Shown: in pieces, positions 1-63,014 of the stretch | Layout: each line of letters opens with the position of its first letter | Position numbering within the stretch: the stretch's first letter is position 1 | DNA from: Oscillospiraceae bacterium | Lineage (GTDB): Bacteria; Bacillota; Clostridia; Oscillospirales; Oscillospiraceae | Reading direction: 5' to 3' | Assembly (NCBI GenBank): GCA_902775355.1 | Contig: CACYLY010000017.1 | Location: forward strand, 23,166 to 86,179 | DNA length: 63,014 nucleotides | Notes under the pieces: model-generated | The model's input: only the letters and a program-made list of their open reading frames with translations | Told to the model about the DNA's origin: nothing | The model's database searches: none | Translations under genes and position numbers: made by a program

Positions 1-54
1 CCTTTACCGATACTGTTCATGGAGGGTTATGCTTATGCTAAAGCCTTTTATTCT

Positions 55-71
55 CCCCGGTAGAACCGGGG
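55..71 (+). terminator. Short GC hairpin at left edge
   Basis: A 6-bp stem (CCCCGG/CCGGGG) with a 5-nt loop is followed by GTTTATT. It could terminate a gene that ends left of the window. I cannot identify any coding sequence in bases 1-100. Confidence 0.3.
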
Positions 72-101
72 GTTTATTGTCGCTAAAGCGCCAATAAAAA
101 C

Positions 102-130
102 ACCGGCGTGACCGCTGCGGTCACGCCGGT
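102..130 (-). terminator. Intrinsic terminator of the MATE gene
   Basis: ACCGGCGTGACC and GGTCACGCCGGT form a 12-bp perfect stem. On the minus strand it is followed by a T-rich tract (GTTTTTATTGG). It lies about 80 nt beyond the MATE stop codon. The same stem sequence recurs as the terminator at 19699-19732. Confidence 0.7.
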
Positions 131-184
131 TTCATATCCTTTTGAGCCGGTGATTGCCGCCTCAAAACAGCTTCTTTACGGAGT

Positions 185-207
185 ACGCGCCCGAGGGCGC
201 GTTTTTT
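185..207 (+). terminator. GC hairpin with T-run, plus orientation
   Basis: ACGCGCCC and GGGCGCGT pair around a GA loop and are followed by TTTTTT on the plus strand. No plus-strand gene is visible upstream, so it may insulate the MATE gene from read-through or simply be part of a two-hairpin end region. Confidence 0.35.
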
Positions 208-209
208 GT

Positions 210-1670
210 TTACATGCCTGCGTTTTCCGTGTCCCGCAGACGCTCCAGCTTGCGGATCTCGCTCAGGCCCACGGGGATGGCGATGAGGAGGGAGACCACG
301 TCCGCCAGGGCTTGGACCATCTCGATGCCCAGCAGGGGCTCCAGCCCCAGCAGGCGGAAAAGTCCCGGCAGCAGCAGCACCAGGGGGATGAAGGCCAGAC
401 CCTGCCGGGCCAGGGCCAGGAGCGTGGCCTTGCCGGTGACGCCGATGTTCTGCAGCATCATGTTGCACAGCACCACCCAGGCCGCCAGGGGGAAGGCCGT
501 CAGCTGCACCCGCAGGGTGAAGGCCGCGATCTCCAGCGCCTCTTTGCTGGCCCCCGCCACCAGATTGGTGATGGGCCGGGCAAAGACGAAGCCCAGGCAG
601 GACAGGCACAGCAGCACCGCCACGGCCACCTTGAGGCAGAACCAGAAGGCCTTCAGCACCCGGTCGTAGCGTTTCGCGCCGTAATTGAAGCCGCAGACCG
701 GCTGGAAGCCCTGGCCGAAGCCGATGAGGCTGGAGTACATCAGCATCATGATCCGGTTCACGCCGGTCATGGCGGCCTGGGCCGCGTCGATGATCAGGGG
801 GTCCGCCAGATACAGGCCGATGGAGTGGTTCAGGCTGGCCGTGGCGATGCTGGCCACGCCCTGGCGGGCCAGGGAGGGCAGGCCGCCCTTGAAGATGCCC
901 TTGAAGTAATACATCGTGGGAGTGAAATTTTTCAGCCGGATCTTCACATTGTCGCTGCGGAAGAGGCCCACGGCCAGCACGCAGAAGCTGAACACCTGGC
1001 TGATGCCGGTGGCCAGGGCCGCGCCGGCCACGCCCATCCCCGCGCCAAAGCCCATGGTGATCCCGGCAACGCCGATGGCGTCCCCGGCCTTGAAGATCAG
1101 GATCGGGTCCAAAAACAGGTTCAGCACCGCGCCGGAGGCCAGACCCAGCATGGAGAAGAAGGCGTTGCCCTGCATGCGCAGCTGGTTGTTCATCACGATG
1201 CTGCCCATCATGAAGGGCGTGGCCAGGAGGATAAAGCGCATATAGTCCATGGTATAGCCCAGGGTAGCCTCGGTCTTGGCCCCCAGGAGCAGGGCGAAGG
1301 GCCGCCGGAACAGCAGGCCGAAGACCATCAGGATCAGGCCCAGGCCCACCGCGGAGAAGAAGCCGGTGGCGGCCATTTTCTCCGCCTCGTCAAAATCCTT
1401 GCGCCCGAAGGCCCGGGAGATGAAATTGCCGGAGCCGTGGCCGTGGTAGAAGCCGATGGCCTGGATGATGTTCATCAGCGGCAGCACCACACCCACCGCC
1501 GCCACCATGCTGTCCTGCTCCAGATGGCGGACAAAGAAGGTGTCCGCCAGGTTGTAGAAGGAGGTGACCAGCATGCTGATGATGGTGGGGATCGCCAGCC
1601 GACAGATCAGCTTTTCCACCGGCTGGGTGGTCATGCGGATGGTTTTTTCCTCCTTGGTCACGGCTCTCAT
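210..1670 (-). CDS. MATE family multidrug efflux transporter
   Basis: The predicted 486-residue polytopic membrane protein matches the MATE (MatE/NorM/DinF) fold of about 12 hydrophobic helices. Such proteins use Na+ or H+ gradients to export cationic drugs or metabolites. Sequence signs are the N-terminal block around 'IPTIISMLVTSFYNLADTFF', the paired 'MMGSIVMNNQLRMQGNAFFS' segment typical of helix 4-5, and a second repeat half beginning near residue 250. The start at 1670 is chosen because AAGGAG lies 7 nt upstream; the frame is open for another 650 nt upstream but that region overlaps the divergent acetyltransferase. Substrate cannot be deduced. A second, distinct MATE gene lies at 57698-59050. 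Confidence 0.93.
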   Translation of the reverse strand: MRAVTKEEKTIRMTTQPVEKLICRLAIPTIISMLVTSFYNLADTFFVRHLEQDSMVAAVGVVLPLMNIIQAIGFYHGHGSGNFISRAFGRKDFDEAEKMAATGFFSAVGLGLILMVFGLLFRRPFALLLGAKTEATLGYTMDYMRFILLATPFMMGSIVMNNQLRMQGNAFFSMLGLASGAVLNLFLDPILIFKAGDAIGVAGITMGFGAGMGVAGAALATGISQVFSFCVLAVGLFRSDNVKIRLKNFTPTMYYFKGIFKGGLPSLARQGVASIATASLNHSIGLYLADPLIIDAAQAAMTGVNRIMMLMYSSLIGFGQGFQPVCGFNYGAKRYDRVLKAFWFCLKVAVAVLLCLSCLGFVFARPITNLVAGASKEALEIAAFTLRVQLTAFPLAAWVVLCNMMLQNIGVTGKATLLALARQGLAFIPLVLLLPGLFRLLGLEPLLGIEMVQALADVVSLLIAIPVGLSEIRKLERLRDTENAGM

Positions 1671-1754
1671 GGCAGTCTCCTTTGCGCTTTGCACGGACAG
1701 ATCCGGGGGGACGCCCCGTCCCGGTCCCTGATGATGCGGGATACCGTTTTTCCC

Positions 1755-1783
1755 ATTATACGACAGATGAAAGAAAAAAGCCA
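1755..1783 (-). promoter_or_regulatory. Probable sigma-A promoter of MATE gene
   Basis: Minus-strand TATAAT (1755-1760) has a weak -35 TGGCTT (1778-1783) at 17-bp spacing. It would give an mRNA leader of about 80 nt before the MATE start. Confidence 0.4.
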
Positions 1784-1832
1784 GCCCCGGACGCTTTTCC
1801 GTTTTGCTTTTGAGAGAGCGGGGGCCGGGCTC

Positions 1833-1861
1833 TTGCCTTTCCGGTCCCGGGGTGGTAAACT
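1833..1861 (+). promoter_or_regulatory. Probable promoter of GNAT gene
   Basis: TTGCCT (1833-1838), a 17-bp spacer and TAAACT (1856-1861) sit 32 nt before the acetyltransferase start, divergent to the MATE promoter. Confidence 0.45.
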
Positions 1862-1892
1862 GCGGGGGAAGAACAAACGGGAGGCGAAGGCC

Positions 1893-2510
1893 ATGTCGCA
1901 GGAAAAACAGCAGGAGATCCTGGACGCCGTGTCGGCGGAGATGCAGCGAGAGCCGGTGGAGACCCGACGGCTGCGGCTGCGCCTTTTCCGGGAGGAGGAC
2001 TTCCCCGATTTTGCCGCCTATATCCTGCAGAAGGAGCAGCAGCGTCTGGCCGGGAACCCGGAGATCGACACGACGGCTCAGGCCCGGGAGCTCTTTGACT
2101 GGGTGCTGCACCCGAAGCGCGCGCCCCGGACTTTCGCCATCCTGCTGAAGGAGGAGGACCGGGCCGTCGGCAACTTCTCCCTGGGCGCCTCTCCCTATCT
2201 GGAGGAGGAGCCGAGACTGGCGCAGCTGCGGGGTCTGAGCTTCTCCCTGGTCCTGAATCAGGACTACTGGAACCGGGGCCTCATGACGGAGCTGCTGCGC
2301 GCCGCGCTGGACTGGACCTTCACCCACACGGACCTGGACTATGTGAACACCGGCTGTTTTTCCTTCAACGGCGCCTCCCGCCGGGTCCAGGAAAAGGCGG
2401 GTCTGCGCCTTTTCGCCCGCTCTGTCTTTGAGCGGGACGGCAAGCGGATCCCTACGGAGGAGATGCTGCTCACCCGGGCGGACTGGGCGGCGGACCGGGC
2501 CGGCCGATAA
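1893..2510 (+). CDS. GNAT family N-acetyltransferase (RimJ/RimL-like)
   Basis: This 205-residue protein has the layout of RimJ/RimL-type GNAT acetyltransferases, which move an acetyl group from acetyl-CoA to protein N-termini or small amines. Visible marks are the N-terminal 'VETRRLRLRLFREEDF' strand-helix start, the central 'LNQDYWNRGLMTELLRAALD' pyrophosphate-binding helix (the Q/R-x-x-G/A region is degenerate), and the C-terminal 'NGASRRVQEKAGLR' motif common to this subfamily. The ATG at 1893 follows GGAGGCGAAGGCC. It is a monocistronic gene facing a shared terminator with the lipoprotein gene. The substrate is unknown. Confidence 0.87.
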   Translation: MSQEKQQEILDAVSAEMQREPVETRRLRLRLFREEDFPDFAAYILQKEQQRLAGNPEIDTTAQARELFDWVLHPKRAPRTFAILLKEEDRAVGNFSLGASPYLEEEPRLAQLRGLSFSLVLNQDYWNRGLMTELLRAALDWTFTHTDLDYVNTGCFSFNGASRRVQEKAGLRLFARSVFERDGKRIPTEEMLLTRADWAADRAGR

Positions 2511-2517
2511 TGAAAAA

Positions 2518-2550
2518 ATGCTCCTGAGACCGAAACAGTCTCAGGAGCAT
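2518..2550. terminator. Bidirectional terminator
   Basis: ATGCTCCTGAGAC and GTCTCAGGAGCAT form a 13-bp perfect stem with loop CGAAACA. It has A-rich and T-rich flanks and lies between the convergent GNAT (ends 2510) and lipoprotein (ends 2567) genes. Confidence 0.8.
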
Positions 2551-2566
2551 ATGTTTTGGAAGAAAA

Positions 2567-3097
2567 TTACTTGCGGGTGAAGGCGATATCGCCGATATCG
2601 TCGTCGTGCAGGGTCAGGGCGTCCTTCTCCCAGGAGCCGTTGACAGGAGCGCTGCCGTCGTTCGGGGTCAGGACCAGCTTGCCGCCGTTGTCGGTGTAGG
2701 TGCCGCTGATGGACTTGTTCAGATCGTCGGTGTTCATCTCGGCAAGGGCGGAGTCGATCAGGGCGTCCACAGACTGGCCGGCCGCGGCTTCATAGTCGGC
2801 GGCGGTCATGCCCATCGAGCTGAGCATGTCATCCAGGTAGGCGCGGAAAGCGTCCTTCAGAATGGGCATCAGGGCGGTGCCGTCCATCTGCAGGGTGAAG
2901 GTGTTATCGCTCTTCAGCTCCAGGATGAAGTCCACATTGGCGTCCTTCATGTAGTCCTTCAGCTCGCCCAGCTCGGCGCCGGCGACTTCAGCCAGATTGA
3001 CCTTGCCCTGCCAGGTGCCGACAGCGTTCTTGCCGCCGCAGGCCGCCAGCGCAAAGATCATGCACAGGACCAGCAGAAGCGCAAAAAACTTTTTCAT
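2567..3097 (-). CDS. Small secreted lipoprotein of unknown function
   Basis: The 176-residue product begins with a type II signal peptide. A charged MKK start is followed by a hydrophobic run and a lipobox 'ALAAC' with the Cys near residue 20, so it should be lipid-anchored on the outer membrane face. The mature part contains 'VGTWQGKV' early and 'SISGTYTDNGGKLVLTPND' and 'NGSWEKDALTLHDD' late, resembling the beta-strand 'GTW...' repeats of lipocalin-like domains in Clostridia. The middle is helical and acidic. The ATG at 3097 follows AAGGAG; upstream in-frame residues lack a ribosome site. A promoter at 3147-3175 drives it. Function is not known. The C-terminal domain of the lipoprotein at 54864 has a comparable 'GSWEHSSGYTYVF' strand. 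Confidence 0.85.
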   Translation of the reverse strand: MKKFFALLLVLCMIFALAACGGKNAVGTWQGKVNLAEVAGAELGELKDYMKDANVDFILELKSDNTFTLQMDGTALMPILKDAFRAYLDDMLSSMGMTAADYEAAAGQSVDALIDSALAEMNTDDLNKSISGTYTDNGGKLVLTPNDGSAPVNGSWEKDALTLHDDDIGDIAFTRK

Positions 3098-3146
3098 TTT
3101 TGTTCTCCTTTTCTTGATTGATGTGTGGAATAAGCCACTATAATAG

Positions 3147-3175
3147 AGTATAGTCCCGGCAATTTGGAATGTCAA
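3147..3175 (-). promoter_or_regulatory. Sigma-A promoter of the lipoprotein gene
   Basis: Minus-strand TTGACA (3170-3175), 17-bp spacer and TATACT (3147-3152) are close to consensus. The rest of the 3098-3460 gap holds only this promoter and the murT promoter as far as I can see. Confidence 0.75.
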
Positions 3176-3379
3176 GGAAAAAACCCCTTCCATTTTACAT
3201 TCTTGTAACATGATTTGGGTTACTTCCGAAACATCTTCGCGGTATTCTATACTCGCAAGCAGAGATTTCATCTTTTTCATTTTGTCCTCATTTCATAGGA
3301 AAGCGGAGCGGCCGAAAACGCTTCGCTTTTTCCTTTTGTCCGTTTTTCTCCCGCTCCCCTTCTTTTCTCGCCGGAGGAA

Positions 3380-3408
3380 TTGCCATCGGGCGGCGGCTAT
3401 GCTATAAT
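3380..3408 (+). promoter_or_regulatory. Promoter of murT-gatD
   Basis: TTGCCA (3380-3385), a 17-bp spacer and TATAAT (3403-3408) precede murT by about 50 nt. Confidence 0.7.
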
Positions 3409-3460
3409 AAATTGTTTTTTCATAGACTGTTTTATCTGAATTCAGAAAGGAACGCAAAGC

Positions 3461-4837
3461 ATGAAGATCCGTGCTTTTCTCGCTATCCTGCTGTGCAGGC
3501 TGCTGCGGGGCCTCTCCCGCCTGCTGCACCGGGGCGGCACCGCCATGCCGGGGAGCTGGGCGCTGCGGCTCTGCCCGAATCTGCTGGAGTGGTTGGCCAA
3601 GGATTTGAAGATCCTGGCCATCACCGGCACCAACGGCAAGACCACCAGCGCCCGCATGATCGAGGAGGCCTTTGCCAAGCAGGGCCTGCGCTACCTGGCC
3701 AACCGCTCCGGCGCCAACCTGGCCAGCGGCATCGTCACCGAGCTGGTGATGAACGCCGACCTCCGGGGCCGCTCCCGGAAGGAATACGCCGTCATCGAGT
3801 GCGACGAGGCGGCGGCCCGCACGGTTTTCGGGCAGATCAAGCCTCGGGTCATCGTGGTGACCAACCTCTTCCGGGATCAGCTGGACCGCTACGGCGAGGT
3901 GACCCACACCCTGGAGAACATCCGCGCCGCCATCCAGGGCGCGCCGGAGGCGGTGCTCTGCCTGAACGCGGACTGCTCCCTGACCGCCTCCCTGGCCCTG
4001 GACCTGCCCAATCCGGTGCGCTGGTTCGGCCTGGAAAAGGGCGCCGTCCCCTCCCGGCCCCTGCCGGAGATCTCCGACGCCACCCACTGCATCCGCTGCA
4101 AGACTGCCTACGAGTATGACTATGTGAGCTACGGCCACCTGGGCGGCTTCCGCTGCCCCGCCTGCGGCTACCGGCGCCATAAGGCGGACGTGGCCGTCAC
4201 CGCCGTGCCCGAGCAGGGGATGGACGGCAGCAGCGTCGTTCTGGAGCTGGACGGGGAAAAGGTCCTGGCCCGGGTCAATCTCCCCGCCGTGTACAACATC
4301 TACAACGCCGTGGGCGCCGTGGCCGGCGTCACCGCCATGGGCCTGCCCCTGCAGACCGCGGTGGAGGCTCTGGCCAGCTTCTCCTGCGGCTTCGGGCGCA
4401 TGGAGCAGTTTCCGCTGGGCAAGGCCGGCGCCAAGATGATGCTGGTGAAAAACCCCGCGGGCTGCAACCAGGTCATCGACTTTTTGCAGCAGGTGCAGGA
4501 GGATTTCCTGCTGGTGGTCTGCCTCAACGACCGGGCGGCCGACGGCACCGACATCTCCTGGATCTGGGACGCGGACTTCGAGGGCCTCAAGAGCCTGGAG
4601 CGGCGGATGAAGCAGGTGATCGTCTCCGGCGACCGGGCCCTGGACATGCGGGTGCGCATCAAGTACGCCGGGATCTCCGACGAGAAGATCCGCGTGGAGC
4701 GGGACTACCACCGGCTGGTGGACTGGGCGGCTCAGCAGGAGCTGCCCGTGTTCCTCATGCCCACCTACACCGCCATGCTGGAGCTGCGGCAGGCCGTGGT
4801 CCACAAGGTGGGCGGGGCCGAATTCTGGGAAAAGTGA
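3461..4837 (+). CDS. murT: Lipid II isoglutaminyl synthase subunit MurT
   Basis: MurT is the Mur-ligase-like, ATP-using partner of GatD. Together they amidate the D-Glu alpha-carboxylate of lipid II at the inner face of the membrane. The 458-residue protein shows the P-loop 'ITGTNGKTT' (about 54-62), the middle-domain 'NLFRDQLDRYGE' motif, and a four-cysteine zinc ribbon of two C-x2-C pairs (about 210-236) that is diagnostic of MurT and absent from classical Mur ligases. The C-terminal half carries the MurT 'KNPAGCNQVIDFL' segment. The ATG at 3461 is preceded by AGAAAGGAACG. The next gene, gatD, starts 10 nt downstream, as in most Firmicutes. Confidence is high. Confidence 0.96.
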   Translation: MKIRAFLAILLCRLLRGLSRLLHRGGTAMPGSWALRLCPNLLEWLAKDLKILAITGTNGKTTSARMIEEAFAKQGLRYLANRSGANLASGIVTELVMNADLRGRSRKEYAVIECDEAAARTVFGQIKPRVIVVTNLFRDQLDRYGEVTHTLENIRAAIQGAPEAVLCLNADCSLTASLALDLPNPVRWFGLEKGAVPSRPLPEISDATHCIRCKTAYEYDYVSYGHLGGFRCPACGYRRHKADVAVTAVPEQGMDGSSVVLELDGEKVLARVNLPAVYNIYNAVGAVAGVTAMGLPLQTAVEALASFSCGFGRMEQFPLGKAGAKMMLVKNPAGCNQVIDFLQQVQEDFLLVVCLNDRAADGTDISWIWDADFEGLKSLERRMKQVIVSGDRALDMRVRIKYAGISDEKIRVERDYHRLVDWAAQQELPVFLMPTYTAMLELRQAVVHKVGGAEFWEK

Positions 4838-4847
4838 GGTGTTGGGG

Positions 4848-5591
4848 ATGGAACTGAAGATCTGCCATATGTACCCGGACGTGCTGAATCTCTACGGCGA
4901 CCGGGGCAACGTGATCTGCCTGCAGCAGCGGCTGCGCTGGCGCGGGATCGAATCCCGGGTCACCCGGCTCCCCATCGGCGAAAAGGCCCCCCTCGCGGAC
5001 TTTGACCTGGTGTTCATCGGCGGCGGGCAGGACTTCGAGCAGCAGGTGCTGCTGGAGGATCTGCACACCGGCAAGGACAGGGATATCCGCGCCGCGGTGG
5101 AGGACGGCATGCCCTTCCTCACCATCTGCGGCGGCTACCAGATGCTGGGCCACTACTACGAGACCTACGACGGCAAGCGCTGCGACTTCATCGGCGCCCT
5201 GGACCTCTATACCGTGGGCAGCAAGAAGCGCATGATCGGCAACTATAAATTTCAGTGCGCCCCCGAGAGCGGCGGCAGCCTGGTGGTGGGCTTCGAGAAC
5301 CACAGCGGCCAGACCCGCCTGGGCAGCGCCGTCAAGCCCCTGGGCACGGTGCTGGCGGGCTTCGGCAACAACGGAGAGGACAAGACCGAGGGCGTGCGCT
5401 ACCGCAACGTCTTCGGCACCTACAGCCACGGTCCCCTGCTGCCGAAAAACCCGGCGCTCTGCGACTTCATCCTGCGCACCGCTCTGGAGCGGAAGTACGG
5501 CCGGGCGGAGCTCAGTCCTCTGGACGACGCCGCGGAACTGGCCGCCCACGACGAGATGGCGGCGCGGATCGGAGCGGGAGTGAAGAAATGA
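4848..5591 (+). CDS. gatD: Lipid II isoglutaminyl synthase glutaminase subunit GatD
   Basis: GatD is a class I glutamine amidotransferase (CobB/CobQ type) that releases ammonia from glutamine for MurT. The 247-residue protein shows the nucleophile context 'TICGGYQMLG' (Cys about 94), 'GFENHSGQT' and the catalytic-His segment 'TYSHGPLLPKNP' (about 192). The start opens 'MELKICHMYPDVLNLYGDRG', the family hallmark. The ATG at 4848 is preferred over GTG 4839 because GAGGTG lies 6 nt upstream of it. It is cotranscribed with murT. No terminator is obvious; the following 270 nt hold repeats. Confidence 0.95.
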   Translation: MELKICHMYPDVLNLYGDRGNVICLQQRLRWRGIESRVTRLPIGEKAPLADFDLVFIGGGQDFEQQVLLEDLHTGKDRDIRAAVEDGMPFLTICGGYQMLGHYYETYDGKRCDFIGALDLYTVGSKKRMIGNYKFQCAPESGGSLVVGFENHSGQTRLGSAVKPLGTVLAGFGNNGEDKTEGVRYRNVFGTYSHGPLLPKNPALCDFILRTALERKYGRAELSPLDDAAELAAHDEMAARIGAGVKK

Positions 5592-5639
5592 AGACGCTGC
5601 GCTGATGAAGAAATTGCGGTGTCGCTGCGCGACGGATTG

Positions 5640-5835
5640 AAATTCCCCCTATTCCCCAGTGTGCGCACTGGGGACTTCCCCCCAAGGGGGAAGCAAGACC
5701 GCATCTCGCCTCCCCCTCCGGGAAGCGAGGCCGCATCTTGGCTCCCCCTCCGGGGGAGCTGTCGAGCGAGCTCAGCGAGCGAGACTGAAGGGGTCTTCAT
5801 TCCTTCATTCCTTCATTCCTTCATTCCTTCATTTT
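5640..5835. repeat. REP-like GC-rich units and an octanucleotide tandem repeat
   Basis: Bases about 5730-5792 hold one copy of the window's REP-like unit, with stem GCTCCCCC/GGGGGAGC, then CTGTCG, a variable hairpin and GACTGAAGGGG. An AGTGTGCGCACTGGGG-type palindrome and partial copies precede it. Bases 5796-5833 are four full copies plus a partial copy of TTCATTCC. The array ends only 18 nt before the likely ribosome site of the PHP gene. Confidence 0.7.
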
Positions 5836-5861
5836 CATGGGACCATACAGGGAAGGTGATC

Positions 5862-6719
5862 GTGACGAAAACCGTTGACCTTCATATTCATACCACCGCC
5901 TCGGACGGGAGCTGCTCGCCGGCGGAGGTGGTGCGCATGGCCCACGAGCTGGGGCTTTCCGCCGTGGCCATCACCGACCACGACACGGTCTCCGGCTGCG
6001 CGGAGGCCGCCGCCGCGGGCCAGGAGCTGGGTCTCGAAGCGGTGGCCGGCGTGGAGCTCACCAGCCGCTACGGCAAGACCATCCACATCCTGGGCTATTT
6101 CGTGCGCACCAACTCCCCCGCCCTCACCCGGACCCTGGACGGCATCGCGGCGGAGCGCAAGGCCCGCGGCCGGAAAATGGCCGCCATGATGGCCGCCGAC
6201 GGCATCCCCATCGACTATGACGAGCTGTGCCGCCGCTTCGGCCCCTCCCCGGACCTCCCCCAGTTCGGCGAAGCGCTGGTGGAGCTAGGGAAAGCCGAGA
6301 GCGTGCAGGACGCCTGCGGCCGCTACCTGGAAAAGGGACAGCCTTATTACCTGCCCCGGAGGACGATCTCCATCCAGCGCTCGGTGGAGGTAATCCGGGA
6401 GGCCGGCGGCGTGCCGGTGCTGGCCCACCCCTTCCAGTACGGGCTGGAGGAACCGGCCCTGCGGCAGCTCATCGAGCACTGCATGGACCACGGGCTGCTG
6501 GGCCTGGAGTGCCGCTGCTCCCTCTATGACGAGGAGCAGAGCCGGGCCTTGCTGAAGCTGGCGAAGGAATACGGCCTGGTCCCCACCGGCGGCAGCGGCT
6601 TTCACGGCAGCAGCAAGCCCGGGATCGCCCTGGGCAGCGGCACGGGCAGTCTGGCCGTCCCCGCCGCCTGGCTGGAGGGTCTGCGCTCCGTGGCCACCTC
6701 CACCAAAAAGCGCAGCTGA
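5862..6719 (+). CDS. PHP-domain phosphoesterase
   Basis: A 285-residue PHP-fold hydrolase resembles the YciV/TrpH group, which dephosphorylates 3',5'-nucleoside bisphosphates or trims 5' ends of RNA using two or three metals. Visible motifs are 'DLHIHTTASDG' (metal site I), 'ITDHDT', 'GVELTS', 'IHILGY' and 'AHPFQY'. The fourth motif reads 'GGSGFHG', where the family normally has an Asp ligand (GSDFH). The usual RPH-type motif is also replaced by 'DLPQFGEAL'. The GTG at 5862 is chosen because GGAAGG lies 5 nt upstream; an in-frame GTG at 5856 overlaps that site. Altered metal ligands make the activity uncertain. Confidence 0.85.
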   Translation: MTKTVDLHIHTTASDGSCSPAEVVRMAHELGLSAVAITDHDTVSGCAEAAAAGQELGLEAVAGVELTSRYGKTIHILGYFVRTNSPALTRTLDGIAAERKARGRKMAAMMAADGIPIDYDELCRRFGPSPDLPQFGEALVELGKAESVQDACGRYLEKGQPYYLPRRTISIQRSVEVIREAGGVPVLAHPFQYGLEEPALRQLIEHCMDHGLLGLECRCSLYDEEQSRALLKLAKEYGLVPTGGSGFHGSSKPGIALGSGTGSLAVPAAWLEGLRSVATSTKKRS

Positions 6720-6818
6720 TCCTCTTCGCAAATCGGAACTCTTTCCCATTTCCCGGCGCGTTGCGACAAAGTTTACACCTCCCCTTGCGTATACTGGACG
6801 CAAAGGGAGGTGTTTTTC

Positions 6819-7628
6819 GTGATCCTATCCTCTAATAGAAATCTCAAATTCTTTGCGGCTGGATTTGCGCCATGCTTCGTTGCCCTTTTTGCAAATATAT
6901 TTCCATTATTCGCTGCAAAGGCCGCCTCGCCTGACACAAATCCATCTCGCAAATCCGATTCAAGCTTTCTATCAGAGAATAGGATAAAGCGCTTGTTTCT
7001 ATTCCTGGCCGCGGCGCTGATGTGGCTGTGCATGTCCACCGGAGCCCGGGCGGAGGAGCCGGAGCCGGACTGGCTGAGCCTGCTGACCGAGGCCGTGCTG
7101 GCCGGCGACCGGGAGGCGGGGCTGGCGGCGGCGGAGGGCTGGAACGCGGTGGAGGGCCGCCCCCGGCTGGACTACGACGAGTTGCTCCTCCTGTCCAAGC
7201 TCATCACCTGGGAGGCAGGCAGCAAATGGCTCACCGACGAGCTGCGCCTGGGAGTGGGCGAGGTGGCCCTGAACCGGGTGGCCTCCCCGGAATTCCCGGA
7301 CACGCTGGAGGAGGTGGTCTATCAGGAGGGCCAGTACCTGGGCACGGACACCTATGATTTCCAGGTCGCCCTGGAGCCCACGCGGCCCTGCGTGGAGGCG
7401 GCCCTGCGCCTGCTGCTGGGAGAGCGGATCCTGGCGCCCCAGGTGGTCTTCGAGGGCCACGCCGTCCAGGGCAAGGTCCACGCCGTCTTTCGGGATATGC
7501 ACTACGGCAGCGTCTACTTCTGCGAGAGCCATTTCCCGGAGCTCTACGAGAGGCCGGAGCCGAAGCTGCGCTCCCTTTTCTGCGAGCTTGCCGAACAGCT
7601 CGCCGCCGTCGCCGAAAATGAAAAATGA
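6819..7628 (+). CDS. SleB-like cell wall hydrolase with N-terminal repeat insertion
   Basis: The 269-residue product contains a hydrolase_2 (SleB/CwlJ-like) domain with 'LITWEAGSKWLTDELRLGVG', 'VALNRV', 'FPDTLEEVVYQEGQY' and an aromatic 'HYGSVYFCE' end. Such enzymes are lytic transglycosylase-like and cut glycan strands. A typical signal peptide, 'KRLFLFLAAALMWLCMS' ending 'GARA-EE', begins only at about residue 57. Codons 2-56 come from a MITE-like element (6822-6985) that stays in frame. The GTG at 6819 has AGGGAGG 8 nt upstream. The next residues without the element would read K-R-L-F, a normal signal peptide start. The unusual N-terminus may block export or be bypassed by an internal start such as TTG 6993. 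Confidence 0.75.
   Translation: MILSSNRNLKFFAAGFAPCFVALFANIFPLFAAKAASPDTNPSRKSDSSFLSENRIKRLFLFLAAALMWLCMSTGARAEEPEPDWLSLLTEAVLAGDREAGLAAAEGWNAVEGRPRLDYDELLLLSKLITWEAGSKWLTDELRLGVGEVALNRVASPEFPDTLEEVVYQEGQYLGTDTYDFQVALEPTRPCVEAALRLLLGERILAPQVVFEGHAVQGKVHAVFRDMHYGSVYFCESHFPELYERPEPKLRSLFCELAEQLAAVAENEK
6822..6985 (-). mobile_element. MITE-like element, copy 1 (inside hydrolase 5' end)
   Basis: A 164-bp element has imperfect terminal inverted repeats: it starts ATCCTATCCTCTAATAGAAA and the complement of its right end starts ATCCTATTCTCTGATAGAAA. Its minus strand aligns with the element at 10217-10376 through GGATTTGCG, GGCGAGGCG and the shared GCAACGAAGCATGRC block. It has no coding capacity of its own. 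It sits directly after the apparent start codon of the hydrolase. Confidence 0.75.
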
Positions 7629-7655
7629 CGCCCCGAAGGGCGTCGTTTTTCATTT
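7616..7655. terminator. Bidirectional terminator
   Basis: GACGCCC and GGGCGTC pair around CGAA, with A-rich and T-rich arms (AAAAAT / GTTTTTC) on either side. It lies between the convergent hydrolase and nfnB genes. Confidence 0.8.
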
Positions 7656-7666
7656 CTGTCAGGCGT

Positions 7667-9241
7667 TCAGCGGATCGGAGGGGGAGGGTCGCCGTGGATG
7701 CGGCGGATATACTCGTCGATCCAGTAGGCGGCGTTCTTGCCGGCGCCCATGGCCAGGATGACCGTGGCGGAGCCGGTGACCGCGTCGCCGCCGGCGAAGA
7801 CGGCCACCTTTTCGGTGTGAGCCATATCGTCCGCGTCGATGCCGCCCTTACGGGTGGTGGTCAGGCCGGGGGTGGTGGAGCGGATCAGCGGGTTGGGGCT
7901 GGTGCCGATGGCGATGATGACGGTGTCCACGTCCATGACCCACTTGGAATCCTCCACGGGGATCGGGGTGCGGCGGCCGCGGGCGTCGGGCTCGCCCAGC
8001 TCCTGGGGCACGCACTCCAGGCCGATGACATGGCCGTTCTCGTCGCCGATGATGGCGCAGGGGTTGTTGAGCAGGTTAAACTCAATGCCCTCGGCCTCGG
8101 CATGCTCGACCTCCTCCTGGCGGGCGGGCATCTCGTTGCGGCTGCGTCGGTAGACGATGTGCACCTCGCTGGCGCCCAGACGCTTGGCCACGCGGGCCGC
8201 GTCCATGGCCACGTTGCCGGCGCCGACGACAGCCACCTTGTTGAAGCGCTTGATGGGCGTGTCATAATCGTCCCGGTAGGCCTTCATCAGGTTGGTGCGG
8301 GTCAGCAGCTCGTTGGCGGAGTAGACGCCCATCAGGTTCTCGCCGGGGATGTGCAGGAACTGGGGCAGGCCGGCGCCGGAGCCGATGAACACGGCCTCGT
8401 AGCCCTCCTCGAACAGCTCGTCGATGGTGATGGACTTGCCCACGATGACGTTGTTCTCGATCTTCACGCCGATGGCCTTGAGGTTCTCAATCTCGGCGGC
8501 CACGATCTCCTTGGGCAGACGGAACTGGGGGATACCGTAGACCAGCACGCCGCCGGACTTGTGGAAGGCCTCGAAAATGGTCACGTCATAGCCCATCTTG
8601 CGCACGTCGCCGGCGCAGGTCAGGCCCGCCGGGCCGGAGCCGATGACGGCGACCTTGTGGCCGTTGCTGGGGGGAACTTCCACGGGGGGCTTGTCCTTCT
8701 TGGCCATGTGGTAGTCCGCCACGAAGCGCTCCAGACGGCCGATGGCCACGCTCTCGCCCTTGACGCCCCGGACGCAGCGGCTCTCGCACTGCCGCTCCTG
8801 GGGGCAGACGCGGCCGCAGACGGCGGGCAGGGCGTTGGTGGAGGTGATGATGTCATAGGCGGCGTCAAAGTCGCCCTCGGCCACCTTGGCGATAAACTCG
8901 GGGATGCGCACGCTGACCGGGCAGCCGGCGCGGCACATGGGCTTCTTGCAGTTGAGGCAGCGCTTGGCCTCAGCGATGGCGGTCTCGGCGTCATAGCCCA
9001 GGGCCACCTCGTCGAAGTTGCTGGAACGGACCACGGGGTCCTGCTCCGGCATGGGGTGCTTGAGAAGCTTTTCCTTGACGATGACGTTGGTCAGGATCCG
9101 CTTCAGATCGGGCAGACGCTCCTGCAGCTTGGTAATGTCGATCTTGCCGTTTTCGTCGATACCGATCATTTCCTCCACGAGGCGGATCTCGTCCTTCGTG
9201 GCGGCAGGGGTCGCAACCTGTTTCTCATTCAGTTCAGCCAT
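7667..9241 (-). CDS. nfnB: NADPH-dependent glutamate synthase-like / NfnB subunit
   Basis: The 524-residue flavoprotein belongs to the GltD/NfnB family. With NfnA it likely forms the electron-bifurcating NADH-dependent reduced ferredoxin:NADP+ oxidoreductase in the cytoplasm. The N-terminal domain has two cysteine-rich clusters, 'CLNCKKPMCRAGCPV' and 'CGRVCPQERQCESRC', for [4Fe-4S] centres. It is followed by two Rossmann sites, 'VAVIGSGPAGLTCAGDV' for FAD and 'VAVVGAGNVAMDAARV' for NADPH, and a C-terminal 'VFAGGDAVTGSATVILAMGAG' FAD motif. It overlaps the upstream nfnA by 8 nt. A GltA-type glutamate synthase small subunit is the alternative name; pairing with an NfnA-type partner rather than a large GltB supports NfnB. 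Confidence 0.92.
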   Translation of the reverse strand: MAELNEKQVATPAATKDEIRLVEEMIGIDENGKIDITKLQERLPDLKRILTNVIVKEKLLKHPMPEQDPVVRSSNFDEVALGYDAETAIAEAKRCLNCKKPMCRAGCPVSVRIPEFIAKVAEGDFDAAYDIITSTNALPAVCGRVCPQERQCESRCVRGVKGESVAIGRLERFVADYHMAKKDKPPVEVPPSNGHKVAVIGSGPAGLTCAGDVRKMGYDVTIFEAFHKSGGVLVYGIPQFRLPKEIVAAEIENLKAIGVKIENNVIVGKSITIDELFEEGYEAVFIGSGAGLPQFLHIPGENLMGVYSANELLTRTNLMKAYRDDYDTPIKRFNKVAVVGAGNVAMDAARVAKRLGASEVHIVYRRSRNEMPARQEEVEHAEAEGIEFNLLNNPCAIIGDENGHVIGLECVPQELGEPDARGRRTPIPVEDSKWVMDVDTVIIAIGTSPNPLIRSTTPGLTTTRKGGIDADDMAHTEKVAVFAGGDAVTGSATVILAMGAGKNAAYWIDEYIRRIHGDPPPPIR

Positions 9242-10100
9242 TTCTCTTCCCTCCCGTCATGCGGCAAATGTGCTTGGCAGCCTCATCCTGCTCCTCCTTG
9301 TAGAAGGCGGCGCGCTTGATGAGCGAATCGAAGTCCACCTGGTGCGCGTCAAAGTCCGGCCCGTCCACGCAGGCGAACTTGGTCTCGCCGCCCACGATCA
9401 CGCGGCAGCAGCCGCACATGCCGGTGCCGTCCACCATGATGGGGTCCAGGGAGATGATGGTGCTGATGCCGTAGGGTCTGGTCACGTCGGCCAGGAACTT
9501 CATCATGATGTCCGGTCCGATGGCGATGACCCGGTCGAACTGGGGCCGCTTCCAGTCGATATTGGCCTCGATCTCCTGCTTCAGGAACAGGGTGGTAAAG
9601 CCCTTGCGGCCGTAGCTGCCGTCGTCGGTGCACATGATGAGCTTGTCGGACACTTCCTTCAGCTCGTCCTTCAGGATCACGATGTCCGCGCTGCGGAAGC
9701 CGGCGATGAAGGTGACCTCGATGCCGCGCTCGTGCATCTCCTTGGCGATGGGGTAGGCAATGGCGCAGCCCACGCCGCCGCCGACCACGCAGACCTTCTT
9801 CAGGCCTTCCATCTCCGTGGCCTTGCCCAGAGGACCGGCAATGTCGGAAATATAGTCGCCCTGCTCCACGGTATGGAGCATCCTGGTGGTGCGGCCGGCG
9901 GCCTGCACCATCACGGTCACGGTGCCCTTCTGCCGGTCATAGCCGGCCACGGACACGGGAACGCGCTCGCCCTGCTCGTCCAGCCGGAAGATCACGAACT
10001 GACCCGCCCGGGCATGGCGCGCGATGAAGGGAGCCTCGATCTCAAAGAGGCAGATCGTCTTCGCGTCATTCAGAAAACGCTTGGTGACTACTTTGTACAT
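9234..10100 (-). CDS. nfnA: Sulfide dehydrogenase/DHOD-like FAD/NAD-binding protein NfnA
   Basis: The 288-residue protein is a ferredoxin-NADP reductase-fold subunit of the PyrK/NfnA type. It has an N-terminal flavin-binding barrel ('RVPVSVAGYD'), a Rossmann NAD(H) half starting 'KVCVVGGGVGCAIAYPIA', and a C-terminal four-cysteine [2Fe-2S] site ('GTGMCGCCRV' plus 'FACVDGP'). NfnA binds NADH and a FAD and hands electrons to NfnB. GAGGTG lies 6 nt upstream of the ATG at 10100. The operon promoter is at 10146-10174. In this window it complements the hydrogenase region by balancing ferredoxin, NADH and NADPH pools (inference). Confidence 0.92.
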   Translation of the reverse strand: MYKVVTKRFLNDAKTICLFEIEAPFIARHARAGQFVIFRLDEQGERVPVSVAGYDRQKGTVTVMVQAAGRTTRMLHTVEQGDYISDIAGPLGKATEMEGLKKVCVVGGGVGCAIAYPIAKEMHERGIEVTFIAGFRSADIVILKDELKEVSDKLIMCTDDGSYGRKGFTTLFLKQEIEANIDWKRPQFDRVIAIGPDIMMKFLADVTRPYGISTIISLDPIMVDGTGMCGCCRVIVGGETKFACVDGPDFDAHQVDFDSLIKRAAFYKEEQDEAAKHICRMTGGKRNG

Positions 10101-10145
10101 CTCACACCTCAGTCTTTTTGATGATAGGCTTGAAAGCCAAAAAAT

Positions 10146-10174
10146 ATTTTACCCCATTGTCAAGAGAATGTCAA
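10146..10174 (-). promoter_or_regulatory. Promoter of nfnAB
   Basis: Minus-strand TTGACA (10169-10174), 17-bp spacer and TAAAAT (10146-10151) give a near-consensus sigma-A promoter about 45 nt before the start. Confidence 0.75.
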
Positions 10175-10216
10175 ACAGTTTGGCTTGTTTTGTCGCATTT
10201 TCCTGGCTCGGTCATC

Positions 10217-10376
10217 ATACGATTATCCAATAAGACGGCTTAGAAAGATTTCGAGCCGGATTTGCGGCAGGCGAGGCGCAGAGCGCAGGGAATACTTCCG
10301 TATTTCCAAGCTCTGCAACGAAGCATGACACAGATCTGGCCGGAAGATTTCAAGCGGGTCTATTGGATCATCGTAT
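10217..10376. mobile_element. MITE-like element, copy 2
   Basis: The ends ATACGATTATCCAATA and TATTGGATCATCGTAT are inverted repeats. Inner arms (GAAAGATTTCGAGCCGGA against the complement of TCTGGCCGGAAGATTTC) extend the terminal repeat to nearly 40 bp. The centre holds a small palindrome, AATACTTCCGTATT. The right end overlaps the first base of the yfcC stop codon. It is non-coding and fills the gap between yfcC and nfnA. Confidence 0.75.
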
Positions 10377-11815
10377 CAGTAGCCGATGAGCACGCCGAAG
10401 GCGATGAAGGCCAGCACCAGCAGGAAATTCACCGCGAAGAGCGCCGCGCTCTTCCGGATCCAGGTAAAATACTCCACCTCGATCATGGACAGGGAGATCA
10501 GCAGCACCGGCGAGGTGGGGAAGATCACGTTGGTATAGCCGTCGCCGAAGGTGTAGAGCAGCACCAGCATCTGCTTGCTCAGGCCCGTGTTCACCATGGC
10601 CAGCAGGCCCATCACCAGGATGGCCTTGGCCGTGGAGGAGGAGATGAAAAACTCCAGCAGCAGCACGATCAGGTAGATGATCAGCGCCACCAGCACCGGG
10701 CTGCGGCCCTCGATGAGGATGTTGATCTGGTTGACGATGGTGGGCAGGACCCGCCCCTCGTCGAAGACGTATTTGATGGAGGCCGCCAGGGCGATGAACA
10801 CGATGGTGGGCAGGGCCCCGACGATTCCCCGCAGAAAGCTTTTGCCCACGAAGCGGAAGTCCCTGCAGGCGGCGGTCCCGGCCAGGAGGCCGAAGATCAG
10901 GAAATAGGCGATGAGGATCACCACCGTATAGTCCCGCAATGCCGGCAGCAGCGAGGAGACCACGATCAGGGCCAGGGCGCAGAGCAGGAAGAGCGTATAG
11001 CTCCCCTTGACGCGCCGGGCCCGCTCCGGCGTCTGCTCCTCGGGGCGCAGCAGCCCCGCGGCGGAGGCGCGCAGGGCCTCGTCATGCCGGCGGGTAAGGC
11101 TGGCCGCCGGGTCCTTCTTCAGCCTGCGAAGATACAGGAAGAGGAAGCCCTGGAGCAGGCCGAACATCACCAGAAAGATCAGGATGCGGAACCAGATTTG
11201 CTCCATGGGATTGGCGCCGATGAGCTGGGAGGCCAGCAGCACCGTAAAGGGATTGGTGATGGCCCCGGCAAAGCCGAAGCCGCAGGAGAGGATGCAGCAG
11301 AGGAAGCCGGTGAAGGAGTCAAAGCCCACCACCAGGCAGAGGGCCGCCACGATGGGCAGCATGGTGAGCATCTCCTCGAAAAGCCCCAGGAAGGCGCCGA
11401 AGCAGTAGAACAGGAAGGAGATCAGCACCAGCAGCAGCTCCCGGCGGTCCCGGAAGCGCTCCGACACCGCCCCCACCAGGGCGCGGATGCCGCCCACGTC
11501 GTTCATCACCTGAAAGGCCGCCGAGATCTCGAACAGGAACAGGGACAGCACGATCAGCTTCAGCCCGTCGGCGGAGCCGAAGACCAGCAGCGGCGCCAGA
11601 ATGCCCTTCCAGAGGGGGATGCCCCCCAGATCGTCCCGCCGGACGTAGTCCAGATAATTGGTCTCCCCGTCGGGGAGCAGGCCGAACTCGCCCTTGGGGA
11701 TCATATAGGTCAGGACAATGGACAGGATCAGCAGGCCCAGCAGCAGCAGGGTCACCTGGATGAAGGATTTCTTGGAGATGCTGATGAGGGTGGGCTGTTC
11801 CTTCGTCTTTTCCAT
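10376..11815 (-). CDS. YfcC family transporter
   Basis: A 479-residue membrane protein of the YfcC/DcuC-related C4-dicarboxylate-like or basic amino acid carrier group (short-chain fatty acid/AbgT superfamily). It has roughly 12 hydrophobic segments. Family marks are the N-terminal 'LTYMIPKGEF', the loop 'GFGFAGAITNPFTVLLASQL' with the re-entrant NPF, and the repeat-half 'FFISSSTAKAILVMGL' plus 'YTNVIFPTSPVL'. Start ATG 11815 follows AAGGAGAGAGATAAG. It lies one base after the acyltransferase stop, so the two are cotranscribed. The substrate cannot be assigned from sequence alone. Confidence 0.85.
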   Translation of the reverse strand: MEKTKEQPTLISISKKSFIQVTLLLLGLLILSIVLTYMIPKGEFGLLPDGETNYLDYVRRDDLGGIPLWKGILAPLLVFGSADGLKLIVLSLFLFEISAAFQVMNDVGGIRALVGAVSERFRDRRELLLVLISFLFYCFGAFLGLFEEMLTMLPIVAALCLVVGFDSFTGFLCCILSCGFGFAGAITNPFTVLLASQLIGANPMEQIWFRILIFLVMFGLLQGFLFLYLRRLKKDPAASLTRRHDEALRASAAGLLRPEEQTPERARRVKGSYTLFLLCALALIVVSSLLPALRDYTVVILIAYFLIFGLLAGTAACRDFRFVGKSFLRGIVGALPTIVFIALAASIKYVFDEGRVLPTIVNQINILIEGRSPVLVALIIYLIVLLLEFFISSSTAKAILVMGLLAMVNTGLSKQMLVLLYTFGDGYTNVIFPTSPVLLISLSMIEVEYFTWIRKSAALFAVNFLLVLAFIAFGVLIGY

Positions 11816-11816
11816 C

Positions 11817-13181
11817 TTATCTCTCTCCTTCCGTCTTTGCGCGCCGCCGCACCGCCAGCAGGTCCGCCGCCAGGCCCCAGCGGGCGACCTGTTCGGGCTC
11901 CTCCAGCGGGTAGAAGTAGTGCAGCTCGTTTTCTTGGTAGAGTTCGAATTCCTCCCCGCAGGAGAAGGCCAGGGCCGGCAGCTTCTCCCCCGGGATCTCA
12001 AATTCCCCGTTTTCGGAGCGATAGCGGAAGCCGCTCCCGTCCAGGCTGCAGACGCCCCGCTCCCAGCGGACGGGGCTGCCGTTTGCGCCGAAGATCTTGG
12101 TGCGGACCTCCGCCCGGAGGGAGAGCTTGTCCAGCTCCCGCTCCTCCAGGGCGCGGATGGCGTCATAATACGCGCCGATGGTGGCCGGACCGTCGGTGAA
12201 GCGGTAAGCCTCGTCCAGCCGCCGCGTTTTGCCGCAGGCCCGGCAGCGCAGCTCGCTGCCCTGCCCCAGGGTCTGATACAGGGCGCCGCAGTCCGCGCAG
12301 CGGTAGAGCAGCGTCTCCAGGCCCAGGGCCTTGTCCTTCTGGGGGAAGGGGCCGTGTTCGCCGGCGGAGGCGTCGTTCCACAGCTCCCGCCGGATGATCT
12401 CGTCCAGCTCCTCGTTTGTCAGCTTCCCCAGCTCCTCCGGCCTCAGCACCCGGCGGACGCTGAGCCGGATCTGGGTGCGATACGTCTTTTTTCGCCACTT
12501 GGGGTGGGCCCAATAGGCCCCGTCGATCCGCAGCAGCACCAGGGTGACCTTCAGACGTTTATACAGGGCGGCGCCGCTCTCCACCATGGGGTTGGAGCGC
12601 CCGTCCGGGGACAGGCGGCCCTCCGGGAAGACCACCACCGGCCAGCCCGCCCGGACCATTCGCATGATCCCCACGGGGGCGGCCAGATCGGGGGTGAAGA
12701 GCTTTTTCGACAGGATGCCGCCTCGTTTTGCCATGGTCTTCAGGATGGGCCGGGTGCAGTAGAACTCGTTCACCAGATAGCTGGGATTGCGGGGATGGGC
12801 CATCTGAGAGATGTACCAGAAGTCCTCAAAGGACTCGTGGTTGGACAGGAGGATGTAGGGCCCCTCGATCCCGCGCAGGGGCTCGTCGTCGATGCGAAGC
12901 TTCTGCCTGTTCCCCAGCCAGAGCCGGACGATCCGGAAGATCAGGGCGTACATCAGGGAGTCCGGCGTCCCCGTCCGGCCCCGGAAGCGGAATAGCCAGA
13001 CCAGGAAAGCGGCCAGGGCGCAGAGCCCCGCGGCCGCCGCCGGGATCCAGGCGCGGAGGCAGAGGGCGAGCACCGGCAGGACCGCCGCCAGAAGGACCGA
13101 CAGGAAAAAGACCCTGCCGCCCCTTTGTCCGGGATGATCGATCGGCGCCTTTTGTGTTTTGGGCTTTTGCGCTGTTTTCAT
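11817..13181 (-). CDS. PlsC-type 1-acylglycerol-3-phosphate acyltransferase with C-terminal zinc ribbon
   Basis: The 454-residue protein starts with two hydrophobic segments (about 25-65). A PlsC domain follows, with the catalytic H-x4-D box 'SNHESFEDFWYIS' and 'VFPEGRLSPDG'. This fold transfers acyl chains to lysophosphatidate-like acceptors at the membrane. After the domain, about residue 295-320, comes a four-cysteine zinc ribbon ('CADCGALY' and 'CRACGKTRR') and a further 130 residues with no recognised domain. Usual PlsC proteins are about 200-250 residues, so the extra half is noteworthy. The ATG at 13181 has GGGGGAG upstream. A promoter lies at 13254-13282; yfcC follows. Confidence 0.85.
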   Translation of the reverse strand: MKTAQKPKTQKAPIDHPGQRGGRVFFLSVLLAAVLPVLALCLRAWIPAAAAGLCALAAFLVWLFRFRGRTGTPDSLMYALIFRIVRLWLGNRQKLRIDDEPLRGIEGPYILLSNHESFEDFWYISQMAHPRNPSYLVNEFYCTRPILKTMAKRGGILSKKLFTPDLAAPVGIMRMVRAGWPVVVFPEGRLSPDGRSNPMVESGAALYKRLKVTLVLLRIDGAYWAHPKWRKKTYRTQIRLSVRRVLRPEELGKLTNEELDEIIRRELWNDASAGEHGPFPQKDKALGLETLLYRCADCGALYQTLGQGSELRCRACGKTRRLDEAYRFTDGPATIGAYYDAIRALEERELDKLSLRAEVRTKIFGANGSPVRWERGVCSLDGSGFRYRSENGEFEIPGEKLPALAFSCGEEFELYQENELHYFYPLEEPEQVARWGLAADLLAVRRRAKTEGER

Positions 13182-13253
13182 GCTGCTCCCCCGCTGTCCC
13201 GTCGAACCGGGCGGAAGGGACAAAAGCCGCCCCTTTCCGCGCGGTTTTTCTTC

Positions 13254-13282
13254 ATTATAGCAAAGAGCGCGCCCGGAGGCAA
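13254..13282 (-). promoter_or_regulatory. Promoter of acyltransferase-yfcC operon
   Basis: Minus-strand TTGCCT (13277-13282), 17-bp spacer and TATAAT (13254-13259), about 75 nt before the start codon. Confidence 0.7.
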
Positions 13283-13659
13283 GAAGCAACGCAGACAGAA
13301 ACAAGAGAACGGATTGCCACGACAGTGTGCGCACTGTCTCGCAATGACAGGCTTTTGGGCTTTGTCTGCACATTGAAACACAGGAAGCTCCGCCTGACGG
13401 CGGAGCTTCCTGTATTTCCGCAGCTGATCCCGCGCAAGTCGCTGCGCTTATCGCCTTTCTTCTCACAGGCCGGTCCCCCGCGTCGCCCTCCGGCCCGCCG
13501 GTGAGGTGGCCGTCCTGGTCCGCGCCGCAGTCTATGAAAAAGCCAAAAGAACAGCTTGATCGCAGCTTGAAACACCGGAACACGCAGACATTGGGACATC
13601 ACCGCAAACCGCACAGTCTCCGCCGCCATCGGCGCAAACGATTTCGGTTTCGCAGGCAT
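13255..13659 (-). CDS. Doubtful small reading frame after the LRR gene cluster
   Basis: A 134-codon frame starts at an ATG with GGGGAG 7 nt upstream, 33 nt after the preceding gene's stop. Its first 45 residues include a hydrophobic 'IKLFFWLFH' stretch; the rest is Arg/Gly-rich and unlike real protein. Its 3' part runs over a dispersed repeat and the acyltransferase promoter. A broken remnant is as likely as a gene. I see nothing else coding in 13182-13692. Confidence 0.2.
   Translation of the reverse strand: MPAKPKSFAPMAAETVRFAVMSQCLRVPVFQAAIKLFFWLFHRLRRGPGRPPHRRAGGRRGGPACEKKGDKRSDLRGISCGNTGSSAVRRSFLCFNVQTKPKSLSLRDSAHTVVAIRSLVSVCVASCLRARSLL
13308..13352. repeat. Dispersed repeat with AGTGTGCGCACTG palindrome
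   Basis: The segment reads GGATTGCCACGACAGTGTGCG followed by CACTGTCTCGCAATGACA. It has the form of the short intergenic repeats of this genome; the same palindromic core (CAGTGTGCGCACTGGGG) occurs near 5658 and in related form near 62490. Confidence 0.5.
13380..13413. terminator. Strong 15-bp hairpin
   Basis: ACAGGAAGCTCCGCC and GGCGGAGCTTCCTGT form a perfect stem with a TGAC loop. There is only a weak T tract. It probably ends the minus-strand transcript from the LRR gene cluster. Confidence 0.55.
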
Positions 13660-13692
13660 TTCTGTTCTCCCCGTTCTTCGGTGGCCAAAACC

Positions 13693-14235
13693 TTAACGGT
13701 CATTTCCTTTTGCATAGATAACGCGGTAATAGCCCGGCAGATTCCTGATCTCCGCCAGATAGGCGATCACGTACGTCTCCCAGCGGAGCTCCCAGCCGTT
13801 GATCGTCCCTTTCTTATAGCCCTGTATATTCCAAACCCGGCACCTCCCGGCGGCCTTTTCGAAGCCGGCAAACGCCGCATAGCTGTCTCCCTCCGGCAAC
13901 TCTGCGCTGCCGGCTTCATAGTCGTTTTGCGTGATTTTCTCGACGCACAGCACCTCGTATTCCGTCCAGCACTCGTCGTGATAGTTGAACGCCTCTTTCT
14001 GTTTCACGACGGCCTCGATACTTTCCGTGTGCCGTCGGGCGGCGGACCAGCATCCGAAGGCGTCCTTGGCTTCCAGCTCCTTCTGATAAAGCTTTGCGGC
14101 GTTGTCCGTTGGCGAAAAGAAGCCGTCTATCAAGATCCTGAGCTCCTCACGTTCTGCATCCGTCAGCTTCTGTTCCGGCAAAACGCTCTTGCCCGTCTCA
14201 GCCCGGGTGTTGACATGCAAGAGTTCCATGTTCAC
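13693..14235 (-). CDS. Hypothetical protein downstream of LRR protein
   Basis: A soluble 180-residue protein with no signal peptide, no membrane segment and no motif I recognise. It is rich in Tyr, Trp and Glu with mixed helix and strand potential ('DGFFSPTDNAAKLYQKELEAKDAFG', in part, then 'WNIQGYKKG', 'WELRWETYVIAYLAEI'). The frame opens with GTG 14235 and an ATG two codons later, directly after the LRR gene stop at 14239, so translational coupling is likely. Lower GC and codon use than the flanking genes hint that the pair was acquired together. Function unknown. Confidence 0.65.
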   Translation of the reverse strand: MNMELLHVNTRAETGKSVLPEQKLTDAEREELRILIDGFFSPTDNAAKLYQKELEAKDAFGCWSAARRHTESIEAVVKQKEAFNYHDECWTEYEVLCVEKITQNDYEAGSAELPEGDSYAAFAGFEKAAGRCRVWNIQGYKKGTINGWELRWETYVIAYLAEIRNLPGYYRVIYAKGNDR

Positions 14236-14238
14236 GTC

Positions 14239-15825
14239 TTATATTCTCTGCCATTTCTCCTGTTCATCCGGATCCGGACCGGTAAAACCCCTCTCATATC
14301 TGCTGATTTGATCCGTCGGAAGAACCAGGATTTCCGCAATCCAAGGAAACAGCGCCGCAATCAGCTCCTTTATGGCGCGAAACCCAGGCATTTCAGTAAG
14401 ATCTCCGGGCATATGGAACACCAGGGTGAAGGCTTCGGCATCGGCGGGCAAGTTCTCTCCCAACTGCTCCAAATGGTTCAGCAGGGCCAGAGAAACGGAG
14501 CAGAGCACACCTTTTCTTGGCTTGAATTCCACGCTCACAGCAGAGCTGGATCTGTCCGTTTCCATGCTGCTTAGGCCCTCTTTACTGAGCCTGTTCACGC
14601 TAAACTCCTTCTGCCACATAGGCCAGTCTTCATATTTCGCTCTCCTGGGAAAGGGATCTGCATAGGGAAACAAGCACCTGTGATTTGCCCACCCTTCTTC
14701 CAGCGCCGTCTCTTTCACGAGGTTCAGGACCTTTGTCAGCCGGGGATCCTGCGAAATGCTCTTTGCTCTCTCGTAAGTCTTTTCTGTTTCGGGGAAACAG
14801 CTGAAACTCCAGGGTTCGTCGCCGTCTTCCTGGGGGATCAGCGCTTTTCTTCGTATGATCAGAGTATCGCTGCTTCCGAGCTGGCCCGCTCTGACAACAG
14901 GACATCCAAGTCCCAAAAAAACTCTTTTTATGCCATACCCCGACTGTGAGCCGATGTGCTTTACCGTTCCGGGAATAAACAGATCTGCCGGTTGGACACA
15001 TGATAACGAGGGAACAAATACACTTACATCGAATACATCATCTGCAATTCCCCTTGTTCCTGGACGCACATGGTATTTCACGCAGTCTTTCCGGGTATAA
15101 CTGAGCAGCCAACCGTCTGCATACATCACACCCCCCTCGGAAGGAAGCAATGTTCCGGTGAAAGCCCCTTCGCCTATGTGGGATACGCTCTCAGGAATAT
15201 GGATCTCACGGATCTCAGTATGCGTGAAAGCCCCCGAACCTATGCTGGTCACACCGTCAGGAATATGAACCTCGCGGATCCTGGTATGCGAGAAAGCTCC
15301 GTTGCCAATGTGCGTCACGCCCTCCGGGATATGGATCTCACGGATTTCGGTATGCGAGAAAGCTTCGTCGCCAATGTAAGTCACACCCTCCGGGATATGA
15401 ACCTCCATGAGAGGCGTTCTGCTGAAGCCTCCAATGCTTATTATGGATTCGGGCAATACAAGATTTCGAATCGCTGTCCTGCAGAAATTGTTGCGGCCGA
15501 GGTCCTCCATCGTTTCCGGAAGAATGATTTCCTCTACGTTTGGATAATTGCTGAGAACGCCGTCATCAAGGGCGGAGATTCCCCTGCCGAGCACAATCTT
15601 TTTGATCTGTTCTCTATATGGCTCCCACGGCCAGTCTTCTTCCTCCGCATCATAGTGGCTATCCCAGCCCTCACCGGTATTTGAATGATAGCTGATGTTC
15701 CACTTGAGGACGCCAGAGCCGGAAATCGTCAGGCAGCCGTCCTCCGTCAGCTGCCATGCGAACATGCCCTCTGGGGTATCTACACATCCGCTGCGGAAAA
15801 CACATTCTGATGTATTTTGACCCAT
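14239..15825 (-). CDS. BspA-like leucine-rich-repeat (LRR_5) protein
   Basis: The 528-residue protein contains TpLRR/BspA-type repeats of about 23 residues at positions 110-270, each reading close to 'EIHIPEGVTHIGNGAFSHT'. Three or four successive copies are nearly identical, implying recent duplication. There is no signal peptide or cell wall anchor, unlike most surface BspA proteins. An N-terminal 'WQLTEDGCLTISGSGVLKW' strand region precedes the repeats. The C-terminal 230 residues are a separate uncharacterised domain. ATG 15825 has AAGGAG 9 nt upstream. It is transcribed with the small gene at 13693. LRR_5 domains mediate protein binding; the role here is unknown. Confidence 0.8.
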   Translation of the reverse strand: MGQNTSECVFRSGCVDTPEGMFAWQLTEDGCLTISGSGVLKWNISYHSNTGEGWDSHYDAEEEDWPWEPYREQIKKIVLGRGISALDDGVLSNYPNVEEIILPETMEDLGRNNFCRTAIRNLVLPESIISIGGFSRTPLMEVHIPEGVTYIGDEAFSHTEIREIHIPEGVTHIGNGAFSHTRIREVHIPDGVTSIGSGAFTHTEIREIHIPESVSHIGEGAFTGTLLPSEGGVMYADGWLLSYTRKDCVKYHVRPGTRGIADDVFDVSVFVPSLSCVQPADLFIPGTVKHIGSQSGYGIKRVFLGLGCPVVRAGQLGSSDTLIIRRKALIPQEDGDEPWSFSCFPETEKTYERAKSISQDPRLTKVLNLVKETALEEGWANHRCLFPYADPFPRRAKYEDWPMWQKEFSVNRLSKEGLSSMETDRSSSAVSVEFKPRKGVLCSVSLALLNHLEQLGENLPADAEAFTLVFHMPGDLTEMPGFRAIKELIAALFPWIAEILVLPTDQISRYERGFTGPDPDEQEKWQRI

Positions 15826-16346
15826 GATGCCGCTCTCCTTCCTAACGCGCTGAAATGATATGCTTTGGCAGACAAAAGTTTTTTTCCTGGCTAAAGATTG
15901 AATGCTGGTAAAAAGCACGTGCGCTTACCGGGCGCAAACAGAAAAGGAGCCGCCGTGTTTTTCGTTGCTTTGCAGCGCCTTCATATCTTTGCGGAACCGA
16001 GTTGCAATACTTGCCGACCGGAAGCGCAGGGGAAATATCAAGGCGCAGAGGATTCTGCCGAGCTGCGGTTCACAAGCCAAGCCCCCGGGGCTTGACGCCA
16101 TGATATCTCCATTCCGGAACAATACCGTGCATGCGCTCCGCGGACAGAAAAACTGTTCGCGTGCCATAAACGCTGTGCGAAAGAAAACGAGGATCCGCGT
16201 CGGATCCTGCACAGCAGCAGTATTATCTGAATACTGCTCCCCTCCGAGGTCTCGCAGCGGCAACAATCTCTGTTTCCTCAATACACTCCAATTGATCAAG
16301 GTGATTATACCCGAAAAGTGCGAATCTTTCAACCATTCAAACCAAT
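15826..16346. other. Gene-poor interval with hairpins
   Basis: No convincing gene is visible. Two hairpins lie back to back, AGGATCC/GGATCCT (16190-16208) and AGCAGTATT/AATACTGCT (16216-16238). The minus strand around 15950-16060 shows faint similarity to the MITE-like family (CAAAGCAACGAAAAAC, CCGCAAAGATATGAAGGC), possibly a decayed copy. The LRR promoter is not obvious. Confidence 0.35.
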
Positions 16347-16391
16347 AAAGCCCCCGCAAACCCGCTGTTCCCGACGGTTTGCGGGGGCTTT
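16347..16391. terminator. 16-bp stem terminator-like hairpin
   Basis: AAAGCCCCCGCAAACC and GGTTTGCGGGGGCTTT are perfectly complementary with a 13-nt loop and A/T-rich ends in both directions. No adjacent gene end is apparent. Confidence 0.6.
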
Positions 16392-16593
16392 CCTTATCTT
16401 GCGCATCGGTTCAAGTCTTTCCTTCCCTGTCCTTTTGTTCGTTCTTTGCAGAGCAGAGACACGCGAAAAGCACACCTGCGTTTTGGTCTGTTTCTGCCGC
16501 TGAAAGCAAAGAATCGGGCTCCAAAGCAGCCAATGGACCGCTTCGAAGCCCGATTTCACTGTATTTGCCCATTTTTAGTCCAAAATGCAGGAA

Positions 16594-16627
16594 AAACCTC
16601 TCTTGCCTTGGCAGGCAAAAGAGGTTT
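16594..16627 (-). terminator. Terminator of tRNA-Met/tRNA-Glu unit
   Basis: AAACCTCT-CTTGCC pairs with GGCAAA-AGAGGTTT. On the minus strand the stem is followed by TTTTTCC, directly downstream of tRNA-Glu. Confidence 0.8.
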
Positions 16628-16633
16628 CTTTGA

Positions 16634-16708
16634 TGGTGACCCGTACGGGACTCGAACCCATGTTACCGCCGTGAAAGGGCGGTGTCTTAACCACTTGACC
16701 AACGGGCC
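16634..16708 (-). tRNA. tRNA-Glu (TTC)
   Basis: The minus strand folds as a cloverleaf: acceptor GGCCCGT/ACGGGTC, anticodon loop CTTTCAC with anticodon TTC between CCGCC and GGCGG stems, T-loop GGGTTCGAGTCCC, and an encoded CCA. It is 75 nt and is the second gene of a two-tRNA transcript. Confidence 0.95.
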
Positions 16709-16746
16709 TTGGAAAAAGGCGCAGGCGAAACGTCTGCGCCCTTATT

Positions 16747-16823
16747 TGGTAGCGGCACCTGGATTCGAACCGGGGACACTTCGGGTATGAACCGAATGCT
16801 CTGGCCAACTGAGCTATGCCGCC
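16747..16823 (-). tRNA. tRNA-Met (CAT), elongator type
   Basis: The minus strand folds with acceptor GGCGGCA/TGCCGCT, anticodon arm TTCGG-TTCATAC-CCGAA (CAT) and T-loop GGTTCGAATCC, with encoded CCA. The acceptor resembles elongator tRNA-Met rather than initiator tRNA, which lacks a 1-72 pair, or tRNA-Ile(CAT). A promoter lies at 16849-16877. Confidence 0.93.
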
Positions 16824-16848
16824 ATCTGCTGCCTGAACAGCAATAGGC

Positions 16849-16877
16849 ATTTTATCAGAGCCTTTCGAAAATGTCAA
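16849..16877 (-). promoter_or_regulatory. Promoter of the tRNA-Met/Glu unit
   Basis: Minus-strand TTGACA (16872-16877), 17-bp spacer, TAAAAT (16849-16854), 26 nt before tRNA-Met. Confidence 0.8.
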
Positions 16878-16908
16878 CTCTTTTTTTCCGAAAAAGAAAA
16901 ATTTCCTC

Positions 16909-16937
16909 TTGCATTCTGCAGAGGGATGTGCTATTAT
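16909..16937 (+). promoter_or_regulatory. Promoter of tRNA-Val
   Basis: TTGCAT (16909-16914), 17-bp spacer and TATTAT (16932-16937), 20 nt before tRNA-Val and divergent to the tRNA-Met promoter. Confidence 0.75.
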
Positions 16938-16957
16938 AGACAAGCTTCCGAAAAAAC

Positions 16958-17034
16958 GGAGGGCTAGCTCAGCTGGTTAGAGCGTCCGCCTCACACGCGG
17001 AAGGTCGACGGTTCGAGTCCGCCGCTCTCCACCA
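16958..17034 (+). tRNA. tRNA-Val (CAC)
   Basis: Acceptor GGAGGGC/GCTCTCC, D-arm GCTC/GAGC, anticodon arm TCCGC-CTCACAC-GCGGA with anticodon CAC, T-arm GACGG/CCGCC hinted with loop TTCGAGT, and an encoded CCA. 77 nt. Its 3' end is duplicated at 17162-17184. Confidence 0.95.
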
Positions 17035-17040
17035 AACACA

Positions 17041-17073
17041 AAAGACCGCCTTTGGGGCGGTTTTTTGTTTTTG
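17041..17073 (+). terminator. tRNA-Val terminator
   Basis: ACCGCC and GGCGGT form the stem and are followed by TTTTTTGTTTTT. Confidence 0.8.
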
Positions 17074-17075
17074 AC

Positions 17076-17231
17076 CGTGCCTCCAGCGGACTCGAAGGGA
17101 GCGGGAGTGAATGACATGCCGGTGGCATGTCAGAGCCGCGACCTGGCCCGCCCGCAGGCGGGCGAGTCCGCCGCTCTCCACCAAACACAAAAGACCGCCT
17201 TTTGGGCGGTCTTTTGTGTTTGGTGGAGAGC
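17076..17231. repeat. Duplicated tRNA-Val 3' end and long palindrome
   Basis: A second copy of the tRNA tail plus terminator (GAGTCCGCCGCTCTCCACCA onward) begins at 17164, 148 bp after the first. Before it lies an inverted fragment of the T-arm (AGCGGACTCGAA at 17085), a 9-bp hairpin TGACATGCC/GGCATGTCA and a GC hairpin. From 17173 to 17231 the copied tail, terminator and an inverted tail form a perfect palindrome of 27-nt arms around a 5-nt loop. Nothing coding is seen here. Confidence 0.75.
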
Positions 17232-17399
17232 AGGTTCTTGTCATCTTGAGCGGAAGCGAAGCCGGAGCCGAAAGATCTTAAGCGCCGAAAACACGGGCTT
17301 TCTCAGGTCCTTCGACTTTTCTGGGCTTCCCAAAGCCATGACTCGCTTTGCCTTTGCCGGCGGCTTGAAACGACGGGCGCCCCGCGCGTCGTTTTTTTG

Positions 17400-17428
17400 T
17401 TGCTTTCCCCGGCGCGGTATCGTATCAT
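17400..17428 (+). promoter_or_regulatory. Putative promoter of MBL-fold gene
   Basis: TTGCTT (17400-17405), 17-bp spacer and TATCAT (17423-17428). Confidence 0.45.
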
Positions 17429-17482
17429 AAGCCCAGAAGCACACATTCCTGCGAAAAATCAGATTCACGGGAGATGCAGCCT

Positions 17483-18322
17483 ATGAAAGTCACCTATTTC
17501 GGCACCACGACCCTGCTCTTTGACGACGGCAGGGACCAGATCCTCTTTGATGCCCACCTGACCCGGCCCTCCCTGGTCCGCTACCTCTTCGGCAAGGGAG
17601 AGACGGACCGGGCCCTGGCGGAGGAGCTGATCCGCCTGCACCGGATCGACCGCCTGCGGGCCATCTTCGTCTCCCACTCCCACCACGACCACGTGATGGA
17701 CGCGCCCGCCCTGGCCGCGCTCTGCGGGGCGGAGGTTTACGGCACCAGCTCCACCCTGAACGTGGCCCGGGGCGGCGGCGTGCCGGAGGAGTGGCTGCAC
17801 GCCTTTTCCGGCGGAGAGAGCTTCCCCCTGGGCAGCTATCGGATCACGGTGCTCCCCTCCCTGCACTCCAAGCCCACCGCTTTGAACAACGACCTGGGCC
17901 AGACCATCGACGCGCCCCTCCGGCAGCCCGCCCGGCTGCGGGACTACAAGGAGGGCGGCTCCTTCGACTTTCTGGTGGAGGCCCAGGGGAAGCGCTTCCT
18001 GATCCGGCCCAGCTTCAACTATATTGAGGGCCAGCTGGACGGCGTCCGGGCAGAGGTGCTGTTTCTGGGGGTGGCGGGCCTGGCCAAGGCGGACTCCGAG
18101 ACCGAGGCGCGTTTCTTTGCCGAGACGGTGGATAAGGTCCGGCCAAAGCTGGTGATCCCCGTCCACTGGGACAATTTCTTCTCCCCTCTGGACCGCCCGG
18201 CCCGTGGCATGCCCGGGCTGATCGAGCACACCGAGCTCTCCTTCTTCAAGCTGGCCCGGGCCTGCGAGGCGCGGCAGATCTCCTGCCTGATCCAGCTCCC
18301 CCGGACCTCCGTCGAGCTCTGA
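17483..18322 (+). CDS. MBL-fold metallo-hydrolase
   Basis: A 279-residue metallo-beta-lactamase-fold protein. The metal-binding motif 'SHSHHDHVMD' (HxHxDH) follows the expected beta-strand, and a later 'VIPVHWDNFF' carries a C-terminal His ligand, as in UlaG/YtnP-like MBL proteins. The N-terminal 'VTYFGTTTLLFDDG' resembles UlaG-type L-ascorbate-6-phosphate lactonase-like members, but the substrate cannot be assigned. Many such proteins hydrolyse lactones or phosphodiesters in the cytoplasm. ATG 17483 is chosen because GGGAG lies 9 nt upstream; ATG 17474 abuts that site. No operon partner; the next 320 nt are the multi-hairpin element. Confidence 0.87.
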   Translation: MKVTYFGTTTLLFDDGRDQILFDAHLTRPSLVRYLFGKGETDRALAEELIRLHRIDRLRAIFVSHSHHDHVMDAPALAALCGAEVYGTSSTLNVARGGGVPEEWLHAFSGGESFPLGSYRITVLPSLHSKPTALNNDLGQTIDAPLRQPARLRDYKEGGSFDFLVEAQGKRFLIRPSFNYIEGQLDGVRAEVLFLGVAGLAKADSETEARFFAETVDKVRPKLVIPVHWDNFFSPLDRPARGMPGLIEHTELSFFKLARACEARQISCLIQLPRTSVEL

Positions 18323-18388
18323 TCCGACTCGCCCGACAGGCGAGCGGACTGGAAAGCTGCGTTATTGTTTTTGTGGATGCAGTCCCCT

Positions 18389-18603
18389 ATAATGATCATC
18401 GGATGGCGAAATCAATCGGAGATTCGATTGATTTCGCTGCCAAACGACAAGTTTGGCAGCGAATGATTCGTTGAATCATTCGCCCGATGCTCATTGCAAG
18501 GATGATCGGGCAAAAGAGCAATGCTCTTCTGCTGCGCAGCTTTGTTAATGCAAAGCTGCGCGGTGCAAGGCTTTCGGGCCTTGCACCATCCGATCATCGT
18601 TAT
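18389..18603. repeat. Seven-hairpin element enclosed by an 18-bp outer stem
   Basis: The outer arms (18389-18406 and 18586-18603) pair with one mismatch and one G-T. Between them lie consecutive hairpins almost without spacers: 18406-18437 (13 bp), 18436-18460 (10 bp), 18459-18483 (11 bp), 18482-18511 (7 bp ends), 18514-18528 (6-7 bp), 18534-18561 (11 bp) and 18562-18587 (10 bp). Neighbouring stems share their terminal GC. It has no coding content and looks like a multi-branched nucleic acid structure. The HTH gene begins 44 nt later. Confidence 0.8.
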
Positions 18604-18646
18604 ACTGAGCCTGCAAGACGAAAACAAGCCCAAGGAGGAGAACACC

Positions 18647-19681
18647 ATGGAACTGGGAAAGAAAATCAAGCAGCTCCGCTTCAAGGCGGGGCTGACGCAG
18701 GAGCAGCTGGCGGACCGGCTGGGGATCGGCCCCCAGTCCGTGTCCAAGTGGGAAAACGCCGTGGCCATGCCGGACATCACGACCCTGCCCCTGCTGGCGG
18801 AGGTCTTCGGCGTCAGCATCGACGAGCTCTTCGATCTGAGCGCCGAGCAGCGCCTCAACCGGATCGAAAACCGCATGGACCTGGAGGAGGACCTGCCCCA
18901 GGACGTGTTCCTGGAGTATGAGGAATATCTGAAGAGCCAGCTGGCCGACGAGCGGCACAAAAAGCGGGCGACGAACCTGCTGGCCTGCCTGTACTGGCAT
19001 CGGATGGACAGCTTCGCCCGGAAGACGAAGCGCTGGGCCGAGACCGCAGTGCGCCTGGCGCCGGGGGAAAAGGAGAGTCAGTGGCTGCTGCAGAAGGCCG
19101 CGGGCCACGCCGTCTGGGACTGGAACGCCGCCAACCACAGCGCCGCCATCGACTTCTACCGGGAGCTGACAGAGGCCGATCCCACGCTCCCCCTGCCCTG
19201 CTACTATCTGCTGGACAATCTGATCGCCGACCACCGGGTGGACGAGGCCGAGCAGGTGCTGGACCGGCTCTGCACCCTGAAGGACGCCAAGCCCATCCTC
19301 ATCCAGGTCTACCGGGCCCACATCGCCCTGGCCCGCTTCGACGAAAAGACCGCCGACCGGATCATGGAGGAGCTGGTGGAGGCCCACCCCGAGGACAGCG
19401 CCTGTCTCTTCGAGGCGGCCCAGTACTACGCGGCCAAGTGCGGCTACGACAAGGCCATCGACCTGTACGAGCGCTCCTTCGCCGCGGAAAAGCGCCGTCC
19501 CCGCTTCCAGGACGAGCTGATGGGCATCGCGGACATCTATGAGATCCGGGGAGACTTCCGCAAAGCGGCGGAGACCTATGACCGCATCATCGAGCTGCTG
19601 CGGACCGAGTGGGGCCTGACCGAGGAGGTGGCCCTGCAGGTGGCCCAGCGGAAAAAGGCCGAGCTGCTGGCCAGAGGATGA
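18647..19681 (+). CDS. XRE-type HTH regulator with TPR-like C-terminal domain
   Basis: The 344-residue protein starts with a Cro/C1 helix-turn-helix (about 3-58) containing 'AGLTQEQLADRLGIGPQSVS' and the usual 'KWENAVAMPDITTLPLLAE' continuation. It is followed by helical repeats resembling TPRs (about 110-340; e.g. 'AIDFYRELTEADPTLP', 'YDKAIDLYERSF', 'DFRKAAETYDRIIELL'). This architecture is common in Clostridia for regulators that sense a peptide or partner protein through the TPR part. ATG 18647 follows AAGGAGGAG. Its leader lies in or beside the multi-hairpin element, so that structure could affect expression (inference). Targets unknown. Confidence 0.88.
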   Translation: MELGKKIKQLRFKAGLTQEQLADRLGIGPQSVSKWENAVAMPDITTLPLLAEVFGVSIDELFDLSAEQRLNRIENRMDLEEDLPQDVFLEYEEYLKSQLADERHKKRATNLLACLYWHRMDSFARKTKRWAETAVRLAPGEKESQWLLQKAAGHAVWDWNAANHSAAIDFYRELTEADPTLPLPCYYLLDNLIADHRVDEAEQVLDRLCTLKDAKPILIQVYRAHIALARFDEKTADRIMEELVEAHPEDSACLFEAAQYYAAKCGYDKAIDLYERSFAAEKRRPRFQDELMGIADIYEIRGDFRKAAETYDRIIELLRTEWGLTEEVALQVAQRKKAELLARG

Positions 19682-19698
19682 GCCCGCAGCCACGGCAA

Positions 19699-19732
19699 AA
19701 CCGGCGTGACCCCCCACAGGGTCACGCCGGTT
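19699..19732. terminator. Bidirectional terminator
   Basis: AACCGGCGTGACC and GGTCACGCCGGTT form a 13-bp stem between the convergent HTH and TauE-like genes. The stem is nearly the same as that at 102-130. Confidence 0.8.
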
Positions 19733-19740
19733 GTTTCGTA

Positions 19741-20520
19741 TCAGAGCAGGTCCGCGATCACCTTGACGGTCAGCAGGGTCAGCACCACCAGGATGGCGGG
19801 CTTGACGATCTTCGAGCCGTCCTTGATGGCCAGGCCCGAGCCCAGCCAGTGCCCGGCGATGGAGGCCGCGCCGGCAATGAGGCCCAGGGCCAGGAAGACC
19901 TTGCCGTTGAGCAGGGAGGTGGCCAGGGCGCCGATATTGCTGGAGAGGTTCATGACCTTCACGTTGCCGGAGGCGGTGCGGATGTCCAGCTTGCCCAGGG
20001 AGCAGAGGATCAGCACCAGGAAGGTGCCGGTGCCCGGGCCGTAAAAGCCGTCGTAGGCGCCGATGACCAGGGCCGCGCTGAAAACAATGGCCCGCTGCCT
20101 GCCCGGGGCGATGTCCCCCCGCTCCTCCGGCAGGCTCCGCTGCCGCAGCACCACCAGGGCCACCAGGGGCAGCACCGCCAGCAACAGGATCTTCAGCACC
20201 CGCTCGTCCACCATCAGCTGCAGCCGGGTGCCCAGGGCCGCCCCCGCCAGGGCCAGGACCATGGAGGGCAGGGCCAGCTTCCAGTCCACATAGCCGCCCC
20301 GGATGAAGCGCCCGGCGGACACCGCCGTGCCCACGCAAGAGGACAGCTTGTTGGTGCCCAGGGCCAGATGGGCCGGCAGGCCCGCCAGCAGATAGGCCGG
20401 CACCGAGATGATCCCGCCGCCGCCGGCGATCCCGTCCATGAAGCCGGCCAGGAACACCCCCGCGACCACGATCAGCACCATGGAGACGTTCAGCTCCATG
20501 GGCAGCCACATGCTCTGCAT
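19741..20520 (-). CDS. TauE/SafE family anion permease
   Basis: A 259-residue membrane protein of the TauE/SafE (sulfite exporter, DUF81) family with about eight hydrophobic helices in two repeats. Family signatures are 'GFMDGIAGGGGIISVPAYLL' early and 'GAYDGFYGPGTGTFLVLILC' in the second half, each followed by the 'ALGTNKLSS' or 'ASGNVKVMNLSSNI' partner. Members move sulfur-containing organic or inorganic anions. ATG 20520 is the best spaced start after GGGGGAG; ATG 20511 is possible. It stands alone. Substrate unassigned. Confidence 0.9.
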   Translation of the reverse strand: MQSMWLPMELNVSMVLIVVAGVFLAGFMDGIAGGGGIISVPAYLLAGLPAHLALGTNKLSSCVGTAVSAGRFIRGGYVDWKLALPSMVLALAGAALGTRLQLMVDERVLKILLLAVLPLVALVVLRQRSLPEERGDIAPGRQRAIVFSAALVIGAYDGFYGPGTGTFLVLILCSLGKLDIRTASGNVKVMNLSSNIGALATSLLNGKVFLALGLIAGAASIAGHWLGSGLAIKDGSKIVKPAILVVLTLLTVKVIADLL

Positions 20521-20615
20521 TTCGCTCCCCCTTGTCCCGCGTTGTTTCGCCTCAGATTCTAACACACCCGCGCCGAAAGGGGAAGAGCAAAGCGCGGGAA
20601 AAACGCGCTCTCGTC

Positions 20616-20644
20616 TTGATTGCGTATGAGAAATATGTTATATT
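20616..20644 (+). promoter_or_regulatory. Promoter of the aminotransferase gene
   Basis: TTGATT (20616-20621), 17-bp spacer and TATATT (20639-20644), leaving about 75 nt of leader. Confidence 0.65.
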
Positions 20645-20727
20645 GAATATTAGCGCGTTTCCCCCAACAGAATACTCCCGTCGGCCGCGGTGACGGCCCG
20701 GCACGGGATCAGGAAAGGAATCGAGAC

Positions 20728-22002
20728 ATGAAGAAATACGCGGAAATGACCAGAGAAGAGCTGCAGGCGGAGCTCCAGCAGGTGAAGGCCCGGTATGAGG
20801 AGCTGAAGGCTCTGGGCCAGAACCTGAACATGGCCCGCGGCAAGCCCAGCAAGGCCCAGCTGGACTGCAACGGCCCCATGATGGACATCCTGCGTTCCGA
20901 CAGCGACTATATGTGCGACGGCATCGACGTGCGCAATTACGGCAATCTGGAAGGCCTGCCCTCCTGCCGCAGGCTCTTTGCGGAGCTGCTGGACGTGCAG
21001 CCCGAGAACGTCTTCATCGGCGGCACCGCCTCCCTGCAGCTGATGTATGACACCATTGCCAAGGCCTACACCCACGGCCGGGTCATGAGCCCCAAGCCCT
21101 GGGGAAAGCTGGACCGGGTCAAGTGGCTCTGCCCCTCCCCCGGCTACGACCGGCATTTCGGCGTCTCCGAGAGCTTCGGCATGGAGATGATCACGGTCCC
21201 CATGACTCCCGAAGGCCCGGACATGGACCTGGTGGAGAAGCTGGCCCTGGATCCGGAGGTCAAGGGCATGTGGTGCGTGCCCAAGTACTCCAACCCCGAC
21301 GGCATCATCTACAGCGCGGAGACCATCCGCCGCATCGCCTCTCTCAAGCACGCCGCCCCGGACTTCCTGCTGATGTGGGACAACGCCTACTGCGTCCACG
21401 AGTTTGAGGGCGACTATGTCCCCTTCCCCGACATTCTCAAGGAGTGCGCCAGGTACGGCAATGAGGACATGGTCTTCGAATTCGCCTCCACCTCCAAGAT
21501 CACCTTCCCCGGCGCGGGCATCTCCGTCTTCGTCTGCAGCGAGAACAACATGAATTACATGAAGAAGCTGCTGAACGCCCAGATCATCTCCTACGACAAG
21601 GTGAACCAGCTGCGCCACGTCCGCTATCTGAAGGACAAGGCCGGCGTTCTGGCCCTGATGAAGCGCCATGCGGCGATCCTGGGGCCCAAGTTCAAGTGCG
21701 TGCTGGACAATCTGGAGCGGGAGATCGCGCCCCTCGGCATCGCCAGCTGGCAGAAGCCCAAGGGCGGCTATTTCGTCAGCGTGAACACCATGCCCGGCAT
21801 CGCCAAGGCCACCTGGAGGCTCTGCAAGGAAGCGGGCCTGACCATGACCGGCGCCGGCGCCACCTTCCCCTACGGCAAGGACCCTCTGGACAGCAACATG
21901 CGCGTTGCCCCCTCCCTGCCCCCCATCGAGCAGCTGGAGCAGGCCATGGACATCTACTGCACCAGCATGAAGCTGGCCGCTCTGGAGAAGCTGCTGGCCT
22001 GA
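20728..22002 (+). CDS. Type Ic aspartate aminotransferase-like PLP enzyme
   Basis: The 424-residue fold type I PLP enzyme matches the MocR-like aminotransferase family that includes subgroup Ic aspartate aminotransferases. Visible features are 'NMARGKPSKAQLD' near the N-terminus, 'YGNLEGLPSCR', 'VPKYSNPDGIIYS' with the conserved N-P-D, the 'WDNAYCVHEF' Asp-x-x-Tyr pair and the Schiff-base lysine in 'ASTSKITFPGAG' (about residue 257). It probably interconverts aspartate and oxaloacetate with 2-oxoglutarate/glutamate in the cytoplasm. GGAAAGGAATCGAGAC precedes the ATG. Monocistronic, with a terminator at 22047-22077. Confidence 0.9.
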   Translation: MKKYAEMTREELQAELQQVKARYEELKALGQNLNMARGKPSKAQLDCNGPMMDILRSDSDYMCDGIDVRNYGNLEGLPSCRRLFAELLDVQPENVFIGGTASLQLMYDTIAKAYTHGRVMSPKPWGKLDRVKWLCPSPGYDRHFGVSESFGMEMITVPMTPEGPDMDLVEKLALDPEVKGMWCVPKYSNPDGIIYSAETIRRIASLKHAAPDFLLMWDNAYCVHEFEGDYVPFPDILKECARYGNEDMVFEFASTSKITFPGAGISVFVCSENNMNYMKKLLNAQIISYDKVNQLRHVRYLKDKAGVLALMKRHAAILGPKFKCVLDNLEREIAPLGIASWQKPKGGYFVSVNTMPGIAKATWRLCKEAGLTMTGAGATFPYGKDPLDSNMRVAPSLPPIEQLEQAMDIYCTSMKLAALEKLLA

Positions 22003-22046
22003 ACGGCAGGTTTCAGGTTTTCGTATTTCGTTTTACGTTTTGAGAA

Positions 22047-22077
22047 AACGGGAGGCCGCTGCCTGCGGCCTCCCGTT
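22047..22077 (+). terminator. Aminotransferase gene terminator
   Basis: AACGGGAGGCCGC and GCGGCCTCCCGTT form a 13-bp stem with a 5-nt loop. Confidence 0.65.
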
Positions 22078-22129
22078 CAGTATGTTCTGTCCCTGGCGGG
22101 GGAAGACAGAGCGGGCGTCGGCACAGATC

Positions 22130-22498
22130 GGTAAGAAAGGCAAGCCCCCCTCGCCTAGAGGGGGGTGCCCCAGTTCGCAAACTGGGGCGGGGGGATACAT
22201 TTTTGCGGGACGGCGGGAGAGGCAAGCCCCTCCCCTGCGGGCGCGAGAGAGGGACGGTGTGCCTTCCCCCCGCAGGGGGAAGGTGGCGCGCAGCGCCGGA
22301 TGAAGTCCCCGAGCGAAGCGAGGCCCCTTTATTCGTCCGTCGCAAAGAGACCTCATCCGTCATCCGCCTCGCGGGAGATCGGCGGATGCCACCTTCCCCG
22401 TGCGCGGGGAAGGCATAGGGCCGACCGTTTCCCGTTCTCTCTTCCCCGTTCACTGTTCACCGTTCTCTGTTCACCGTTCTCTGTTCACTGTTCACTCC
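22130..22498. repeat. REP-like units and a GTTCACYGTTCTCT tandem array
   Basis: Bases 22130-22420 hold several GC-rich palindromic units, including GGTGCCCCAGTTCGCAAAC TGGGGCG-type (cf. 62487), CCCCCGCAGGGGGAAGG and CCGCCTCGCGGGAGATCGGC. Bases 22441-22498 are a degenerate tandem repeat of CCGTTCTCTGTTCA/CACTGTTCAC. No gene is supported in 22003-22547. Confidence 0.65.
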
Positions 22499-22533
22499 AA
22501 AAAAATCACCCGACAACTGTCGGGTGATTTTTT
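22499..22533. terminator. Terminator of hydrogenase operon
   Basis: AATCACCCGACA and TGTCGGGTGATT pair with A-tract and T-tract on either side. It lies 14 nt after the last minus-strand gene of the operon. Confidence 0.8.
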
Positions 22534-22547
22534 GTTGGTTTTTCGCG

Positions 22548-23060
22548 TCAGATGACGATGGCCTTCTTGGGGCAGACCTCGTAGCAGTTGCCGCAGCCGA
22601 TGCAGAGATCCTCGTCCAGGGTCCAGGTCTTATTGGCCCGGTCCACGGTCAGAGCGCCGGCGGGGCACTTCTTGGCGCAGATGGTGCAGTAGACGCACTT
22701 GCTGGGATCCTGGGCGGGCTTGCCGTCGTCCCGGGGCTCCACGGGCTTGGCGGGCTCCGCGGGCTTCTCCTCCGCCTTGGGAGCGGGGGCTGGGGCCGGC
22801 TTGGGCTCGGCCTTGGGGGCGGGAGCCGCCGCGGGGGCCTCCGCCGCCACAGGCTCGTCGCCGGGCATCAGGATGGCCTTCTTCGGGCAGGCTTCGGCGC
22901 AGGTTCCGCAGCCCACGCAGAGGTCCTCGTCCAGGGTCCAGGTCTTGTTGGCCCGGTCCACGGTCAGGGCGCCCGCGGGGCACTTCTTGGCGCAGAGCGT
23001 GCAGTACACGCACTTGGAGGGCACCTGGACGGGCTTGCCGTCGTCCCGGGGCTTGATCAC
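22548..23060 (-). CDS. Polyferredoxin (MbhN-like), C-terminal part after frameshift
   Basis: This 170-codon frame carries two dicluster [4Fe-4S] modules, each with CVYCTLCAKKCPAGAL and CVGCGTCAEACPKKAI type motifs, joined by an Ala/Pro/Lys/Glu linker of about 40 residues. It is in a different frame from the N-terminal part (23073-23586), yet repeats the same sequence from 'VIKPRDDGKP' on. It is therefore best read as the continuation of one gene. A GTG at 23060 could start it separately but has no clear ribosome site. Ferredoxin-like subunits of this kind take electrons from soluble ferredoxin to the hydrogenase small subunit. Confidence 0.75.
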   Translation of the reverse strand: MIKPRDDGKPVQVPSKCVYCTLCAKKCPAGALTVDRANKTWTLDEDLCVGCGTCAEACPKKAILMPGDEPVAAEAPAAAPAPKAEPKPAPAPAPKAEEKPAEPAKPVEPRDDGKPAQDPSKCVYCTICAKKCPAGALTVDRANKTWTLDEDLCIGCGNCYEVCPKKAIVI

Positions 23061-23072
23061 CGTGCCGGGCGG

Positions 23073-23586
23073 GCGCCGGGGCGGCGGGGCCTTCCACGGT
23101 GACCGGCTCGTCGCCGGGCATCAGGATGGCCTTCTTGGGGCAGGCCTCGGCACAGGTGCCGCAGCCCACGCAGTTGTCCTCATCCAGGGTCCAGGTCTTG
23201 GCGGCCCGGTCCACGGTCAGAGCGCCCGCGGGGCACTTCTTGGCGCAGAGCGTGCAGTACACGCACTTGGAGGGCACCTGGACGGGCTTGCCGTCGTCCC
23301 GGGGCTTGATCACCGTGCCGCAGGTGGCGCAGAAGGTGCAGGAGCCCAGGTAGAAGGTGCGGGTGACCTTATCGTCGCCCTCGGGGGTCTTCTCGATGAC
23401 GTGGGTAATGGCGTTGCCGGAGCAGACCCGCTCGCACATCATGCAGTTGATGCACTTGTCCGGATGGAAGACGATGCGGCCGCGGTAGTTGGGCGCGCCC
23501 AGCTTGGTCTTGTCGGGGACGTACATCTCGCAGCTGGGTTTGGAAAAGAGCTGAGAAAGGGCTTCTTTGATGAACGGGAAATCCAT
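23073..23586 (-). CDS. mbhN: Polyferredoxin subunit (MbhN/NuoI-like), N-terminal part
   Basis: The gene starts at ATG 23586, overlapping the mbhJ stop by one base (TAATG). About 170 residues follow with an N-terminal NuoI-like segment ('CINCMMCERVCSGNAI' and 'CTFCATCG') and a first dicluster module ('CVYCTLCAKKCPAGAL', 'CVGCGTCAEACPKKAI'). Near 23073 the frame is lost; the formal frame runs on to a stop at 22630 through nonsense Arg/Gly-rich sequence. The natural continuation is the frame at 22548-23060. Read together, the protein would have one plus three modules, more clusters than the two of standard MbhN. Sequencing error, real mutation or repeat misassembly are all possible. Confidence 0.78.
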
Positions 23587-24032
23587 TACTTCTTCATCTC
23601 CTTCCTTTTCTGCGCCAGGATCTGGGTCGCCAGATACAGGCCGTCGATCACGGCCTCGGGCTTGGGCGTGCAGCCGGCCACGTCCACGTCCACATGGACG
23701 TACTTGGACAGGGGGCCCGCCACGGAGTAGCTGCCGCGGAAGACGTTGCCGGACTGGGGGCAGGAGCCCATGGTGACGATGCACTTGGGATCGGGCACCT
23801 GCTCGATGGAGCGCAGCACGCGGTTCAGGGACTGCTCGGTAACGGGTCCGGTGACCACGACGATGTCCGCATGGCGGGGGCTGCCCGTGAGCTTGAAGCC
23901 CAGGCGCTCGGCGTCATAGCGGGGGGTCAGCACGCTGACCAGCTCGATGTCGCAGCCGTTGCAGGAGCCGGCGTTGATATGGAAGAGCCAGGGGGATTTG
24001 CCGGTGCTCTCGGCGATCAGTTTCTTAAACAT
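23586..24032 (-). CDS. mbhJ: [NiFe] hydrogenase small subunit, NuoB-like (MbhJ)
   Basis: The 148-residue protein is the NuoB/MbhJ-type electron-transfer subunit that holds the proximal [4Fe-4S] cluster next to the NiFe site. Cluster ligands are visible in 'AGSCNGCDIE', 'TMGSCPQSG' and 'VAGCTPKPEAVIDGL'. It is soluble and docks on the membrane arm. AAGGAGG lies 7 nt upstream of ATG 24032. It is 12 nt after mbhM and overlaps mbhN. Together with MbhL (29892) it forms the catalytic pair. Confidence 0.92.
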   Translation of the reverse strand: MFKKLIAESTGKSPWLFHINAGSCNGCDIELVSVLTPRYDAERLGFKLTGSPRHADIVVVTGPVTEQSLNRVLRSIEQVPDPKCIVTMGSCPQSGNVFRGSYSVAGPLSKYVHVDVDVAGCTPKPEAVIDGLYLATQILAQKRKEMKK

Positions 24033-24044
24033 ACGCACTCCTCC

Positions 24045-25076
24045 TTACAGGCCGTACCAGACCAGAACCAGGCTCAGCAGCGCAAGCGCCGAGACCACGG
24101 TCCAGTAGTACTTGAAGATCTGTTCGATCTTGAGACGGGCGGTGACCGCGTGGACCAGGGAGATGCCCACCGCCGTGACCACAACGCACAGCAGGAACAT
24201 CAGCAGGATGTCCAGGATGATCGTGACCGCCGTGGCAGCGCCGCCGGTAAGACCGATCAGAGCCACCAGGTTATCCACGCCGGCGCCGACGCCGCCGAAG
24301 AACAGCATCACGAAGAGGCTGGTCATGGTGAGCATCTTGATGGCGTGGCTCAGCTTGAACACGCCCAGGGGCGCGCCGCTGTACTCCGCCAGCATGCCTT
24401 CGCAGATCTCCGTCTCGGCCTCGGCCGCGTCGAAGGGGTGATTGCCGGTCTCGCCGGGGATCACCAGCAGGAAGGCGATGGCAGCGGGGATGAGGCTGGC
24501 CTTGGTGATCAGGCTGCCGCCCTCCAGCTGATAGCCGACGATCTGGCTCAGGGAGAAGCTGATGCCGTCCTTGGCGCCGATGGCGGTGCCCACATAGCGG
24601 CCCACGCTCAGCAGGACCAGGACCAGGGGCAGCTCGCAGGCCAGCACCGTGACCATCTCACGGCTCAGGCCGATGCCGGCGTAGGGAGAGCCGGTGGAGG
24701 CGCCGCCCATGATGATGGAGACCGCCGGGATCAGCAGCAGGTAGAGGATGACGATCATGTCCGCCACGTTGGAGAAGGCCGCGATCTGGAAGCGGAACAC
24801 GGGGATGAACAGCTGCAGCACCACCAGAGAGGCCAGGCCCAGCAGCGGCGCCATGAGGAACACCGTCTTGTTGGCGGCCGCGGGCACGATGGTCTTCTTG
24901 CCGCAGAGCTTGAAGAAATCGTAGAAGGGCTGCAGGATGGGAGGTCCCACGCGCTTCTGCATCCGGGCGACCAGCTTGCGGTCGATACCGGCAAGCAGCA
25001 GGCCCGTCAGGAAGCAGAAGAGGAAGCCGGGGAAGATCAGCACGTATGCCAGATATTTCAATGCATCCAAAATCAT
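24045..25076 (-). CDS. mbhM: Membrane anchor subunit, NuoH-like (MbhM)
   Basis: A 343-residue protein with about eight hydrophobic helices corresponding to NuoH/EchB/MbhM, the subunit linking the peripheral hydrogenase to the ion-pumping arm. It shows the 'IDRKLVARMQKRVGPPILQP' loop and 'IPGETGNHPFDAAEAETEIC' plus 'GMLAEYSG', the family's conserved acidic loops near the quinone-like cavity and E-channel. It lies 15 nt after mbhH and 12 nt before mbhJ. Confidence 0.93.
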   Translation of the reverse strand: MILDALKYLAYVLIFPGFLFCFLTGLLLAGIDRKLVARMQKRVGPPILQPFYDFFKLCGKKTIVPAAANKTVFLMAPLLGLASLVVLQLFIPVFRFQIAAFSNVADMIVILYLLLIPAVSIIMGGASTGSPYAGIGLSREMVTVLACELPLVLVLLSVGRYVGTAIGAKDGISFSLSQIVGYQLEGGSLITKASLIPAAIAFLLVIPGETGNHPFDAAEAETEICEGMLAEYSGAPLGVFKLSHAIKMLTMTSLFVMLFFGGVGAGVDNLVALIGLTGGAATAVTIILDILLMFLLCVVVTAVGISLVHAVTARLKIEQIFKYYWTVVSALALLSLVLVWYGL

Positions 25077-25091
25077 TTCCTTAGCCCCCCT

Positions 25092-26648
25092 TTACAGTAG
25101 AACGATCAGCGCGTAGACCATGGCCAGCGCGAGAGCGACCACGGCCCACAGCGAGTAGTCGTTGACAATGCCGCTGTGCAGGTCATGCATAAAGCTGAAG
25201 TAGTGACGCCAGTTGTGCTTGAAGCCCCAGAACAGGTCGCCGCCGCCGACCTGAGAAAACTCGGTCTCCTCGCCGCCGTAGAAGAGGCTGTACTTGGCCT
25301 CGACCTTCTCGGTCTTGTTCTCGCGGACGGCGTCGTACTTGGAGGCGATGGCCACGATGCAGATGGCCAGCAGCGCGATCATCAGCAGCATCAGCCAGTT
25401 CACCGGGTTCCACACGCCCACGATCTCGATGGCGCGGTTGCCGGCCTCGGGCATGTTGGTGCCCATGGTCGCCTGGGCGTAGCCCTTGCCCATCATGCCG
25501 TCTATGTAAGCGCTGACGTTGAAGAGGGTCCTGCCGGCGGGGCCGGTCAGGTACTTCTGCACGATGTTGGGGAAGAGGCCGGTGAGGATGCACAGCAGCG
25601 CCAGGATGCTCATGGCAAAGCGCATGCCGAAGGAAACTTCCTTGGCCTTCTCGCACTCCTTGGGCAGCTGACCGAAGAACACGGACTGGGTCACCTTCAC
25701 GAAGGAGGCCAGGGTCAGGGTGGAGGTCACCAGAGCCACGATGGTCACGAAGGCGAAGCCGATGTTGCCGGTCTCAGCGGCCTTCTCGTAGGTGGCCTGG
25801 TAAATGAGCCACTTGGAGGCGAAGCCGTTGAAGGGCGGGATGCCGCTGATGGACGCGGCGCCGATGAGGAACAGAGCCGTGGTCCAGGGCATCTTCTTGG
25901 ACAGGCCGCCCAGCTTGCCCAGGTCCGTGGTGCCGGTCTCATGCAGAACGGCGCCGGCGGTAAGGAACAGCAGGCCCTTGAACAGGGTGTGGTTCATGGC
26001 GTGGTAGAGGCCAGCGGAGGCGCCCAGCGCGGTGCTGAGACCCACCGCCGCCAGAACGTAGCCGATCTGGGAGATGGAGTGGAAGGCCAGCAGGCGCTTG
26101 AAGTCGTGCTGGGCCAGGGCCATGGTGACGCACACGAACATGCTCACGGAGCCCAGGAACACCAGCCAGAACTGCATGGCGCCCAGATTCATGGTCTGGA
26201 ACAGGAAGTAGGCCAGACGGATGATGCCGTAGATACCGGACTTGGTGAGCACGCCGGAGATCAGCACCGACACCGGAGCCGGGGCGGCGCCGTGGGCGTC
26301 CGCCGCCAGGGGGTGGAAGGGCACGATGAAGGCCTTGGTGCAGAAGCCGATGAACAGCAGCACGAAAGCGATGACGGTGTTCACGTCCAGGTTGCCGGCG
26401 ATGAGGGTGGACAGCTGGGCCAGGTTCAGGGTGTGGGCCTGGTGGTACAGCAGGATGGTGCCGGCCAGGATGCAGGTGGAGCCGATGCAGCCAACCACCA
26501 GGTACTTGAAGGCGGCCTCCAGCGCGCCGGTGACCCGGTTGCGGAAGGCGGTGAGGGCCACGGCCGCGAAGGTCAGGATCTCCACCATGATGAACATGTT
26601 GAAGAGGTCGCCGGAGAGGACCAGACCCATGACGCCGCCGGCCAGCAT
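25092..26648 (-). CDS. mbhH: Antiporter-like subunit MbhH (NuoN/MnhD type), main part, with MbhI-like tail
   Basis: This 518-codon frame is most of an MrpD/NuoN-type ion-translocating subunit, with 'LSGDLFNMFIMVEILTFAAV', the TM7 lysine region 'LFIGFCTKAFIVPFHPLAAD', 'AHGAAPAPVSVLISGVLTKS' and 'SISQIGYVLAAVGL'. After the 14-helix core, about residue 400 on, comes a soluble stretch ('KYSLFYGGEETEF') and then 'HDLHSGIVNDYSLWAVVALA', which resembles the separate MbhI/NuoL lateral-helix end. A fusion of MbhH and MbhI is suggested. The N-terminal 108 residues are in another frame (26665-26988). The first ATG here, 26648, is internal to the conserved domain and so is not a natural start. Confidence 0.85.
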   Translation of the reverse strand: MLAGGVMGLVLSGDLFNMFIMVEILTFAAVALTAFRNRVTGALEAAFKYLVVGCIGSTCILAGTILLYHQAHTLNLAQLSTLIAGNLDVNTVIAFVLLFIGFCTKAFIVPFHPLAADAHGAAPAPVSVLISGVLTKSGIYGIIRLAYFLFQTMNLGAMQFWLVFLGSVSMFVCVTMALAQHDFKRLLAFHSISQIGYVLAAVGLSTALGASAGLYHAMNHTLFKGLLFLTAGAVLHETGTTDLGKLGGLSKKMPWTTALFLIGAASISGIPPFNGFASKWLIYQATYEKAAETGNIGFAFVTIVALVTSTLTLASFVKVTQSVFFGQLPKECEKAKEVSFGMRFAMSILALLCILTGLFPNIVQKYLTGPAGRTLFNVSAYIDGMMGKGYAQATMGTNMPEAGNRAIEIVGVWNPVNWLMLLMIALLAICIVAIASKYDAVRENKTEKVEAKYSLFYGGEETEFSQVGGGDLFWGFKHNWRHYFSFMHDLHSGIVNDYSLWAVVALALAMVYALIVLL

Positions 26649-26664
26649 CAGGAACAGGGTGGCA

Positions 26665-26988
26665 GGAGACGAACACCGCGGTGGCCACCAGCAGGCCGAA
26701 GAACAGGCTCAGGGCGTCCACCTCCAGGGAGATGCCGATGGCATAGCCGCCGGCGGGGACCCGGTTGCCCATCCAGTAGGCGATGATGCCGCCGTCGATC
26801 AGGATCGGCTTGATCAGCAGGATCAGCAGGGTCAGGGACAGGCCCGTGGCGATGAAGGCGATGCAGTTGCGCAGGAAGCGCTTCTTCCCGAAGAGCACGA
26901 TCAAAAACGCGCCCAGGAAGTAGAGCATGATGGCGAAGATGGGGAAATGCTGCGGATTCAGCAGATATACCAGATTGATAGCTCTCAT
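26665..26988 (-). pseudogene. mbhH: MbhH N-terminal fragment ahead of frameshift/deletion
   Basis: Starting at ATG 26988, which overlaps the mbhG stop (ATGA), 108 sensible residues of an MnhD-type subunit are read, ending '...DALSLFFGLLVATAVFVS'. The frame then turns to nonsense. Related proteins continue with a helix of about 15-20 residues (the LYS..Y region) before 'LAGGVMGLVLSGDLF', which is found in the next frame from about 26660. So a short segment appears deleted and the frame shifted. It could be a real disruption of the proton-pumping arm or an assembly fault. Confidence 0.75.
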
Positions 26989-27332
26989 CCTCTCAGCCTC
27001 CTTATCTCACGGGTATCCAGAGTCCCGTACATCTCCTTGAGCTTGATGACCAGGGACAGGGACATGGCCGTAACGCAGGCGCCGATAACGATGCTGGTCA
27101 GGGTCAGGGCCTGGGGGATGGGGTCGACGAAGTAGCTGGCCGCGGTGAGCTCGCCCTGGGTGAAGATGGGGGCGGTGCCGCCGTTGTAGCCGATGGTGAT
27201 GATCAGCAGGTTCACGCCGTAGTCCATGATGCTCAGGCCGACGACGGTTTTCACCAGGTTGTACTTCACGACGATGCAGTACAGGCCCAGCACGATGAGG
27301 AAGAAGGATGCGATATAGTTCAATGTAATCAT
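26985..27332 (-). CDS. mbhG: MnhC/NuoK-like subunit (MbhG)
   Basis: A 115-residue, three-helix membrane protein matching MrpC/NuoK. It has 'LGLYCIVVKYNLVKTVVGL' with the buried acidic/lysine surroundings, 'GVNLLIITIG', and 'DPIPQALTLTSIVIGACVTA', the family's most conserved block. ATG 27332 is preceded by GAGGG; an upstream frame extension has no ribosome site. It follows mbhF by 10 nt and overlaps mbhH. Confidence 0.9.
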   Translation of the reverse strand: MITLNYIASFFLIVLGLYCIVVKYNLVKTVVGLSIMDYGVNLLIITIGYNGGTAPIFTQGELTAASYFVDPIPQALTLTSIVIGACVTAMSLSLVIKLKEMYGTLDTREIRRLRG

Positions 27333-27342
27333 GTCTTTACCC

Positions 27343-27807
27343 TCATCCTTTCTCGTTCTGCGCAGAACGCTCATTCACCAGGCCGATCATCAGCAGGGCG
27401 ATGGAGCCCACGCCGGTGAGGACCTTCAGGCCCACGGTGAGGTTCATCCAGAAGATGGTGCCGGCGCTGTAGAGATCGCCGATGGCGCCGTGCTTGAAGA
27501 GGATGTTCTGGCAGAACTGCACGCCGATGGACACGCCCAGCATGGCCAGCGCCACGTACATCACGGAGGCGAAGCCCTCGGTGCCGTGGAGCAGGTTGGC
27601 GCTCAGGGTCCGGGTGGTGGTCTCGTAGCCGTGGCCCAGATACAGGATCGTGACCGCAGCCACCATCAGCACGCCGCCCTGGAAGCCGCCGCCGGGGCTC
27701 AGGTGACCGTGGAAGATGATGTACAGCATGTACACCAGCATCAGGGGGAGGAGACTGTCCGCGCCGCAGCGGAGGACGATGTTTTTCACTTGGATCTTAT
27801 CGTTCAT
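27343..27807 (-). CDS. mbhF: MnhB-like subunit (MbhF)
   Basis: A 154-residue four-helix protein of the MrpB/MbhF type, recognised by 'YIIFHGHLSPGGGFQGGVLM' and 'GLKVLTGVGSIALLMIGL'. In Mrp antiporters this subunit lines the Na+ path. It overlaps mbhE by 4 nt. Confidence 0.92.
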   Translation of the reverse strand: MNDKIQVKNIVLRCGADSLLPLMLVYMLYIIFHGHLSPGGGFQGGVLMVAAVTILYLGHGYETTTRTLSANLLHGTEGFASVMYVALAMLGVSIGVQFCQNILFKHGAIGDLYSAGTIFWMNLTVGLKVLTGVGSIALLMIGLVNERSAQNEKG

Positions 27808-28157
27808 TTGTCTTCCTCCTTCCCGCTTTTCTTGGTGAAGAGGATGACCGCGCTGCCGGCCACGGCGGTGATCAGGATAAAGGCCTCGCCCATGGTATCA
27901 TAGCCACGGAAGTCGAAGACGATGCTGGTCACGTCGTTGACCGCGCGGGTCTTGGCCAGGTTCTGCTGCACGATCGCGGCGGCGGCGCCGTCGGTCTTGG
28001 CGTCGTCGTACTGCAGCGGCTCCTTCTGGAGCTCGGCCACGGGGACCGTCACCTGTTCGGGGTCATAGGTGGGGGCGAGCTTGGCCATGCAGGCGCTGGC
28101 GGCGAGGAAGCCCACCAGCAGAATGCCCAGGCAGACCCAGGTCAGGAATTTCTTCAT
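27804..28157 (-). CDS. mbhE: MbhE-like subunit
   Basis: A 117-residue protein with one helix at each end ('FLTWVCLGILLVGFLAAS' and 'EAFILITAVAGSAVILFTKK') separated by a soluble acidic loop. The C-terminal 'DFRGYDTMGEAFILITA' is the signature of MbhE and of the MrpA C-terminal tail. The start overlaps the mbhD stop (ATGA). Confidence 0.88.
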   Translation of the reverse strand: MKKFLTWVCLGILLVGFLAASACMAKLAPTYDPEQVTVPVAELQKEPLQYDDAKTDGAAAAIVQQNLAKTRAVNDVTSIVFDFRGYDTMGEAFILITAVAGSAVILFTKKSGKEEDK

Positions 28158-28408
28158 TTCTCGTTCCCTCCTTTGATTTTACGAAGGGTGACGATGAAGA
28201 TCAGGGGAACCAGGGCGGCGCCCACGGCCGCCTCGGAGATGGCCACGTCCGGCGCGTGCAGGATCAGAAATTCCGCCGCGGCGAAGAGGCCGGTGACGCC
28301 CAGGGCGATGACGGCAGACAGGAGGTTTTCCAGATGGACCGCCAGGATCGCCGAAACCACCAGGCCCAGGATCACCAGAACATTGAGGATAACGATCATA
28401 TTACTCAT
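28154..28408 (-). CDS. mbhD: MbhD-like subunit (DUF4040)
   Basis: An 84-residue three-helix protein matching MbhD and a piece of MrpA. It has 'NLLSAVIALGVTGLFAAAEF' and 'APDVAISEAAVGAALVPLIF', where the acidic residues of 'DVAISEAAVG' are family hallmarks. It overlaps mbhC by 8 nt. Confidence 0.9.
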   Translation of the reverse strand: MSNMIVILNVLVILGLVVSAILAVHLENLLSAVIALGVTGLFAAAEFLILHAPDVAISEAAVGAALVPLIFIVTLRKIKGGNEK

Positions 28409-28751
28409 AGAGATCCCTCCCCAAATCGTCAGTCTCCATCTTCTTCTCGGGACGAATGCCGGCCTTGTAGGCGCCCTTGGCCAGAGCGTGGGAGCCCAGG
28501 GGGTTGGTCACCAGGATCAGCAGGCAGATCACGCCGATTTTCACGGCGGAGGCCACGTCCCCGTTTTTAAAGAAGATCGCGTAGAGCAGCGCGCCCAGCA
28601 GCGGGCAGATGGTGCCAAGGGTGGGGATGCAGGTGCTGGCCTGCATCCGGCTGAAGGCGTCGGGCATCTTCAGGATGCCGATGGTGCCGGCCAGGGCAAA
28701 GATCGCGCCGATGCCGATCAGAACGTCAATTACGATACGAAGCGCCGTCAT
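28401..28751 (-). CDS. mbhC: MnhG-like subunit (MbhC)
   Basis: A 116-residue three-helix protein of the MrpG/PhaG family. It shows 'GTIGILKMPDAFSRMQASTC' and 'LLILVTNPLGSHALAKGAY', both typical. The start overlaps mbhB by 4 nt. Confidence 0.92.
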   Translation of the reverse strand: MTALRIVIDVLIGIGAIFALAGTIGILKMPDAFSRMQASTCIPTLGTICPLLGALLYAIFFKNGDVASAVKIGVICLLILVTNPLGSHALAKGAYKAGIRPEKKMETDDLGRDLYE

Positions 28752-29014
28752 TTGTCCTGCCCCCTTTCTTTCTCCAGATAACGGCCGACCAGCAGCGTGT
28801 CGATCACGCCGAAGAGCGCCGCCACCAGAGCGATGTCCAGATAGATGCCGCGTCCCGAGAACAGGGAGAACAGCACCAGCGCCACACAGATCAGGGTATC
28901 CGCCGCGTCGCCGGCCACCATGCGGTCGGCGGAGCTGGGGCCCTTGGCCAGCCGGATCAGGCTCAGCGCGGCGAGAACGGCGAAGGCGATCGCGAAAATC
29001 AGAAGATCACTCAT
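28748..29014 (-). CDS. mbhB: MnhF-like subunit (MbhB)
   Basis: An 88-residue three-helix protein of the MrpF family, with 'LIRLAKGPSSADRMVAGDAA' containing the conserved Asp pair. ATG 29014 overlaps the mbhA stop (ATGA) and has GGAGGG upstream. Confidence 0.92.
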   Translation of the reverse strand: MSDLLIFAIAFAVLAALSLIRLAKGPSSADRMVAGDAADTLICVALVLFSLFSGRGIYLDIALVAALFGVIDTLLVGRYLEKERGQDK

Positions 29015-29532
29015 TCCCAAACCCTCCTTAAGCCTTTCTCCAGGGTGCCCTTGATGGCGTCGCCGGCCTCTTTGCCGCTGGGAGCGGTGACGTCGATCCA
29101 ATGGATGTAGAAATAGGTCTGTCCATCCTCCTCCGCGGTCTCCATGGTGATGGTGCCCGGGGTCAGGGTGATGGAGTTGGCCAGAGCCGCCTGGCCGTAG
29201 TCGGACTTCAGATCCACCGGCACCTTCACGATGCCCGGATTGATCTTTTTGCAGCCGCCGAAGCAGATCTTTGCCATGTTCACGTTGGCCTTCACCAGTT
29301 CAACCGGGAAAATGCAGATCCAGTAGAAGAGTCCGCTGAAGAATTTCAGGGGATTCAGGAACCAGAACGCCTTTTCATGGATGAAAAAGCGGGCCGAGAA
29401 CAGAGCCACCGCCAGGCTGATCACAGCGCCGGCGATCAGCTCCTGCATCGTGAACGACCAGGTCAGCAGCACCCAAAAGGCGAAGCAGACCACAAAAGTC
29501 GCTACGACGGCAGGGAATTTCGTCTTTTGCAA
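29011..29532 (-). CDS. mbhA: MnhE-like subunit (MbhA)
   Basis: A 173-residue protein of the MrpE family: two or three N-terminal helices ('FVVCFAFWVLLTWSFTMQEL') and a soluble C-terminal domain with 'LANSITLTPGTITMET' and 'FYIHWIDV', the most conserved part of the family. It begins 18 nt after hypA. Confidence 0.92.
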   Translation of the reverse strand: MQKTKFPAVVATFVVCFAFWVLLTWSFTMQELIAGAVISLAVALFSARFFIHEKAFWFLNPLKFFSGLFYWICIFPVELVKANVNMAKICFGGCKKINPGIVKVPVDLKSDYGQAALANSITLTPGTITMETAEEDGQTYFYIHWIDVTAPSGKEAGDAIKGTLEKGLRRVWE

Positions 29533-29550
29533 GGATAATCCTCTCCTCTC

Positions 29551-29892
29551 TTATTCGACTTTTAAGTTCTCCACAAAGAATTCCCTTCCCGCCGTCATGC
29601 GGATGGCCGTGCCGCCGCATTGGGGGCAGCAGGCGGTCCGCGGTGGGATGGGCCCCTCGTATCCGCATGTGAAGCAGCGGAAGGCGGCGGGCACCGGCTG
29701 GATCACCAGCTCGGCCCCCTCGGCAGGGGTCCCCCTGGAGGCGATGGGGAAAAATTCCAGCAGACATTCCGGGATGATCCCAGAAACCTCTCCCACCCGA
29801 AGGCGGATCTCCAGCACCCGGTCAAAGCCGTTTTTCTCGGCTTGCTCCCGGACGATCCGGATGATGCCCTCGGTCAAGGCCAGCTCGTGCAT
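29551..29892 (-). CDS. hypA: Hydrogenase nickel incorporation protein HypA
   Basis: HypA delivers nickel to the hydrogenase large subunit. The 113-residue protein has the N-terminal nickel site 'MHELALTEGI' and a zinc site of two C-x2-C pairs ('CFTCGY' and 'CPQCGG'). It starts inside the mbhL stop codon (one-base overlap) and precedes the antiporter genes, so maturation and structural genes are cotranscribed. Confidence 0.96.
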   Translation of the reverse strand: MHELALTEGIIRIVREQAEKNGFDRVLEIRLRVGEVSGIIPECLLEFFPIASRGTPAEGAELVIQPVPAAFRCFTCGYEGPIPPRTACCPQCGGTAIRMTAGREFFVENLKVE

Positions 29893-30974
29893 CAGCGGTC
29901 CAGGCAGCTGAAGCAGGGGTCAATGCTGGCGATGATCAGGCCCGCGTCCGCCACGGTGTTGCCCCGCAGCATGAAGGGGACGGTGGGGGTGTTCTTGAAG
30001 CTGGGCACGTGGACGCTGATGCGGTGGTTGTTCAGTCCGCCGTCGCCCACCACCATGTGGCTCAGCTGGCCGCGGGGCGCCTCGTGACGGGCCACCGCCT
30101 GGCCTTCCTTGATCTTGATGAGCTTGTTGCCCAGGTTGATGGGGCCTTCCGGCAGGTTCTCCAGAGCCTGACGGAGGATCTTGATGCTCTCGTAGCACTC
30201 CAGCGCGCGGACCACCACACGGGCGAACACGTCGCCGCTGTCCACCACGGGAACGCCGAACTCAAAGTCGCCGTAAGCGGAATAGGGAGCGTCCCGGCGC
30301 ACGTCGATGTCCACGCCGGAGGCGCGGGCATGGGGGCCGATGGCACCCAGACGCAGGGCGTCCTCTCTCTTCAGAACGCCCACGCCCTTGGTGCGCAGGG
30401 CGATGGTCTTGTCGGTAAGCGCGATCTCGGTGATGCGGTCCAGGGGGGCCTTCAGCTTGTCGCAGGCGTCCAGGATCTCGCGGCGCAGCTCGTCGCTGAC
30501 GTCCCGGCGGCTGCCGCCGATGGTGACCATGGCGTAGTTCACCCGGTTGCCGGTGAGCTTCTCCAGGATATCCATGACCAGCTCGCGCTCGTCCCAGATG
30601 TGCATGAACATGCTGTCATGACCGATGATGTGGCAGGCGATGCCCAGCCACAGGAAGTGGGAGTGGAGACGCTCCAGCTCCGCGGTGATCACGCGGATGT
30701 AGTCGCCGCGCTTGGGCACCTCGATGCCGTTGATCTTCTCCACCGCCATGGCGTAGGTGAAGGCGTGGGAGTGCGAGCAGATGCCGCACACGCGCTCCAC
30801 CAGCACCAGGGTCTGGATGGCGTTGCGCTCGGTGGCCAGCTTCTCAATGCCCCGGTGGTTGTAGCCAACAAAGACCTCGGCGTCCTTGATGACCTCGCCC
30901 TCGGTGATCAGCCTGGCGTGCACCGGCTCCTCCAATGCGGGATGGTACGGCCCAATGGGTACGATGTAGCTCAT
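29892..30974 (-). CDS. mbhL: [NiFe] hydrogenase large subunit, NuoD-like (MbhL)
   Basis: The 360-residue catalytic subunit belongs to group 4 [NiFe] hydrogenases, which make H2 from reduced ferredoxin. Both nickel-binding pairs are intact: 'ERVCGICSHSH' near residue 63 and 'SIDPCFSCLDR' at the C-terminus, which distinguishes it from complex I NuoD. The protein stops right after the second motif, so there is no C-terminal peptide for a maturation protease to remove. It overlaps mbhK by 4 nt. Confidence 0.95.
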   Translation of the reverse strand: MSYIVPIGPYHPALEEPVHARLITEGEVIKDAEVFVGYNHRGIEKLATERNAIQTLVLVERVCGICSHSHAFTYAMAVEKINGIEVPKRGDYIRVITAELERLHSHFLWLGIACHIIGHDSMFMHIWDERELVMDILEKLTGNRVNYAMVTIGGSRRDVSDELRREILDACDKLKAPLDRITEIALTDKTIALRTKGVGVLKREDALRLGAIGPHARASGVDIDVRRDAPYSAYGDFEFGVPVVDSGDVFARVVVRALECYESIKILRQALENLPEGPINLGNKLIKIKEGQAVARHEAPRGQLSHMVVGDGGLNNHRISVHVPSFKNTPTVPFMLRGNTVADAGLIIASIDPCFSCLDR

Positions 30975-31381
30975 ACGCTTCCCTCCTTCTTGTTCGTCTG
31001 GTTCTTCTCCACCAGCTCACTGAGCGGTGTGACCATGATCTGCCCCTTGCCCTGGGTCTCCAGCAAGTCCTCCGGCAGGAAAAGCCGCTTGGACACGTCG
31101 AGCCCCTCGAAGGTGACGCCGAACAGCTCGTTCAGCTCCCTCTCGGGCCAGCGGGCGGCCTCGTCGTAGATCTCGCCGATGGAGGGAACGGTGGTTTCCC
31201 CGACCACGTGGTAGGATTCCACGGCCGGGTCCACCGCGTAGTCCCATGAGATGTCCATCTTCCCCTCTTTGTTCAGGAAAGCGTGGATCATCACCAGGTA
31301 TACGCCTTTTTTCCGCATCTTCTCGGCAATGGGTACGATCTGGTCTTTTGTGATGTCGATCCTCTTGTACTCCTGCTGCAA
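30971..31381 (-). CDS. mbhK: NuoC-like hydrogenase subunit (MbhK)
   Basis: A protein of about 136 residues with the 30-kDa/NuoC fold. The C-terminal 'ARWPERELNELFGVTFEGLD' and 'RLFLPEDL' motifs are typical. It bridges the small and large subunits. The start is uncertain: TTG 31381 is chosen because GAGAGGTG lies 6 nt upstream, while GTG 31390 overlaps that site and the frame is open further upstream without a ribosome site. It is the first structural gene; I could not find a convincing promoter in the 277-nt gap to hypE. Confidence 0.88.
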   Translation of the reverse strand: MQQEYKRIDITKDQIVPIAEKMRKKGVYLVMIHAFLNKEGKMDISWDYAVDPAVESYHVVGETTVPSIGEIYDEAARWPERELNELFGVTFEGLDVSKRLFLPEDLLETQGKGQIMVTPLSELVEKNQTNKKEGSV

Positions 31382-31439
31382 GTTCTTCACCTCTCCGTAT
31401 CGATTTTTGTCAATTGCGAACCTCCGTTTCACAATTGAG

Positions 31440-31500
31440 GGACTCGCGCTGATCGCAGCGGGCAAAAGCCCGCTTTGGTCGGCGCGAGGGCTCGCTCAGC
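31440..31500. repeat. Nested hairpins in hypE-mbhK gap
   Basis: CTCGCGC (31443-31449) pairs with GCGCGAG (31482-31488) around an inner stem AGCGGGC/GCCCGCT with an AAAA loop. It resembles the other GC-rich intergenic units of this window and could attenuate read-through from the hyp genes. Confidence 0.5.
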
Positions 31501-31658
31501 TCGCCTCAGGGTGTTTTTGCCGAGGCAAAGCCCCGTCAAAAACGGATTCTACTCCCCTTCGGGTCTCTGTAAAGCTTTTTCCCTCTCCGTGTCCTTCCTC
31601 CGCAATCGACCAGTAATGGTATTTGCTGCGGTTCTTGCATGTATAGTTAGGGTTTTTG

Positions 31659-32657
31659 CTAACAGATCCTGGGCAGCTGGGCGCCGGTGAGCTTCTGGAG
31701 CACCCGCCGTCCCCCCAGGGGGGTGCGGATCACCAGCTTGCCGGGATACGCCGCCGTCACGCTGCCGATGCGCGCCGCGTTCTCCCCCTCGGGGAAGCGC
31801 CGCAGCACGCGAAGCGCCTCTTCCGCCCGCTCCGCCGGCACCACGGCCAGGAGCTTGCCCTCGTTGGCGCAGTAGAGGGGATCCAGGCCCAGCAGCTCGC
31901 ATGCGCTCTGCACCGCCGGGCGGACCGGGACGCTCTTCTCCTCCAGCTCGATGCCGAGGTCCGTCCCCTCGATGAATTCGTTGAGGGTGGTGGCCACGCC
32001 GCCCCGGGTGGGGTCCCGCAGCACGCGCGTCTCGGGCACGGCCTCCAGCAGGGCCGCCGCCAGGCCGTTCAGGGCCGCGCAGTCGCTCCTCAGCTCGCCC
32101 TGGGCCATGCCGCTGCGCTCCAGCATCACGGTGGTGCCGTGATCGCCCACGGTGCCGGAGACCAGCACCGCGTCCCCCTCCCGGATGGCCTTGGGGCTCA
32201 GGCCCGGGTATTTCAGCACCCCGATGCCGGCGGTGTTGATATAGAGCCCGTCGCCCCGGCCCTTCTCCACCACCTTGGTGTCGCCGGTGACGATCTGGAC
32301 CCCGGCCTTCTTCGCCGCGGCGGCCATGGAGGCGATGACGCGCTCCAGGGTCTCCCGGGGCAGGCCCTCCTCGATGATGAAGGCGCAGCTGAGGAACCTC
32401 GGCTCGCCGCCGCACATGGCGATGTCGTTCACCGTGCCGCAGACGGAGAGCTTTCCGATGTCGCCCCCGGGGAAAAACAGGGGGCTGACCACAAAGCTGT
32501 CCGTGGAGAAGACCAGCTTCTCCCCTCCGGGGAGGATCGCCCCGTCACCCAGCTCGGAGAGCATGGGGTTGGACAGCGCGGGGACAATGCTTTCTTCGAT
32601 CAGCCGGGAGGTCTTCTTCCCCCCGCTGCCGTAGTCTAAGGTTATCAGTTCGTCCAT
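31659..32657 (-). CDS. hypE: Hydrogenase expression/formation protein HypE
   Basis: HypE makes the cyanide ligand of the NiFe centre by dehydrating a thiocarbamate on its C-terminal cysteine, using ATP. The 332-residue protein starts with 'DYGSGGKKTSRLI', carries the 'VFSTDSFVVSPLFFPGGDIG' ATP-binding region, and ends in the catalytic 'LPRIC'. ATG 32657 follows AAGGAAGAG. It is separated from hypD by a 263-nt block of REP-like repeats, so it may rely on read-through. Confidence 0.96.
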   Translation of the reverse strand: MDELITLDYGSGGKKTSRLIEESIVPALSNPMLSELGDGAILPGGEKLVFSTDSFVVSPLFFPGGDIGKLSVCGTVNDIAMCGGEPRFLSCAFIIEEGLPRETLERVIASMAAAAKKAGVQIVTGDTKVVEKGRGDGLYINTAGIGVLKYPGLSPKAIREGDAVLVSGTVGDHGTTVMLERSGMAQGELRSDCAALNGLAAALLEAVPETRVLRDPTRGGVATTLNEFIEGTDLGIELEEKSVPVRPAVQSACELLGLDPLYCANEGKLLAVVPAERAEEALRVLRRFPEGENAARIGSVTAAYPGKLVIRTPLGGRRVLQKLTGAQLPRIC

Positions 32658-32679
32658 TACAATAAACTCTTCCTTATAA

Positions 32680-32930
32680 GCTCCCCTGTGCAAGGGGAGC
32701 TGTCATTCGGCGTGTTACAGTCCGCCGAATGACTGAGGGGTTGTATGCCCACGCTTCCTTATAAGCTCCCCTGTGCAAGGGGAGCCGTCGCGGCGCGTCT
32801 CACGCAAGCGCCGTGACTGAGGGGTTGTATGCCCACTTTCCGGAGAGGCCGCCGTACAACCCCTCCGTCATCCGCCTCGCGGGGGATCGGCGGATGCCAC
32901 CTCCCCTTGCACAGGGGAGGTTATATGGAA
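32680..32930. repeat. Three REP-like units between hypD and hypE
   Basis: Two direct copies (about 32686-32745 and 32767-32826) share AAGCTCCCCTGTGCAAGGGG, then AGCYGTC, a variable hairpin and GACTGAGGGGTTGTATGCCC. A third copy is inverted (about 32858-32925), with ACAACCCCTCCGTCATCCGC and CTTGCACAGGGGAGG. The direct copies differ in the inner hairpin (CATTCGGCG...CGCCGAATG against CGCGGCG...CGCCGTG). Confidence 0.75.
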
Positions 32931-33988
32931 CTGTATTTGTACGCCGCGGCGCAGGCGCCCTCGCTGCTCACCATGCAGGGCCCCACCGGGTCCTCCGGGG
33001 TGCAGCGCTTTCCGAAGAGGGGGCAGCCCTGGGGCCCCATGCGCCCGGTGATCACCTGGCCGCAGCGGCAGGCGGTGGGCTTGGGCGCCGGCAGGGTCTC
33101 CAGGCCGAAGCGCCGCTGGGCGTCGAAGTCCTTCAGCTCTTCCCGCAGGCCCAGGCCGCTGGCCTCGATCCTTCCCAGGCCCCGCCACAGGTCCTCCCTC
33201 GGCGCGAAGGCCCGGTCCAGCATCCGCTGGGCCAGCTCGTTGCCGTTTTTCGACACGGCCCGGGTGTACTCGTTCTGGACCCGCGGCCTGCCCTCTTGGA
33301 TCTGCCGGAGCAGAGCGTAGACGGAGAGCAGGATGTCCTCCGGCTCGAAGCCGGAGATGACGGCGGGCATGCCGTATTCCTCGGGCAGGAAGCGAAAGCC
33401 CTTCTCGCCGATGATGGTCGCCACATGGCCGGGGCAGAGGAAGCCCCGGATCTCGAAGCCCTCCATGCCCATCAGGGCCCGCAGCGCCGGCTCCACCAGC
33501 TTGAGCATGGACCAGACGCTGAAATTCCGCACGCCCTGCTCCTGCGCCGTCAGCACGGCGGCGGCGGTGCCGGGGGCGGTGGTCTCAAAGCCCACGCCCA
33601 GGAAGACCACTTCCTTCGTGGGATTGGCTTTCGCGATTTCAATGGCGTCGATGGGAGAATAGACGATCTCCACCTTCGCGCCCAGGGCCCGGCGGCGGAG
33701 CAGACTGTCCCCCGGGGTGCTGCCGGGGACCCGCAGCATGTCGCCGTAGCTGGTGAGGATCACCCGGGGATCCATGGCCAGGTCCAGGATCTGGTCGATG
33801 ACCTCCGCCGGGGTGACGCAGACCGGGCAGCCGGGGCCGCTCAGCAGCTCCACGCCCGCCGGCAGCAGGGTCTTGATGCCGGCCTTGGCAATGGCCATGG
33901 TGTGGGTGCCGCAGACCTCCATCAGCTTCACCGGCTGGGGGTCCAGCGCCCGGATGGCCTCCAGGATCTCTTCAGCGGAGCGCATCAT
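32921..33988 (-). CDS. hypD: Hydrogenase formation protein HypD
   Basis: HypD is the iron-sulfur scaffold on which Fe(CN)2CO is assembled with HypC. The 355-residue protein contains 'EVCGTHTMAI', 'LSGPGCPVCVTP' and 'GVGFETTAPGTAA', and a C-terminal cysteine-rich [4Fe-4S] region ('CRCGQVITG', 'CPLFGKRCTPEDP'). It overlaps hypC by 17 nt. Its 3' end runs into the inverted REP-like unit (last 10 nt). Confidence 0.96.
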   Translation of the reverse strand: MMRSAEEILEAIRALDPQPVKLMEVCGTHTMAIAKAGIKTLLPAGVELLSGPGCPVCVTPAEVIDQILDLAMDPRVILTSYGDMLRVPGSTPGDSLLRRRALGAKVEIVYSPIDAIEIAKANPTKEVVFLGVGFETTAPGTAAAVLTAQEQGVRNFSVWSMLKLVEPALRALMGMEGFEIRGFLCPGHVATIIGEKGFRFLPEEYGMPAVISGFEPEDILLSVYALLRQIQEGRPRVQNEYTRAVSKNGNELAQRMLDRAFAPREDLWRGLGRIEASGLGLREELKDFDAQRRFGLETLPAPKPTACRCGQVITGRMGPQGCPLFGKRCTPEDPVGPCMVSSEGACAAAYKYSSI

Positions 33989-34193
33989 CCAGCTCCTCCC
34001 AGGTCTCCAGATCCTCCAGGGCCTGCTCCTCGGGCAGGCGCTCGATGGCGAAGCCCGCGTGGACGATCACATAGTCGCCGACCTTGGGCTCGGGGATGAA
34101 GTCCACCCGCAGCTTCCGCTGCATGCCCATGGCCTCGCCCACAGCGTCCACGCCGTTGATCTCAATCAGTTTCAAGGGTACTGCTAAGCACAT
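33972..34193 (-). CDS. hypC: Hydrogenase assembly chaperone HypC
   Basis: The 73-residue HypC/HupF chaperone shuttles the iron centre from HypD to the large subunit. It has the essential N-terminal 'MCLAVPLKLIEI' and 'VGDYVIVHAGFAIERL'. It overlaps hypD. Confidence 0.96.
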   Translation of the reverse strand: MCLAVPLKLIEINGVDAVGEAMGMQRKLRVDFIPEPKVGDYVIVHAGFAIERLPEEQALEDLETWEELDDALR

Positions 34194-34214
34194 GATTCCA
34201 AAAACACTTCCTTA

Positions 34215-34283
34215 CAGGCTCCCCCTCCGGGGGAGCTGTCGCGGCGCGTCTCCCGCAAGCGCCGTGACTGAGGGGGTCGTCCG
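34215..34283. repeat. REP-like unit between hypF and hypC
   Basis: One copy: GGCTCCCCCTCCGGGGGAGC, CTGTCG, a CGCGGCGCG/CGCCGTG-type hairpin and GACTGAGGGGGTC. The unit ends about 10 nt before the hypF stop codon. Its first half is nearly identical to the copy at 5735. Confidence 0.75.
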
Positions 34284-36512
34284 TCATTTGTCCAGGCTGG
34301 CTCCGCCGATCATCAGCTGGCCCAGGCTGATCCCCTCGTCGTTGCAGGAGACCCGCCGGTGCAGGTGTGGCCGGAGCCCCGCCTTCTCCAGCGCTTGGGG
34401 CAGGCGGCGCAGCAGATACTGATTCTGGAAGCTGCCGCCAGAGAGGCAAAGGTCCCTGATCCCGGTCTCCCGGGAAGCGGCCAGGGCCATCTCCACAGCC
34501 ATGTCGATCAAGGTGTTCATAAACCTGGCGGCGAGGCGCCCCGTCGAAACGCCGGCGTCCCGATCCCGGACCAGGCCGCGGATCAGCTCCCGCCAGTCGA
34601 AGCGCAGGGGTTCGCCCTCTAAAAGCACCGGATAGCGGCCCTCGTCGGGCTCCGCCGCGGCCTCCAGCAGCACGGCGCCCTGGCCCTCGTAGCTGGCCAG
34701 CCGCTTGATGCCCAGGATGGCAGCGGCTCCGTCGAAGAGCCGGCCCATGCCGGAGGATCGGGGGCAGTTGAGCCCGGCGGAGAGCATCTTTTCAAAGAAG
34801 GCCGCGTTGGGGATGCCGCTCGTGTCGCAGCCGGCCTCCCGCAGCAGGGCAAAGGCCACCCGGTCCAGCTCCTTCACCGCCCGGTCCCCGCCGATCAGGG
34901 GAATGGGGCGGAGGCTGCCGAAGTGGGTATAGCCCTTATAGTCGCCGATCAGGCACTCGCCGCCCCAGGCCGTGCCGTCGTCCCCGTAGCCGACCCCATC
35001 CCAGATGAGGCCGATCACCGGGCCGGTCAAGCCGTTGTCCGCCATGCAGGCGGCCAGGTGGGCGTGGTGGTGCTGGACCTGGACCAGGCCGATCCCCTCC
35101 CGCGCCGCCCGCTGGCGGGCGTAGCTTGTAGAGAGATAGTCCGGATGTTTGTCGCAGACCAGAAGCCTTGGCTTTGTATCAAACAGACGCTCGAAATGAG
35201 CGATCTGCCGTTCGTAGTGTTCCAGGGTCTCGGCGTTTTTCAGGTCGCCGATGTGCTGGCTGGGGAAGCAATAGTCCCCCCGGGAGAGGCAGAAGCTGGC
35301 CTTCTGCTCGGCCCCGCAGGCCAGGATGGCGCTCTCGGCTCCGGGCACCCGCACCGGGAAGGGCACATAGCCCCGGCTCCGGCGGGCGAAATATTCCTTC
35401 CCGTCCACGACCCAGCAGAGGGAGTCGTCGCAGCGGGTCTGAATGTCCCGGTTGTGGAGCAAAAAGCCGTCCGCAATGCCGTGCAGCCGCTCCAGGGCCT
35501 CCTCGTTTTGAAAGACGATGGGCGTGTCGGAGAGGTTGGCGCTGGTCATCACCAGGGCGTCGATATCGTCCCCGAAGAGCAGCACATGCAGGGGGGTGTA
35601 GGGCAGCATCACGCCCAGCCAGTTGTTCTCGCTGAGGGGGCTGGGCCGCTTGTCCCGCTTTTCCAGCAGGACGATGGGCTTGTGAAAGCTCTCCAGCACC
35701 GCCCGCTCCACATCGGATACGAAGCAGAGCTTCTCCGCGGCTTCCGCGTCCCGGCACATGAGGGCGAAGGGCTTCTCGTCCCGCTCCTTGCGGCGGCGCA
35801 GCTCCTTTACCAAGTCCGGATCGTCCGCCCGGCAGGCCAGATGCACGCCTCCCAGGCCCTTGACGGCCAGGATCTTCCCGGCCTTGAGCCAGGCCCGGGC
35901 GGTCTCGATGCCGTCCCCCGGCACTTCCCTGCCATCCCCGCCCAGAAAGACGACGTGGGGGCCGCAGACCGGGCAGGCGTCCGGCTGGGCGTGGTAGCGG
36001 CGGTTTTCGATATCGTGATACTCCCGGTCGCAGTCGGGACACATGGGGAAGCGCCCCATGGAGGTCAGCGCCCGGTCATAGGGCAGGTCCCTGATGATGG
36101 TGAAGCGGGGGCCGCAGTTGGTGCAGTTGATGAAGGGATAGCGGAAGCGCCGGTCCCTGGGGTCCAGCAGCTCCCGGCGGCAGTCCTCGCAGATGCCGAT
36201 GTCCGGCGAGACCAGGGTGTTGCGCTTCTCCTCCGCGTGGCTCCGCAGGATGGTAAAGCCCGTCAGTCCCCGGGGAGGCAGGCCGTACTCCGCCTCGATC
36301 TGCTCGATCAGGGCCAGTTTCGGCGCTCTTTTCGGCAGCTCCCGGAGGAAGGCCTCCAAAGCCTCCCGCTCGCCCTCCAGCTCCAGCTCCACGCCGGAGG
36401 AGGTGTTGCGGATGCTGCCCGCCAGCCCGTACTGGCGCACCATGCGGTGCATGAAGGGACGGAAGCCCACGCCCTGCACGATCCCGTGAATTTTTATGGC
36501 TGCTGCTTCCAA
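34284..36512 (-). CDS. hypF: Carbamoyltransferase HypF
   Basis: HypF transfers a carbamoyl group from carbamoyl phosphate to the HypE cysteine. The 742-residue protein has the full domain order: acylphosphatase ('GIVQGVGFRPFMHRM'), two zinc fingers ('CEDCRREL', 'CTNCGPRF', 'CPDCDREY', 'CPVCGPH'), a YrdC-like domain ('VKGLGGVHLACRA', 'MTSANLSDTPI') and a Kae1-like domain ('VQHHHAHLAACMADN', 'GLIWDGVGYGDDGTAWGGE'). It starts with TTG 36512, with GGAGG 7 nt upstream, and is first in the hyp transcript. Confidence 0.97.
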   Translation of the reverse strand: MEAAAIKIHGIVQGVGFRPFMHRMVRQYGLAGSIRNTSSGVELELEGEREALEAFLRELPKRAPKLALIEQIEAEYGLPPRGLTGFTILRSHAEEKRNTLVSPDIGICEDCRRELLDPRDRRFRYPFINCTNCGPRFTIIRDLPYDRALTSMGRFPMCPDCDREYHDIENRRYHAQPDACPVCGPHVVFLGGDGREVPGDGIETARAWLKAGKILAVKGLGGVHLACRADDPDLVKELRRRKERDEKPFALMCRDAEAAEKLCFVSDVERAVLESFHKPIVLLEKRDKRPSPLSENNWLGVMLPYTPLHVLLFGDDIDALVMTSANLSDTPIVFQNEEALERLHGIADGFLLHNRDIQTRCDDSLCWVVDGKEYFARRSRGYVPFPVRVPGAESAILACGAEQKASFCLSRGDYCFPSQHIGDLKNAETLEHYERQIAHFERLFDTKPRLLVCDKHPDYLSTSYARQRAAREGIGLVQVQHHHAHLAACMADNGLTGPVIGLIWDGVGYGDDGTAWGGECLIGDYKGYTHFGSLRPIPLIGGDRAVKELDRVAFALLREAGCDTSGIPNAAFFEKMLSAGLNCPRSSGMGRLFDGAAAILGIKRLASYEGQGAVLLEAAAEPDEGRYPVLLEGEPLRFDWRELIRGLVRDRDAGVSTGRLAARFMNTLIDMAVEMALAASRETGIRDLCLSGGSFQNQYLLRRLPQALEKAGLRPHLHRRVSCNDEGISLGQLMIGGASLDK

Positions 36513-36558
36513 AACGCGCCTCCGAGCAGATCGTTAATTCTAAAACAATAACAGTAGT

Positions 36559-36587
36559 ATTGTACCTCTATTCGTCTGCTTTTGCAA
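36559..36587 (-). promoter_or_regulatory. Promoter of hyp operon
   Basis: Minus-strand TTGCAA (36582-36587), 17-bp spacer and TACAAT (36559-36564), about 47 nt before hypF. The rest of 36513-36788 holds nothing else I recognise. Confidence 0.65.
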
Positions 36588-36788
36588 CTTCTTTTCTTTT
36601 CATATTCGCAATTTCGCGCCGGCGCGGAGGGAGCAGACGGGATACTCCTACAACTTGATAGTATAACCCCGATCGCCTTTTCTTGCAAGCCGTTCCGGCA
36701 GGGAAATACGAGGAAAGCGGCGGGAGCAAATGGAAGATATTTCCTTAACAATTCGTGTTATGATTCTTTACAGTCTGTTAACCGCATT

Positions 36789-36830
36789 TTAGCACTCTCC
36801 CCTTGACAGTGCTAAGTTTCGTGTTATAAT
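36789..36830 (+). promoter_or_regulatory. CIRCE operator overlapping hsp20 promoter
   Basis: TTAGCACTC (36789-36797), a 9-nt gap and CAGTGCTAA (36807-36815) match the HrcA-binding CIRCE inverted repeat with one mismatch. The promoter TTGACA (36803-36808), 16-bp spacer, TATAAT (36825-36830) overlaps it, so HrcA should repress until heat or misfolding stress. A leader of about 155 nt follows. Confidence 0.85.
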
Positions 36831-36992
36831 CAGAATCGAACAAAGGAACAGAGATCGAAAGGCAGTCCCGCATCACCCGGCGGGCGCGGCTTTCCCGAAA
36901 GACGCCGAAGGCGAGCTGTGCGGCGCTGTCGCAGACAGATAGACCTCCATCCCCTTGCTCAGGCGACAAGTATAACAAAGGAGGAATGACTT

Positions 36993-37439
36993 ATGTTGCC
37001 GAGTATTTTTGGAGAGAGTTTGTTTGATGACTGGATGGGCTTCCCCTTCCGGGGCCTGGAGTCCGATGTGGACCACAAGCTGTACGGCCGGCACGCCGGC
37101 AAGGTCATGAAGACGGATCTGAAGGAACACGAGGACGGCTATGAGCTGCTGGTGGACCTGCCGGGCTTCAAGAAGGATCAGATCGAGCTGCAGCTGCAGA
37201 ACGGCTACCTGACCATCACCGCCTCCAAGGGTCTGGAGGAGGACGGCAAGGACAAGAAGGGCAAGCTGGTCCATCAGGAGCGCTATGTGGGCTCCATGAC
37301 CCGGAGCTTCTACATCGGCGAAAACGTGAAGGAAGAGGACGTCAAGGCCAAATTCGAGGATGGCGTGCTGAGTCTGTGCTTCCCCAAGGAACAGCCCATG
37401 AACCTCCCCGAGCGCAAGCGGATCATGATCGAGGGATGA
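36993..37439 (+). CDS. Hsp20/alpha-crystallin small heat shock protein
   Basis: A 148-residue ATP-independent holdase. The alpha-crystallin domain spans about 40-135, with 'YELLVDLPGFKKDQIELQL', 'GYLTITASK' and the conserved 'FEDGVLSLCFPK' end (G-V-L box). AAAGGAGGAATGACTT precedes the ATG. The CIRCE operator places it in the HrcA regulon. A terminator follows at 37474-37511. Confidence 0.95.
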   Translation: MLPSIFGESLFDDWMGFPFRGLESDVDHKLYGRHAGKVMKTDLKEHEDGYELLVDLPGFKKDQIELQLQNGYLTITASKGLEEDGKDKKGKLVHQERYVGSMTRSFYIGENVKEEDVKAKFEDGVLSLCFPKEQPMNLPERKRIMIEG

Positions 37440-37473
37440 TCCCCTCGAAGCAGAACAAAACAAAGAAACAGAG

Positions 37474-37511
37474 CAGACCCTGCGCAGCTTTCGCCGTGCA
37501 GGGTCTGTTTT
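37474..37511 (+). terminator. hsp20 terminator
   Basis: CAGACCCTGC and GCAGGGTCTG form the stem, followed by TTTTG. It may also serve trpB2 from the other side. Confidence 0.75.
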
Positions 37512-37523
37512 GATTTATTCCTT

Positions 37524-38897
37524 TTATCCGATCTTCGGCAGGGCGGCGATGCTGCGGGCCAGGTCCTCATCGGTGGGGATGCTGTCGCTCATCTCGCCGT
37601 CGTTATATTTCTGATAGGCCACCAGATCGAAATAGCCGGTACCGGTGAGACCGAAGAGGATGGTCTTCTCCTCCCCCGTCTCCCTGCAGGCCAGGGCCTC
37701 GTCGATGGCCGCGCGGATGGCGTGGGAGCTCTCCGGCGCGGGCAGGATGCCCTCGCAGCGGGCAAACTGCTCCGCCGCCCGGAATACGGAGGTCTGTTCC
37801 ACCGCTCTGGCCTCCATGTAGCCGTCGTGGTAGAGCTGGCTGAGCACCGGGGACATGCCGTGGAAGCGCAGGCCGCCGGCGTGGTTGGCCGAGGGGATGA
37901 AGGAACTGCCCAGGGTGTACATCTTGGCCAGGGGGCAGATCATGCCGGTGTCGCAGAAGTCATAGGCGAATACGCCCCGGGTGAAGCTGGGGCAGGAGGC
38001 GGGCTCCACCGCGATGATGCGGTAGTCCTGCTCGCCCCGGAGCTTCTCCCCCATGAAGGGGGCGATCAGGCCCCCCAGGTTGGAGCCGCCGCCGGCACAG
38101 CCGATGACGATATCCGGCTTCACGCCCACCTTGTCCAAAGCGGCCTTGGCCTCCAGGCCGATGACGCTCTGGTGCAGCAGCACCTGGTTGAGCACGCTCC
38201 CCAGCACATAGCGGTAACCGGGCTGGGCAGCGGCGGCCTCCACCGCCTCGGAAATGGCGCAGCCCAGAGAGCCGGTGGTGTTCGGGAACTCCTCCAGGAT
38301 CTTCCGGCCCACCGCCGTGGTATTGGAGGGCGAGGGCGTGACCTTGGCGCCGTAGGTCCGCATGACCTCCCGGCGGAAGGGCTTCTGCTCATAGCTGACC
38401 TTCACCATGTACACCTGGCAGTCCAGCTTCAGGTAGGCGCAGGCCATGGACAGGGCCGTGCCCCACTGGCCGGCGCCGGTCTCGGTGGTGACGCCCTTGA
38501 GCCCCTGCTTCTTGGCGTAATAGGCCTGGGCGATGGCGGAGTTCAGCTTATGGCTGCCGCTGGTGTTGTTGCCCTCGAACTTATAGTAGATATGGGCCGG
38601 GGTGTCCAGCTCCTGCTCCAGGCAGTAGGCCCGCACCAGGGGCGAGGGCCGGTACATTTTGTAGAAATCGCGGATCTCCTTGGGGATGGGGACCAGGGGC
38701 GTGTCGTTGTCCAGCTCCTGCTCCACCAGTTCCCGGCAGAACACGGCGCTGAGTTCGTCGGCGCTCAGGGGCTGACCGGTGCCCGGGTTCAGCAGCGGGG
38801 CGGGCTTCACCTTCATGTCCGCGCGGAGATTATACCAGTTCTGAGGCAGCTCATCCTCGGAAAGATAGATTTTGTAAGGGATCTCGTTGTTTTTCAT
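37524..38897 (-). CDS. trpB: Tryptophan synthase beta-like protein, TrpB2 type
   Basis: The 457-residue PLP enzyme is a TrpB2-type beta subunit, which joins indole and serine to make tryptophan without needing TrpA. The PLP lysine is in 'GNNTSGSHKLNSAIAQ' (about K117), the phosphate-binding loop is 'GCAGGGSNLGGL', and the longer N-terminus with 'PSPLVRAYCLEQEL' is typical of the B2 branch. It stands alone, without trpA, so indole salvage is a likely role (inference). A Trp-specific T-box leader lies upstream. Start ATG 38897 follows AAGGAGC. Confidence 0.93.
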   Translation of the reverse strand: MKNNEIPYKIYLSEDELPQNWYNLRADMKVKPAPLLNPGTGQPLSADELSAVFCRELVEQELDNDTPLVPIPKEIRDFYKMYRPSPLVRAYCLEQELDTPAHIYYKFEGNNTSGSHKLNSAIAQAYYAKKQGLKGVTTETGAGQWGTALSMACAYLKLDCQVYMVKVSYEQKPFRREVMRTYGAKVTPSPSNTTAVGRKILEEFPNTTGSLGCAISEAVEAAAAQPGYRYVLGSVLNQVLLHQSVIGLEAKAALDKVGVKPDIVIGCAGGGSNLGGLIAPFMGEKLRGEQDYRIIAVEPASCPSFTRGVFAYDFCDTGMICPLAKMYTLGSSFIPSANHAGGLRFHGMSPVLSQLYHDGYMEARAVEQTSVFRAAEQFARCEGILPAPESSHAIRAAIDEALACRETGEEKTILFGLTGTGYFDLVAYQKYNDGEMSDSIPTDEDLARSIAALPKIG

Positions 38898-39062
38898 TTT
38901 TGCTCCTTCTTTCTTCTTGATGTTTTTCTTCCTTTGCTGCGCTCAAAGCCGCCATCGTCTGCCCGGAACGTACATAACTGGTCCTCCTGAATTTGATTGT
39001 TATACGGATTTCGCACAGAGCGGTTGAAAAAGGCCTCCGGGATTTCGGTCATGCGTCGGCAG

Positions 39063-39341
39063 AAAACAAAAACCTGCCCACAGCAATACTGCTGGGACAG
39101 GATTCTTCCTGCGGTGCCACCCGGCTTGGCGCGTACATACGCGCCCACTTTTCGCATACCGACATATGCGGCTTGTTGTTAACGGAGAAAGCAGCTCCGT
39201 CTTGCATACTCAGGCCCGGCAAGGCCCTTTCCTCTCGCCCTCGGAAGTCCATTCAGCCCCGGTCTTTCCGCCGCGATCCCAGCACCCGCGGCTCTCTGTG
39301 GGAAAGGAGCAGGGGGCCTACTCACTCTTCCTCAACGGTTT
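39063..39341 (-). promoter_or_regulatory. T-box riboswitch, Trp specifier
   Basis: The minus-strand leader shows T-box parts in order. An upstream stem I region contains GAATGGAC, in which TGG (39249-39251) fits a Trp specifier codon. The T-box bulge CGGGTGGCACCGC pairs with tRNA CCA (core 39111-39121). A terminator follows (CCTGTCCCAGCA ... TGTGGGCAGG, 39073-39101) with TTTTTGTTTT. Uncharged tRNA-Trp should stabilise the antiterminator and switch on trpB2. Confidence 0.85.
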
Positions 39342-39347
39342 GGCTGC

Positions 39348-39376
39348 ATGATACACCCGGGACTGTCGTCTGTCAA
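39348..39376 (-). promoter_or_regulatory. Promoter of T-box/trpB2
   Basis: Minus-strand TTGACA (39371-39376), 17-bp spacer and TATCAT (39348-39353). Confidence 0.75.
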
Positions 39377-39439
39377 GCAAAAATTTATTCATTTAGCGAT
39401 GCAGTGCGCAAGCATTCCGGTGCGGTCCGGAAATCGCAA

Positions 39440-39468
39440 TTGCCTTTTGTTCCCTGTCTTGGTATAAT
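39440..39468 (+). promoter_or_regulatory. Promoter of coiled-coil/glycosidase pair
   Basis: TTGCCT (39440-39445), 17-bp spacer and TATAAT (39463-39468), about 70 nt before the first gene. Confidence 0.65.
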
Positions 39469-39536
39469 GAGCATCAGTTTGCGAAAACAATCCAAGCGCG
39501 CGTCCCCATATTCTGACAGGAAGAGAGGGCTCCGAC

Positions 39537-40757
39537 ATGGCCCGGGATCATTCCAACACAAAGAACGGCTCCTCCAAAAAGGAAAGGCGCAGGAAAGGCG
39601 GCAAAGCCTGGCCCTGGGTCCTTTTCTCGGTGTTTCTGGTGCTGCTGCTGATCGGCGCCGGGGTCCTGGGCCTGAATACCGACAGCTCCTATCGCGCCGC
39701 CCTTCAGACCCTGCGGGCCGAAAACCGGCGGCAGAGCGAGATCCTCCGCAGCCTGAACGCGGAAAACGGGGAACGGGACGCTCAGATCCAGCGTCTGAGC
39801 GGCGACAACGAGGCCAAGGACGAACAGATCCGGACCCTCAGCGCCGACAGTGCGGACAAGGACGAGCAGATCCGGAGCCTGAGCGGCGACAACGCGAACA
39901 AGGACGAGCAGATCCGGAGCCTGACGGCCCAGCTGGCGGCCGCCGTGCTGCCGGAGCCCGTGCGCCCGCCCGAGGCGGCGGAGCCCGGGTCGCCGGAGGG
40001 GGCCGAGCTTCCCCAGCCCGACGCCTGGGGCTATGTGGACGAGGACGGAGACGGCCTGATCCTGGTGCCTATCCGGGGCAAATTCACCGGCTACATGCTC
40101 ATCGTGCTGGATCCCTCCCGGGTGGTGCTGAGCTGCGAGCCCAAGATGATGGGCAGCCACGGCTATGACGTGCAGCATTTTGTCGAGAAGGAAGACGGCG
40201 TCGCCGGCATCAACGGCGGCAGCTTTGCCGACCCCGGCGGCCACGGCAACGGCTCCCTGCCAGACACCATGATCTTTTCCCACGGCGAAGCCTACTGCGG
40301 CGGCCAGGGCATGGGCTACTACTTCACCGGCATTGACGACCAGTACGTTCTCCATGTGGGCGTGCCCACCGCGGAGAAGGCCCAGGAGCTGCATATCCAG
40401 GAGGGCTGCTGCTTCCGTCCGGGTCCGATCCTGGTCCAGGACGGCCAGCTGGCCCCGGAGAACAAGCTTTACAGCGGGCTGAATCCCCGCACCGCCATCG
40501 GCCAGCGCTCCGACGGGGCGATCCTGATGCTGGTGGTGGAGGGCAGGCAGCCCTCCCGCGTCGGCTGCAGCTTCCGGGAGGAGGCGGAGCTGATGCTGCG
40601 CTTCGGCGCGGTGAACGCCAGCAACATGGACGGCGGCTCCTCCACCATGATGTGGTACGAGGGCGAATACATCAACAACCGGGCCAATGTCATCAACGTC
40701 CGGTACATCCCCACCAGCTGGGTCGTGCTGAAGGAAGGGAGGGCCGGCAATGGCTGA
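39537..40757 (+). CDS. Membrane-anchored coiled-coil protein with phosphodiester glycosidase (NAGPA) domain
   Basis: The 406-residue protein has a basic cytoplasmic start, one membrane helix (about 25-47, 'WVLFSVFLVLLLIGAGVLGL'), and an extracellular coiled coil built of repeated units such as 'LSGDNANKDEQIRSL' (about 55-130). After a Pro/Glu linker comes a NAGPA-type domain ('GVAGINGGSFADPGGHGNG', 'NPRTAIGQRSDGAILMLVV', 'NASNMDGGSSTMMWYEG'). The domain cleaves GlcNAc-phosphodiester or related sugar phosphodiester bonds, for example in exopolymers. The next gene overlaps it by 8 nt and has the same N-terminal architecture. A paralogous domain lies at 52059. Confidence 0.88.
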   Translation: MARDHSNTKNGSSKKERRRKGGKAWPWVLFSVFLVLLLIGAGVLGLNTDSSYRAALQTLRAENRRQSEILRSLNAENGERDAQIQRLSGDNEAKDEQIRTLSADSADKDEQIRSLSGDNANKDEQIRSLTAQLAAAVLPEPVRPPEAAEPGSPEGAELPQPDAWGYVDEDGDGLILVPIRGKFTGYMLIVLDPSRVVLSCEPKMMGSHGYDVQHFVEKEDGVAGINGGSFADPGGHGNGSLPDTMIFSHGEAYCGGQGMGYYFTGIDDQYVLHVGVPTAEKAQELHIQEGCCFRPGPILVQDGQLAPENKLYSGLNPRTAIGQRSDGAILMLVVEGRQPSRVGCSFREEAELMLRFGAVNASNMDGGSSTMMWYEGEYINNRANVINVRYIPTSWVVLKEGRAGNG

Positions 40758-42120
40758 GAAACGGAAAACAGCCCCCGCTCCGGAAGACGAGCGCCCGGTC
40801 AAAGCCTCCGCCCGGCCCCGGCGCCTGGGCTGGCGCATCCTGATGGCCTTTCTGCTGGTGCTTCTGATCGGCGGCACGGCCTTTCTGCTCTACAACGGCT
40901 CCATCTCCAAGGCCGCCATCCAGGCGCTGGAGGCGGACAACGAGAGCCAGCGGCAGAGCATCGCCTCCCTCACCGCCGGCAGGGATCTAAAGGATCAGCA
41001 GATCCAGGCGCTCAGCGAGGAGAGCGCGGAGAAGGACCGGCAGCTCCAGGCCCTTGCCGACGAGGTGGCGGAAAAGGACCGGCAGCTTCAGGGACTCAGC
41101 GCCGAGAACGGGGAAAAGGCCGGCCAGCTCGCGGAGCTGAAGACCCGGCTCTCCGCCGCCAACGCACCGCTGAACTACCAGGCGGCCCTGCGGGAAAGCG
41201 TACCGGCGGCCGCCCTGCAGGCTCTGGAGCTTCCGGAGGGCCTGGAGCAGAGCGAGGAGATGAAGAGCTCCCTGCTGGCGGCCCTGTTCCGGACCGCCTA
41301 TCTGGAGGCGGACCCGGACAGCAGCCGCGAGGACCGTCTGTGCTTCACGGTCCACGCTTCCGACGGGCAGCTTCTGGGCAGCGTCGCCTTTGCGCCCGCC
41401 GGGACGGGCGAGGACGGGACGCCCCTCTGGACCGCCGCGGAGGAGCGCTTCGATTTCTCCCGGTGCTTCAGAACCACCAGCGTCACCGTTCCCCCGGATT
41501 ATACGGTCTACCTGGGCGAGCAGCTGCTGGGAGAGGAGTGGATCTGGGAGGAAGGGATCCCCTATGCCGCGTTTGAGGCCTGCGCCGAGGACTTTGAAGG
41601 CCTGCCCACGCTGCTGCGCTATGAGACGCCGCCCTTCCTGGGCGAGCCCGCTCTGCGCATCCTGGACGAGCAGGGCCGGGAGCTGCCGGCGGAAGACCTG
41701 CGGGAAGAGCGCTTCCGGGACCGCTGCCCGGCAGAGGTCCGGGAGAAGATCGAGGCCTTCCTGCCGGACTTTGTGGAGCTCTATTTGCGCTTCTCCGCGG
41801 ACATCAAGGAATCCGCCCGGTATTACTACAATCAGCTCGTTCCCCTGGTCCGCGTCGACAGTCCTCTGGCCCTGCGCATGAAGGCGGCCTTTGAGGGCCT
41901 GGGCTATTCCGCCGCCCGGGCGGTGGAGCTCGAGAGCGTGACGGTCAACTGCGTCACGGATCTGGGCGGCGGGCGTTACGCCGTGGATCTGAACTATCTC
42001 AGCATGGTCACCGGCCACAGCAGCGCCTTTGCCCCGGTGGAGGACGAGCTGCACATCCTGCTGATCGTCACGGTGACCGAGGACGGGCAGGTCCTGGCCG
42101 AGGGTCTGTATTACCTCTGA
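40750..42120 (+). CDS. Membrane-anchored coiled-coil protein, unknown C-terminal domain
   Basis: A 456-residue partner of the preceding gene. It has a basic start, a single helix ('ILMAFLLVLLIGGTAFLLY', about 30-48), then a coiled coil of units such as 'LADEVAEKDRQLQGLSAEN' (about 55-130) strongly resembling its neighbour. The C-terminal 300 residues have two possible beta-rich regions ('LCFTVHASDGQLLGSVAFAP', 'YAVDLNYLSMVTGHSSAF') and match no family I know. The shared helix and coil suggest that the two proteins arose by duplication and may pair through their coils outside the membrane (inference). Confidence 0.82.
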   Translation: MAEKRKTAPAPEDERPVKASARPRRLGWRILMAFLLVLLIGGTAFLLYNGSISKAAIQALEADNESQRQSIASLTAGRDLKDQQIQALSEESAEKDRQLQALADEVAEKDRQLQGLSAENGEKAGQLAELKTRLSAANAPLNYQAALRESVPAAALQALELPEGLEQSEEMKSSLLAALFRTAYLEADPDSSREDRLCFTVHASDGQLLGSVAFAPAGTGEDGTPLWTAAEERFDFSRCFRTTSVTVPPDYTVYLGEQLLGEEWIWEEGIPYAAFEACAEDFEGLPTLLRYETPPFLGEPALRILDEQGRELPAEDLREERFRDRCPAEVREKIEAFLPDFVELYLRFSADIKESARYYYNQLVPLVRVDSPLALRMKAAFEGLGYSAARAVELESVTVNCVTDLGGGRYAVDLNYLSMVTGHSSAFAPVEDELHILLIVTVTEDGQVLAEGLYYL

Positions 42121-42155
42121 TTCTATCATCTCTATACACACAAAATACACGCAAA

Positions 42156-42376
42156 GGAGCCCCTGCCAGAAGGCAGGGGCTCCTCAGACTGTAGACAACC
42201 TCATGCGGCAAGGCTGGGACACGCATGGGGAGATTGTGAAGAGGGGAGGGTATGCCCCTCTTCACGTTCAATCTATCGAAAATGGAAACTTTTTCAGAAG
42301 TTTCCATTTTCGTTTTCAAGCTGTCGACACTTTGTCGACAGCTTGAGAAGCCCCTGCCAGAAGGCAGGGGCTCCTT
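42156..42376. repeat. Cluster of five or six perfect hairpins
   Basis: Between two convergent genes lie GGAGCCCCTGCC/GGCAGGGGCTCC (42156-42183), a weak CATGCG/CGCATG, GAAGAGGGG/CCCCTCTTC (42238-42262), a 15-bp stem (42277-42312), a 13-bp stem containing TGTCGACA (42317-42345) and a second copy of the first hairpin (42349-42372). Together they can terminate both genes, but one or two hairpins would suffice. Confidence 0.7.
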
Positions 42377-42393
42377 GATACATTGGCATTATA

Positions 42394-43719
42394 TTATTCT
42401 TTCCGCCAGGGCAGCCGCAGCGGCTCGTACAGCCGGCCTAAGCGGCTGAGGAGATGCATGGCGTCGTGCTCGGTCTCGTAGGGACGGTCCAGAAAGACCT
42501 CCACCGGCCGCAGCTCGCTGTCCTCCCGGCGCAACAGCTCCATCACCCGGTTTTCCGCCTGCTTTTCGGAGACCTTGGCGGAATAGATGTACAGGCTGCT
42601 CACGCCCGGAGCGCCCGCCTCCGGCCGGATCAGACCCCGCAGATGCATGCTGTGCAGCGTGCTCTGCAGCTGGGCCAGCCAGCTCGCCGTCTCCTCCCCG
42701 GTGCCGATGAGCTTCAGGTACACGATCTCCTCCGGAACGCAGTCCCGCTCCTCCAGGTACTCCCGGTAGGGCGAGCGCTTCATGCGCCGGAAGATCAGCT
42801 GCTCGGTCTCCCGGAGCTCCCCGCTGTGATAGATCCGGGTCTTATGGTCGTGGACGGTGTAGACAAAATGGCTCAGGCCCATGAAATTCAGGTGATCCCG
42901 CAGACGCTGGGTGTCCTTGGGCCGAAGGGTCTCGGCGTAGAGATAGCGGTTCTCGTTGGCGTCGTAGATGGCGGCACCGCCCATGACGATCAGCGGCACC
43001 GAGAGCAGGGCCTCGTTCATCTGCAGCGTGAAGAAGGCCGGCGCGTGCTCGGAGATGAGGCAGATCTTCGCCCCGTCCCGGCAGAGGTAGTTGAGCCGGT
43101 AGAGGGTGGCGGAGGAAATGTGGGAAAAGCGATCCGGCGTCAGGTCCCGGACCCGCACGAAAAAGACCCGATCCCGCCGCTTGCTACGGGGCAGGCGAAA
43201 GTGGTTCACTCCGATGGCGCTGACCGTGCCCAGCAGCACGCCCAGCAGCTTGTCCCCCATCTGGACCAGAGGCTGCTCCACATCCGGGAAGGTGATCACC
43301 AGGCACAGGTATACGATGGCCGCCTGACCGGAGGCATCCGGCCGGCGCACCAGCACCGCGGTGTAGAGCGAGGCCAGCATCCCCAGGGCCATGAAGGCAT
43401 AGACGGGAAAGAGCCTCTGCCCCAGCCCCGGGAAGAACAGGAAGGGCACCAGGAACAGCAGGCCCCAGGCCGCGCCGATCAGGGTACCGGCAAAGCGGGT
43501 AATGGCAAAGTCCCGGCTGTCCCGCACATAGGGCTGCATGCAGATGATGGCGGTGATGCCGGCCTCCGCGGGCATGTCCTGCCCCCGGTAGCCCCGCAGC
43601 CAATAATAGAGCAGGCAGATGAACACGGCCACCGAGGTCTTGACGATGCGCTGTCCCAGCGGCGGCATCACCCGGGCCAGTCTGGGCAGACGCCGGGCCG
43701 GGTCTCTGTTCTCTCGCAT
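42394..43719 (-). CDS. FUSC/aromatic acid exporter-like membrane protein fused to degenerate HAD (Cof-type) domain
   Basis: The 441-residue protein starts with about six hydrophobic helices of the FUSC/ArAE_1 type ('GITAIICMQPYVRDSRDFAI', 'TRFAGTLIGAAWGLLFLVP'). From about residue 170 it continues with a Cof/HAD-IIB-like soluble domain ('LYRLNYLCRDGAKICLISEH', 'PLIVMGGAAIYDANENRYLY'). The first HAD motif, which should be DxDGT, reads 'RVRDLTPD', and the late metal motif is missing, so phosphatase activity is doubtful. ATG 43719 follows AAGGAGGAG. A promoter is at 43772-43800. Possible role: efflux regulated by a ligand-binding pseudo-HAD (inference). Confidence 0.82.
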   Translation of the reverse strand: MRENRDPARRLPRLARVMPPLGQRIVKTSVAVFICLLYYWLRGYRGQDMPAEAGITAIICMQPYVRDSRDFAITRFAGTLIGAAWGLLFLVPFLFFPGLGQRLFPVYAFMALGMLASLYTAVLVRRPDASGQAAIVYLCLVITFPDVEQPLVQMGDKLLGVLLGTVSAIGVNHFRLPRSKRRDRVFFVRVRDLTPDRFSHISSATLYRLNYLCRDGAKICLISEHAPAFFTLQMNEALLSVPLIVMGGAAIYDANENRYLYAETLRPKDTQRLRDHLNFMGLSHFVYTVHDHKTRIYHSGELRETEQLIFRRMKRSPYREYLEERDCVPEEIVYLKLIGTGEETASWLAQLQSTLHSMHLRGLIRPEAGAPGVSSLYIYSAKVSEKQAENRVMELLRREDSELRPVEVFLDRPYETEHDAMHLLSRLGRLYEPLRLPWRKE

Positions 43720-43771
43720 ACGCTCCTCCTTTCCGTCGGGCCGGTCTTTTTCAACGCGCTTGATTTGCTGT

Positions 43772-43800
43772 ATAATAGCACAAGATTCCCCAAGGGTCAA
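43772..43800 (-). promoter_or_regulatory. Promoter of FUSC-HAD gene
   Basis: Minus-strand TTGACC (43795-43800), 17-bp spacer and TATTAT (43772-43777). Confidence 0.7.
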
Positions 43801-43835
43801 AGCTTTTTTGCCTTGATTTTTGGCGCTTCTGTGAA

Positions 43836-43863
43836 TTGATTTTCCCGGCGGCTTTGCTACAAT
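43836..43863 (+). promoter_or_regulatory. Promoter of NCS2 permease gene
   Basis: TTGATT (43836-43841), 16-bp spacer and TACAAT (43858-43863). The leader of about 60 nt is too short for a purine riboswitch, and none is visible. Confidence 0.6.
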
Positions 43864-43929
43864 AGGAACGTGTTTTTTCCATTCCCGTCGCAATGCTCAA
43901 TCCAAAAGAGAAAATTTGAGGAGGAAAGT

Positions 43930-45366
43930 ATGGAAAAGATCTTTCAGTTGAAAAACAACGGCACCAATGTCCGCACGGAGATCGTGGCAGGCCTGACCAC
44001 CTTCATGACCATGGCCTACATCATCGCCCTGAACCCCAACCTGCTCACCGGCTTCGCCGTGGGCACCCCCCTGTGGAACGGCGTGTTCCTGGCCACCTGC
44101 ATCGCCTCCGCCATCGGTACCCTCTGCATGGCCTTCCTGGCCAACAAGCCCTTCGCCATGGCCCCCGGCATGGGGCTGAACAGCTTCTTTGCCGTGGTCG
44201 TGGGCAGCATCGTCTCCCTGTCCGCCCTGAAGGGCGCGGAGATGAGCTACACCGAGGCCTTCCAGACCGCCCTGGTCATCATCTTCATCGAAGGCCTGGT
44301 GTTCATCGTCCTGTCCATCTTCAACGTCCGCGAGAAGATCGTGGAGGCCATCCCTCTGGGCGTGCGCCTGGGCATCGGCCCGGCCATCGGCCTGATGCTG
44401 ATGAACATCGGCCTGGGCTCCAACGTCAGCCTCTACGGCGACAAGGGCGGCCCCTTCTACGCCATGCGGGACTTCTTCGGCGCCCTGACCGCCTCCTACG
44501 GCAAGGAGACCATGGGTGACGCCTATCCTGCGATGGTGCTGGCCGTGGTCACCATGTTCTTCGGTCTCTTCGTCATCGTGGCTCTGGACCACAAGAAGGT
44601 CAAGGGCTCCGTGCTCTACGGCATGCTGGCCGCCTCCGTGCTCCACTGGGCCGGGCAGGCCATCTTCCTGCACACCAATCCCTTTGAGGGCCTGAAGACC
44701 GCCTCCTTCGTGCCTCCCTTCGCCGACATGGCCGAGACCACCCTCTTCAAACTGAACTTCGCCGGCGTGGCCAACATCGGCTGGTTCACCATCATCACCC
44801 TGGTCATCACCTTCTGCATCATCGACATGTTCGATACCATCGGCACCCTGGTGGGCACCGCCTCCCGGGCCAACATGCTCAACGAGAAGGGCGAGATGCC
44901 CCAGATGAAGGAAGCCCTGCTGTCCGACGCCGTCGGTACCGTGGTGGGCTCCGTCACCGGCACCTCCACCGTCACCACCTTCGTGGAGTCCGCCTCCGGC
45001 GTGGAAGCCGGCGGCCGCACCGGTCTCACCGCCCTTGTCACCGGCGTCATGTTCCTGCTGTGCATGTTCATCGCCCCCATCGCCGCCATCATCCCCGGTC
45101 CCGCCACCTCCGCCGCCCTGATCTACGTGGGCATCCTGATGCTGGCGAACCTGAAGAAGCTCGACTTTGAGGACATCACCCAGATGCTGCCGGTGGCCGT
45201 CATGCTCCTGGCCATGCCCATCTCCGGCTCCATCGGCCACGGCATCGGCCTGGCCCTGATCTGCTTCACCGTCATCAAGCTGGTCACCGGCAAGGCCAAG
45301 GAGGTCTCCGTCCTGACCTACGTGCTGAGCCTGATCTTCCTGGTGAAGTTCTTCCTGGCTGTCTGA
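43930..45366 (+). CDS. NCS2 family purine permease (AzgA/PbuG-like)
   Basis: A 478-residue transporter with about 14 hydrophobic helices of the AzgA branch of NCS2, which imports guanine, hypoxanthine or adenine with protons. Marks are 'GLTTFMTMAYIIALNPNLL', 'FAMAPGMGLNSFFAVVVG', 'IDMFDTIGTLVGTASRANML' and 'TSTVTTFVESASGVEAGGRT', the substrate-site motif. ATG 43930 follows GAGGAGGAAAGT. It is monocistronic, with a terminator at 45403-45433. Confidence 0.94.
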   Translation: MEKIFQLKNNGTNVRTEIVAGLTTFMTMAYIIALNPNLLTGFAVGTPLWNGVFLATCIASAIGTLCMAFLANKPFAMAPGMGLNSFFAVVVGSIVSLSALKGAEMSYTEAFQTALVIIFIEGLVFIVLSIFNVREKIVEAIPLGVRLGIGPAIGLMLMNIGLGSNVSLYGDKGGPFYAMRDFFGALTASYGKETMGDAYPAMVLAVVTMFFGLFVIVALDHKKVKGSVLYGMLAASVLHWAGQAIFLHTNPFEGLKTASFVPPFADMAETTLFKLNFAGVANIGWFTIITLVITFCIIDMFDTIGTLVGTASRANMLNEKGEMPQMKEALLSDAVGTVVGSVTGTSTVTTFVESASGVEAGGRTGLTALVTGVMFLLCMFIAPIAAIIPGPATSAALIYVGILMLANLKKLDFEDITQMLPVAVMLLAMPISGSIGHGIGLALICFTVIKLVTGKAKEVSVLTYVLSLIFLVKFFLAV

Positions 45367-45370
45367 TCCA

Positions 45371-45433
45371 AAGTTCAAATCAAAAGTTCAAATCAAAGCC
45401 ATACGCTGCCCGGTTTATCTGGGCAGCGTTTTT
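45371..45433 (+). terminator. Direct repeat and NCS2 gene terminator
   Basis: AAGTTCAAATCAA is repeated back to back (45371-45396). ACGCTGCCC and GGGCAGCGT (45403-45411, 45421-45429) then form a stem followed by TTTTT. Confidence 0.75.
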
Positions 45434-45626
45434 CTATTTGTTTTCGGGAAAAAATGACAATTGGGCATTGTCCCCGGGGCCCTTGTATGGTAAACTGGAA
45501 ATGATGCGGCCCTGCCTTTTCCCGCAGCGCCGCCGCTGCAAATACCTGCCCAAAATGTGTGCAAAAAGCACAAAAGCCGACAAAAAGCCCTGGAAACCGC
45601 CCGGGATTTTCGTCTTTTTGCGGGAC

Positions 45627-45655
45627 TTGACGGAAGCCCGCCCAGCCCATATACT
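45627..45655 (+). promoter_or_regulatory. Promoter of Na/Pi symporter gene
   Basis: TTGACG (45627-45632), 17-bp spacer and TATACT (45650-45655), 44 nt before the start. The remaining 45434-45626 sequence shows nothing I can name. Confidence 0.65.
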
Positions 45656-45698
45656 GCTGTCGAAGAATCCGAGTCATTCTTTGAAATCGAGGTTTTTT

Positions 45699-47546
45699 AT
45701 GGATATATTTGACGTGATCTCCCTGCTCGGCGGTCTTGCCATGTTCCTGTACGGCATGCGGCTGATGGGGGATTCTCTGAAGGAGAACTCCTCCGGCACG
45801 CTGAAGCGCGCCATGGAAAAGGTGACGAACAACGCCTTCAAGGCCTTCCTCCTTGGCATCTTCGTCACGGCCCTGATCCAGTCCTCCACGGCCATGATCG
45901 TCATCACCGCGGGCCTGGTGGGCGCGGGCATCCTGACCCTGCGCCAGTCCCTGGGCATCATCGTGGGCGCCAACGTGGGCACCACGGTCACCGGCCAGAT
46001 CATCCGCCTGCTGGATATCGACTCCTCCGGCGCCGCCTGGCTGCGCTTCTTCCAGCCCTCCACCCTGGCTCCCATCGCGCTCATCATCGGCATCATCCTG
46101 ATCATGGGCCACTTTGTAAAGAACGCCAAGTCCTTCGGCAACATCGCCATCGGCTTCGGCATCCTGTTCTCCGGCCTGCTGAACATGACCGGCGCGGTGC
46201 ACAATCTCTCCCAGTCCGGCACCATCGAGCGCCTCTTCTCCGGCCTGGGCGAGAATCCCTTCCTGGGCTATCTGACCGGCGCGGGCGTGGCCTTCGCCCT
46301 GCAGAGCTCTTCGGTGACGGTGGGCATCCTGCAGGCCTTCTCCTCCTCCGGCATGCTGGCCTTTAAGTCCATCTACGCGGTGATCGTCGGCATCTACCTG
46401 GGCGACTGCGTCACCACCGCCATCGTCTGCTCCATCGGCGCCAACGCCGAGTCCCGGCGGGTGGGCGTGGTGAACATCCTCTTCAATCTCAGCGAGACGG
46501 TGCTGGTGCTCATCGGCGTCACCGTGGTGCACCGCCTGGGCCTGCTGGACGATCTGTGGGACCGCACCGTGAATTCCGGCATGATCGCCAACACCAACAC
46601 CATCTTCAATCTCACCTGCTCCTTCTGCCTCTTCCCCATGCTGCCCGTCTATGAAAAGCTCAGCCGCCGGATCGTGAAGGATCCGCCGGAGCCGGTCAAG
46701 GAGGACAAGTACCGGGAGGCGCTGGACGCTCTGAATCCCAGCTTCCTCAACACCCCGGCCCTGGCCCTGCGCAGCTGCTATCATCTGCTGATGACCATGT
46801 TCCGCGCTTCCCGGAGCAACATTGAGAAGGCCTTCCGCCTGCTGGAGCATTATGACGAGGCCCTCCACCAGGAGATCCTGGAGGAGGAGAAGAACATCGA
46901 CCACCTGACCGACTGCTGCAGCCGCTATACCGTGGAGCTGCTGCCCCATCTGCAGCAGGAGCAGCACGTCGCCATCCTCAGCCAGTACTACAAGGTCAAC
47001 GCCGAGTTCGAGCGTCTGGGCGACCACGCCGTGGGCATCGCGGACATCGCGGCGGGCATGGCCCAGGGCGGGATCCGCTTCTCCCCGGCCGCCGTGGAGG
47101 AGATCCACGTGGTCGAAAACGCCCTGCGGGAGATCCTCGGACTGACCGAAAAGGCCTTCCGCATCCGTAACGAGAACGCCGCCCGCCAGATCGAGCCGCT
47201 GGTCCAGATCGTCAACGAGCTGAACACGGCCCTCCGGCGCAACCACCTGCGGCGGCTGAGTCTGGGCCAGTGCAACATGTACGCCGACAGCAGCTTTTCC
47301 AACCTGGGCGTGGAGTTTCGCCGCATCGCGGCGGTCTGCTCCAACGTGGGTGTGGCCACGGTGGTGCGCCTGCACCCGGAGCTGGCCGACCACGAGCATC
47401 TGTACTTTGAGAGCCTGCACAACGGCAACGACGCCGAGTTCAATCTGGCTTACGAGCATGCCCGCTCCCTGTACTTCCAGCTTCTGGACGAGGCGAAGCA
47501 GGCGGCGCAGGAGCCGGAGCTTTCCTCCGCGCCGGCGCAGGGATGA
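45699..47546 (+). CDS. Na/Pi cotransporter with C-terminal PhoU-like domain
   Basis: The 615-residue protein belongs to the NptA/YjbB family of Na+-phosphate symporters or exporters. The membrane part (about 1-310) contains the two inverted QSS motifs ('VTALIQSSTAMIVITAGLVG' and 'AFALQSSSVTVGILQAFSS') and 'GIIVGANVGTTVTGQIIRLL'. The soluble C-terminal half is helical with PhoU features ('LLEHYDEALHQEILEEEKNI', 'FERLGDHAVGIADIAAGMA'), with an E-x-x-x-D pattern for metal binding. It likely moves phosphate across the membrane under PhoU-type control. ATG 45699 follows GAGG. Confidence 0.93.
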   Translation: MDIFDVISLLGGLAMFLYGMRLMGDSLKENSSGTLKRAMEKVTNNAFKAFLLGIFVTALIQSSTAMIVITAGLVGAGILTLRQSLGIIVGANVGTTVTGQIIRLLDIDSSGAAWLRFFQPSTLAPIALIIGIILIMGHFVKNAKSFGNIAIGFGILFSGLLNMTGAVHNLSQSGTIERLFSGLGENPFLGYLTGAGVAFALQSSSVTVGILQAFSSSGMLAFKSIYAVIVGIYLGDCVTTAIVCSIGANAESRRVGVVNILFNLSETVLVLIGVTVVHRLGLLDDLWDRTVNSGMIANTNTIFNLTCSFCLFPMLPVYEKLSRRIVKDPPEPVKEDKYREALDALNPSFLNTPALALRSCYHLLMTMFRASRSNIEKAFRLLEHYDEALHQEILEEEKNIDHLTDCCSRYTVELLPHLQQEQHVAILSQYYKVNAEFERLGDHAVGIADIAAGMAQGGIRFSPAAVEEIHVVENALREILGLTEKAFRIRNENAARQIEPLVQIVNELNTALRRNHLRRLSLGQCNMYADSSFSNLGVEFRRIAAVCSNVGVATVVRLHPELADHEHLYFESLHNGNDAEFNLAYEHARSLYFQLLDEAKQAAQEPELSSAPAQG

Positions 47547-47612
47547 GTTTGAATCGCTTCCCGCGCTTTCCTGATCCCGCGAACACCATCTGATTTGATC
47601 GGAGGGCCTATC

Positions 47613-48881
47613 ATGGAAGAGCAAGTCACCCGTCAGATCCGGCAGATCCTGGAGGAGGAGCTGCTGCCCGCCATGGGCTGCACCGAGCCCATCTCCATCG
47701 CCTACGCCGCCGCCAAGGCCCGCCAGCTTCTGGGCCGGGAGCCGGAGCGGCTCCTGGTGGAGGTCAGCGGCAATATCCTGAAAAACGTCAAGAGCGTGGT
47801 GGTCCCCCACACCGGCGGGCTCCGGGGCATCCGGGCCGCGGCTCTGGCCGGCGCCCTCATCGGGGATCCGGACGCGGAGCTGGAGGTCCTCTCCCGGGTC
47901 AGCCGGGAGCAGATCGCCTCTCTCGCCCCGGCGCTGGAGCGGGTGACCGTGGAGGTCCGCTTCGCCGACACGCCCCATATCTTCGACATCATGGTCCACG
48001 CCTTCGCCGGGGAGGATTCCGCCTTCGTGCGCATCGCCGGGCACCACACCAACCTGGTCTGCCTGCGCCGCAACGGCGAAACGCTGCTGTCCAAGCCCCT
48101 GGACGCGCCCCGGGAGGAGGAGACGGACCGGAGCGTCCTCACCGTGGAGCGGATCGTCCGATTCGCCGAGCAGACGGAGCTGGACCCGGTCCGTCCCCTG
48201 CTGGAGCGCCAGATCGAATACAACATGGCCATCGCCGAGGAGGGCCTGCGGAACAGCTACGGCGCCAACATCGGCAAGACCCTGCTGAAGGGCCACGAGG
48301 ACTGTCTGGACTATCAGATGCGGGCCTATGCCGCCGCCGCCAGCGACGCGCGCATGAGCGGCTGCGAGCTGCCGGTGGTCATCAACTCCGGCAGCGGCAA
48401 CCAGGGCATCACCGCCAGCGTCCCCGTCATCGTCTACGCCCGGGAGACGGGCAAGAGCGAGGAGGAGCTGCTGCGGGCCCTGCTGGTGTCGAATCTCGTC
48501 ACCATCCACCTGAAAACCGGCATCGGCCGCCTGTCCGCCTACTGCGGCGCGGTCAGCGCCGGCTGCGGCGCCGCCGCGGGGATCGCCTATCTCCAGGGCG
48601 GCGGCTTCCACAAGATCGCCCACGTGATCGTCAACGCCGTGGCCGTCACCTCCGGCATCGTCTGCGACGGGGCCAAGGCCAGCTGCGCGGCCAAGATCGC
48701 CTCCGCGGTGGACGCGGGCCTGCTGGCCCTGGGCATGTACCGGGACGGCAACCAGTTCTACGGCGGGGACGGCATCGTGAAAAAGGGCGTGGAGAACACC
48801 ATCTCCAACGTGGGCCGCCTGGCCCGGGACGGCATGCGGGAGACCGACAAGGAAATCATCCGCCTGATGCTGGAGAGCTGA
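47613..48881 (+). CDS. UPF0597 / L-cysteine desulfidase-like iron-sulfur protein
   Basis: The 422-residue protein matches the UPF0597 (YhaM/CdsB) family, related to the L-serine dehydratase alpha chain. Known members release sulfide from L-cysteine with a [4Fe-4S] cluster. Candidate ligands are the cysteines in 'MGCTEPISIAYAAAKA', 'SAYCGAVSAGCGAAAGIAYL' and 'SGIVCDGAKASCAAKIASAV'. 'NSGSGNQGITASVPVIVYA' is a family hallmark. ATG 47613 follows GGAGGG. A strong terminator follows. Confidence 0.92.
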   Translation: MEEQVTRQIRQILEEELLPAMGCTEPISIAYAAAKARQLLGREPERLLVEVSGNILKNVKSVVVPHTGGLRGIRAAALAGALIGDPDAELEVLSRVSREQIASLAPALERVTVEVRFADTPHIFDIMVHAFAGEDSAFVRIAGHHTNLVCLRRNGETLLSKPLDAPREEETDRSVLTVERIVRFAEQTELDPVRPLLERQIEYNMAIAEEGLRNSYGANIGKTLLKGHEDCLDYQMRAYAAAASDARMSGCELPVVINSGSGNQGITASVPVIVYARETGKSEEELLRALLVSNLVTIHLKTGIGRLSAYCGAVSAGCGAAAGIAYLQGGGFHKIAHVIVNAVAVTSGIVCDGAKASCAAKIASAVDAGLLALGMYRDGNQFYGGDGIVKKGVENTISNVGRLARDGMRETDKEIIRLMLES

Positions 48882-48890
48882 CGCAGCAAT

Positions 48891-48936
48891 AACAGATGCC
48901 TTGGCAAAGCGCTTTGCCGAGGCATCTGTTTTTTCC
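48891..48936 (+). terminator. Terminator after UPF0597 gene
   Basis: AACAGATGCCT and AGGCATCTGTT (with TGGCAAAGCGCTTTGCC inside) form a long near-perfect stem followed by TTTTTT. Confidence 0.85.
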
Positions 48937-49010
48937 CGCGCCGATGAAACCTTTTTGCGCCGTCATACGTTATAGAAGTGAAAGCCAAACCGGCCGGAAG
49001 GAGGACGCGC

Positions 49011-49676
49011 ATGAAGCATAATTTCAGAAAAAAAGTGTTCCCCTTCCCCGCCCTGCTGTTTCTGGTCCTTCTTCTCATCTCCTTTCTGCTCGGAGACGAC
49101 AGGAATCTGGGCGGCGTCCTGTTCCTGCTGCTTCTGTTTCTCGGGCTCTGGTATTTCCTCGGCCCGGATCTGGAGACGCCCCCGGAAGACGTGCTCCGCA
49201 GTCTGCGCGGGCAGAGCAGGCCCCTGGGCAAGGAGCCCTCTCAGGATCCCCGGGACGTTCTGCAGGGGGCGGCGCTCTGGATGTGGTCCTGGCGTCTGTA
49301 CCGGGACAGGGCCTATCGGAACCGTTATCTGGCCCTGGCGCTGGGTCTGCTCCTGGGGGGCACGGCGGCGCTGATCCTGTTTGATACAGATGTGATCTTC
49401 TGGCGGGCCGCTCTGATCCTGGGCCTCTGTGCCCTGGGGCTGCTGCTCCTCTTTTGGGGCTGGCTCCGCCGCCGCCTGCGCAGCCGCCGGGAGGGAAAGG
49501 ACCCCGCCGAAGCCCCGGCGCCGACGGTCCGGCTCACCTACGATCACGACGCCGCCGGCGAGGCCAGGGTCCGCGCCCTCCGCCGGCGGCTGGATCGGCT
49601 GGAGGTCTGGAAGCGCTCCGGCCTGATCGACGACGCGGAATACGAACAACTGCGAAAAAAATATCTGAAGCAATAG
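49011..49676 (+). CDS. Membrane protein with C-terminal SHOCT-like motif
   Basis: A 221-residue protein with a hairpin of two helices near the N-terminus (about 10-48) and two more at about 100-150, leaving N-terminal and C-terminal parts basic and soluble. The last 35 residues ('RRLDRLEVWKRSGLIDDAEY' and the following 'EQLRKKYLKQ') fit the SHOCT short helical domain, which is thought to mediate oligomer or protein contacts. ATG 49011 follows AAGGAGG. The M48-like peptidase gene starts 15 nt later, so the two are an operon. Confidence 0.82.
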   Translation: MKHNFRKKVFPFPALLFLVLLLISFLLGDDRNLGGVLFLLLLFLGLWYFLGPDLETPPEDVLRSLRGQSRPLGKEPSQDPRDVLQGAALWMWSWRLYRDRAYRNRYLALALGLLLGGTAALILFDTDVIFWRAALILGLCALGLLLLFWGWLRRRLRSRREGKDPAEAPAPTVRLTYDHDAAGEARVRALRRRLDRLEVWKRSGLIDDAEYEQLRKKYLKQ

Positions 49677-49691
49677 GAAGGAACGCGCACG

Positions 49692-51977
49692 ATGAACAGA
49701 AAAAAACTGCAGATCATCGCCCTGGTGGCCCTGGGGCTTCTGATGGCGGGCCTGATCCCGCTGACGGTCTTTCTGACCGGAGGAAGGGACATCTCCGATT
49801 TTACGCAGACGGACAAGCTCGTCTTCGGCGTGTTTCTGGCCCTGGAGCTCTGCGTCGTCACAGCGATGCTTCTGCTGGCAAACAAGATCGGCAAGGCCAA
49901 TCTGGCCGCCCGCCCGGAGCTGGCGCCGCCAAAGCTCAGCCCCACGGAGCGGATCATCCGCCGGCGCTCCATCCTGCTGCAGGTGCTGGCCGGCGTGCTG
50001 GCGCTCCTTGCTTATTTTCTGGGCGCGGTCGCGGGGAAGGCTCTGGGGGAGCCGCTGCGCGCCCGCGGGCTGCTTTTGTCCCTCTGCATGCTCGCGGCGG
50101 TGCCGCTGCTGGGCCTTCTGAGCTGGCTGATCGGACGCGGCAGGGCCGAAAGACTGCGGCGGATGAATGTGGAGCAGCTGCAGAGCTGGATCCAGTCCCA
50201 CCGGGAGCAGGCGGAGAGCGTGGCCGAGAGCAAGCTGCGCCTGCTGGGCCGACTGCGCCGCGCAAGCGACGCCTACGCGGTCCTGATCACGCTGCTGGGC
50301 CTGGCCGGCGCGTTTTTCGCCGGCGCCGCCCTGCGGACAGATCTGGCGCTGCCGGTGCTCCTGGCCGCCATGATCACGGATCTGGGCGTGACGCGCTTTC
50401 GCTTCCCCACGCCCCAGACCGTGCTGCAGGAGAGCGGCAGCCTTCTGGACGAGGAGGACTTTCCCACGATCTACGCCCTGAGCCGGAAGGCCGCCCGGGC
50501 ATACGGGCGCAAAACGCCGCTGCGCATCGCTCTCACGGCGGACTGCAACGCCGGCATCGGCTGGGTCAATCAGACGGATCTGCTGCGGCTGGGGGCGACC
50601 CTGCTGAGCCTGTTCAGCGAGGAGGAGCTTTATACCGTGCTGCTGCACGAGTTTGGCCACGGAGGCAACGAAAGGGCCCGGCGGGAGACGGACTACGCCA
50701 CGTGGATGGAGAACGCCCGGGACCGGCATTTTCTCTCCCTCTTCTCCCGCTTTCTCTTTCGCCTGCCGGATGACAGCTACGAGCTGCACTACGCCCTCTA
50801 CCGCTACGCCGCCGCCATCGGGGAGGAGACCCGGGCGGACCGGACCATGGGGGAGCTGGGGGACCGGCGCATCGCCGCCTCCGCGCTGCTGAAGCTCCAG
50901 TATGAGGAGCTGTACCGCTATGAGGAGGAAGCCGCGGACCACCCGGATTGCCCCGATCTGGAGAGCCTGATCCGCTCCCGGGTCAGCGGGCGGATCCAGG
51001 AGCTGCGAAGCGCCTTCCGGGAACGGGCGGAGTTTTATAACGCCTGTATCCGCCGGGAGATCCAGCCCCGTTCTGCCAGCCACCCGATCCAGCGGCTCCG
51101 GCTGGAGGCTCTGGGGGTGAAGGACTACGCTCTCGTGGAGGAGCGCAGCTCCGAGGCCTACCGGCAGGAGGCGGAAAAAGCCGTCGCGCTTGCGGAGAAG
51201 CGGCTTTTAGACAATTCCGATCCCGAGGATTACCGCGGCTATCACGACAAGCTCCTGCGGACCGTGGAAGCCTGGGAGCAGGCCGGCCGCCCTCTGGAGG
51301 AGGCCGCCTATCCCGACACCGTGGGCGCCCTGAAGGAGCTGGGGCGCCTCAGCGAGGCCATGGAGCTCTGCGACCGGGCCATCCGGGAGCTGCCGGAGGA
51401 CGCCAGCACCGCCTATGCCCTTTATATGCGGGGCTGCTGGCTGCTGCACCGCTGGGATGCCAGCGGGCTGGAGCTGATCTATCGGGCCATTGACAACAAC
51501 AGCAATTATCTGGACGAGGGTCTGGAACAGATCGGCAGCTTCTGCTGTCTCAGCGGCAGCGAGGAGGAGCTGCAGCGCTATCGGGAGCTGGCGCCGCAGC
51601 TACTGCAGCGGGAAAAGGACGTGTTCAGCCAGATCGGAGAGCTGAAGAAGGGCGACCGGCTCAGCGGAGAGACCCTTCCCCCCGCGCTGGAGGAAAAGCT
51701 GCTGCGCGGCCTGCGGGAGCTGGATCAGGGCCGGTTCGACGCGGTTTACCTCCTGCACAAGCAGATCACGCCGGACTTCTCCACCAGCCCCATGGTGCTG
51801 CGATACCGGCCCGAGGTCTCCGCCGAAGCGCGGGAGGAGCTCTATCACCGGGTCTTCCTGCTGCTGGACGCCATCAGCGACTGGCAGTTCTCCCTCTTTG
51901 AATACGAAAGCGTCAAGATGCTGAAAATCGAGGAGATCCCCGGCAGCCTCTTCTATTCCGGGAGCCGGAACGCCTGA
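49692..51977 (+). CDS. M48-like membrane zinc metallopeptidase with TPR-like tail
   Basis: The 761-residue protein has two N-terminal helices, two more around 100-150 and two at about 195-235. A gluzincin domain then shows 'VLLHEFGHGGNER' (zinc HExxH, about 317-322) with the third ligand in 'GEETRADRTMGEL' (E-x3-D). Residues 480-700 contain helical repeats resembling TPRs ('KELGRLSEAMELCDRAIREL'). HtpX/Ste24-type enzymes degrade misfolded membrane proteins; the long C-terminal repeat part is unusual for them. It is coupled to the SHOCT protein. Substrate unknown. Confidence 0.85.
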   Translation: MNRKKLQIIALVALGLLMAGLIPLTVFLTGGRDISDFTQTDKLVFGVFLALELCVVTAMLLLANKIGKANLAARPELAPPKLSPTERIIRRRSILLQVLAGVLALLAYFLGAVAGKALGEPLRARGLLLSLCMLAAVPLLGLLSWLIGRGRAERLRRMNVEQLQSWIQSHREQAESVAESKLRLLGRLRRASDAYAVLITLLGLAGAFFAGAALRTDLALPVLLAAMITDLGVTRFRFPTPQTVLQESGSLLDEEDFPTIYALSRKAARAYGRKTPLRIALTADCNAGIGWVNQTDLLRLGATLLSLFSEEELYTVLLHEFGHGGNERARRETDYATWMENARDRHFLSLFSRFLFRLPDDSYELHYALYRYAAAIGEETRADRTMGELGDRRIAASALLKLQYEELYRYEEEAADHPDCPDLESLIRSRVSGRIQELRSAFRERAEFYNACIRREIQPRSASHPIQRLRLEALGVKDYALVEERSSEAYRQEAEKAVALAEKRLLDNSDPEDYRGYHDKLLRTVEAWEQAGRPLEEAAYPDTVGALKELGRLSEAMELCDRAIRELPEDASTAYALYMRGCWLLHRWDASGLELIYRAIDNNSNYLDEGLEQIGSFCCLSGSEEELQRYRELAPQLLQREKDVFSQIGELKKGDRLSGETLPPALEEKLLRGLRELDQGRFDAVYLLHKQITPDFSTSPMVLRYRPEVSAEAREELYHRVFLLLDAISDWQFSLFEYESVKMLKIEEIPGSLFYSGSRNA

Positions 51978-51985
51978 ACCGCAAA

Positions 51986-52031
51986 AAAAGCGGGCCGGAT
52001 TCGCGATCCTGTGCGAATCCGGCCCGCTTTT
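51986..52031. terminator. Very strong bidirectional terminator
   Basis: Two 19-nt arms (51986-52004 and 52013-52031; core GCGGGCCGGATTCGC) are perfectly complementary around an 8-nt loop, with A- and T-tracts. It separates convergent genes. Confidence 0.9.
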
Positions 52032-52058
52032 CTGTTTTTCCTCGGTTCTCCGCCCGGT

Positions 52059-53345
52059 TCAGCGCGCGTCCTCCGGGATGGCGGTGACGAAGTAGAGCAT
52101 GTCGCTGACGGGCCGCTCCTTGCCGAAGTCCATATAGTTGTAGGCGTAGCCCCGGAAGACTACCTCCTCGGTCTGGCCGCCGTCCAGGCAGTAGGCCGTG
52201 ATCACCGGCTTTTCCGCAAAGTGCCGGGCAAAGGTGTTCACAGTCCAGCGGGCGGGGTAGTCGCCGTGGTTCAGGGACATATAGAGATAGTGGCAGGGCC
52301 CCATCTGGCCGATGCCCGCCCGGGAGTAGCCCTGGTTCACCTCGCCCACCGGGTACCAGCTGCAGTCCACCGGCTCTCCGTTTTCCACCAGCACCGGCCC
52401 GAAGGCCACGGAGAAGAGCACGTCGTTGTCCTCCATGAACTGCCGGATGCTCTCCTCGGTGTTCTCCTCCCCCAGACGCTTGTAGAGGAAGTCCCCGCTG
52501 CCGTTCACAAAGAGGGTCTCCACGCAGTTGTAGAGCTTGTAGCTGCCGGTATAGGTGCCCATGTTCATCCGGTAGAGCTCCCGGTTCCAGGCCACGATGC
52601 CCACGTCCCGGAAGCGGTAGAAATCGGCGTTCATGGCCACCACCGCGTTGGTCTGCTGGGCCATGTAGGTGGCAAAGTACTGGTTGCCGGAATTGTAGCG
52701 GTCGTCCGCCATCTTCCGGCGAAACTGGCTGGGATCGGCGATCTTCACCTCGGTGAAGGTGCAGCACAGGCCGTCCACGTTCTCCTTCCAGAGCATCACC
52801 AGGATGGTATCGTCCAGATAGTACTCGATGCTCCGGCTGTACACGCCCCGGTAGAAGCTCACCGTGGGATCGAAGGCCACGACCTCGTCCTGGCCCAGCA
52901 GGCCCCGGTCCCGGGCGTCCTGGATCACGTCCAGCAGCTTCTCCGGCTCGTCCATGCTGATGACGCCGTAGCAGGTCTCGTCGGGCGCGGGCCCGGCGTT
53001 GGCGTCCTCGGGGATGCTGTAACGGATCGGCTCGGGAGTGGGCTCCGGGGTGGGCTCGGGCGTGGGCTCCGGCGTGGGTTCCGGCGTCGTCTCCTCCAGC
53101 AGCTCCGGCAGCAGCACCGGCGAGGGCTCAAAGCTCTGGGCCGGGCCGGCCTGCTCCGTCTGCGCGGAGGGCGCGGCCGTCTCCGCCGCCGCTCCGGTCT
53201 CCCCGCCGCGATAGATGGCGATGGCCCGGCGGCCGATGGCCCACAGCAGGGCCAGGGACAGCAGCAGGCCCAGGATCGCCGCCGCCAGCCCCAGCTTCTC
53301 CCGGACGCCGCTCCGCTCTTCTCCGCTCCTTCTTGTTCCGCTCAT
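52059..53345 (-). CDS. Membrane-anchored phosphodiester glycosidase (NAGPA-like) protein
   Basis: The 428-residue protein has a basic start, one helix ('LGLAAAILGLLLSLALLWAI', about 19-38) and a Thr-Pro-Glu-Pro repeat stalk (five TPEP units, about 85-105). It ends in a NAGPA-type domain with 'VVAMNADFYRFRDVGIVAWN', 'VAFGPVLVENGEPV', 'RAGIGQMGPCHYLYMSLNHG' and 'ITAYCLDGGQTEEVVFRG'. In place of the usual DGG-SS the motif reads LDGGQTEE. It should act outside the cell on sugar-phosphate linkages of surface polymers (family inference). ATG 53345 has only a weak GGGGAGAAGC upstream. Confidence 0.87.
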   Translation of the reverse strand: MSGTRRSGEERSGVREKLGLAAAILGLLLSLALLWAIGRRAIAIYRGGETGAAAETAAPSAQTEQAGPAQSFEPSPVLLPELLEETTPEPTPEPTPEPTPEPTPEPIRYSIPEDANAGPAPDETCYGVISMDEPEKLLDVIQDARDRGLLGQDEVVAFDPTVSFYRGVYSRSIEYYLDDTILVMLWKENVDGLCCTFTEVKIADPSQFRRKMADDRYNSGNQYFATYMAQQTNAVVAMNADFYRFRDVGIVAWNRELYRMNMGTYTGSYKLYNCVETLFVNGSGDFLYKRLGEENTEESIRQFMEDNDVLFSVAFGPVLVENGEPVDCSWYPVGEVNQGYSRAGIGQMGPCHYLYMSLNHGDYPARWTVNTFARHFAEKPVITAYCLDGGQTEEVVFRGYAYNYMDFGKERPVSDMLYFVTAIPEDAR

Positions 53346-53483
53346 GGGCTTCTCCCCTCCCCGCCGGACTGCCGGCGGGCTGTTTCTTTCGGAAGTATCC
53401 TATCGGAAACGGAGGCAAAAAGCAAGCCCTATCTTTCTCCGCCCGCCCGGCTGCGAAAAGACGCGCTTTTTCGATTTGGACAA

Positions 53484-53512
53484 TGGACAAGCTCCGTATT
53501 GTATGGTAGAAT
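53484..53512 (+). promoter_or_regulatory. Promoter of surface protein gene
   Basis: TGGACA (53484-53489), 17-bp spacer and TAGAAT (53507-53512), about 85 nt before the ATG. Confidence 0.45.
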
Positions 53513-53597
53513 AAAAATGTGTAAGTATCCTTTCCCCTCGCCTCGGCAAATACAGGGCGGGCGCTGCCCCGCCCGGAGAGAAAGAGAGGAATGCCCC

Positions 53598-54827
53598 ATG
53601 AAGAAACACCTGAGCCGCTGCCTGATCACGCTGCTGCTGGCCGCCCTGTTCGTCACGGCCATACCGCTGACGGCCCAGGCCGCGGTCATCGAGAAGACCT
53701 ACAAGGTCATCCTTTCCCACGGCATTGACGAGGAGATCCCCAGTCCCGACGGCAGCTGGATCAGCGACGTGGTCGTGGTCTCCGGCGAGCTGCCCTACGG
53801 CGTTGTCGTCGGCTGTCACGAGGACATCATGTACATCATCGGCGTCCCCGCTTTTGCCGGCACCTACGAGGCCCGGGTCGACATGGAGATCGGCGGCGGC
53901 GCGTACCAGTACCTGATCCGCATCATCGTCACGGACCCCAACGCCCCGGTGACCATCACCAAGCACCCCACCGGCGAAACGGTGACCGAGGGCGACAGCG
54001 CGCTGTTCATCGCCCGGGCGGACAATGCCAGCGAGATCATCTGGCGTCTGGTCAGCCCGGACACCGCCACCACCATCAACTGTGCGGACGCGCCCGCCTA
54101 TTTCCCCGGGCTGCAGGTCCTGGGCCTGGGGACCGAGACCCTCACCCTGCTGAACATCCCCCTCTCGCTGGACGGCTGGAAGGTGGAGGCCAAGTTCGGC
54201 GGCGTGGGCGGCCCGGTCTTTTCCCACGGGGCCAAGATCACCGTCCTGAAGGCGAAGCTGGATCCCCCCGTCATCAATATCCATCCCGTGGGGGCGGACG
54301 TTCCCTCCGGTCAGAGCTATACCTTCACGGTCAAGGCCACCGCGGCGAAGGGCAATCTGCGCTATCAGTGGTACCGGGCGGAAAGTGACTCCGCAAACGG
54401 CTTTGCCATCCCCGGAGCCACTGGCACCAGCCTCACCGTGACGGAGAGCGTGGGCGACGGGTATTATTACGCGGGCGTCTGGTGCGAGGACGGGATCCGC
54501 AGCAGCGATATCGTCCTGTCCAACATCGCCGTGCTGCACTTCCTGGCGCCGCCCAGCAGCCCGCCCCCCAGCAGTCCGCCGCCCAGCAGCCCGCCGCCCG
54601 AGGTCTCTCCCTCCCCCCAGCCGGACGTCGAGCCGCAGCCCACGGACGACGGGAGCCAGCCCGATCCCGCGGCGCAGCCGGAGCAGAGCCCCGTGCCCGC
54701 CCCGGTCCGGCCCCAGAACCCGATCCAGGACAACAGCCGCCTGTATCTGCTCATTGCCCTGGCCGCCGCCGTCGTGCTGCTGATCATCTGCATCGTCATC
54801 ATCATTCTGCGCAGAAAGTCTTATTGA
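53598..54827 (+). CDS. Secreted Ig-like surface protein with C-terminal membrane anchor
   Basis: The 409-residue product has a signal peptide (about 1-27, ending 'AQA'). A short N-terminal domain, 'GIDEEIPSPDGSWISDVVVV', is followed by two Ig-like beta domains (about 115-210, 'VTITKHPTGETVTEGDSALF'; about 215-300, 'INIHPVGADVPSGQSYTFTV' and 'KGNLRYQWYRAESDS'). A Ser-Pro stalk (PPSSPPPSSPPPS) of about 70 residues and a terminal helix plus 'RRKSY' follow, with no LPxTG. It should stand on the cell surface on the stalk. The lipoprotein gene follows after 36 nt. Confidence 0.85.
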   Translation: MKKHLSRCLITLLLAALFVTAIPLTAQAAVIEKTYKVILSHGIDEEIPSPDGSWISDVVVVSGELPYGVVVGCHEDIMYIIGVPAFAGTYEARVDMEIGGGAYQYLIRIIVTDPNAPVTITKHPTGETVTEGDSALFIARADNASEIIWRLVSPDTATTINCADAPAYFPGLQVLGLGTETLTLLNIPLSLDGWKVEAKFGGVGGPVFSHGAKITVLKAKLDPPVINIHPVGADVPSGQSYTFTVKATAAKGNLRYQWYRAESDSANGFAIPGATGTSLTVTESVGDGYYYAGVWCEDGIRSSDIVLSNIAVLHFLAPPSSPPPSSPPPSSPPPEVSPSPQPDVEPQPTDDGSQPDPAAQPEQSPVPAPVRPQNPIQDNSRLYLLIALAAAVVLLIICIVIIILRRKSY

Positions 54828-54863
54828 CCAAACATAGGATCCCAATAGGAAAAGGAGGACAAC

Positions 54864-56180
54864 ATGAAAAAACTCTGCGTTCTGTTTCTGTCTCTCTGCC
54901 TGCTGCTGGGCCTGGCCGCCTGCGGCAGCACCGCGCCGGACAATCCCAACTGCGGCTTCTATGAAGGCAAGTACGGCGAGATGTCCGGCTATCAGATCGA
55001 GATCCATGACATGTATGCCAAAGGCTTCACCGTGGAGTTGGGCGGCGGCGGCAAGGGCACCATCGTGGTGGACGGCACCCAGGCCGGCCTGAAATGGACC
55101 CTGAACGGCACTTCCCTCCACATCGAGGGCACCGGCCTGGCCGGCCGGGACCTGGTGCTGGACGGCACCGTGGCCGACGGCGTGATGGTGCTGGAGAACG
55201 TGATGGACAGCGGCGTGGACATCCGCCTGGAGTGCGCGGACCTGCTGAAGGCCGCGCCCGCCGAGGAGCAGCCCGCCCCCGCGGCCACCGAGACCCCCGT
55301 GGAAGCCACTGAGGCTCCCGTGGAAGCCACCGAAGCCCCGGTGGAAGAGCCCGAGACGCCGGCTGAGCCCGCTGAGACCGGAGCCTCCTGGTGGGCCGGC
55401 AAGTGGTATGGCTGGGGCTGCTACTACACCGCCGGCGGCGCCTATGCCGATCTGGAGGACTCCGCCTGGGACGTGGTCGCCGAGATCGACGTGCAGGGCG
55501 ACAAGGGCAGCCTGAAGATCTGGGACTGCAAGGATCTGGAAGAGGCGGAGCTCAGCGCCAAGGTCAGCTTCGGCGCCGGCCTCACCGCCGCGGGCAGGAT
55601 GACCTGCGAGTCCGCCGAGTTCGCCGGCGCCGTCTACGGTCAGGGATACTGGAGCTGTGACCCCGCCGACTACCCCGAGGGCAATCTGGAGCACACCTTC
55701 CTGCTGACCTTCTACTACCGTGACGCGGAGAACGACAACAACTTCGTGGAGGTCTGCTACGTACTGCGTCCCTGGGGCATGCTCTGGGACGATGTCAAGA
55801 ACGCGGATACCTCCAAGATGCTCTATGACGACATGATGCCCCTGCACTATGAGGACTGGTACCTGCCCCAGCTGGACGGCTCCGCTCCCGCCGCCCCCGC
55901 CGAGCCTGAGACTCCCGCCGCCTCCGCCGAGGTGCCCGGCGAGCTGGTAGGCTCCTGGGAGCACAGCTCCGGCTACACCTATGTCTTCGCGGCGGACGGC
56001 ACCGGCTACTACGGCCGGGGCGACTCCAAGATGGACTTCACCTTCACCGTGGAGGGCGATCAGCTCAGCATCCTCTACACCGGCAGCACCTCCCCCTTCG
56101 TCACCACCTACCGGATCGAGGGCACGACCCTGATCATTCTCGACTCCTTCAATTCCGAGGTCAAGTACGAGAAGAAGTGA
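54864..56180 (+). CDS. Lipoprotein with repeated Glu-Ala-Pro linker
   Basis: The 438-residue product has a type II signal peptide with lipobox 'GLAACGS' (Cys about 20). An N-terminal beta domain ('YEGKYGEMSGYQIEIHDMY') is followed by a linker with repeats of VEATEAP, a central 'WWAGKWYGWGCYYTAGGAY' domain of about 180 residues and a C-terminal 'GELVGSWEHSSGYTYVFAAD' lipocalin-like strand domain. AAAAGGAGGACAAC precedes the ATG. No function is recognised. The duplicated GxW beta motifs and the anchor suggest ligand binding outside the membrane (inference). Confidence 0.85.
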   Translation: MKKLCVLFLSLCLLLGLAACGSTAPDNPNCGFYEGKYGEMSGYQIEIHDMYAKGFTVELGGGGKGTIVVDGTQAGLKWTLNGTSLHIEGTGLAGRDLVLDGTVADGVMVLENVMDSGVDIRLECADLLKAAPAEEQPAPAATETPVEATEAPVEATEAPVEEPETPAEPAETGASWWAGKWYGWGCYYTAGGAYADLEDSAWDVVAEIDVQGDKGSLKIWDCKDLEEAELSAKVSFGAGLTAAGRMTCESAEFAGAVYGQGYWSCDPADYPEGNLEHTFLLTFYYRDAENDNNFVEVCYVLRPWGMLWDDVKNADTSKMLYDDMMPLHYEDWYLPQLDGSAPAAPAEPETPAASAEVPGELVGSWEHSSGYTYVFAADGTGYYGRGDSKMDFTFTVEGDQLSILYTGSTSPFVTTYRIEGTTLIILDSFNSEVKYEKK

Positions 56181-56208
56181 TCGAAGCGGATCCCGACAGA
56201 GACGCGCT

Positions 56209-56241
56209 CCGGCGGCCGCAGCTGCGGCCGCCGGTATTTTT
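56209..56241 (+). terminator. Perfect 26-bp palindrome terminator
   Basis: CCGGCGGCCGCAG and its exact complement form the stem and are followed by TATTTTT, 28 nt after the lipoprotein stop. Confidence 0.8.
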
Positions 56242-56256
56242 CGATTGAGAATAATA

Positions 56257-56302
56257 CAGCGATCCCGCCGAAGGTACATTCGTACCGTCGGCGGGATCGC
56301 TG
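56257..56302. terminator. Second hairpin after lipoprotein gene
   Basis: CAGCGATCCCGCCGA (56257-56271) pairs with TCGGCGGGATCGCTG (56288-56302); the loop contains GGTAC/GTACC. It abuts the left end of the composite repeat. Confidence 0.65.
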
Positions 56303-56305
56303 TTG

Positions 56306-56744
56306 ATACTAATTTCTGATAAGAAGCTTTAAAAAGCTTCCGAGGCAGAATTGCGGGGCTGACGAGATCCGAACACATGCCGCCTGTGAGCGTCCTTTTT
56401 CGGATCTTTTTGTCCCGCCTCCCTTGCTGGGCGCCAGCCCAGCTGCGCTCGTTGGGCGCAAAAATCTCTCAAAAATTGCCTGCTCACAGGTGCTTTGCAG
56501 TTTGCACGGAGCAGATTTGGGCTGAGGCAAGGCGCAGGCCGCAGGAAATACTTCTGTATTTTCAAGGGCTGGAACGAAGCATCGGCCCGAAGCTGCCCGC
56601 GCAAACCGGCACGGGTTCGAATCCCGTCAGCCCAGACGAGGCGCCTTCCGCAGAGCATAATGGAGATATATGGTCAAGGAAGGCAACGAAGTATGGCACA
56701 ATTCTGGCCGGAAGACTTTAATGCTTTCTATCAGATATTAGTAT
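56306..56744. mobile_element. Composite MITE-like element, copy 3, with tRNA-like pieces
   Basis: The ends are inverted repeats: left ATACTAATTTCTGATAAGAA, right complement ATACTAATATCTGATAGAAA, continuing to GCTTCCGAGGCAGAATTG against TCTTCCGGCCAGAATTG. The interior at 56525-56590 matches the centre of copy 2 (AGGCGCAGGCCGCAGGAAAT, GGAACGAAGCAT). The right part contains a tRNA 3'-end look-alike (CGGGTTCGAATCCCGTCAGC, 56612-56631). An inverted cognate, GGGCTGACGAGATCCGAAC, lies at 56356-56374. The right end touches the pfkB stop codon. Confidence 0.7.
56518..56633 (+). other. tRNA-like remnant inside composite element
   Basis: TGGGCTG (56518-56524) could pair with CAGCCCA (56627-56633), and a T-arm ACGGG-TTCGAAT-CCCGT lies at 56610-56626. 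The 116-nt span lacks a recognisable anticodon arm and no CCA follows. I read it as a tRNA tail captured or mimicked by the repeat, not a working tRNA. Confidence 0.4.
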
Positions 56745-57673
56745 TATTCCACTTCGATATCCAGGCCCAGCTCCTGGGGCAGGAAGCGGGGACAGGTGTT
56801 CTCCGAGATGGTGATGACCGAGGAGGCCAGCCGCGCGCCGATCTCGCAGGCCTCCAGCATGCTCTTGCCGTAGGTCAGGCCGATGGCGATGCCGGCGCAG
56901 AAGGCGTCCCCGGCGCCGGTGGTGTCCCGCACCCGGACGGTGTTGGGCGGGCAGAAGCCGTGATTGCCCTCCATGTCGGCGTAAATGGCGCCCCGGGAGC
57001 CCATGGTGACCACCAGAGAGGGGATCCGGGCGTTCTGGAGCCGCTCCACCATCTCCAGCTGCAGCTCCTCCGGGCTCAGCTCCTCGAAATCCGCCGCGAA
57101 GAGGATCCCGGCCTCCTGGACGTTGCAGACAAAGCAGTCGATGGACTGGAGGAAATCCCGCCGCAGGGAGGCGATGCTCATGTTGGCCACCACCGCGAAG
57201 ACCTTCTTCTGGTACTTCTCGGCAAACTGCAGCACCTTCTTGATGATCTCCTTCTCCATGTCGATCTCCACGATGATGCTGTCCGCGTCGGCGAAGATCT
57301 CGTCCCCGTGCTGCTCCAGCAGCTCCAGCATGGCGTCCATCCGGGGGCGCTTGGAGATGGAGCTGATGATGTCGCCGGTGGTGTCGAACACCGCCAGCCA
57401 CATGCCCATGCCGTCGGGCACCTGGACCACATAGCGGGTGTCCACCTTGTGGTTGTTGAGCTTGCGGATGACCTCCGCCCCCTCGGCGGTGTCGTCCACC
57501 ATGCTGACGAAGCGGGGCCGCAGCTCCACGTTGGCGATATCCTCCACCACGTTGCGGCCCACGCCGCCATGGACGATCTCCACAGAACCGGCGTTGCGCC
57601 CGGCGGGGATGTACTTGTTGTCGGGGAAGCCCTTGATGTCCACAAACACATTGCCGACGACGACGATAGGCAT
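56744..57673 (-). CDS. PfkB family carbohydrate kinase
   Basis: A 309-residue ribokinase-fold kinase. The N-terminal 'VEIVHGGVGRNVVEDIANVE' is the first PfkB signature and 'VRDTTGAGDAFCAGIAIGL' the second, with the catalytic Asp. It phosphorylates a sugar or nucleoside with ATP in the cytoplasm; the substrate is not evident. ATG 57673 has GGAGG 8 nt upstream; GTG 57679 is less well placed. It follows the MATE gene by 24 nt, so a sugar or nucleoside taken up or exported by a partner transporter is conceivable. The stop codon touches the composite repeat. Confidence 0.92.
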   Translation of the reverse strand: MPIVVVGNVFVDIKGFPDNKYIPAGRNAGSVEIVHGGVGRNVVEDIANVELRPRFVSMVDDTAEGAEVIRKLNNHKVDTRYVVQVPDGMGMWLAVFDTTGDIISSISKRPRMDAMLELLEQHGDEIFADADSIIVEIDMEKEIIKKVLQFAEKYQKKVFAVVANMSIASLRRDFLQSIDCFVCNVQEAGILFAADFEELSPEELQLEMVERLQNARIPSLVVTMGSRGAIYADMEGNHGFCPPNTVRVRDTTGAGDAFCAGIAIGLTYGKSMLEACEIGARLASSVITISENTCPRFLPQELGLDIEVE

Positions 57674-57697
57674 AGTCACAACCTCCTCAGATACGCC

Positions 57698-59050
57698 TCA
57701 GGCGTTTTGTTTTTCAAAGGTATGGATCCAGTCCGCCCGCTTGTAGTACAGGCCCAGAAACACGGTGCTCAAGGCCCAGGTCAGCGGGTAGACCCAGTTG
57801 ACGGTGTTGATGCTTTGGGTGATGGGGACCATGAAATGCAGGAAGACCACGCGGATCACGCACCAGAAGCTCAGCATGGAGATCATGGGGATCACCGCCT
57901 TGCCCGCGCCCCGCAGCACCGCGGCCAGGCCGTGGCTGGCTGCCAGCAGGCAGAAGAACAGGGCGCAGATCCGGGCCTTGTCCACCCCGAAGGCGATGGC
58001 CTCCGCCTCCCGGGTAAAGGCCCGGAGCACCCAGGGGGCCGCGAGATACAGCAGCAGGCCGATGAGCTCCGCCGTGCCCATGGCGCACAGTAGGCCGAAG
58101 CGGGCGCCTTTTTTGGCCCGCTCGTACTCCCGGGCGCCCAGGTTCTGGCTCACAAAGGTGGTCAGGGAGATGGTGAAGCTGGTGATGGGCAGGAAAGCGA
58201 AGCCCTCGATCTTGGAATAGGCCCCGCAGCCGGCCACGGCCATCTTGCCGAAGGCGTTGATGTTAGCCTGGACCACCACGTTGGCGATGGCGATGACGGA
58301 GTTCTGCAGACCCGAGGGCAGACCGTAGCGCACGATGAGCCTCAGCGTGGGCCAGTCGAAGCGGATCTTCCGCAGCTCCACCCGGTACTCCTGCCGGGTG
58401 GTCAGCAGTCTGCGCAGGCAGAGCAGGCCGCTGAGAAACTGGGAAATGATCGTCGCCAGGGCGGCGCCGCCCACGCCGGTGTGGAACAGGCCGATGAAGG
58501 CGATGTCCAGCACCACGTTCAGGCAGGAGCAGAAGATCAGGTATTTCAGGGGATTTTTCCCGTCCCCCACCGCCTGCATGACGCCCCGGAGCCCGTTGTA
58601 GAGCACCAGGCCCATGCTGCCGGCAAAGAAGATGCGGATGTAGATCGTGGACTGCTCCCGCACGTCCTCCGGGGTCCCCATCCACTCCAGCAGCTTGGGG
58701 GCCAGCAGCACCCCGAAAGCCGTCATAAGCACGCCGGCGGCCAGGCTGAAGGCCACGTTGGTGTGGATGGCCTTCTCCAGCCTCTCATAGTCCCGGGCGC
58801 CGAAGTAGCGGGAGATCAGCACCCCCGCGCCGGCGGCGATGCCCACGAAGAGGCTGATGATGAGGAAGACCAGGGTGCCCGTGGCGGCGACGGCAGCCAG
58901 GGCGTCGGTGCCCAGCATGTTGCCCACGATCAGCGCGTCCGCCGTGTTATAGAGCTGTTGAAACAGATTCCCCAGAAAGAGGGGGGCCGCAAAACGGAGC
59001 ATTTTGCCGGGGATGGAGCCCTCCGTCATGCGCAGGGCGTCTTGCTGCAT
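57698..59050 (-). CDS. MATE family efflux transporter
   Basis: A 450-residue MATE protein with about 12 helices in two related halves. Clear marks are 'PLFLGNLFQQLYNTADALIV', 'AAGAGVLISRYFGARDYERL' and, in the second half, 'FVSQNLGAREYERAKKGARF'. It is closer to the NorM/DinF-type consensus than the MATE at 210-1670 and the two are clearly separate. ATG 59050 follows GGAGGCGAGGA. It is cotranscribed with pfkB. Substrate unknown. Confidence 0.94.
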   Translation of the reverse strand: MQQDALRMTEGSIPGKMLRFAAPLFLGNLFQQLYNTADALIVGNMLGTDALAAVAATGTLVFLIISLFVGIAAGAGVLISRYFGARDYERLEKAIHTNVAFSLAAGVLMTAFGVLLAPKLLEWMGTPEDVREQSTIYIRIFFAGSMGLVLYNGLRGVMQAVGDGKNPLKYLIFCSCLNVVLDIAFIGLFHTGVGGAALATIISQFLSGLLCLRRLLTTRQEYRVELRKIRFDWPTLRLIVRYGLPSGLQNSVIAIANVVVQANINAFGKMAVAGCGAYSKIEGFAFLPITSFTISLTTFVSQNLGAREYERAKKGARFGLLCAMGTAELIGLLLYLAAPWVLRAFTREAEAIAFGVDKARICALFFCLLAASHGLAAVLRGAGKAVIPMISMLSFWCVIRVVFLHFMVPITQSINTVNWVYPLTWALSTVFLGLYYKRADWIHTFEKQNA

Positions 59051-59101
59051 TCCTCGCCTCCGGCATCAAAGCACATCGATAATCGTCGTATGATTTGTTT
59101 T

Positions 59102-59131
59102 ATTATAGTTGTACGCGGGGGAGCCTGTCAA
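59102..59131 (-). promoter_or_regulatory. Promoter of MATE-pfkB
   Basis: Minus-strand TTGACA (59126-59131), 18-bp spacer and TATAAT (59102-59107). Confidence 0.75.
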
Positions 59132-59239
59132 TGCACGAAAGCGCCAAGAATCGACCCGAAAAAAAGAAAAAAATTGCCTCCTTCGGCCCGAAACGGAGCG
59201 TCGGCGCCGGACGAATTCCGAAATCCGAAATCCGAATTG

Positions 59240-59929
59240 TCACCAGTACTCCAGATTCATCCGGAAGGCCGGGCCCTCCCCGTGCTCGCCGCTGAAGCAG
59301 AAGAGGCCCTGCTCTTCTCCCCAGCGCAGGCGCAGCCGGTCCCCCTGCCGGGCTTCGGCGCTGTATTCCGCCAGGGCGCTGCGCAGAGGGCGGCCCCGGG
59401 TGCCCATGCAGGTCTCGGCCAGGTCGTAGTAACGGGTGTTGTTCATGTGGCCGTTCTCGTCCAGCACCTCCGCCGGCACGATGTAGTCCGCGCTCTCCCC
59501 GGCGGCCAGCTTTTTGGGCGCGCGAAGACGCTCGCTCTCCAGGCCGTTGACCAGCGGCTCGATCTCCACCCCCCGCTCGGCGGGGTTCACCATCTTCCGG
59601 CTGATCCGGTCCACCACGGACCAGATGGCGCAGCCGGTCCCCAGCAGCTCTCCCGCCGGGCTCTCGATCCGGTACCAGCGGGGGCACATGCCGTGACGGG
59701 TGGGGCCGGGCCAGGTCCGCAGCAGCAGTTCCTCCCCCGGCTCCAGCGGCCGCAGCAGGCGCAGGCCGTGGCGGGTGATGACCCACATCAGGCCCTTTTC
59801 CTCCATGACCGCCTCGCCGTAGCCGATGGCCCGGCAGTGGTCGCCGGAGAGCTTCTGGATCCGGCGGAACAGGTCCCCCGGGCTCATGCCCGTCTCGGGG
59901 ACCGGGCAGCGTTCTTCAAAAATCTCCAT
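59240..59929 (-). CDS. Acyl-ACP thioesterase (FatA-like hotdog fold)
   Basis: A 229-residue double-hotdog thioesterase that releases fatty acids from acyl carrier protein. Visible are 'FRRIQKLSGDHCRAIGYGEA', 'WVITRHGLRLLRPLEPGEEL', 'YRIESPAGELLGTGCAIWSV' and the second-half 'VLDENGHMNNTRYYDLAET', where N-x-H-x-N is the catalytic-site motif. ATG 59929 has GGAGG within the end of the upstream glycosyltransferase gene (2-nt gap), so translation is coupled. Last of three genes. Confidence 0.92.
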   Translation of the reverse strand: MEIFEERCPVPETGMSPGDLFRRIQKLSGDHCRAIGYGEAVMEEKGLMWVITRHGLRLLRPLEPGEELLLRTWPGPTRHGMCPRWYRIESPAGELLGTGCAIWSVVDRISRKMVNPAERGVEIEPLVNGLESERLRAPKKLAAGESADYIVPAEVLDENGHMNNTRYYDLAETCMGTRGRPLRSALAEYSAEARQGDRLRLRWGEEQGLFCFSGEHGEGPAFRMNLEYW

Positions 59930-59931
59930 CT

Positions 59932-61617
59932 TTATCCTCCGTAATACAGGATGCAATAGCTCCCGCAGTCCTGCACCTGCCAGCCGGCGGGCAGCTCTTC
60001 GGGCAGGGCGCTGCGCTTCAGCACCCAGCAGGTTCCCTTCTGCGGGACCGCCAGATCCTCCGGTGTCAGATTGCGGTATTGGAAGCGCTCCGTGTAGGGA
60101 AGGGGCTCGTCAGTCTGGCCCTGGAAGTACTTCGCGTCCAGGCGCAGCTGGAAAAGCGTCAGGATCTCGCTGGTCTGGCGGCTGCCGGTATACTGCACGT
60201 CCGGGGTGATGACATAGCGGTCAAAATCCTGCTCCCCGGCGCTCTCCACGGCGCTGAGGAAGTCCGCGTAGAAGGTCTGGGAGATCCGCTCCGACCAGAG
60301 GCCGAAATAACTGTGGAAAAACAGGGCGGCCGCCAGCAGCCCCGCCGCCAGCAGGGGCAGGGCGGTGAGGCGGTGAAACTGCAGCAGGCTCTCCGCGGCG
60401 ATCACGATAAAGAGCACGTGGGCGTAGAAGAGGATGTTCAGGCGGTTGATGTTCACATTGTTGGCGCAGAGACCCACCGCCAGGCCGCAGAGCCAGAAGA
60501 GCAGCAGCAGGCGATAGCCCAGGCGGGCGTTCTTGTCCTCCGCCCGGAAGGCCCGGGCGATGCTGAGCCCCAGGCCCAGCAGCAGCAGCGGCCAGGTGCA
60601 GCGGTAGACGGTGCCAAAGCCGTCGATGGCGTTCCAGCTCCAGTCCGGCACCTGGACAAAGCCCACGTTCCAGAGGGTCCTGGCATTGGCCGCCAGCTGC
60701 TTCAGGGGCTCCTCTGCGTAGAAGACCATGTCGTTGGCCCGGATGCTGTCGGGGAAGAAGGGCATGGTGACGAAGGGCAGCTCCACCGTCTCCCAGCCCA
60801 TGGCGTTGATGAGCATGGTGCCGTAAATGGGGAAGGAGATGCCGAAATAGAGCAGCGCACAGACCGGCACGTCCCACCAGCGGATGCGCTTTTCCGCCAG
60901 CAGCAGGACGCAGGCCAGCAGCAGGAACAGCGGCACCGACAGAAAGGCCAGGCCGTAGCTGTACATGCACAGCGCAAAGAAGACCATGGAGCCGTAGAGC
61001 GCGGCCCGCTTCTCCGCCCCCAGATGGAGCAGGGCGAAGCCCGCGAGGAACACATGGGGCAGCAGATTACAGTCCAGCGCCCAGCGGCTCTGCATGAAGT
61101 GCCAAGGGCAGATGCTGAGAACCAGCAGGCCCAGCAGCGCCGCCCGCCGGGACAGGAGCCGCCGCAGGAAGAGATACGCCGCCGCCATGCCGACGAAGCT
61201 CCACAGCAGCATGGGCAGCCTGGCCGTGAGGGCGTTCATGCCGAAGAGCCGGAAAAAGGGCACCATGCACCAGCTCAGCAGCACGCTCATCTGCCCGAAG
61301 CCCCAGGCGGTGAAGTGGGCCGGGAGGCGCATGCCGAAGCGGTCCGTGCCGTACCTGGCCAGAGCCAGGGCGTCCACCGCGGCCATGGCCCCGTCCTGGT
61401 TGAAGCCGCCGGGCACGCTGCCGAAGCGGTAGAGCCGCAGCAGGGTGAAGAGCCCGATCAGCCCCCAGAGCACCACGACCCGATCCCGGGTCAGGACCGG
61501 ATCCTCCCGGCCCCGGACCAGCTTTTGCAGGCCTCTTTTTCTGCAGGCGGCGCCAATCAGCAGGGCGAGGACCAGGACCCCGAAAACGATCGTACAAATC
61601 AGATTGACGGTTTCCAT
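59932..61617 (-). CDS. Glycosyltransferase family 39-like membrane protein
   Basis: A 561-residue protein with about 11-12 hydrophobic helices typical of the GT-C fold (PMT/ArnT type). The first extracytoplasmic loop has 'FNQDGAMAAVDALALARYGT' with the catalytic Asp, followed by 'TARLPMLLWSFVGMAAAYLF' and 'WALDCNLLPHVFLAGFALLH'. The C-terminal 100 residues are a soluble outside domain. These enzymes use polyprenyl-phosphate sugars to glycosylate proteins or polymers. It follows the DUF364 gene by one base and precedes the thioesterase gene. Confidence 0.87.
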   Translation of the reverse strand: METVNLICTIVFGVLVLALLIGAACRKRGLQKLVRGREDPVLTRDRVVVLWGLIGLFTLLRLYRFGSVPGGFNQDGAMAAVDALALARYGTDRFGMRLPAHFTAWGFGQMSVLLSWCMVPFFRLFGMNALTARLPMLLWSFVGMAAAYLFLRRLLSRRAALLGLLVLSICPWHFMQSRWALDCNLLPHVFLAGFALLHLGAEKRAALYGSMVFFALCMYSYGLAFLSVPLFLLLACVLLLAEKRIRWWDVPVCALLYFGISFPIYGTMLINAMGWETVELPFVTMPFFPDSIRANDMVFYAEEPLKQLAANARTLWNVGFVQVPDWSWNAIDGFGTVYRCTWPLLLLGLGLSIARAFRAEDKNARLGYRLLLLFWLCGLAVGLCANNVNINRLNILFYAHVLFIVIAAESLLQFHRLTALPLLAAGLLAAALFFHSYFGLWSERISQTFYADFLSAVESAGEQDFDRYVITPDVQYTGSRQTSEILTLFQLRLDAKYFQGQTDEPLPYTERFQYRNLTPEDLAVPQKGTCWVLKRSALPEELPAGWQVQDCGSYCILYYGG

Positions 61618-61618
61618 C

Positions 61619-62353
61619 TCAATCCCCCAGGGTGAAGTGGCGGGAGAAAGCGTTGACGGAGCAGCGCTCCCGCACGATCCTGTCCAGCATCCCGTCCCGA
61701 TCCACGATGGCGCTGCCGTTGAGGCGGCTGATCCCCAGGTCCAACAGCGCCGGGCACAGGGGCACCGTGGGGCCGGTGAGGACGATCTGCGCCCCCTTCG
61801 CCAGCTCCAGCAGCCGGGGCATGGTCTTGTTCACGCAGGCGCTGCCGGTGATCACTGCCACGTCGCAGCCCGGCAGCAGATACTCGCAGGCGGAGTCCGG
61901 GTAGTCCCCTTCCTTGGGCTCCCGCTCCAGGATGAAATAGCTCTCGGCCCGGGCCACCAGCTCCTCGGTCAGGCCCCCGTGGTGCAGCAGATGGCCCACG
62001 AAGCCCACCCGGCGGCCGGCCAGCTCGATGCCCTCCAGGGAGCTGCCGGTATAGCGGCAGCCCAGGGCCTCCAGCCGGGCCTCGGTGTTGAAGCAGGCGT
62101 TGGCCACGGCCATGCCCTCGCCGGCTTCCTCCAGGTTCCAGGAGAGCATGGCCCGGGCGGCCTCCCCGGCGGGCAGGCCCAGCAGCGTGGGGAACATCCG
62201 GGGCCGGCTCTCCCCCAGGGTGTGCATGGCGACGCCCGCCTGGCCGTTACTCAGCACGGCGGCGGTCCAGGCCACGCCCCGGACGATGCGCTCCACCCGC
62301 AGCTCCCGGTCCGGAAGCTGGCCCAGCAGGGTGTCGTAAAAGGCAGTTCCCAC
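61619..62353 (-). CDS. DUF364-type Rossmann-like protein
   Basis: A 244-residue protein with an N-terminal DUF4213-like enolase half ('AWTAAVLSNGQAGVAMHTLG') and a Rossmann-like DUF364 half ('RVGFVGHLLHHGGLTEELVA', 'VAVITGSACVNKTMPRLLEL', 'LTGPTVPLCPALLDLGISRL'). Relatives are linked to heavy-metal or metal-chelate handling in anaerobes, but the function is not established. GTG 62353 follows GGGAGGAGAGAAAC. First gene of the DUF364-GT39-thioesterase operon; promoter at 62390-62418. Confidence 0.85.
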   Translation of the reverse strand: MGTAFYDTLLGQLPDRELRVERIVRGVAWTAAVLSNGQAGVAMHTLGESRPRMFPTLLGLPAGEAARAMLSWNLEEAGEGMAVANACFNTEARLEALGCRYTGSSLEGIELAGRRVGFVGHLLHHGGLTEELVARAESYFILEREPKEGDYPDSACEYLLPGCDVAVITGSACVNKTMPRLLELAKGAQIVLTGPTVPLCPALLDLGISRLNGSAIVDRDGMLDRIVRERCSVNAFSRHFTLGD

Positions 62354-62389
62354 GTTTCTCTCCTCCCAAAAAAACAGTATAATAATAGT

Positions 62390-62418
62390 ATTTTACTCCA
62401 GTCCGAAAAAAATGACAA
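62390..62418 (-). promoter_or_regulatory. Promoter of DUF364 operon
   Basis: Minus-strand TTGTCA (62413-62418), 17-bp spacer and TAAAAT (62390-62395). Confidence 0.65.
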
Positions 62419-62429
62419 GCCCCGTCCTC

Positions 62430-63014
62430 GCCGTAGGGGAGGGGCTTGCCCCGGCCCGCTGTCCCGTGCCCTGCCCCCCTTGCCTAAAGGGGGGTGCCCC
62501 AGTGCGCACACTGGGGCGGGGGGATATCATTCCGCAGGAACTTGCAGGACTTATCCCCCAGTCACGCTCACAAGCTCGCGCGACAGCCCCCTTTAGGCAA
62601 GGGGGCCTTTTCGCTGCAGGGGCCGTGGCTTGCCCCGGCCCGCCGTCCTGTTGAAGAATGAATAATGAAAAATGAATAATGAATAATTATGGTATCCCCT
62701 TCGGGGATGATTGAAAAGGGCTTCGCCGTCCCCGTCGATGCGCATTGGCGTCTCCCGTAGCGCCGAGCAATGCTCGGCGCTGCGGGGACCTTGTCCCTTG
62801 ATACAAAACGCCGGGGCATGCGCAAGGCTAACGGTGGGCAGAGGGGAGGGAGAATGCCGCGATCAAAGGTCGGCTCTTGTCCATCGCTCTCCCTCATCCG
62901 TCGTCTGCCTCGCGCGAGATCGGCAGACGCCACCTGTCCGCCTTGCGGTGCCCGAAAAACCGTTCGGGCTTCGCTGTTCCTCCGTTTTTTCGACCGCTGC
63001 GGAAATTGCGCCCT
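62430..63014. repeat. Repeat-filled right end
   Basis: No gene is supported. The stretch contains two REP-like units facing each other (CCCCCCTTGCCTAAAGGGGG at about 62476 and its inverse ending about 62610), the AGTGCGCACACTGGGGC palindrome, a tandem AATGAATAATGA array (62655-62688), a hairpin GCGCCGAGCA/TGCTCGGCGC (about 62760-62781), a further unit with CGCCTCGCGCGAGATCGGC (about 62910) and GCCCGAA/TTCGGGC (about 62950). Confidence 0.65.

Follow-up and report, generated by a model that had tools for sequence, protein, structure and literature searches.

A hairpin-packed MITE-like element of gut Oscillospiraceae that often inserts into -10 hexamers, restores them and probably becomes a mobile 5' leader

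The window, a 63,014-nt stretch of contig CACYLY010000017.1 from an Oscillospiraceae bacterium, carries a dense array of hairpins directly upstream of a gene for a regulator with HTH_3 and TPR domains (Table 1). The fold of positions 18380-18610 had a free energy of -130.4 kcal/mol, compared with a mean of -69.2 (sd 5.0) for shuffled sequences (z -12.3), and none of 200 shuffles was as good. All hairpins listed in the initial annotation, which had been made from the letters alone, were found, and the segment it had marked, 18389-18603, proved to be exactly the element plus its two flanking AT dinucleotides. The outer stem said to enclose the array was also present in this lowest-energy fold. 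The opposite strand of 18380-18610 folded equally well (z -13.3). When the element alone was refolded, two separate three-hairpin cloverleaves won, at -129.1. A terminator was rejected for the window copy, as the initial annotation had supposed, since 18300-18700 contained no G+C stem followed by a T run.

Table 1. Parts of the window copy and of the adjoining gene region (strand "." where neither applies)
Feature	Position	Strand	Basis
Presumed -35 (TTGTTT) of the HTH/TPR gene promoter, 17 bp ahead of the -10	18365..18370	+	Sequence, empty orthologs
Putative -10 hexamer TATAAT (TAT of the original promoter plus AAT of the element end)	18388..18393	+	Empty orthologs, family statistics
Left AT of the 2-bp target duplication	18389..18390	.	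Empty orthologs, flank logo
Mobile element proper, 211 bp, AATGATCATCGG...CCGATCATCGTT	18391..18601	+	Homologous copies, empty-site comparison
Half A, cloverleaf of hairpins A1-A3 with its own closing stem	18391..18495	+	Fold, pair counts
Closing stem of half A in the fold	18390-18395/18491-18496 and 18397-18402/18484-18489	+	
Hairpin A1, 15-bp stem	18405..18438	+	Fold, covariation
Hairpin A2, 7-bp stem	18439..18457	+	Fold
Hairpin A3, 11-bp stem	18459..18483	+	Fold
GC dinucleotide between the halves	18496..18497	.	TCATT-GC-AAGGA here; TCATT-GC-AATGA in many copies
Half B, cloverleaf of hairpins B1-B3	18498..18601	+	Closing stem 18501-18509/18590-18598; fold, pair counts
Hairpin B1, 3 + 6 bp stem	18510..18532	+	Fold
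Hairpin B2, 12-bp stem (the long variant, found in the 217-bp subfamily)	18534..18561	+	Fold
Hairpin B3, 11-bp stem	18562..18587	+	Fold
Right AT of the target duplication	18602..18603	.	Empty orthologs
AAGGAGGA, presumed ribosome-binding site of the HTH/TPR gene	18632..18639	+	Sequence
HTH_3 + TPR regulator gene, downstream of the element	18647..19681	+	

The array is one of at least eight copies in its own genome. A similarity search located seven, fragments aside, and one of the fragments (L018) grew to an eighth copy in a profile search. Besides the window copy there are near-full copies on contigs C20, C3, C44 and C29, two halves on C22 and a partial copy on C15. Among the 60 genomes searched, its own included, the element was matched in 20, that is, in 20 of the 37 from the window's genus and in none of the 23 from other genera of the order. 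No match was found in phages, plasmids or viral contigs, the last scanned with one exact pattern, and a phage, plasmid or viral origin was rejected on these scans. A pattern scan of named genome contigs recovered at least 115 stretches with the element; among the 80 matches listed, the titles named Oscillospiraceae, Ruminococcaceae, Clostridiales, Eubacteriales or Clostridia, and some named sheep, goat, roe deer or rabbit samples.

These 80 stretches and part of the places from the 60-genome search were compiled into a catalogue of 166 copies distinct in sequence and flanks, in which same-site copies in related species are counted separately. Both ends were present in 117 copies, 88 of which were 200-209 bp and 7 were 210-219 bp long; the usual length is ~206 bp, and that of the subfamily of the window copy is 217 bp. 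According to a rough caller, 121 of the 166 copies were uncovered by open frames of at least 80 codons, and 45 were covered. These results indicate that the family is a dispersed, non-coding, MITE-like element of uncultured gut bacteria. Divergence showed no clear sign of a recent burst within genomes: the closest relative lay in the same genome for 18 of the 54 copies with a noted genome among the 96 aligned. Seven draft contigs (L079, L083, L099, L102, L136, L143 and L145) end inside or next to the element; the assemblies thus seem to break there, and the true copy numbers are probably higher.

In 116 copies, both ends read ATAATGATNAT inwards at most positions and form the terminal inverted repeats expected of a MITE. 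The interior consists of six hairpins, A1-A3 and B1-B3, in one order. Because all four closing arms, those at either end of A and of B, are alike, two topologies are possible, and these were compared with pair lists written by hand from the folds over 28 aligned copies of the 166 catalogued. The closing stems within the halves were 94.5% and 94.3% Watson-Crick with 33 compensated cells; the alternative topology reached 76.7% in its outer stem and 68.0% in its central hairpin, with 6 compensated cells. In the five rows of the 217-bp subfamily, the half stems reached 98.2 and 86.0% and the central hairpin 72.3%, and the outer stem reached 85.9%, compared with 74.7% in the other 23 rows. These results indicate that the conserved fold is two back-to-back three-hairpin cloverleaves. 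The single outer stem, rejected as the conserved fold on these counts, is a weaker alternative that forms in the lowest-energy fold of the window copy.

Compensatory changes were then counted in 96 copies at 54 hairpin pairs, a set from which nine junction or outer pairs had been dropped and to which two inner pairs had been added before counting. Compensated cells numbered 261, compared with 45.5 in shuffled alignments, and 36 of the 54 pairs showed compensation, compared with 12.2; the shuffle leaves the kinship among copies in place, and we read the compensation as pairing kept in a spreading lineage. The check proposed in the initial annotation, on pairing in other copies and on the outer arms in relatives, had a mixed outcome: the pairing is kept through compensatory changes, and the arms pair less well in most copies. 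Half A also stands alone with proper ends (L005, L006 and L400), and the full-length form therefore resembles a pair of small elements linked through GC. At L189:7649-7854, the right end of the element runs into another element-like end with the AT shared, a possible tandem pair and perhaps the origin of the two-half element. At L047:1212-1580, the A3 hairpin is split by an unrelated short inverted-repeat element with the ends GTAAACG...CGTTTAC, flanked by what resembles a 5-bp CTAAG repeat.

A search with the HTH/TPR protein gave 26 ortholog or relative loci, including three with no recognisable start and eleven more distant ones left unread. The site was filled in two, the window and genome G006 (L282, with an internal deletion), and was empty and readable in ten. 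Each empty site carried a -10-like hexamer at the position of the element: TATAAT in L283, L284, L287, L289 and L290, TATCAT in L286 and L288, TACAAT in L291 and L304, and TACCAT in L293. A TTG was located 17 bp before this hexamer in eight of the ten (L283, L286, L287, L288, L289, L291, L293 and L304), with TGG instead at the -35 of L284 and L290. At the junctions of the window copy, CCCCTAT is followed by the element (AATGATC...ATCGTT) and then by ATACTGAGCC, and the closest empty forms continue TATAATGAGC (L284) or TATAATGAAGC (L289). Judged from these alignments, the window copy lies inside the predicted -10 hexamer of the HTH/TPR promoter, between TAT and the remainder, with AT on both sides. 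The -35 of this promoter is weak and the -10 reconstructed for it reads TATACT; a strict consensus scan reported no promoter at this site.

Other sites were compared in the same way. The L002 copy is located inside the -10 of another promoter, whose empty forms read TACAAT (L349) and TATCAT (L350); G006 was unreadable at this site. The mnmG promoter carries a half copy, A first, in G000 (L005) and a truncated copy, B first, in G033 (L372), and is empty in L368, L369, L370 and L373, which read TTGTAA-16 bp-TATAAT. The opposite orientations at the corresponding -10 suggest two independent hits. Among five candidate empty sites obtained from flank alignment alone, only L036/L144 showed a clean insertion, at TATA, and four did not. 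At the ribosomal protein gene rpsT, L048 and L183 carry the element, whereas all 30 orthologs fetched from 57 listed lack it at that site; one of the 30 has just 44 nt upstream. There the insertion is in the leader, directly before the ribosome-binding site and downstream of the promoter motif of the empty orthologs, and not in the -10. Between the two rpsT copies there are many differences at paired positions, most of them compensated, and the copies may represent two insertions. Dispersed copies and empty orthologous sites together back the idea of a composite mobile cassette built of palindromes, which was among the proposals of the initial annotation.

The AT is single in the empty orthologs and is found on both sides when the site is filled, as in a MITE target duplication. 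This pattern fits equally a 2-bp duplication and insertion with zero duplication under a strict requirement for AT. The match between the flanks extended by one further base in 24 copies, compared with 14.5 in shuffles (maximum 23), and by two bases in 5 copies, compared with 2.7. Three or more matching bases were found in none of 116 copies, and a duplication reaching that far beyond the AT was rejected.

We next measured how general insertion into the -10 is. With spacers of 16, 17 and 18 from the TATAAT of the element end, TTG was found at 18, 27 and 9 of 280 distinct ends, compared with 1-13 at the other 32 spacers. The TG of an extended -10 was present at 35 of the 280, compared with 3-24 at the 17 other offsets counted, and a -35 score of at least 5 was reached by 9.5% of 232 ends, compared with 0.9% in shuffles and 1.7% further out. 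If an element has split a -10, the T on the promoter side, one AT and the first three bases past the other end should together spell that hexamer. Among the 44 ends with TTG, the hexamer spelled was exactly TATAAT in 23, where 10,000 permutations gave a mean of 7.4 and a maximum of 17, and TATNNT in 34; for the 188 ends without TTG, the corresponding numbers were 15 and 38. The 34 ends with both TTG and TATNNT were classed as promoter ends. A gene co-directed across the element was faced by 31 of them, with one opposite and two unknown, compared with 104 same-direction, 88 opposite and 6 unknown for the other ends; genes were called by a simple script.

TTG at promoter spacing was present on at least one side in 37 of 116 copies. 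This number is taken as a lower limit because promoters in the genus can lack TTG; by the same count, many copies cannot be assigned to a promoter with confidence, the rpsT leader being one example. At control sites in the flanks, TTG preceded 26 of 60 TATAAT and 141 of 1932 plain TAT; among element ends, it preceded 52 of the 184 that follow a T and 3 of the 97 that follow a different base. Orthologous copies are included in these counts. Given the 26 of 60 at control TATAAT, the preference may be for the sequence TATAAT and not for promoters as such. The enrichment at the -10 could also partly reflect the survival of harmless insertions. Truncated copies with a TATAATG end upstream of a start codon (among them L308, L309, L311, L313 and L318) fit the promoter reading, but weakly, because the scan selected them by that end.

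The explanation that we favour, with a probability of roughly 85%, is a family of MITEs that enter -10 boxes, keep them intact and turn into mobile 5' leaders. The element would be a non-autonomous, MITE-like unit of two hairpin-packed cloverleaf halves placed back to back, mobilised in trans by a putative recombinase or transposase. It inserts at AT, preferably within T-AT-A and often inside a sigma70-type -10 hexamer, and is then bordered by AT on either side. As both element ends begin with AATGA, the junction reads TATAATGA again, and the promoter still has a -10 at the right distance from its own -35. The rebuilt promoter is probably used: transcription would start just inside the element (~18400 here) and run through it, the ~200-nt hairpin array would be carried as the 5' leader of the HTH/TPR gene, and the gene would stay on. 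Such a leader may influence mRNA stability or translation.

A mobile element entering a promoter usually either disrupts it or supplies one from its own sequence. If the reading above is true, entry into the -10 with rebuilding would be an elegant way to spread without harm. The same structured leader would be shared by many unrelated genes of a single genus, which would offer many natural pairs, with and without the element, for testing the effects of 5' hairpins on mRNA. A more speculative extension, to which we give slightly less than even odds, is that transposition selects active sigma70 -10 elements, by sequence or by RNA-polymerase melting, with ends that mimic the distal half of the -10, so that every insertion would spare the promoter and add a portable 5' leader of several hairpins, and that the paired cloverleaf DNA is recognised during movement. 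Such recognition would explain why pairing is kept with no strand preference. The element itself would also provide a lead towards a recombinase with promoter specificity.

The role of the hairpins in RNA was evaluated from the strand and the pattern of changes. Promoter-class ends were divided between the A side (16) and the B side (18), so either strand would be transcribed and no RNA strand is favoured. In the transcript sense, G-U occupied 44 cells and A-C 31 (63 of 96 copies orientable), an excess judged not significant, and a strand-specific RNA constraint was rejected. Uncompensated single changes in stems were found in three of the four ortholog pairs compared, the exception being the rpsT pair L048/L183. 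These results suggest that pairing serves chiefly the movement or replication of DNA, and that the leader RNA is a consequence that may or may not be useful to the host genes. The initial annotation's proposal of a regulatory leader of the HTH/TPR gene was right as to position, since the element lies inside the promoter and 5' region of that gene; taken as a whole, the annotation's interpretation was partly supported. One of the three pairs with uncompensated changes, L178/L209, occupies a shared site in two genomes and differs by inversion of the A2 hairpin loop, a possible sign of DNA hairpin dynamics.

In a variant of the DNA reading, the family still spreads as DNA and the hairpins are kept mainly for what they do in RNA, as 5' protection or insulation of translation domesticated at many sites. 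The placement of the element 23-65 nt from the called gene start at 24 of 34 promoter-class ends (rough calls) agrees with this, as does the lack of a terminator-like site in the window copy. However, most orthologous insertions carry uncompensated stem changes, and copies with a hairpin deleted occur (L033, L110, L113 and L129), and we regard domestication as improbable. Still less probable is a conserved multi-copy structured RNA, cis-regulatory or trans-acting, with covariation arising from RNA function. Strong compensatory covariation, the many copies just upstream of genes and the mostly compensated differences of the rpsT pair would suit such an RNA, but transcription of both strands, the slight excess of G-U over A-C, the uncompensated changes in ortholog pairs and the lack of an Rfam family argue against it. 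In Rfam searches, just three tRNAs reached the gathering score in the whole window, and the best of 11 weak matches in 18300-18700 was far under the cut-off of its family. With no Rfam match and promoter-class ends on both sides, a regulatory RNA or riboswitch was also rejected.

The joined ends TCATT-AT-AATGA resemble the target consensus YATT-AT-AATR. An AT on both sides and a target like the joined ends would be in keeping with a serine recombinase as a candidate mover, or with a DDE enzyme that cuts with a 2-bp stagger. An end scan allowing at most one mismatch in 23 genomes of the genus and 13 others gave no gene-bearing autonomous relative; these draft genomes are incomplete, and their contigs break at copies. 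Twenty stretches around partnerless ends contained further or truncated copies and apparent chance matches and no gene-bearing element. Mobilisation by IS630/mariner was rejected, with no DDE_3 match in the own genome and matches in 4 of 37 genomes in all; at the six IS630 loci, neither a significant match to the element nor, allowing 2 mismatches, any end-like sequence was present.

Y1 insertion is not expected to give two symmetric ends with AT on both sides, and this misfit counts against REP/BIME-like hairpins mobilised by RAYT (Y1) transposases, the least credible of the alternatives. Proteins with weak Y1_Tnp scores occur in element-bearing genomes (G000, G006, G007, G017, G021 and G022), and in G021 a piece of the element (C35:2089-2195) lies ~2.4 kb from a Y1 gene (C35:4609), beyond the stretch read; but comparable weak matches occur in G012, G015 and G041, all with no element match, none of 12 stretches around Y1_Tnp genes matched the element, and at least four (L335, L338, L342 and L343) have a different, CGTAGGG-type palindrome near the Y1 gene. 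Five small RAYT-like Y1 proteins (L335, L338, L339, L340 and L341) carry an in-frame RGDPCGRP after a conserved motif, which may be a palindromic repeat within coding sequence.

Several known systems resemble this family in part. REP/BIME sequences are likewise hairpin-rich, intergenic and dispersed, whereas here no RAYT gene accompanied these hairpins in the 12 stretches, and the inverted ends are symmetric with AT on both sides. Correia elements duplicate TA at their target, and the dinucleotide duplicated beside the symmetric ends here is AT. Correia elements (CREE), the MITEs of Neisseria, are described in the available part of PMC10969869 as small non-coding repeats near genes that can supply promoters, and by that description they share size, location and a link to promoters with this family. 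By the same source they carry their own promoter sequences, whereas this element completes an existing -10 from inside and, unlike them, has six covarying hairpins in two cloverleaves. The BOX elements of Streptococcus pneumoniae are by description also modular, strongly folded and dispersed short repeats, with a suspected effect on genes transcribed together with them (PMC3049150, available part). BOX elements have the module order boxA-boxB(n)-boxC and vary in the number of repeats of the central boxB; here six different hairpins stand in one order, and 88 of the 117 two-ended copies are 200-209 bp long.

Insertion into the -10 hexamer with its restoration is not described in the available parts of PMC10969869, PMC3942029 and PMC3049150, and this family was absent from the open-licence literature searched, a weak argument in view of that scope. 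Related in target are TnGBS, ISLre2 and ISKra4 (p-MULT 3 and some p-MULT 4 DDE elements), which, according to the available part of PMC3942029, are prokaryotic mobile elements that likewise hit promoters, those of sigmaA. TnGBS and the related insertion sequences insert 15-17 bp upstream of the -35 (PMC3942029, same part), whereas this geneless element is found inside the -10 with AT on both sides.
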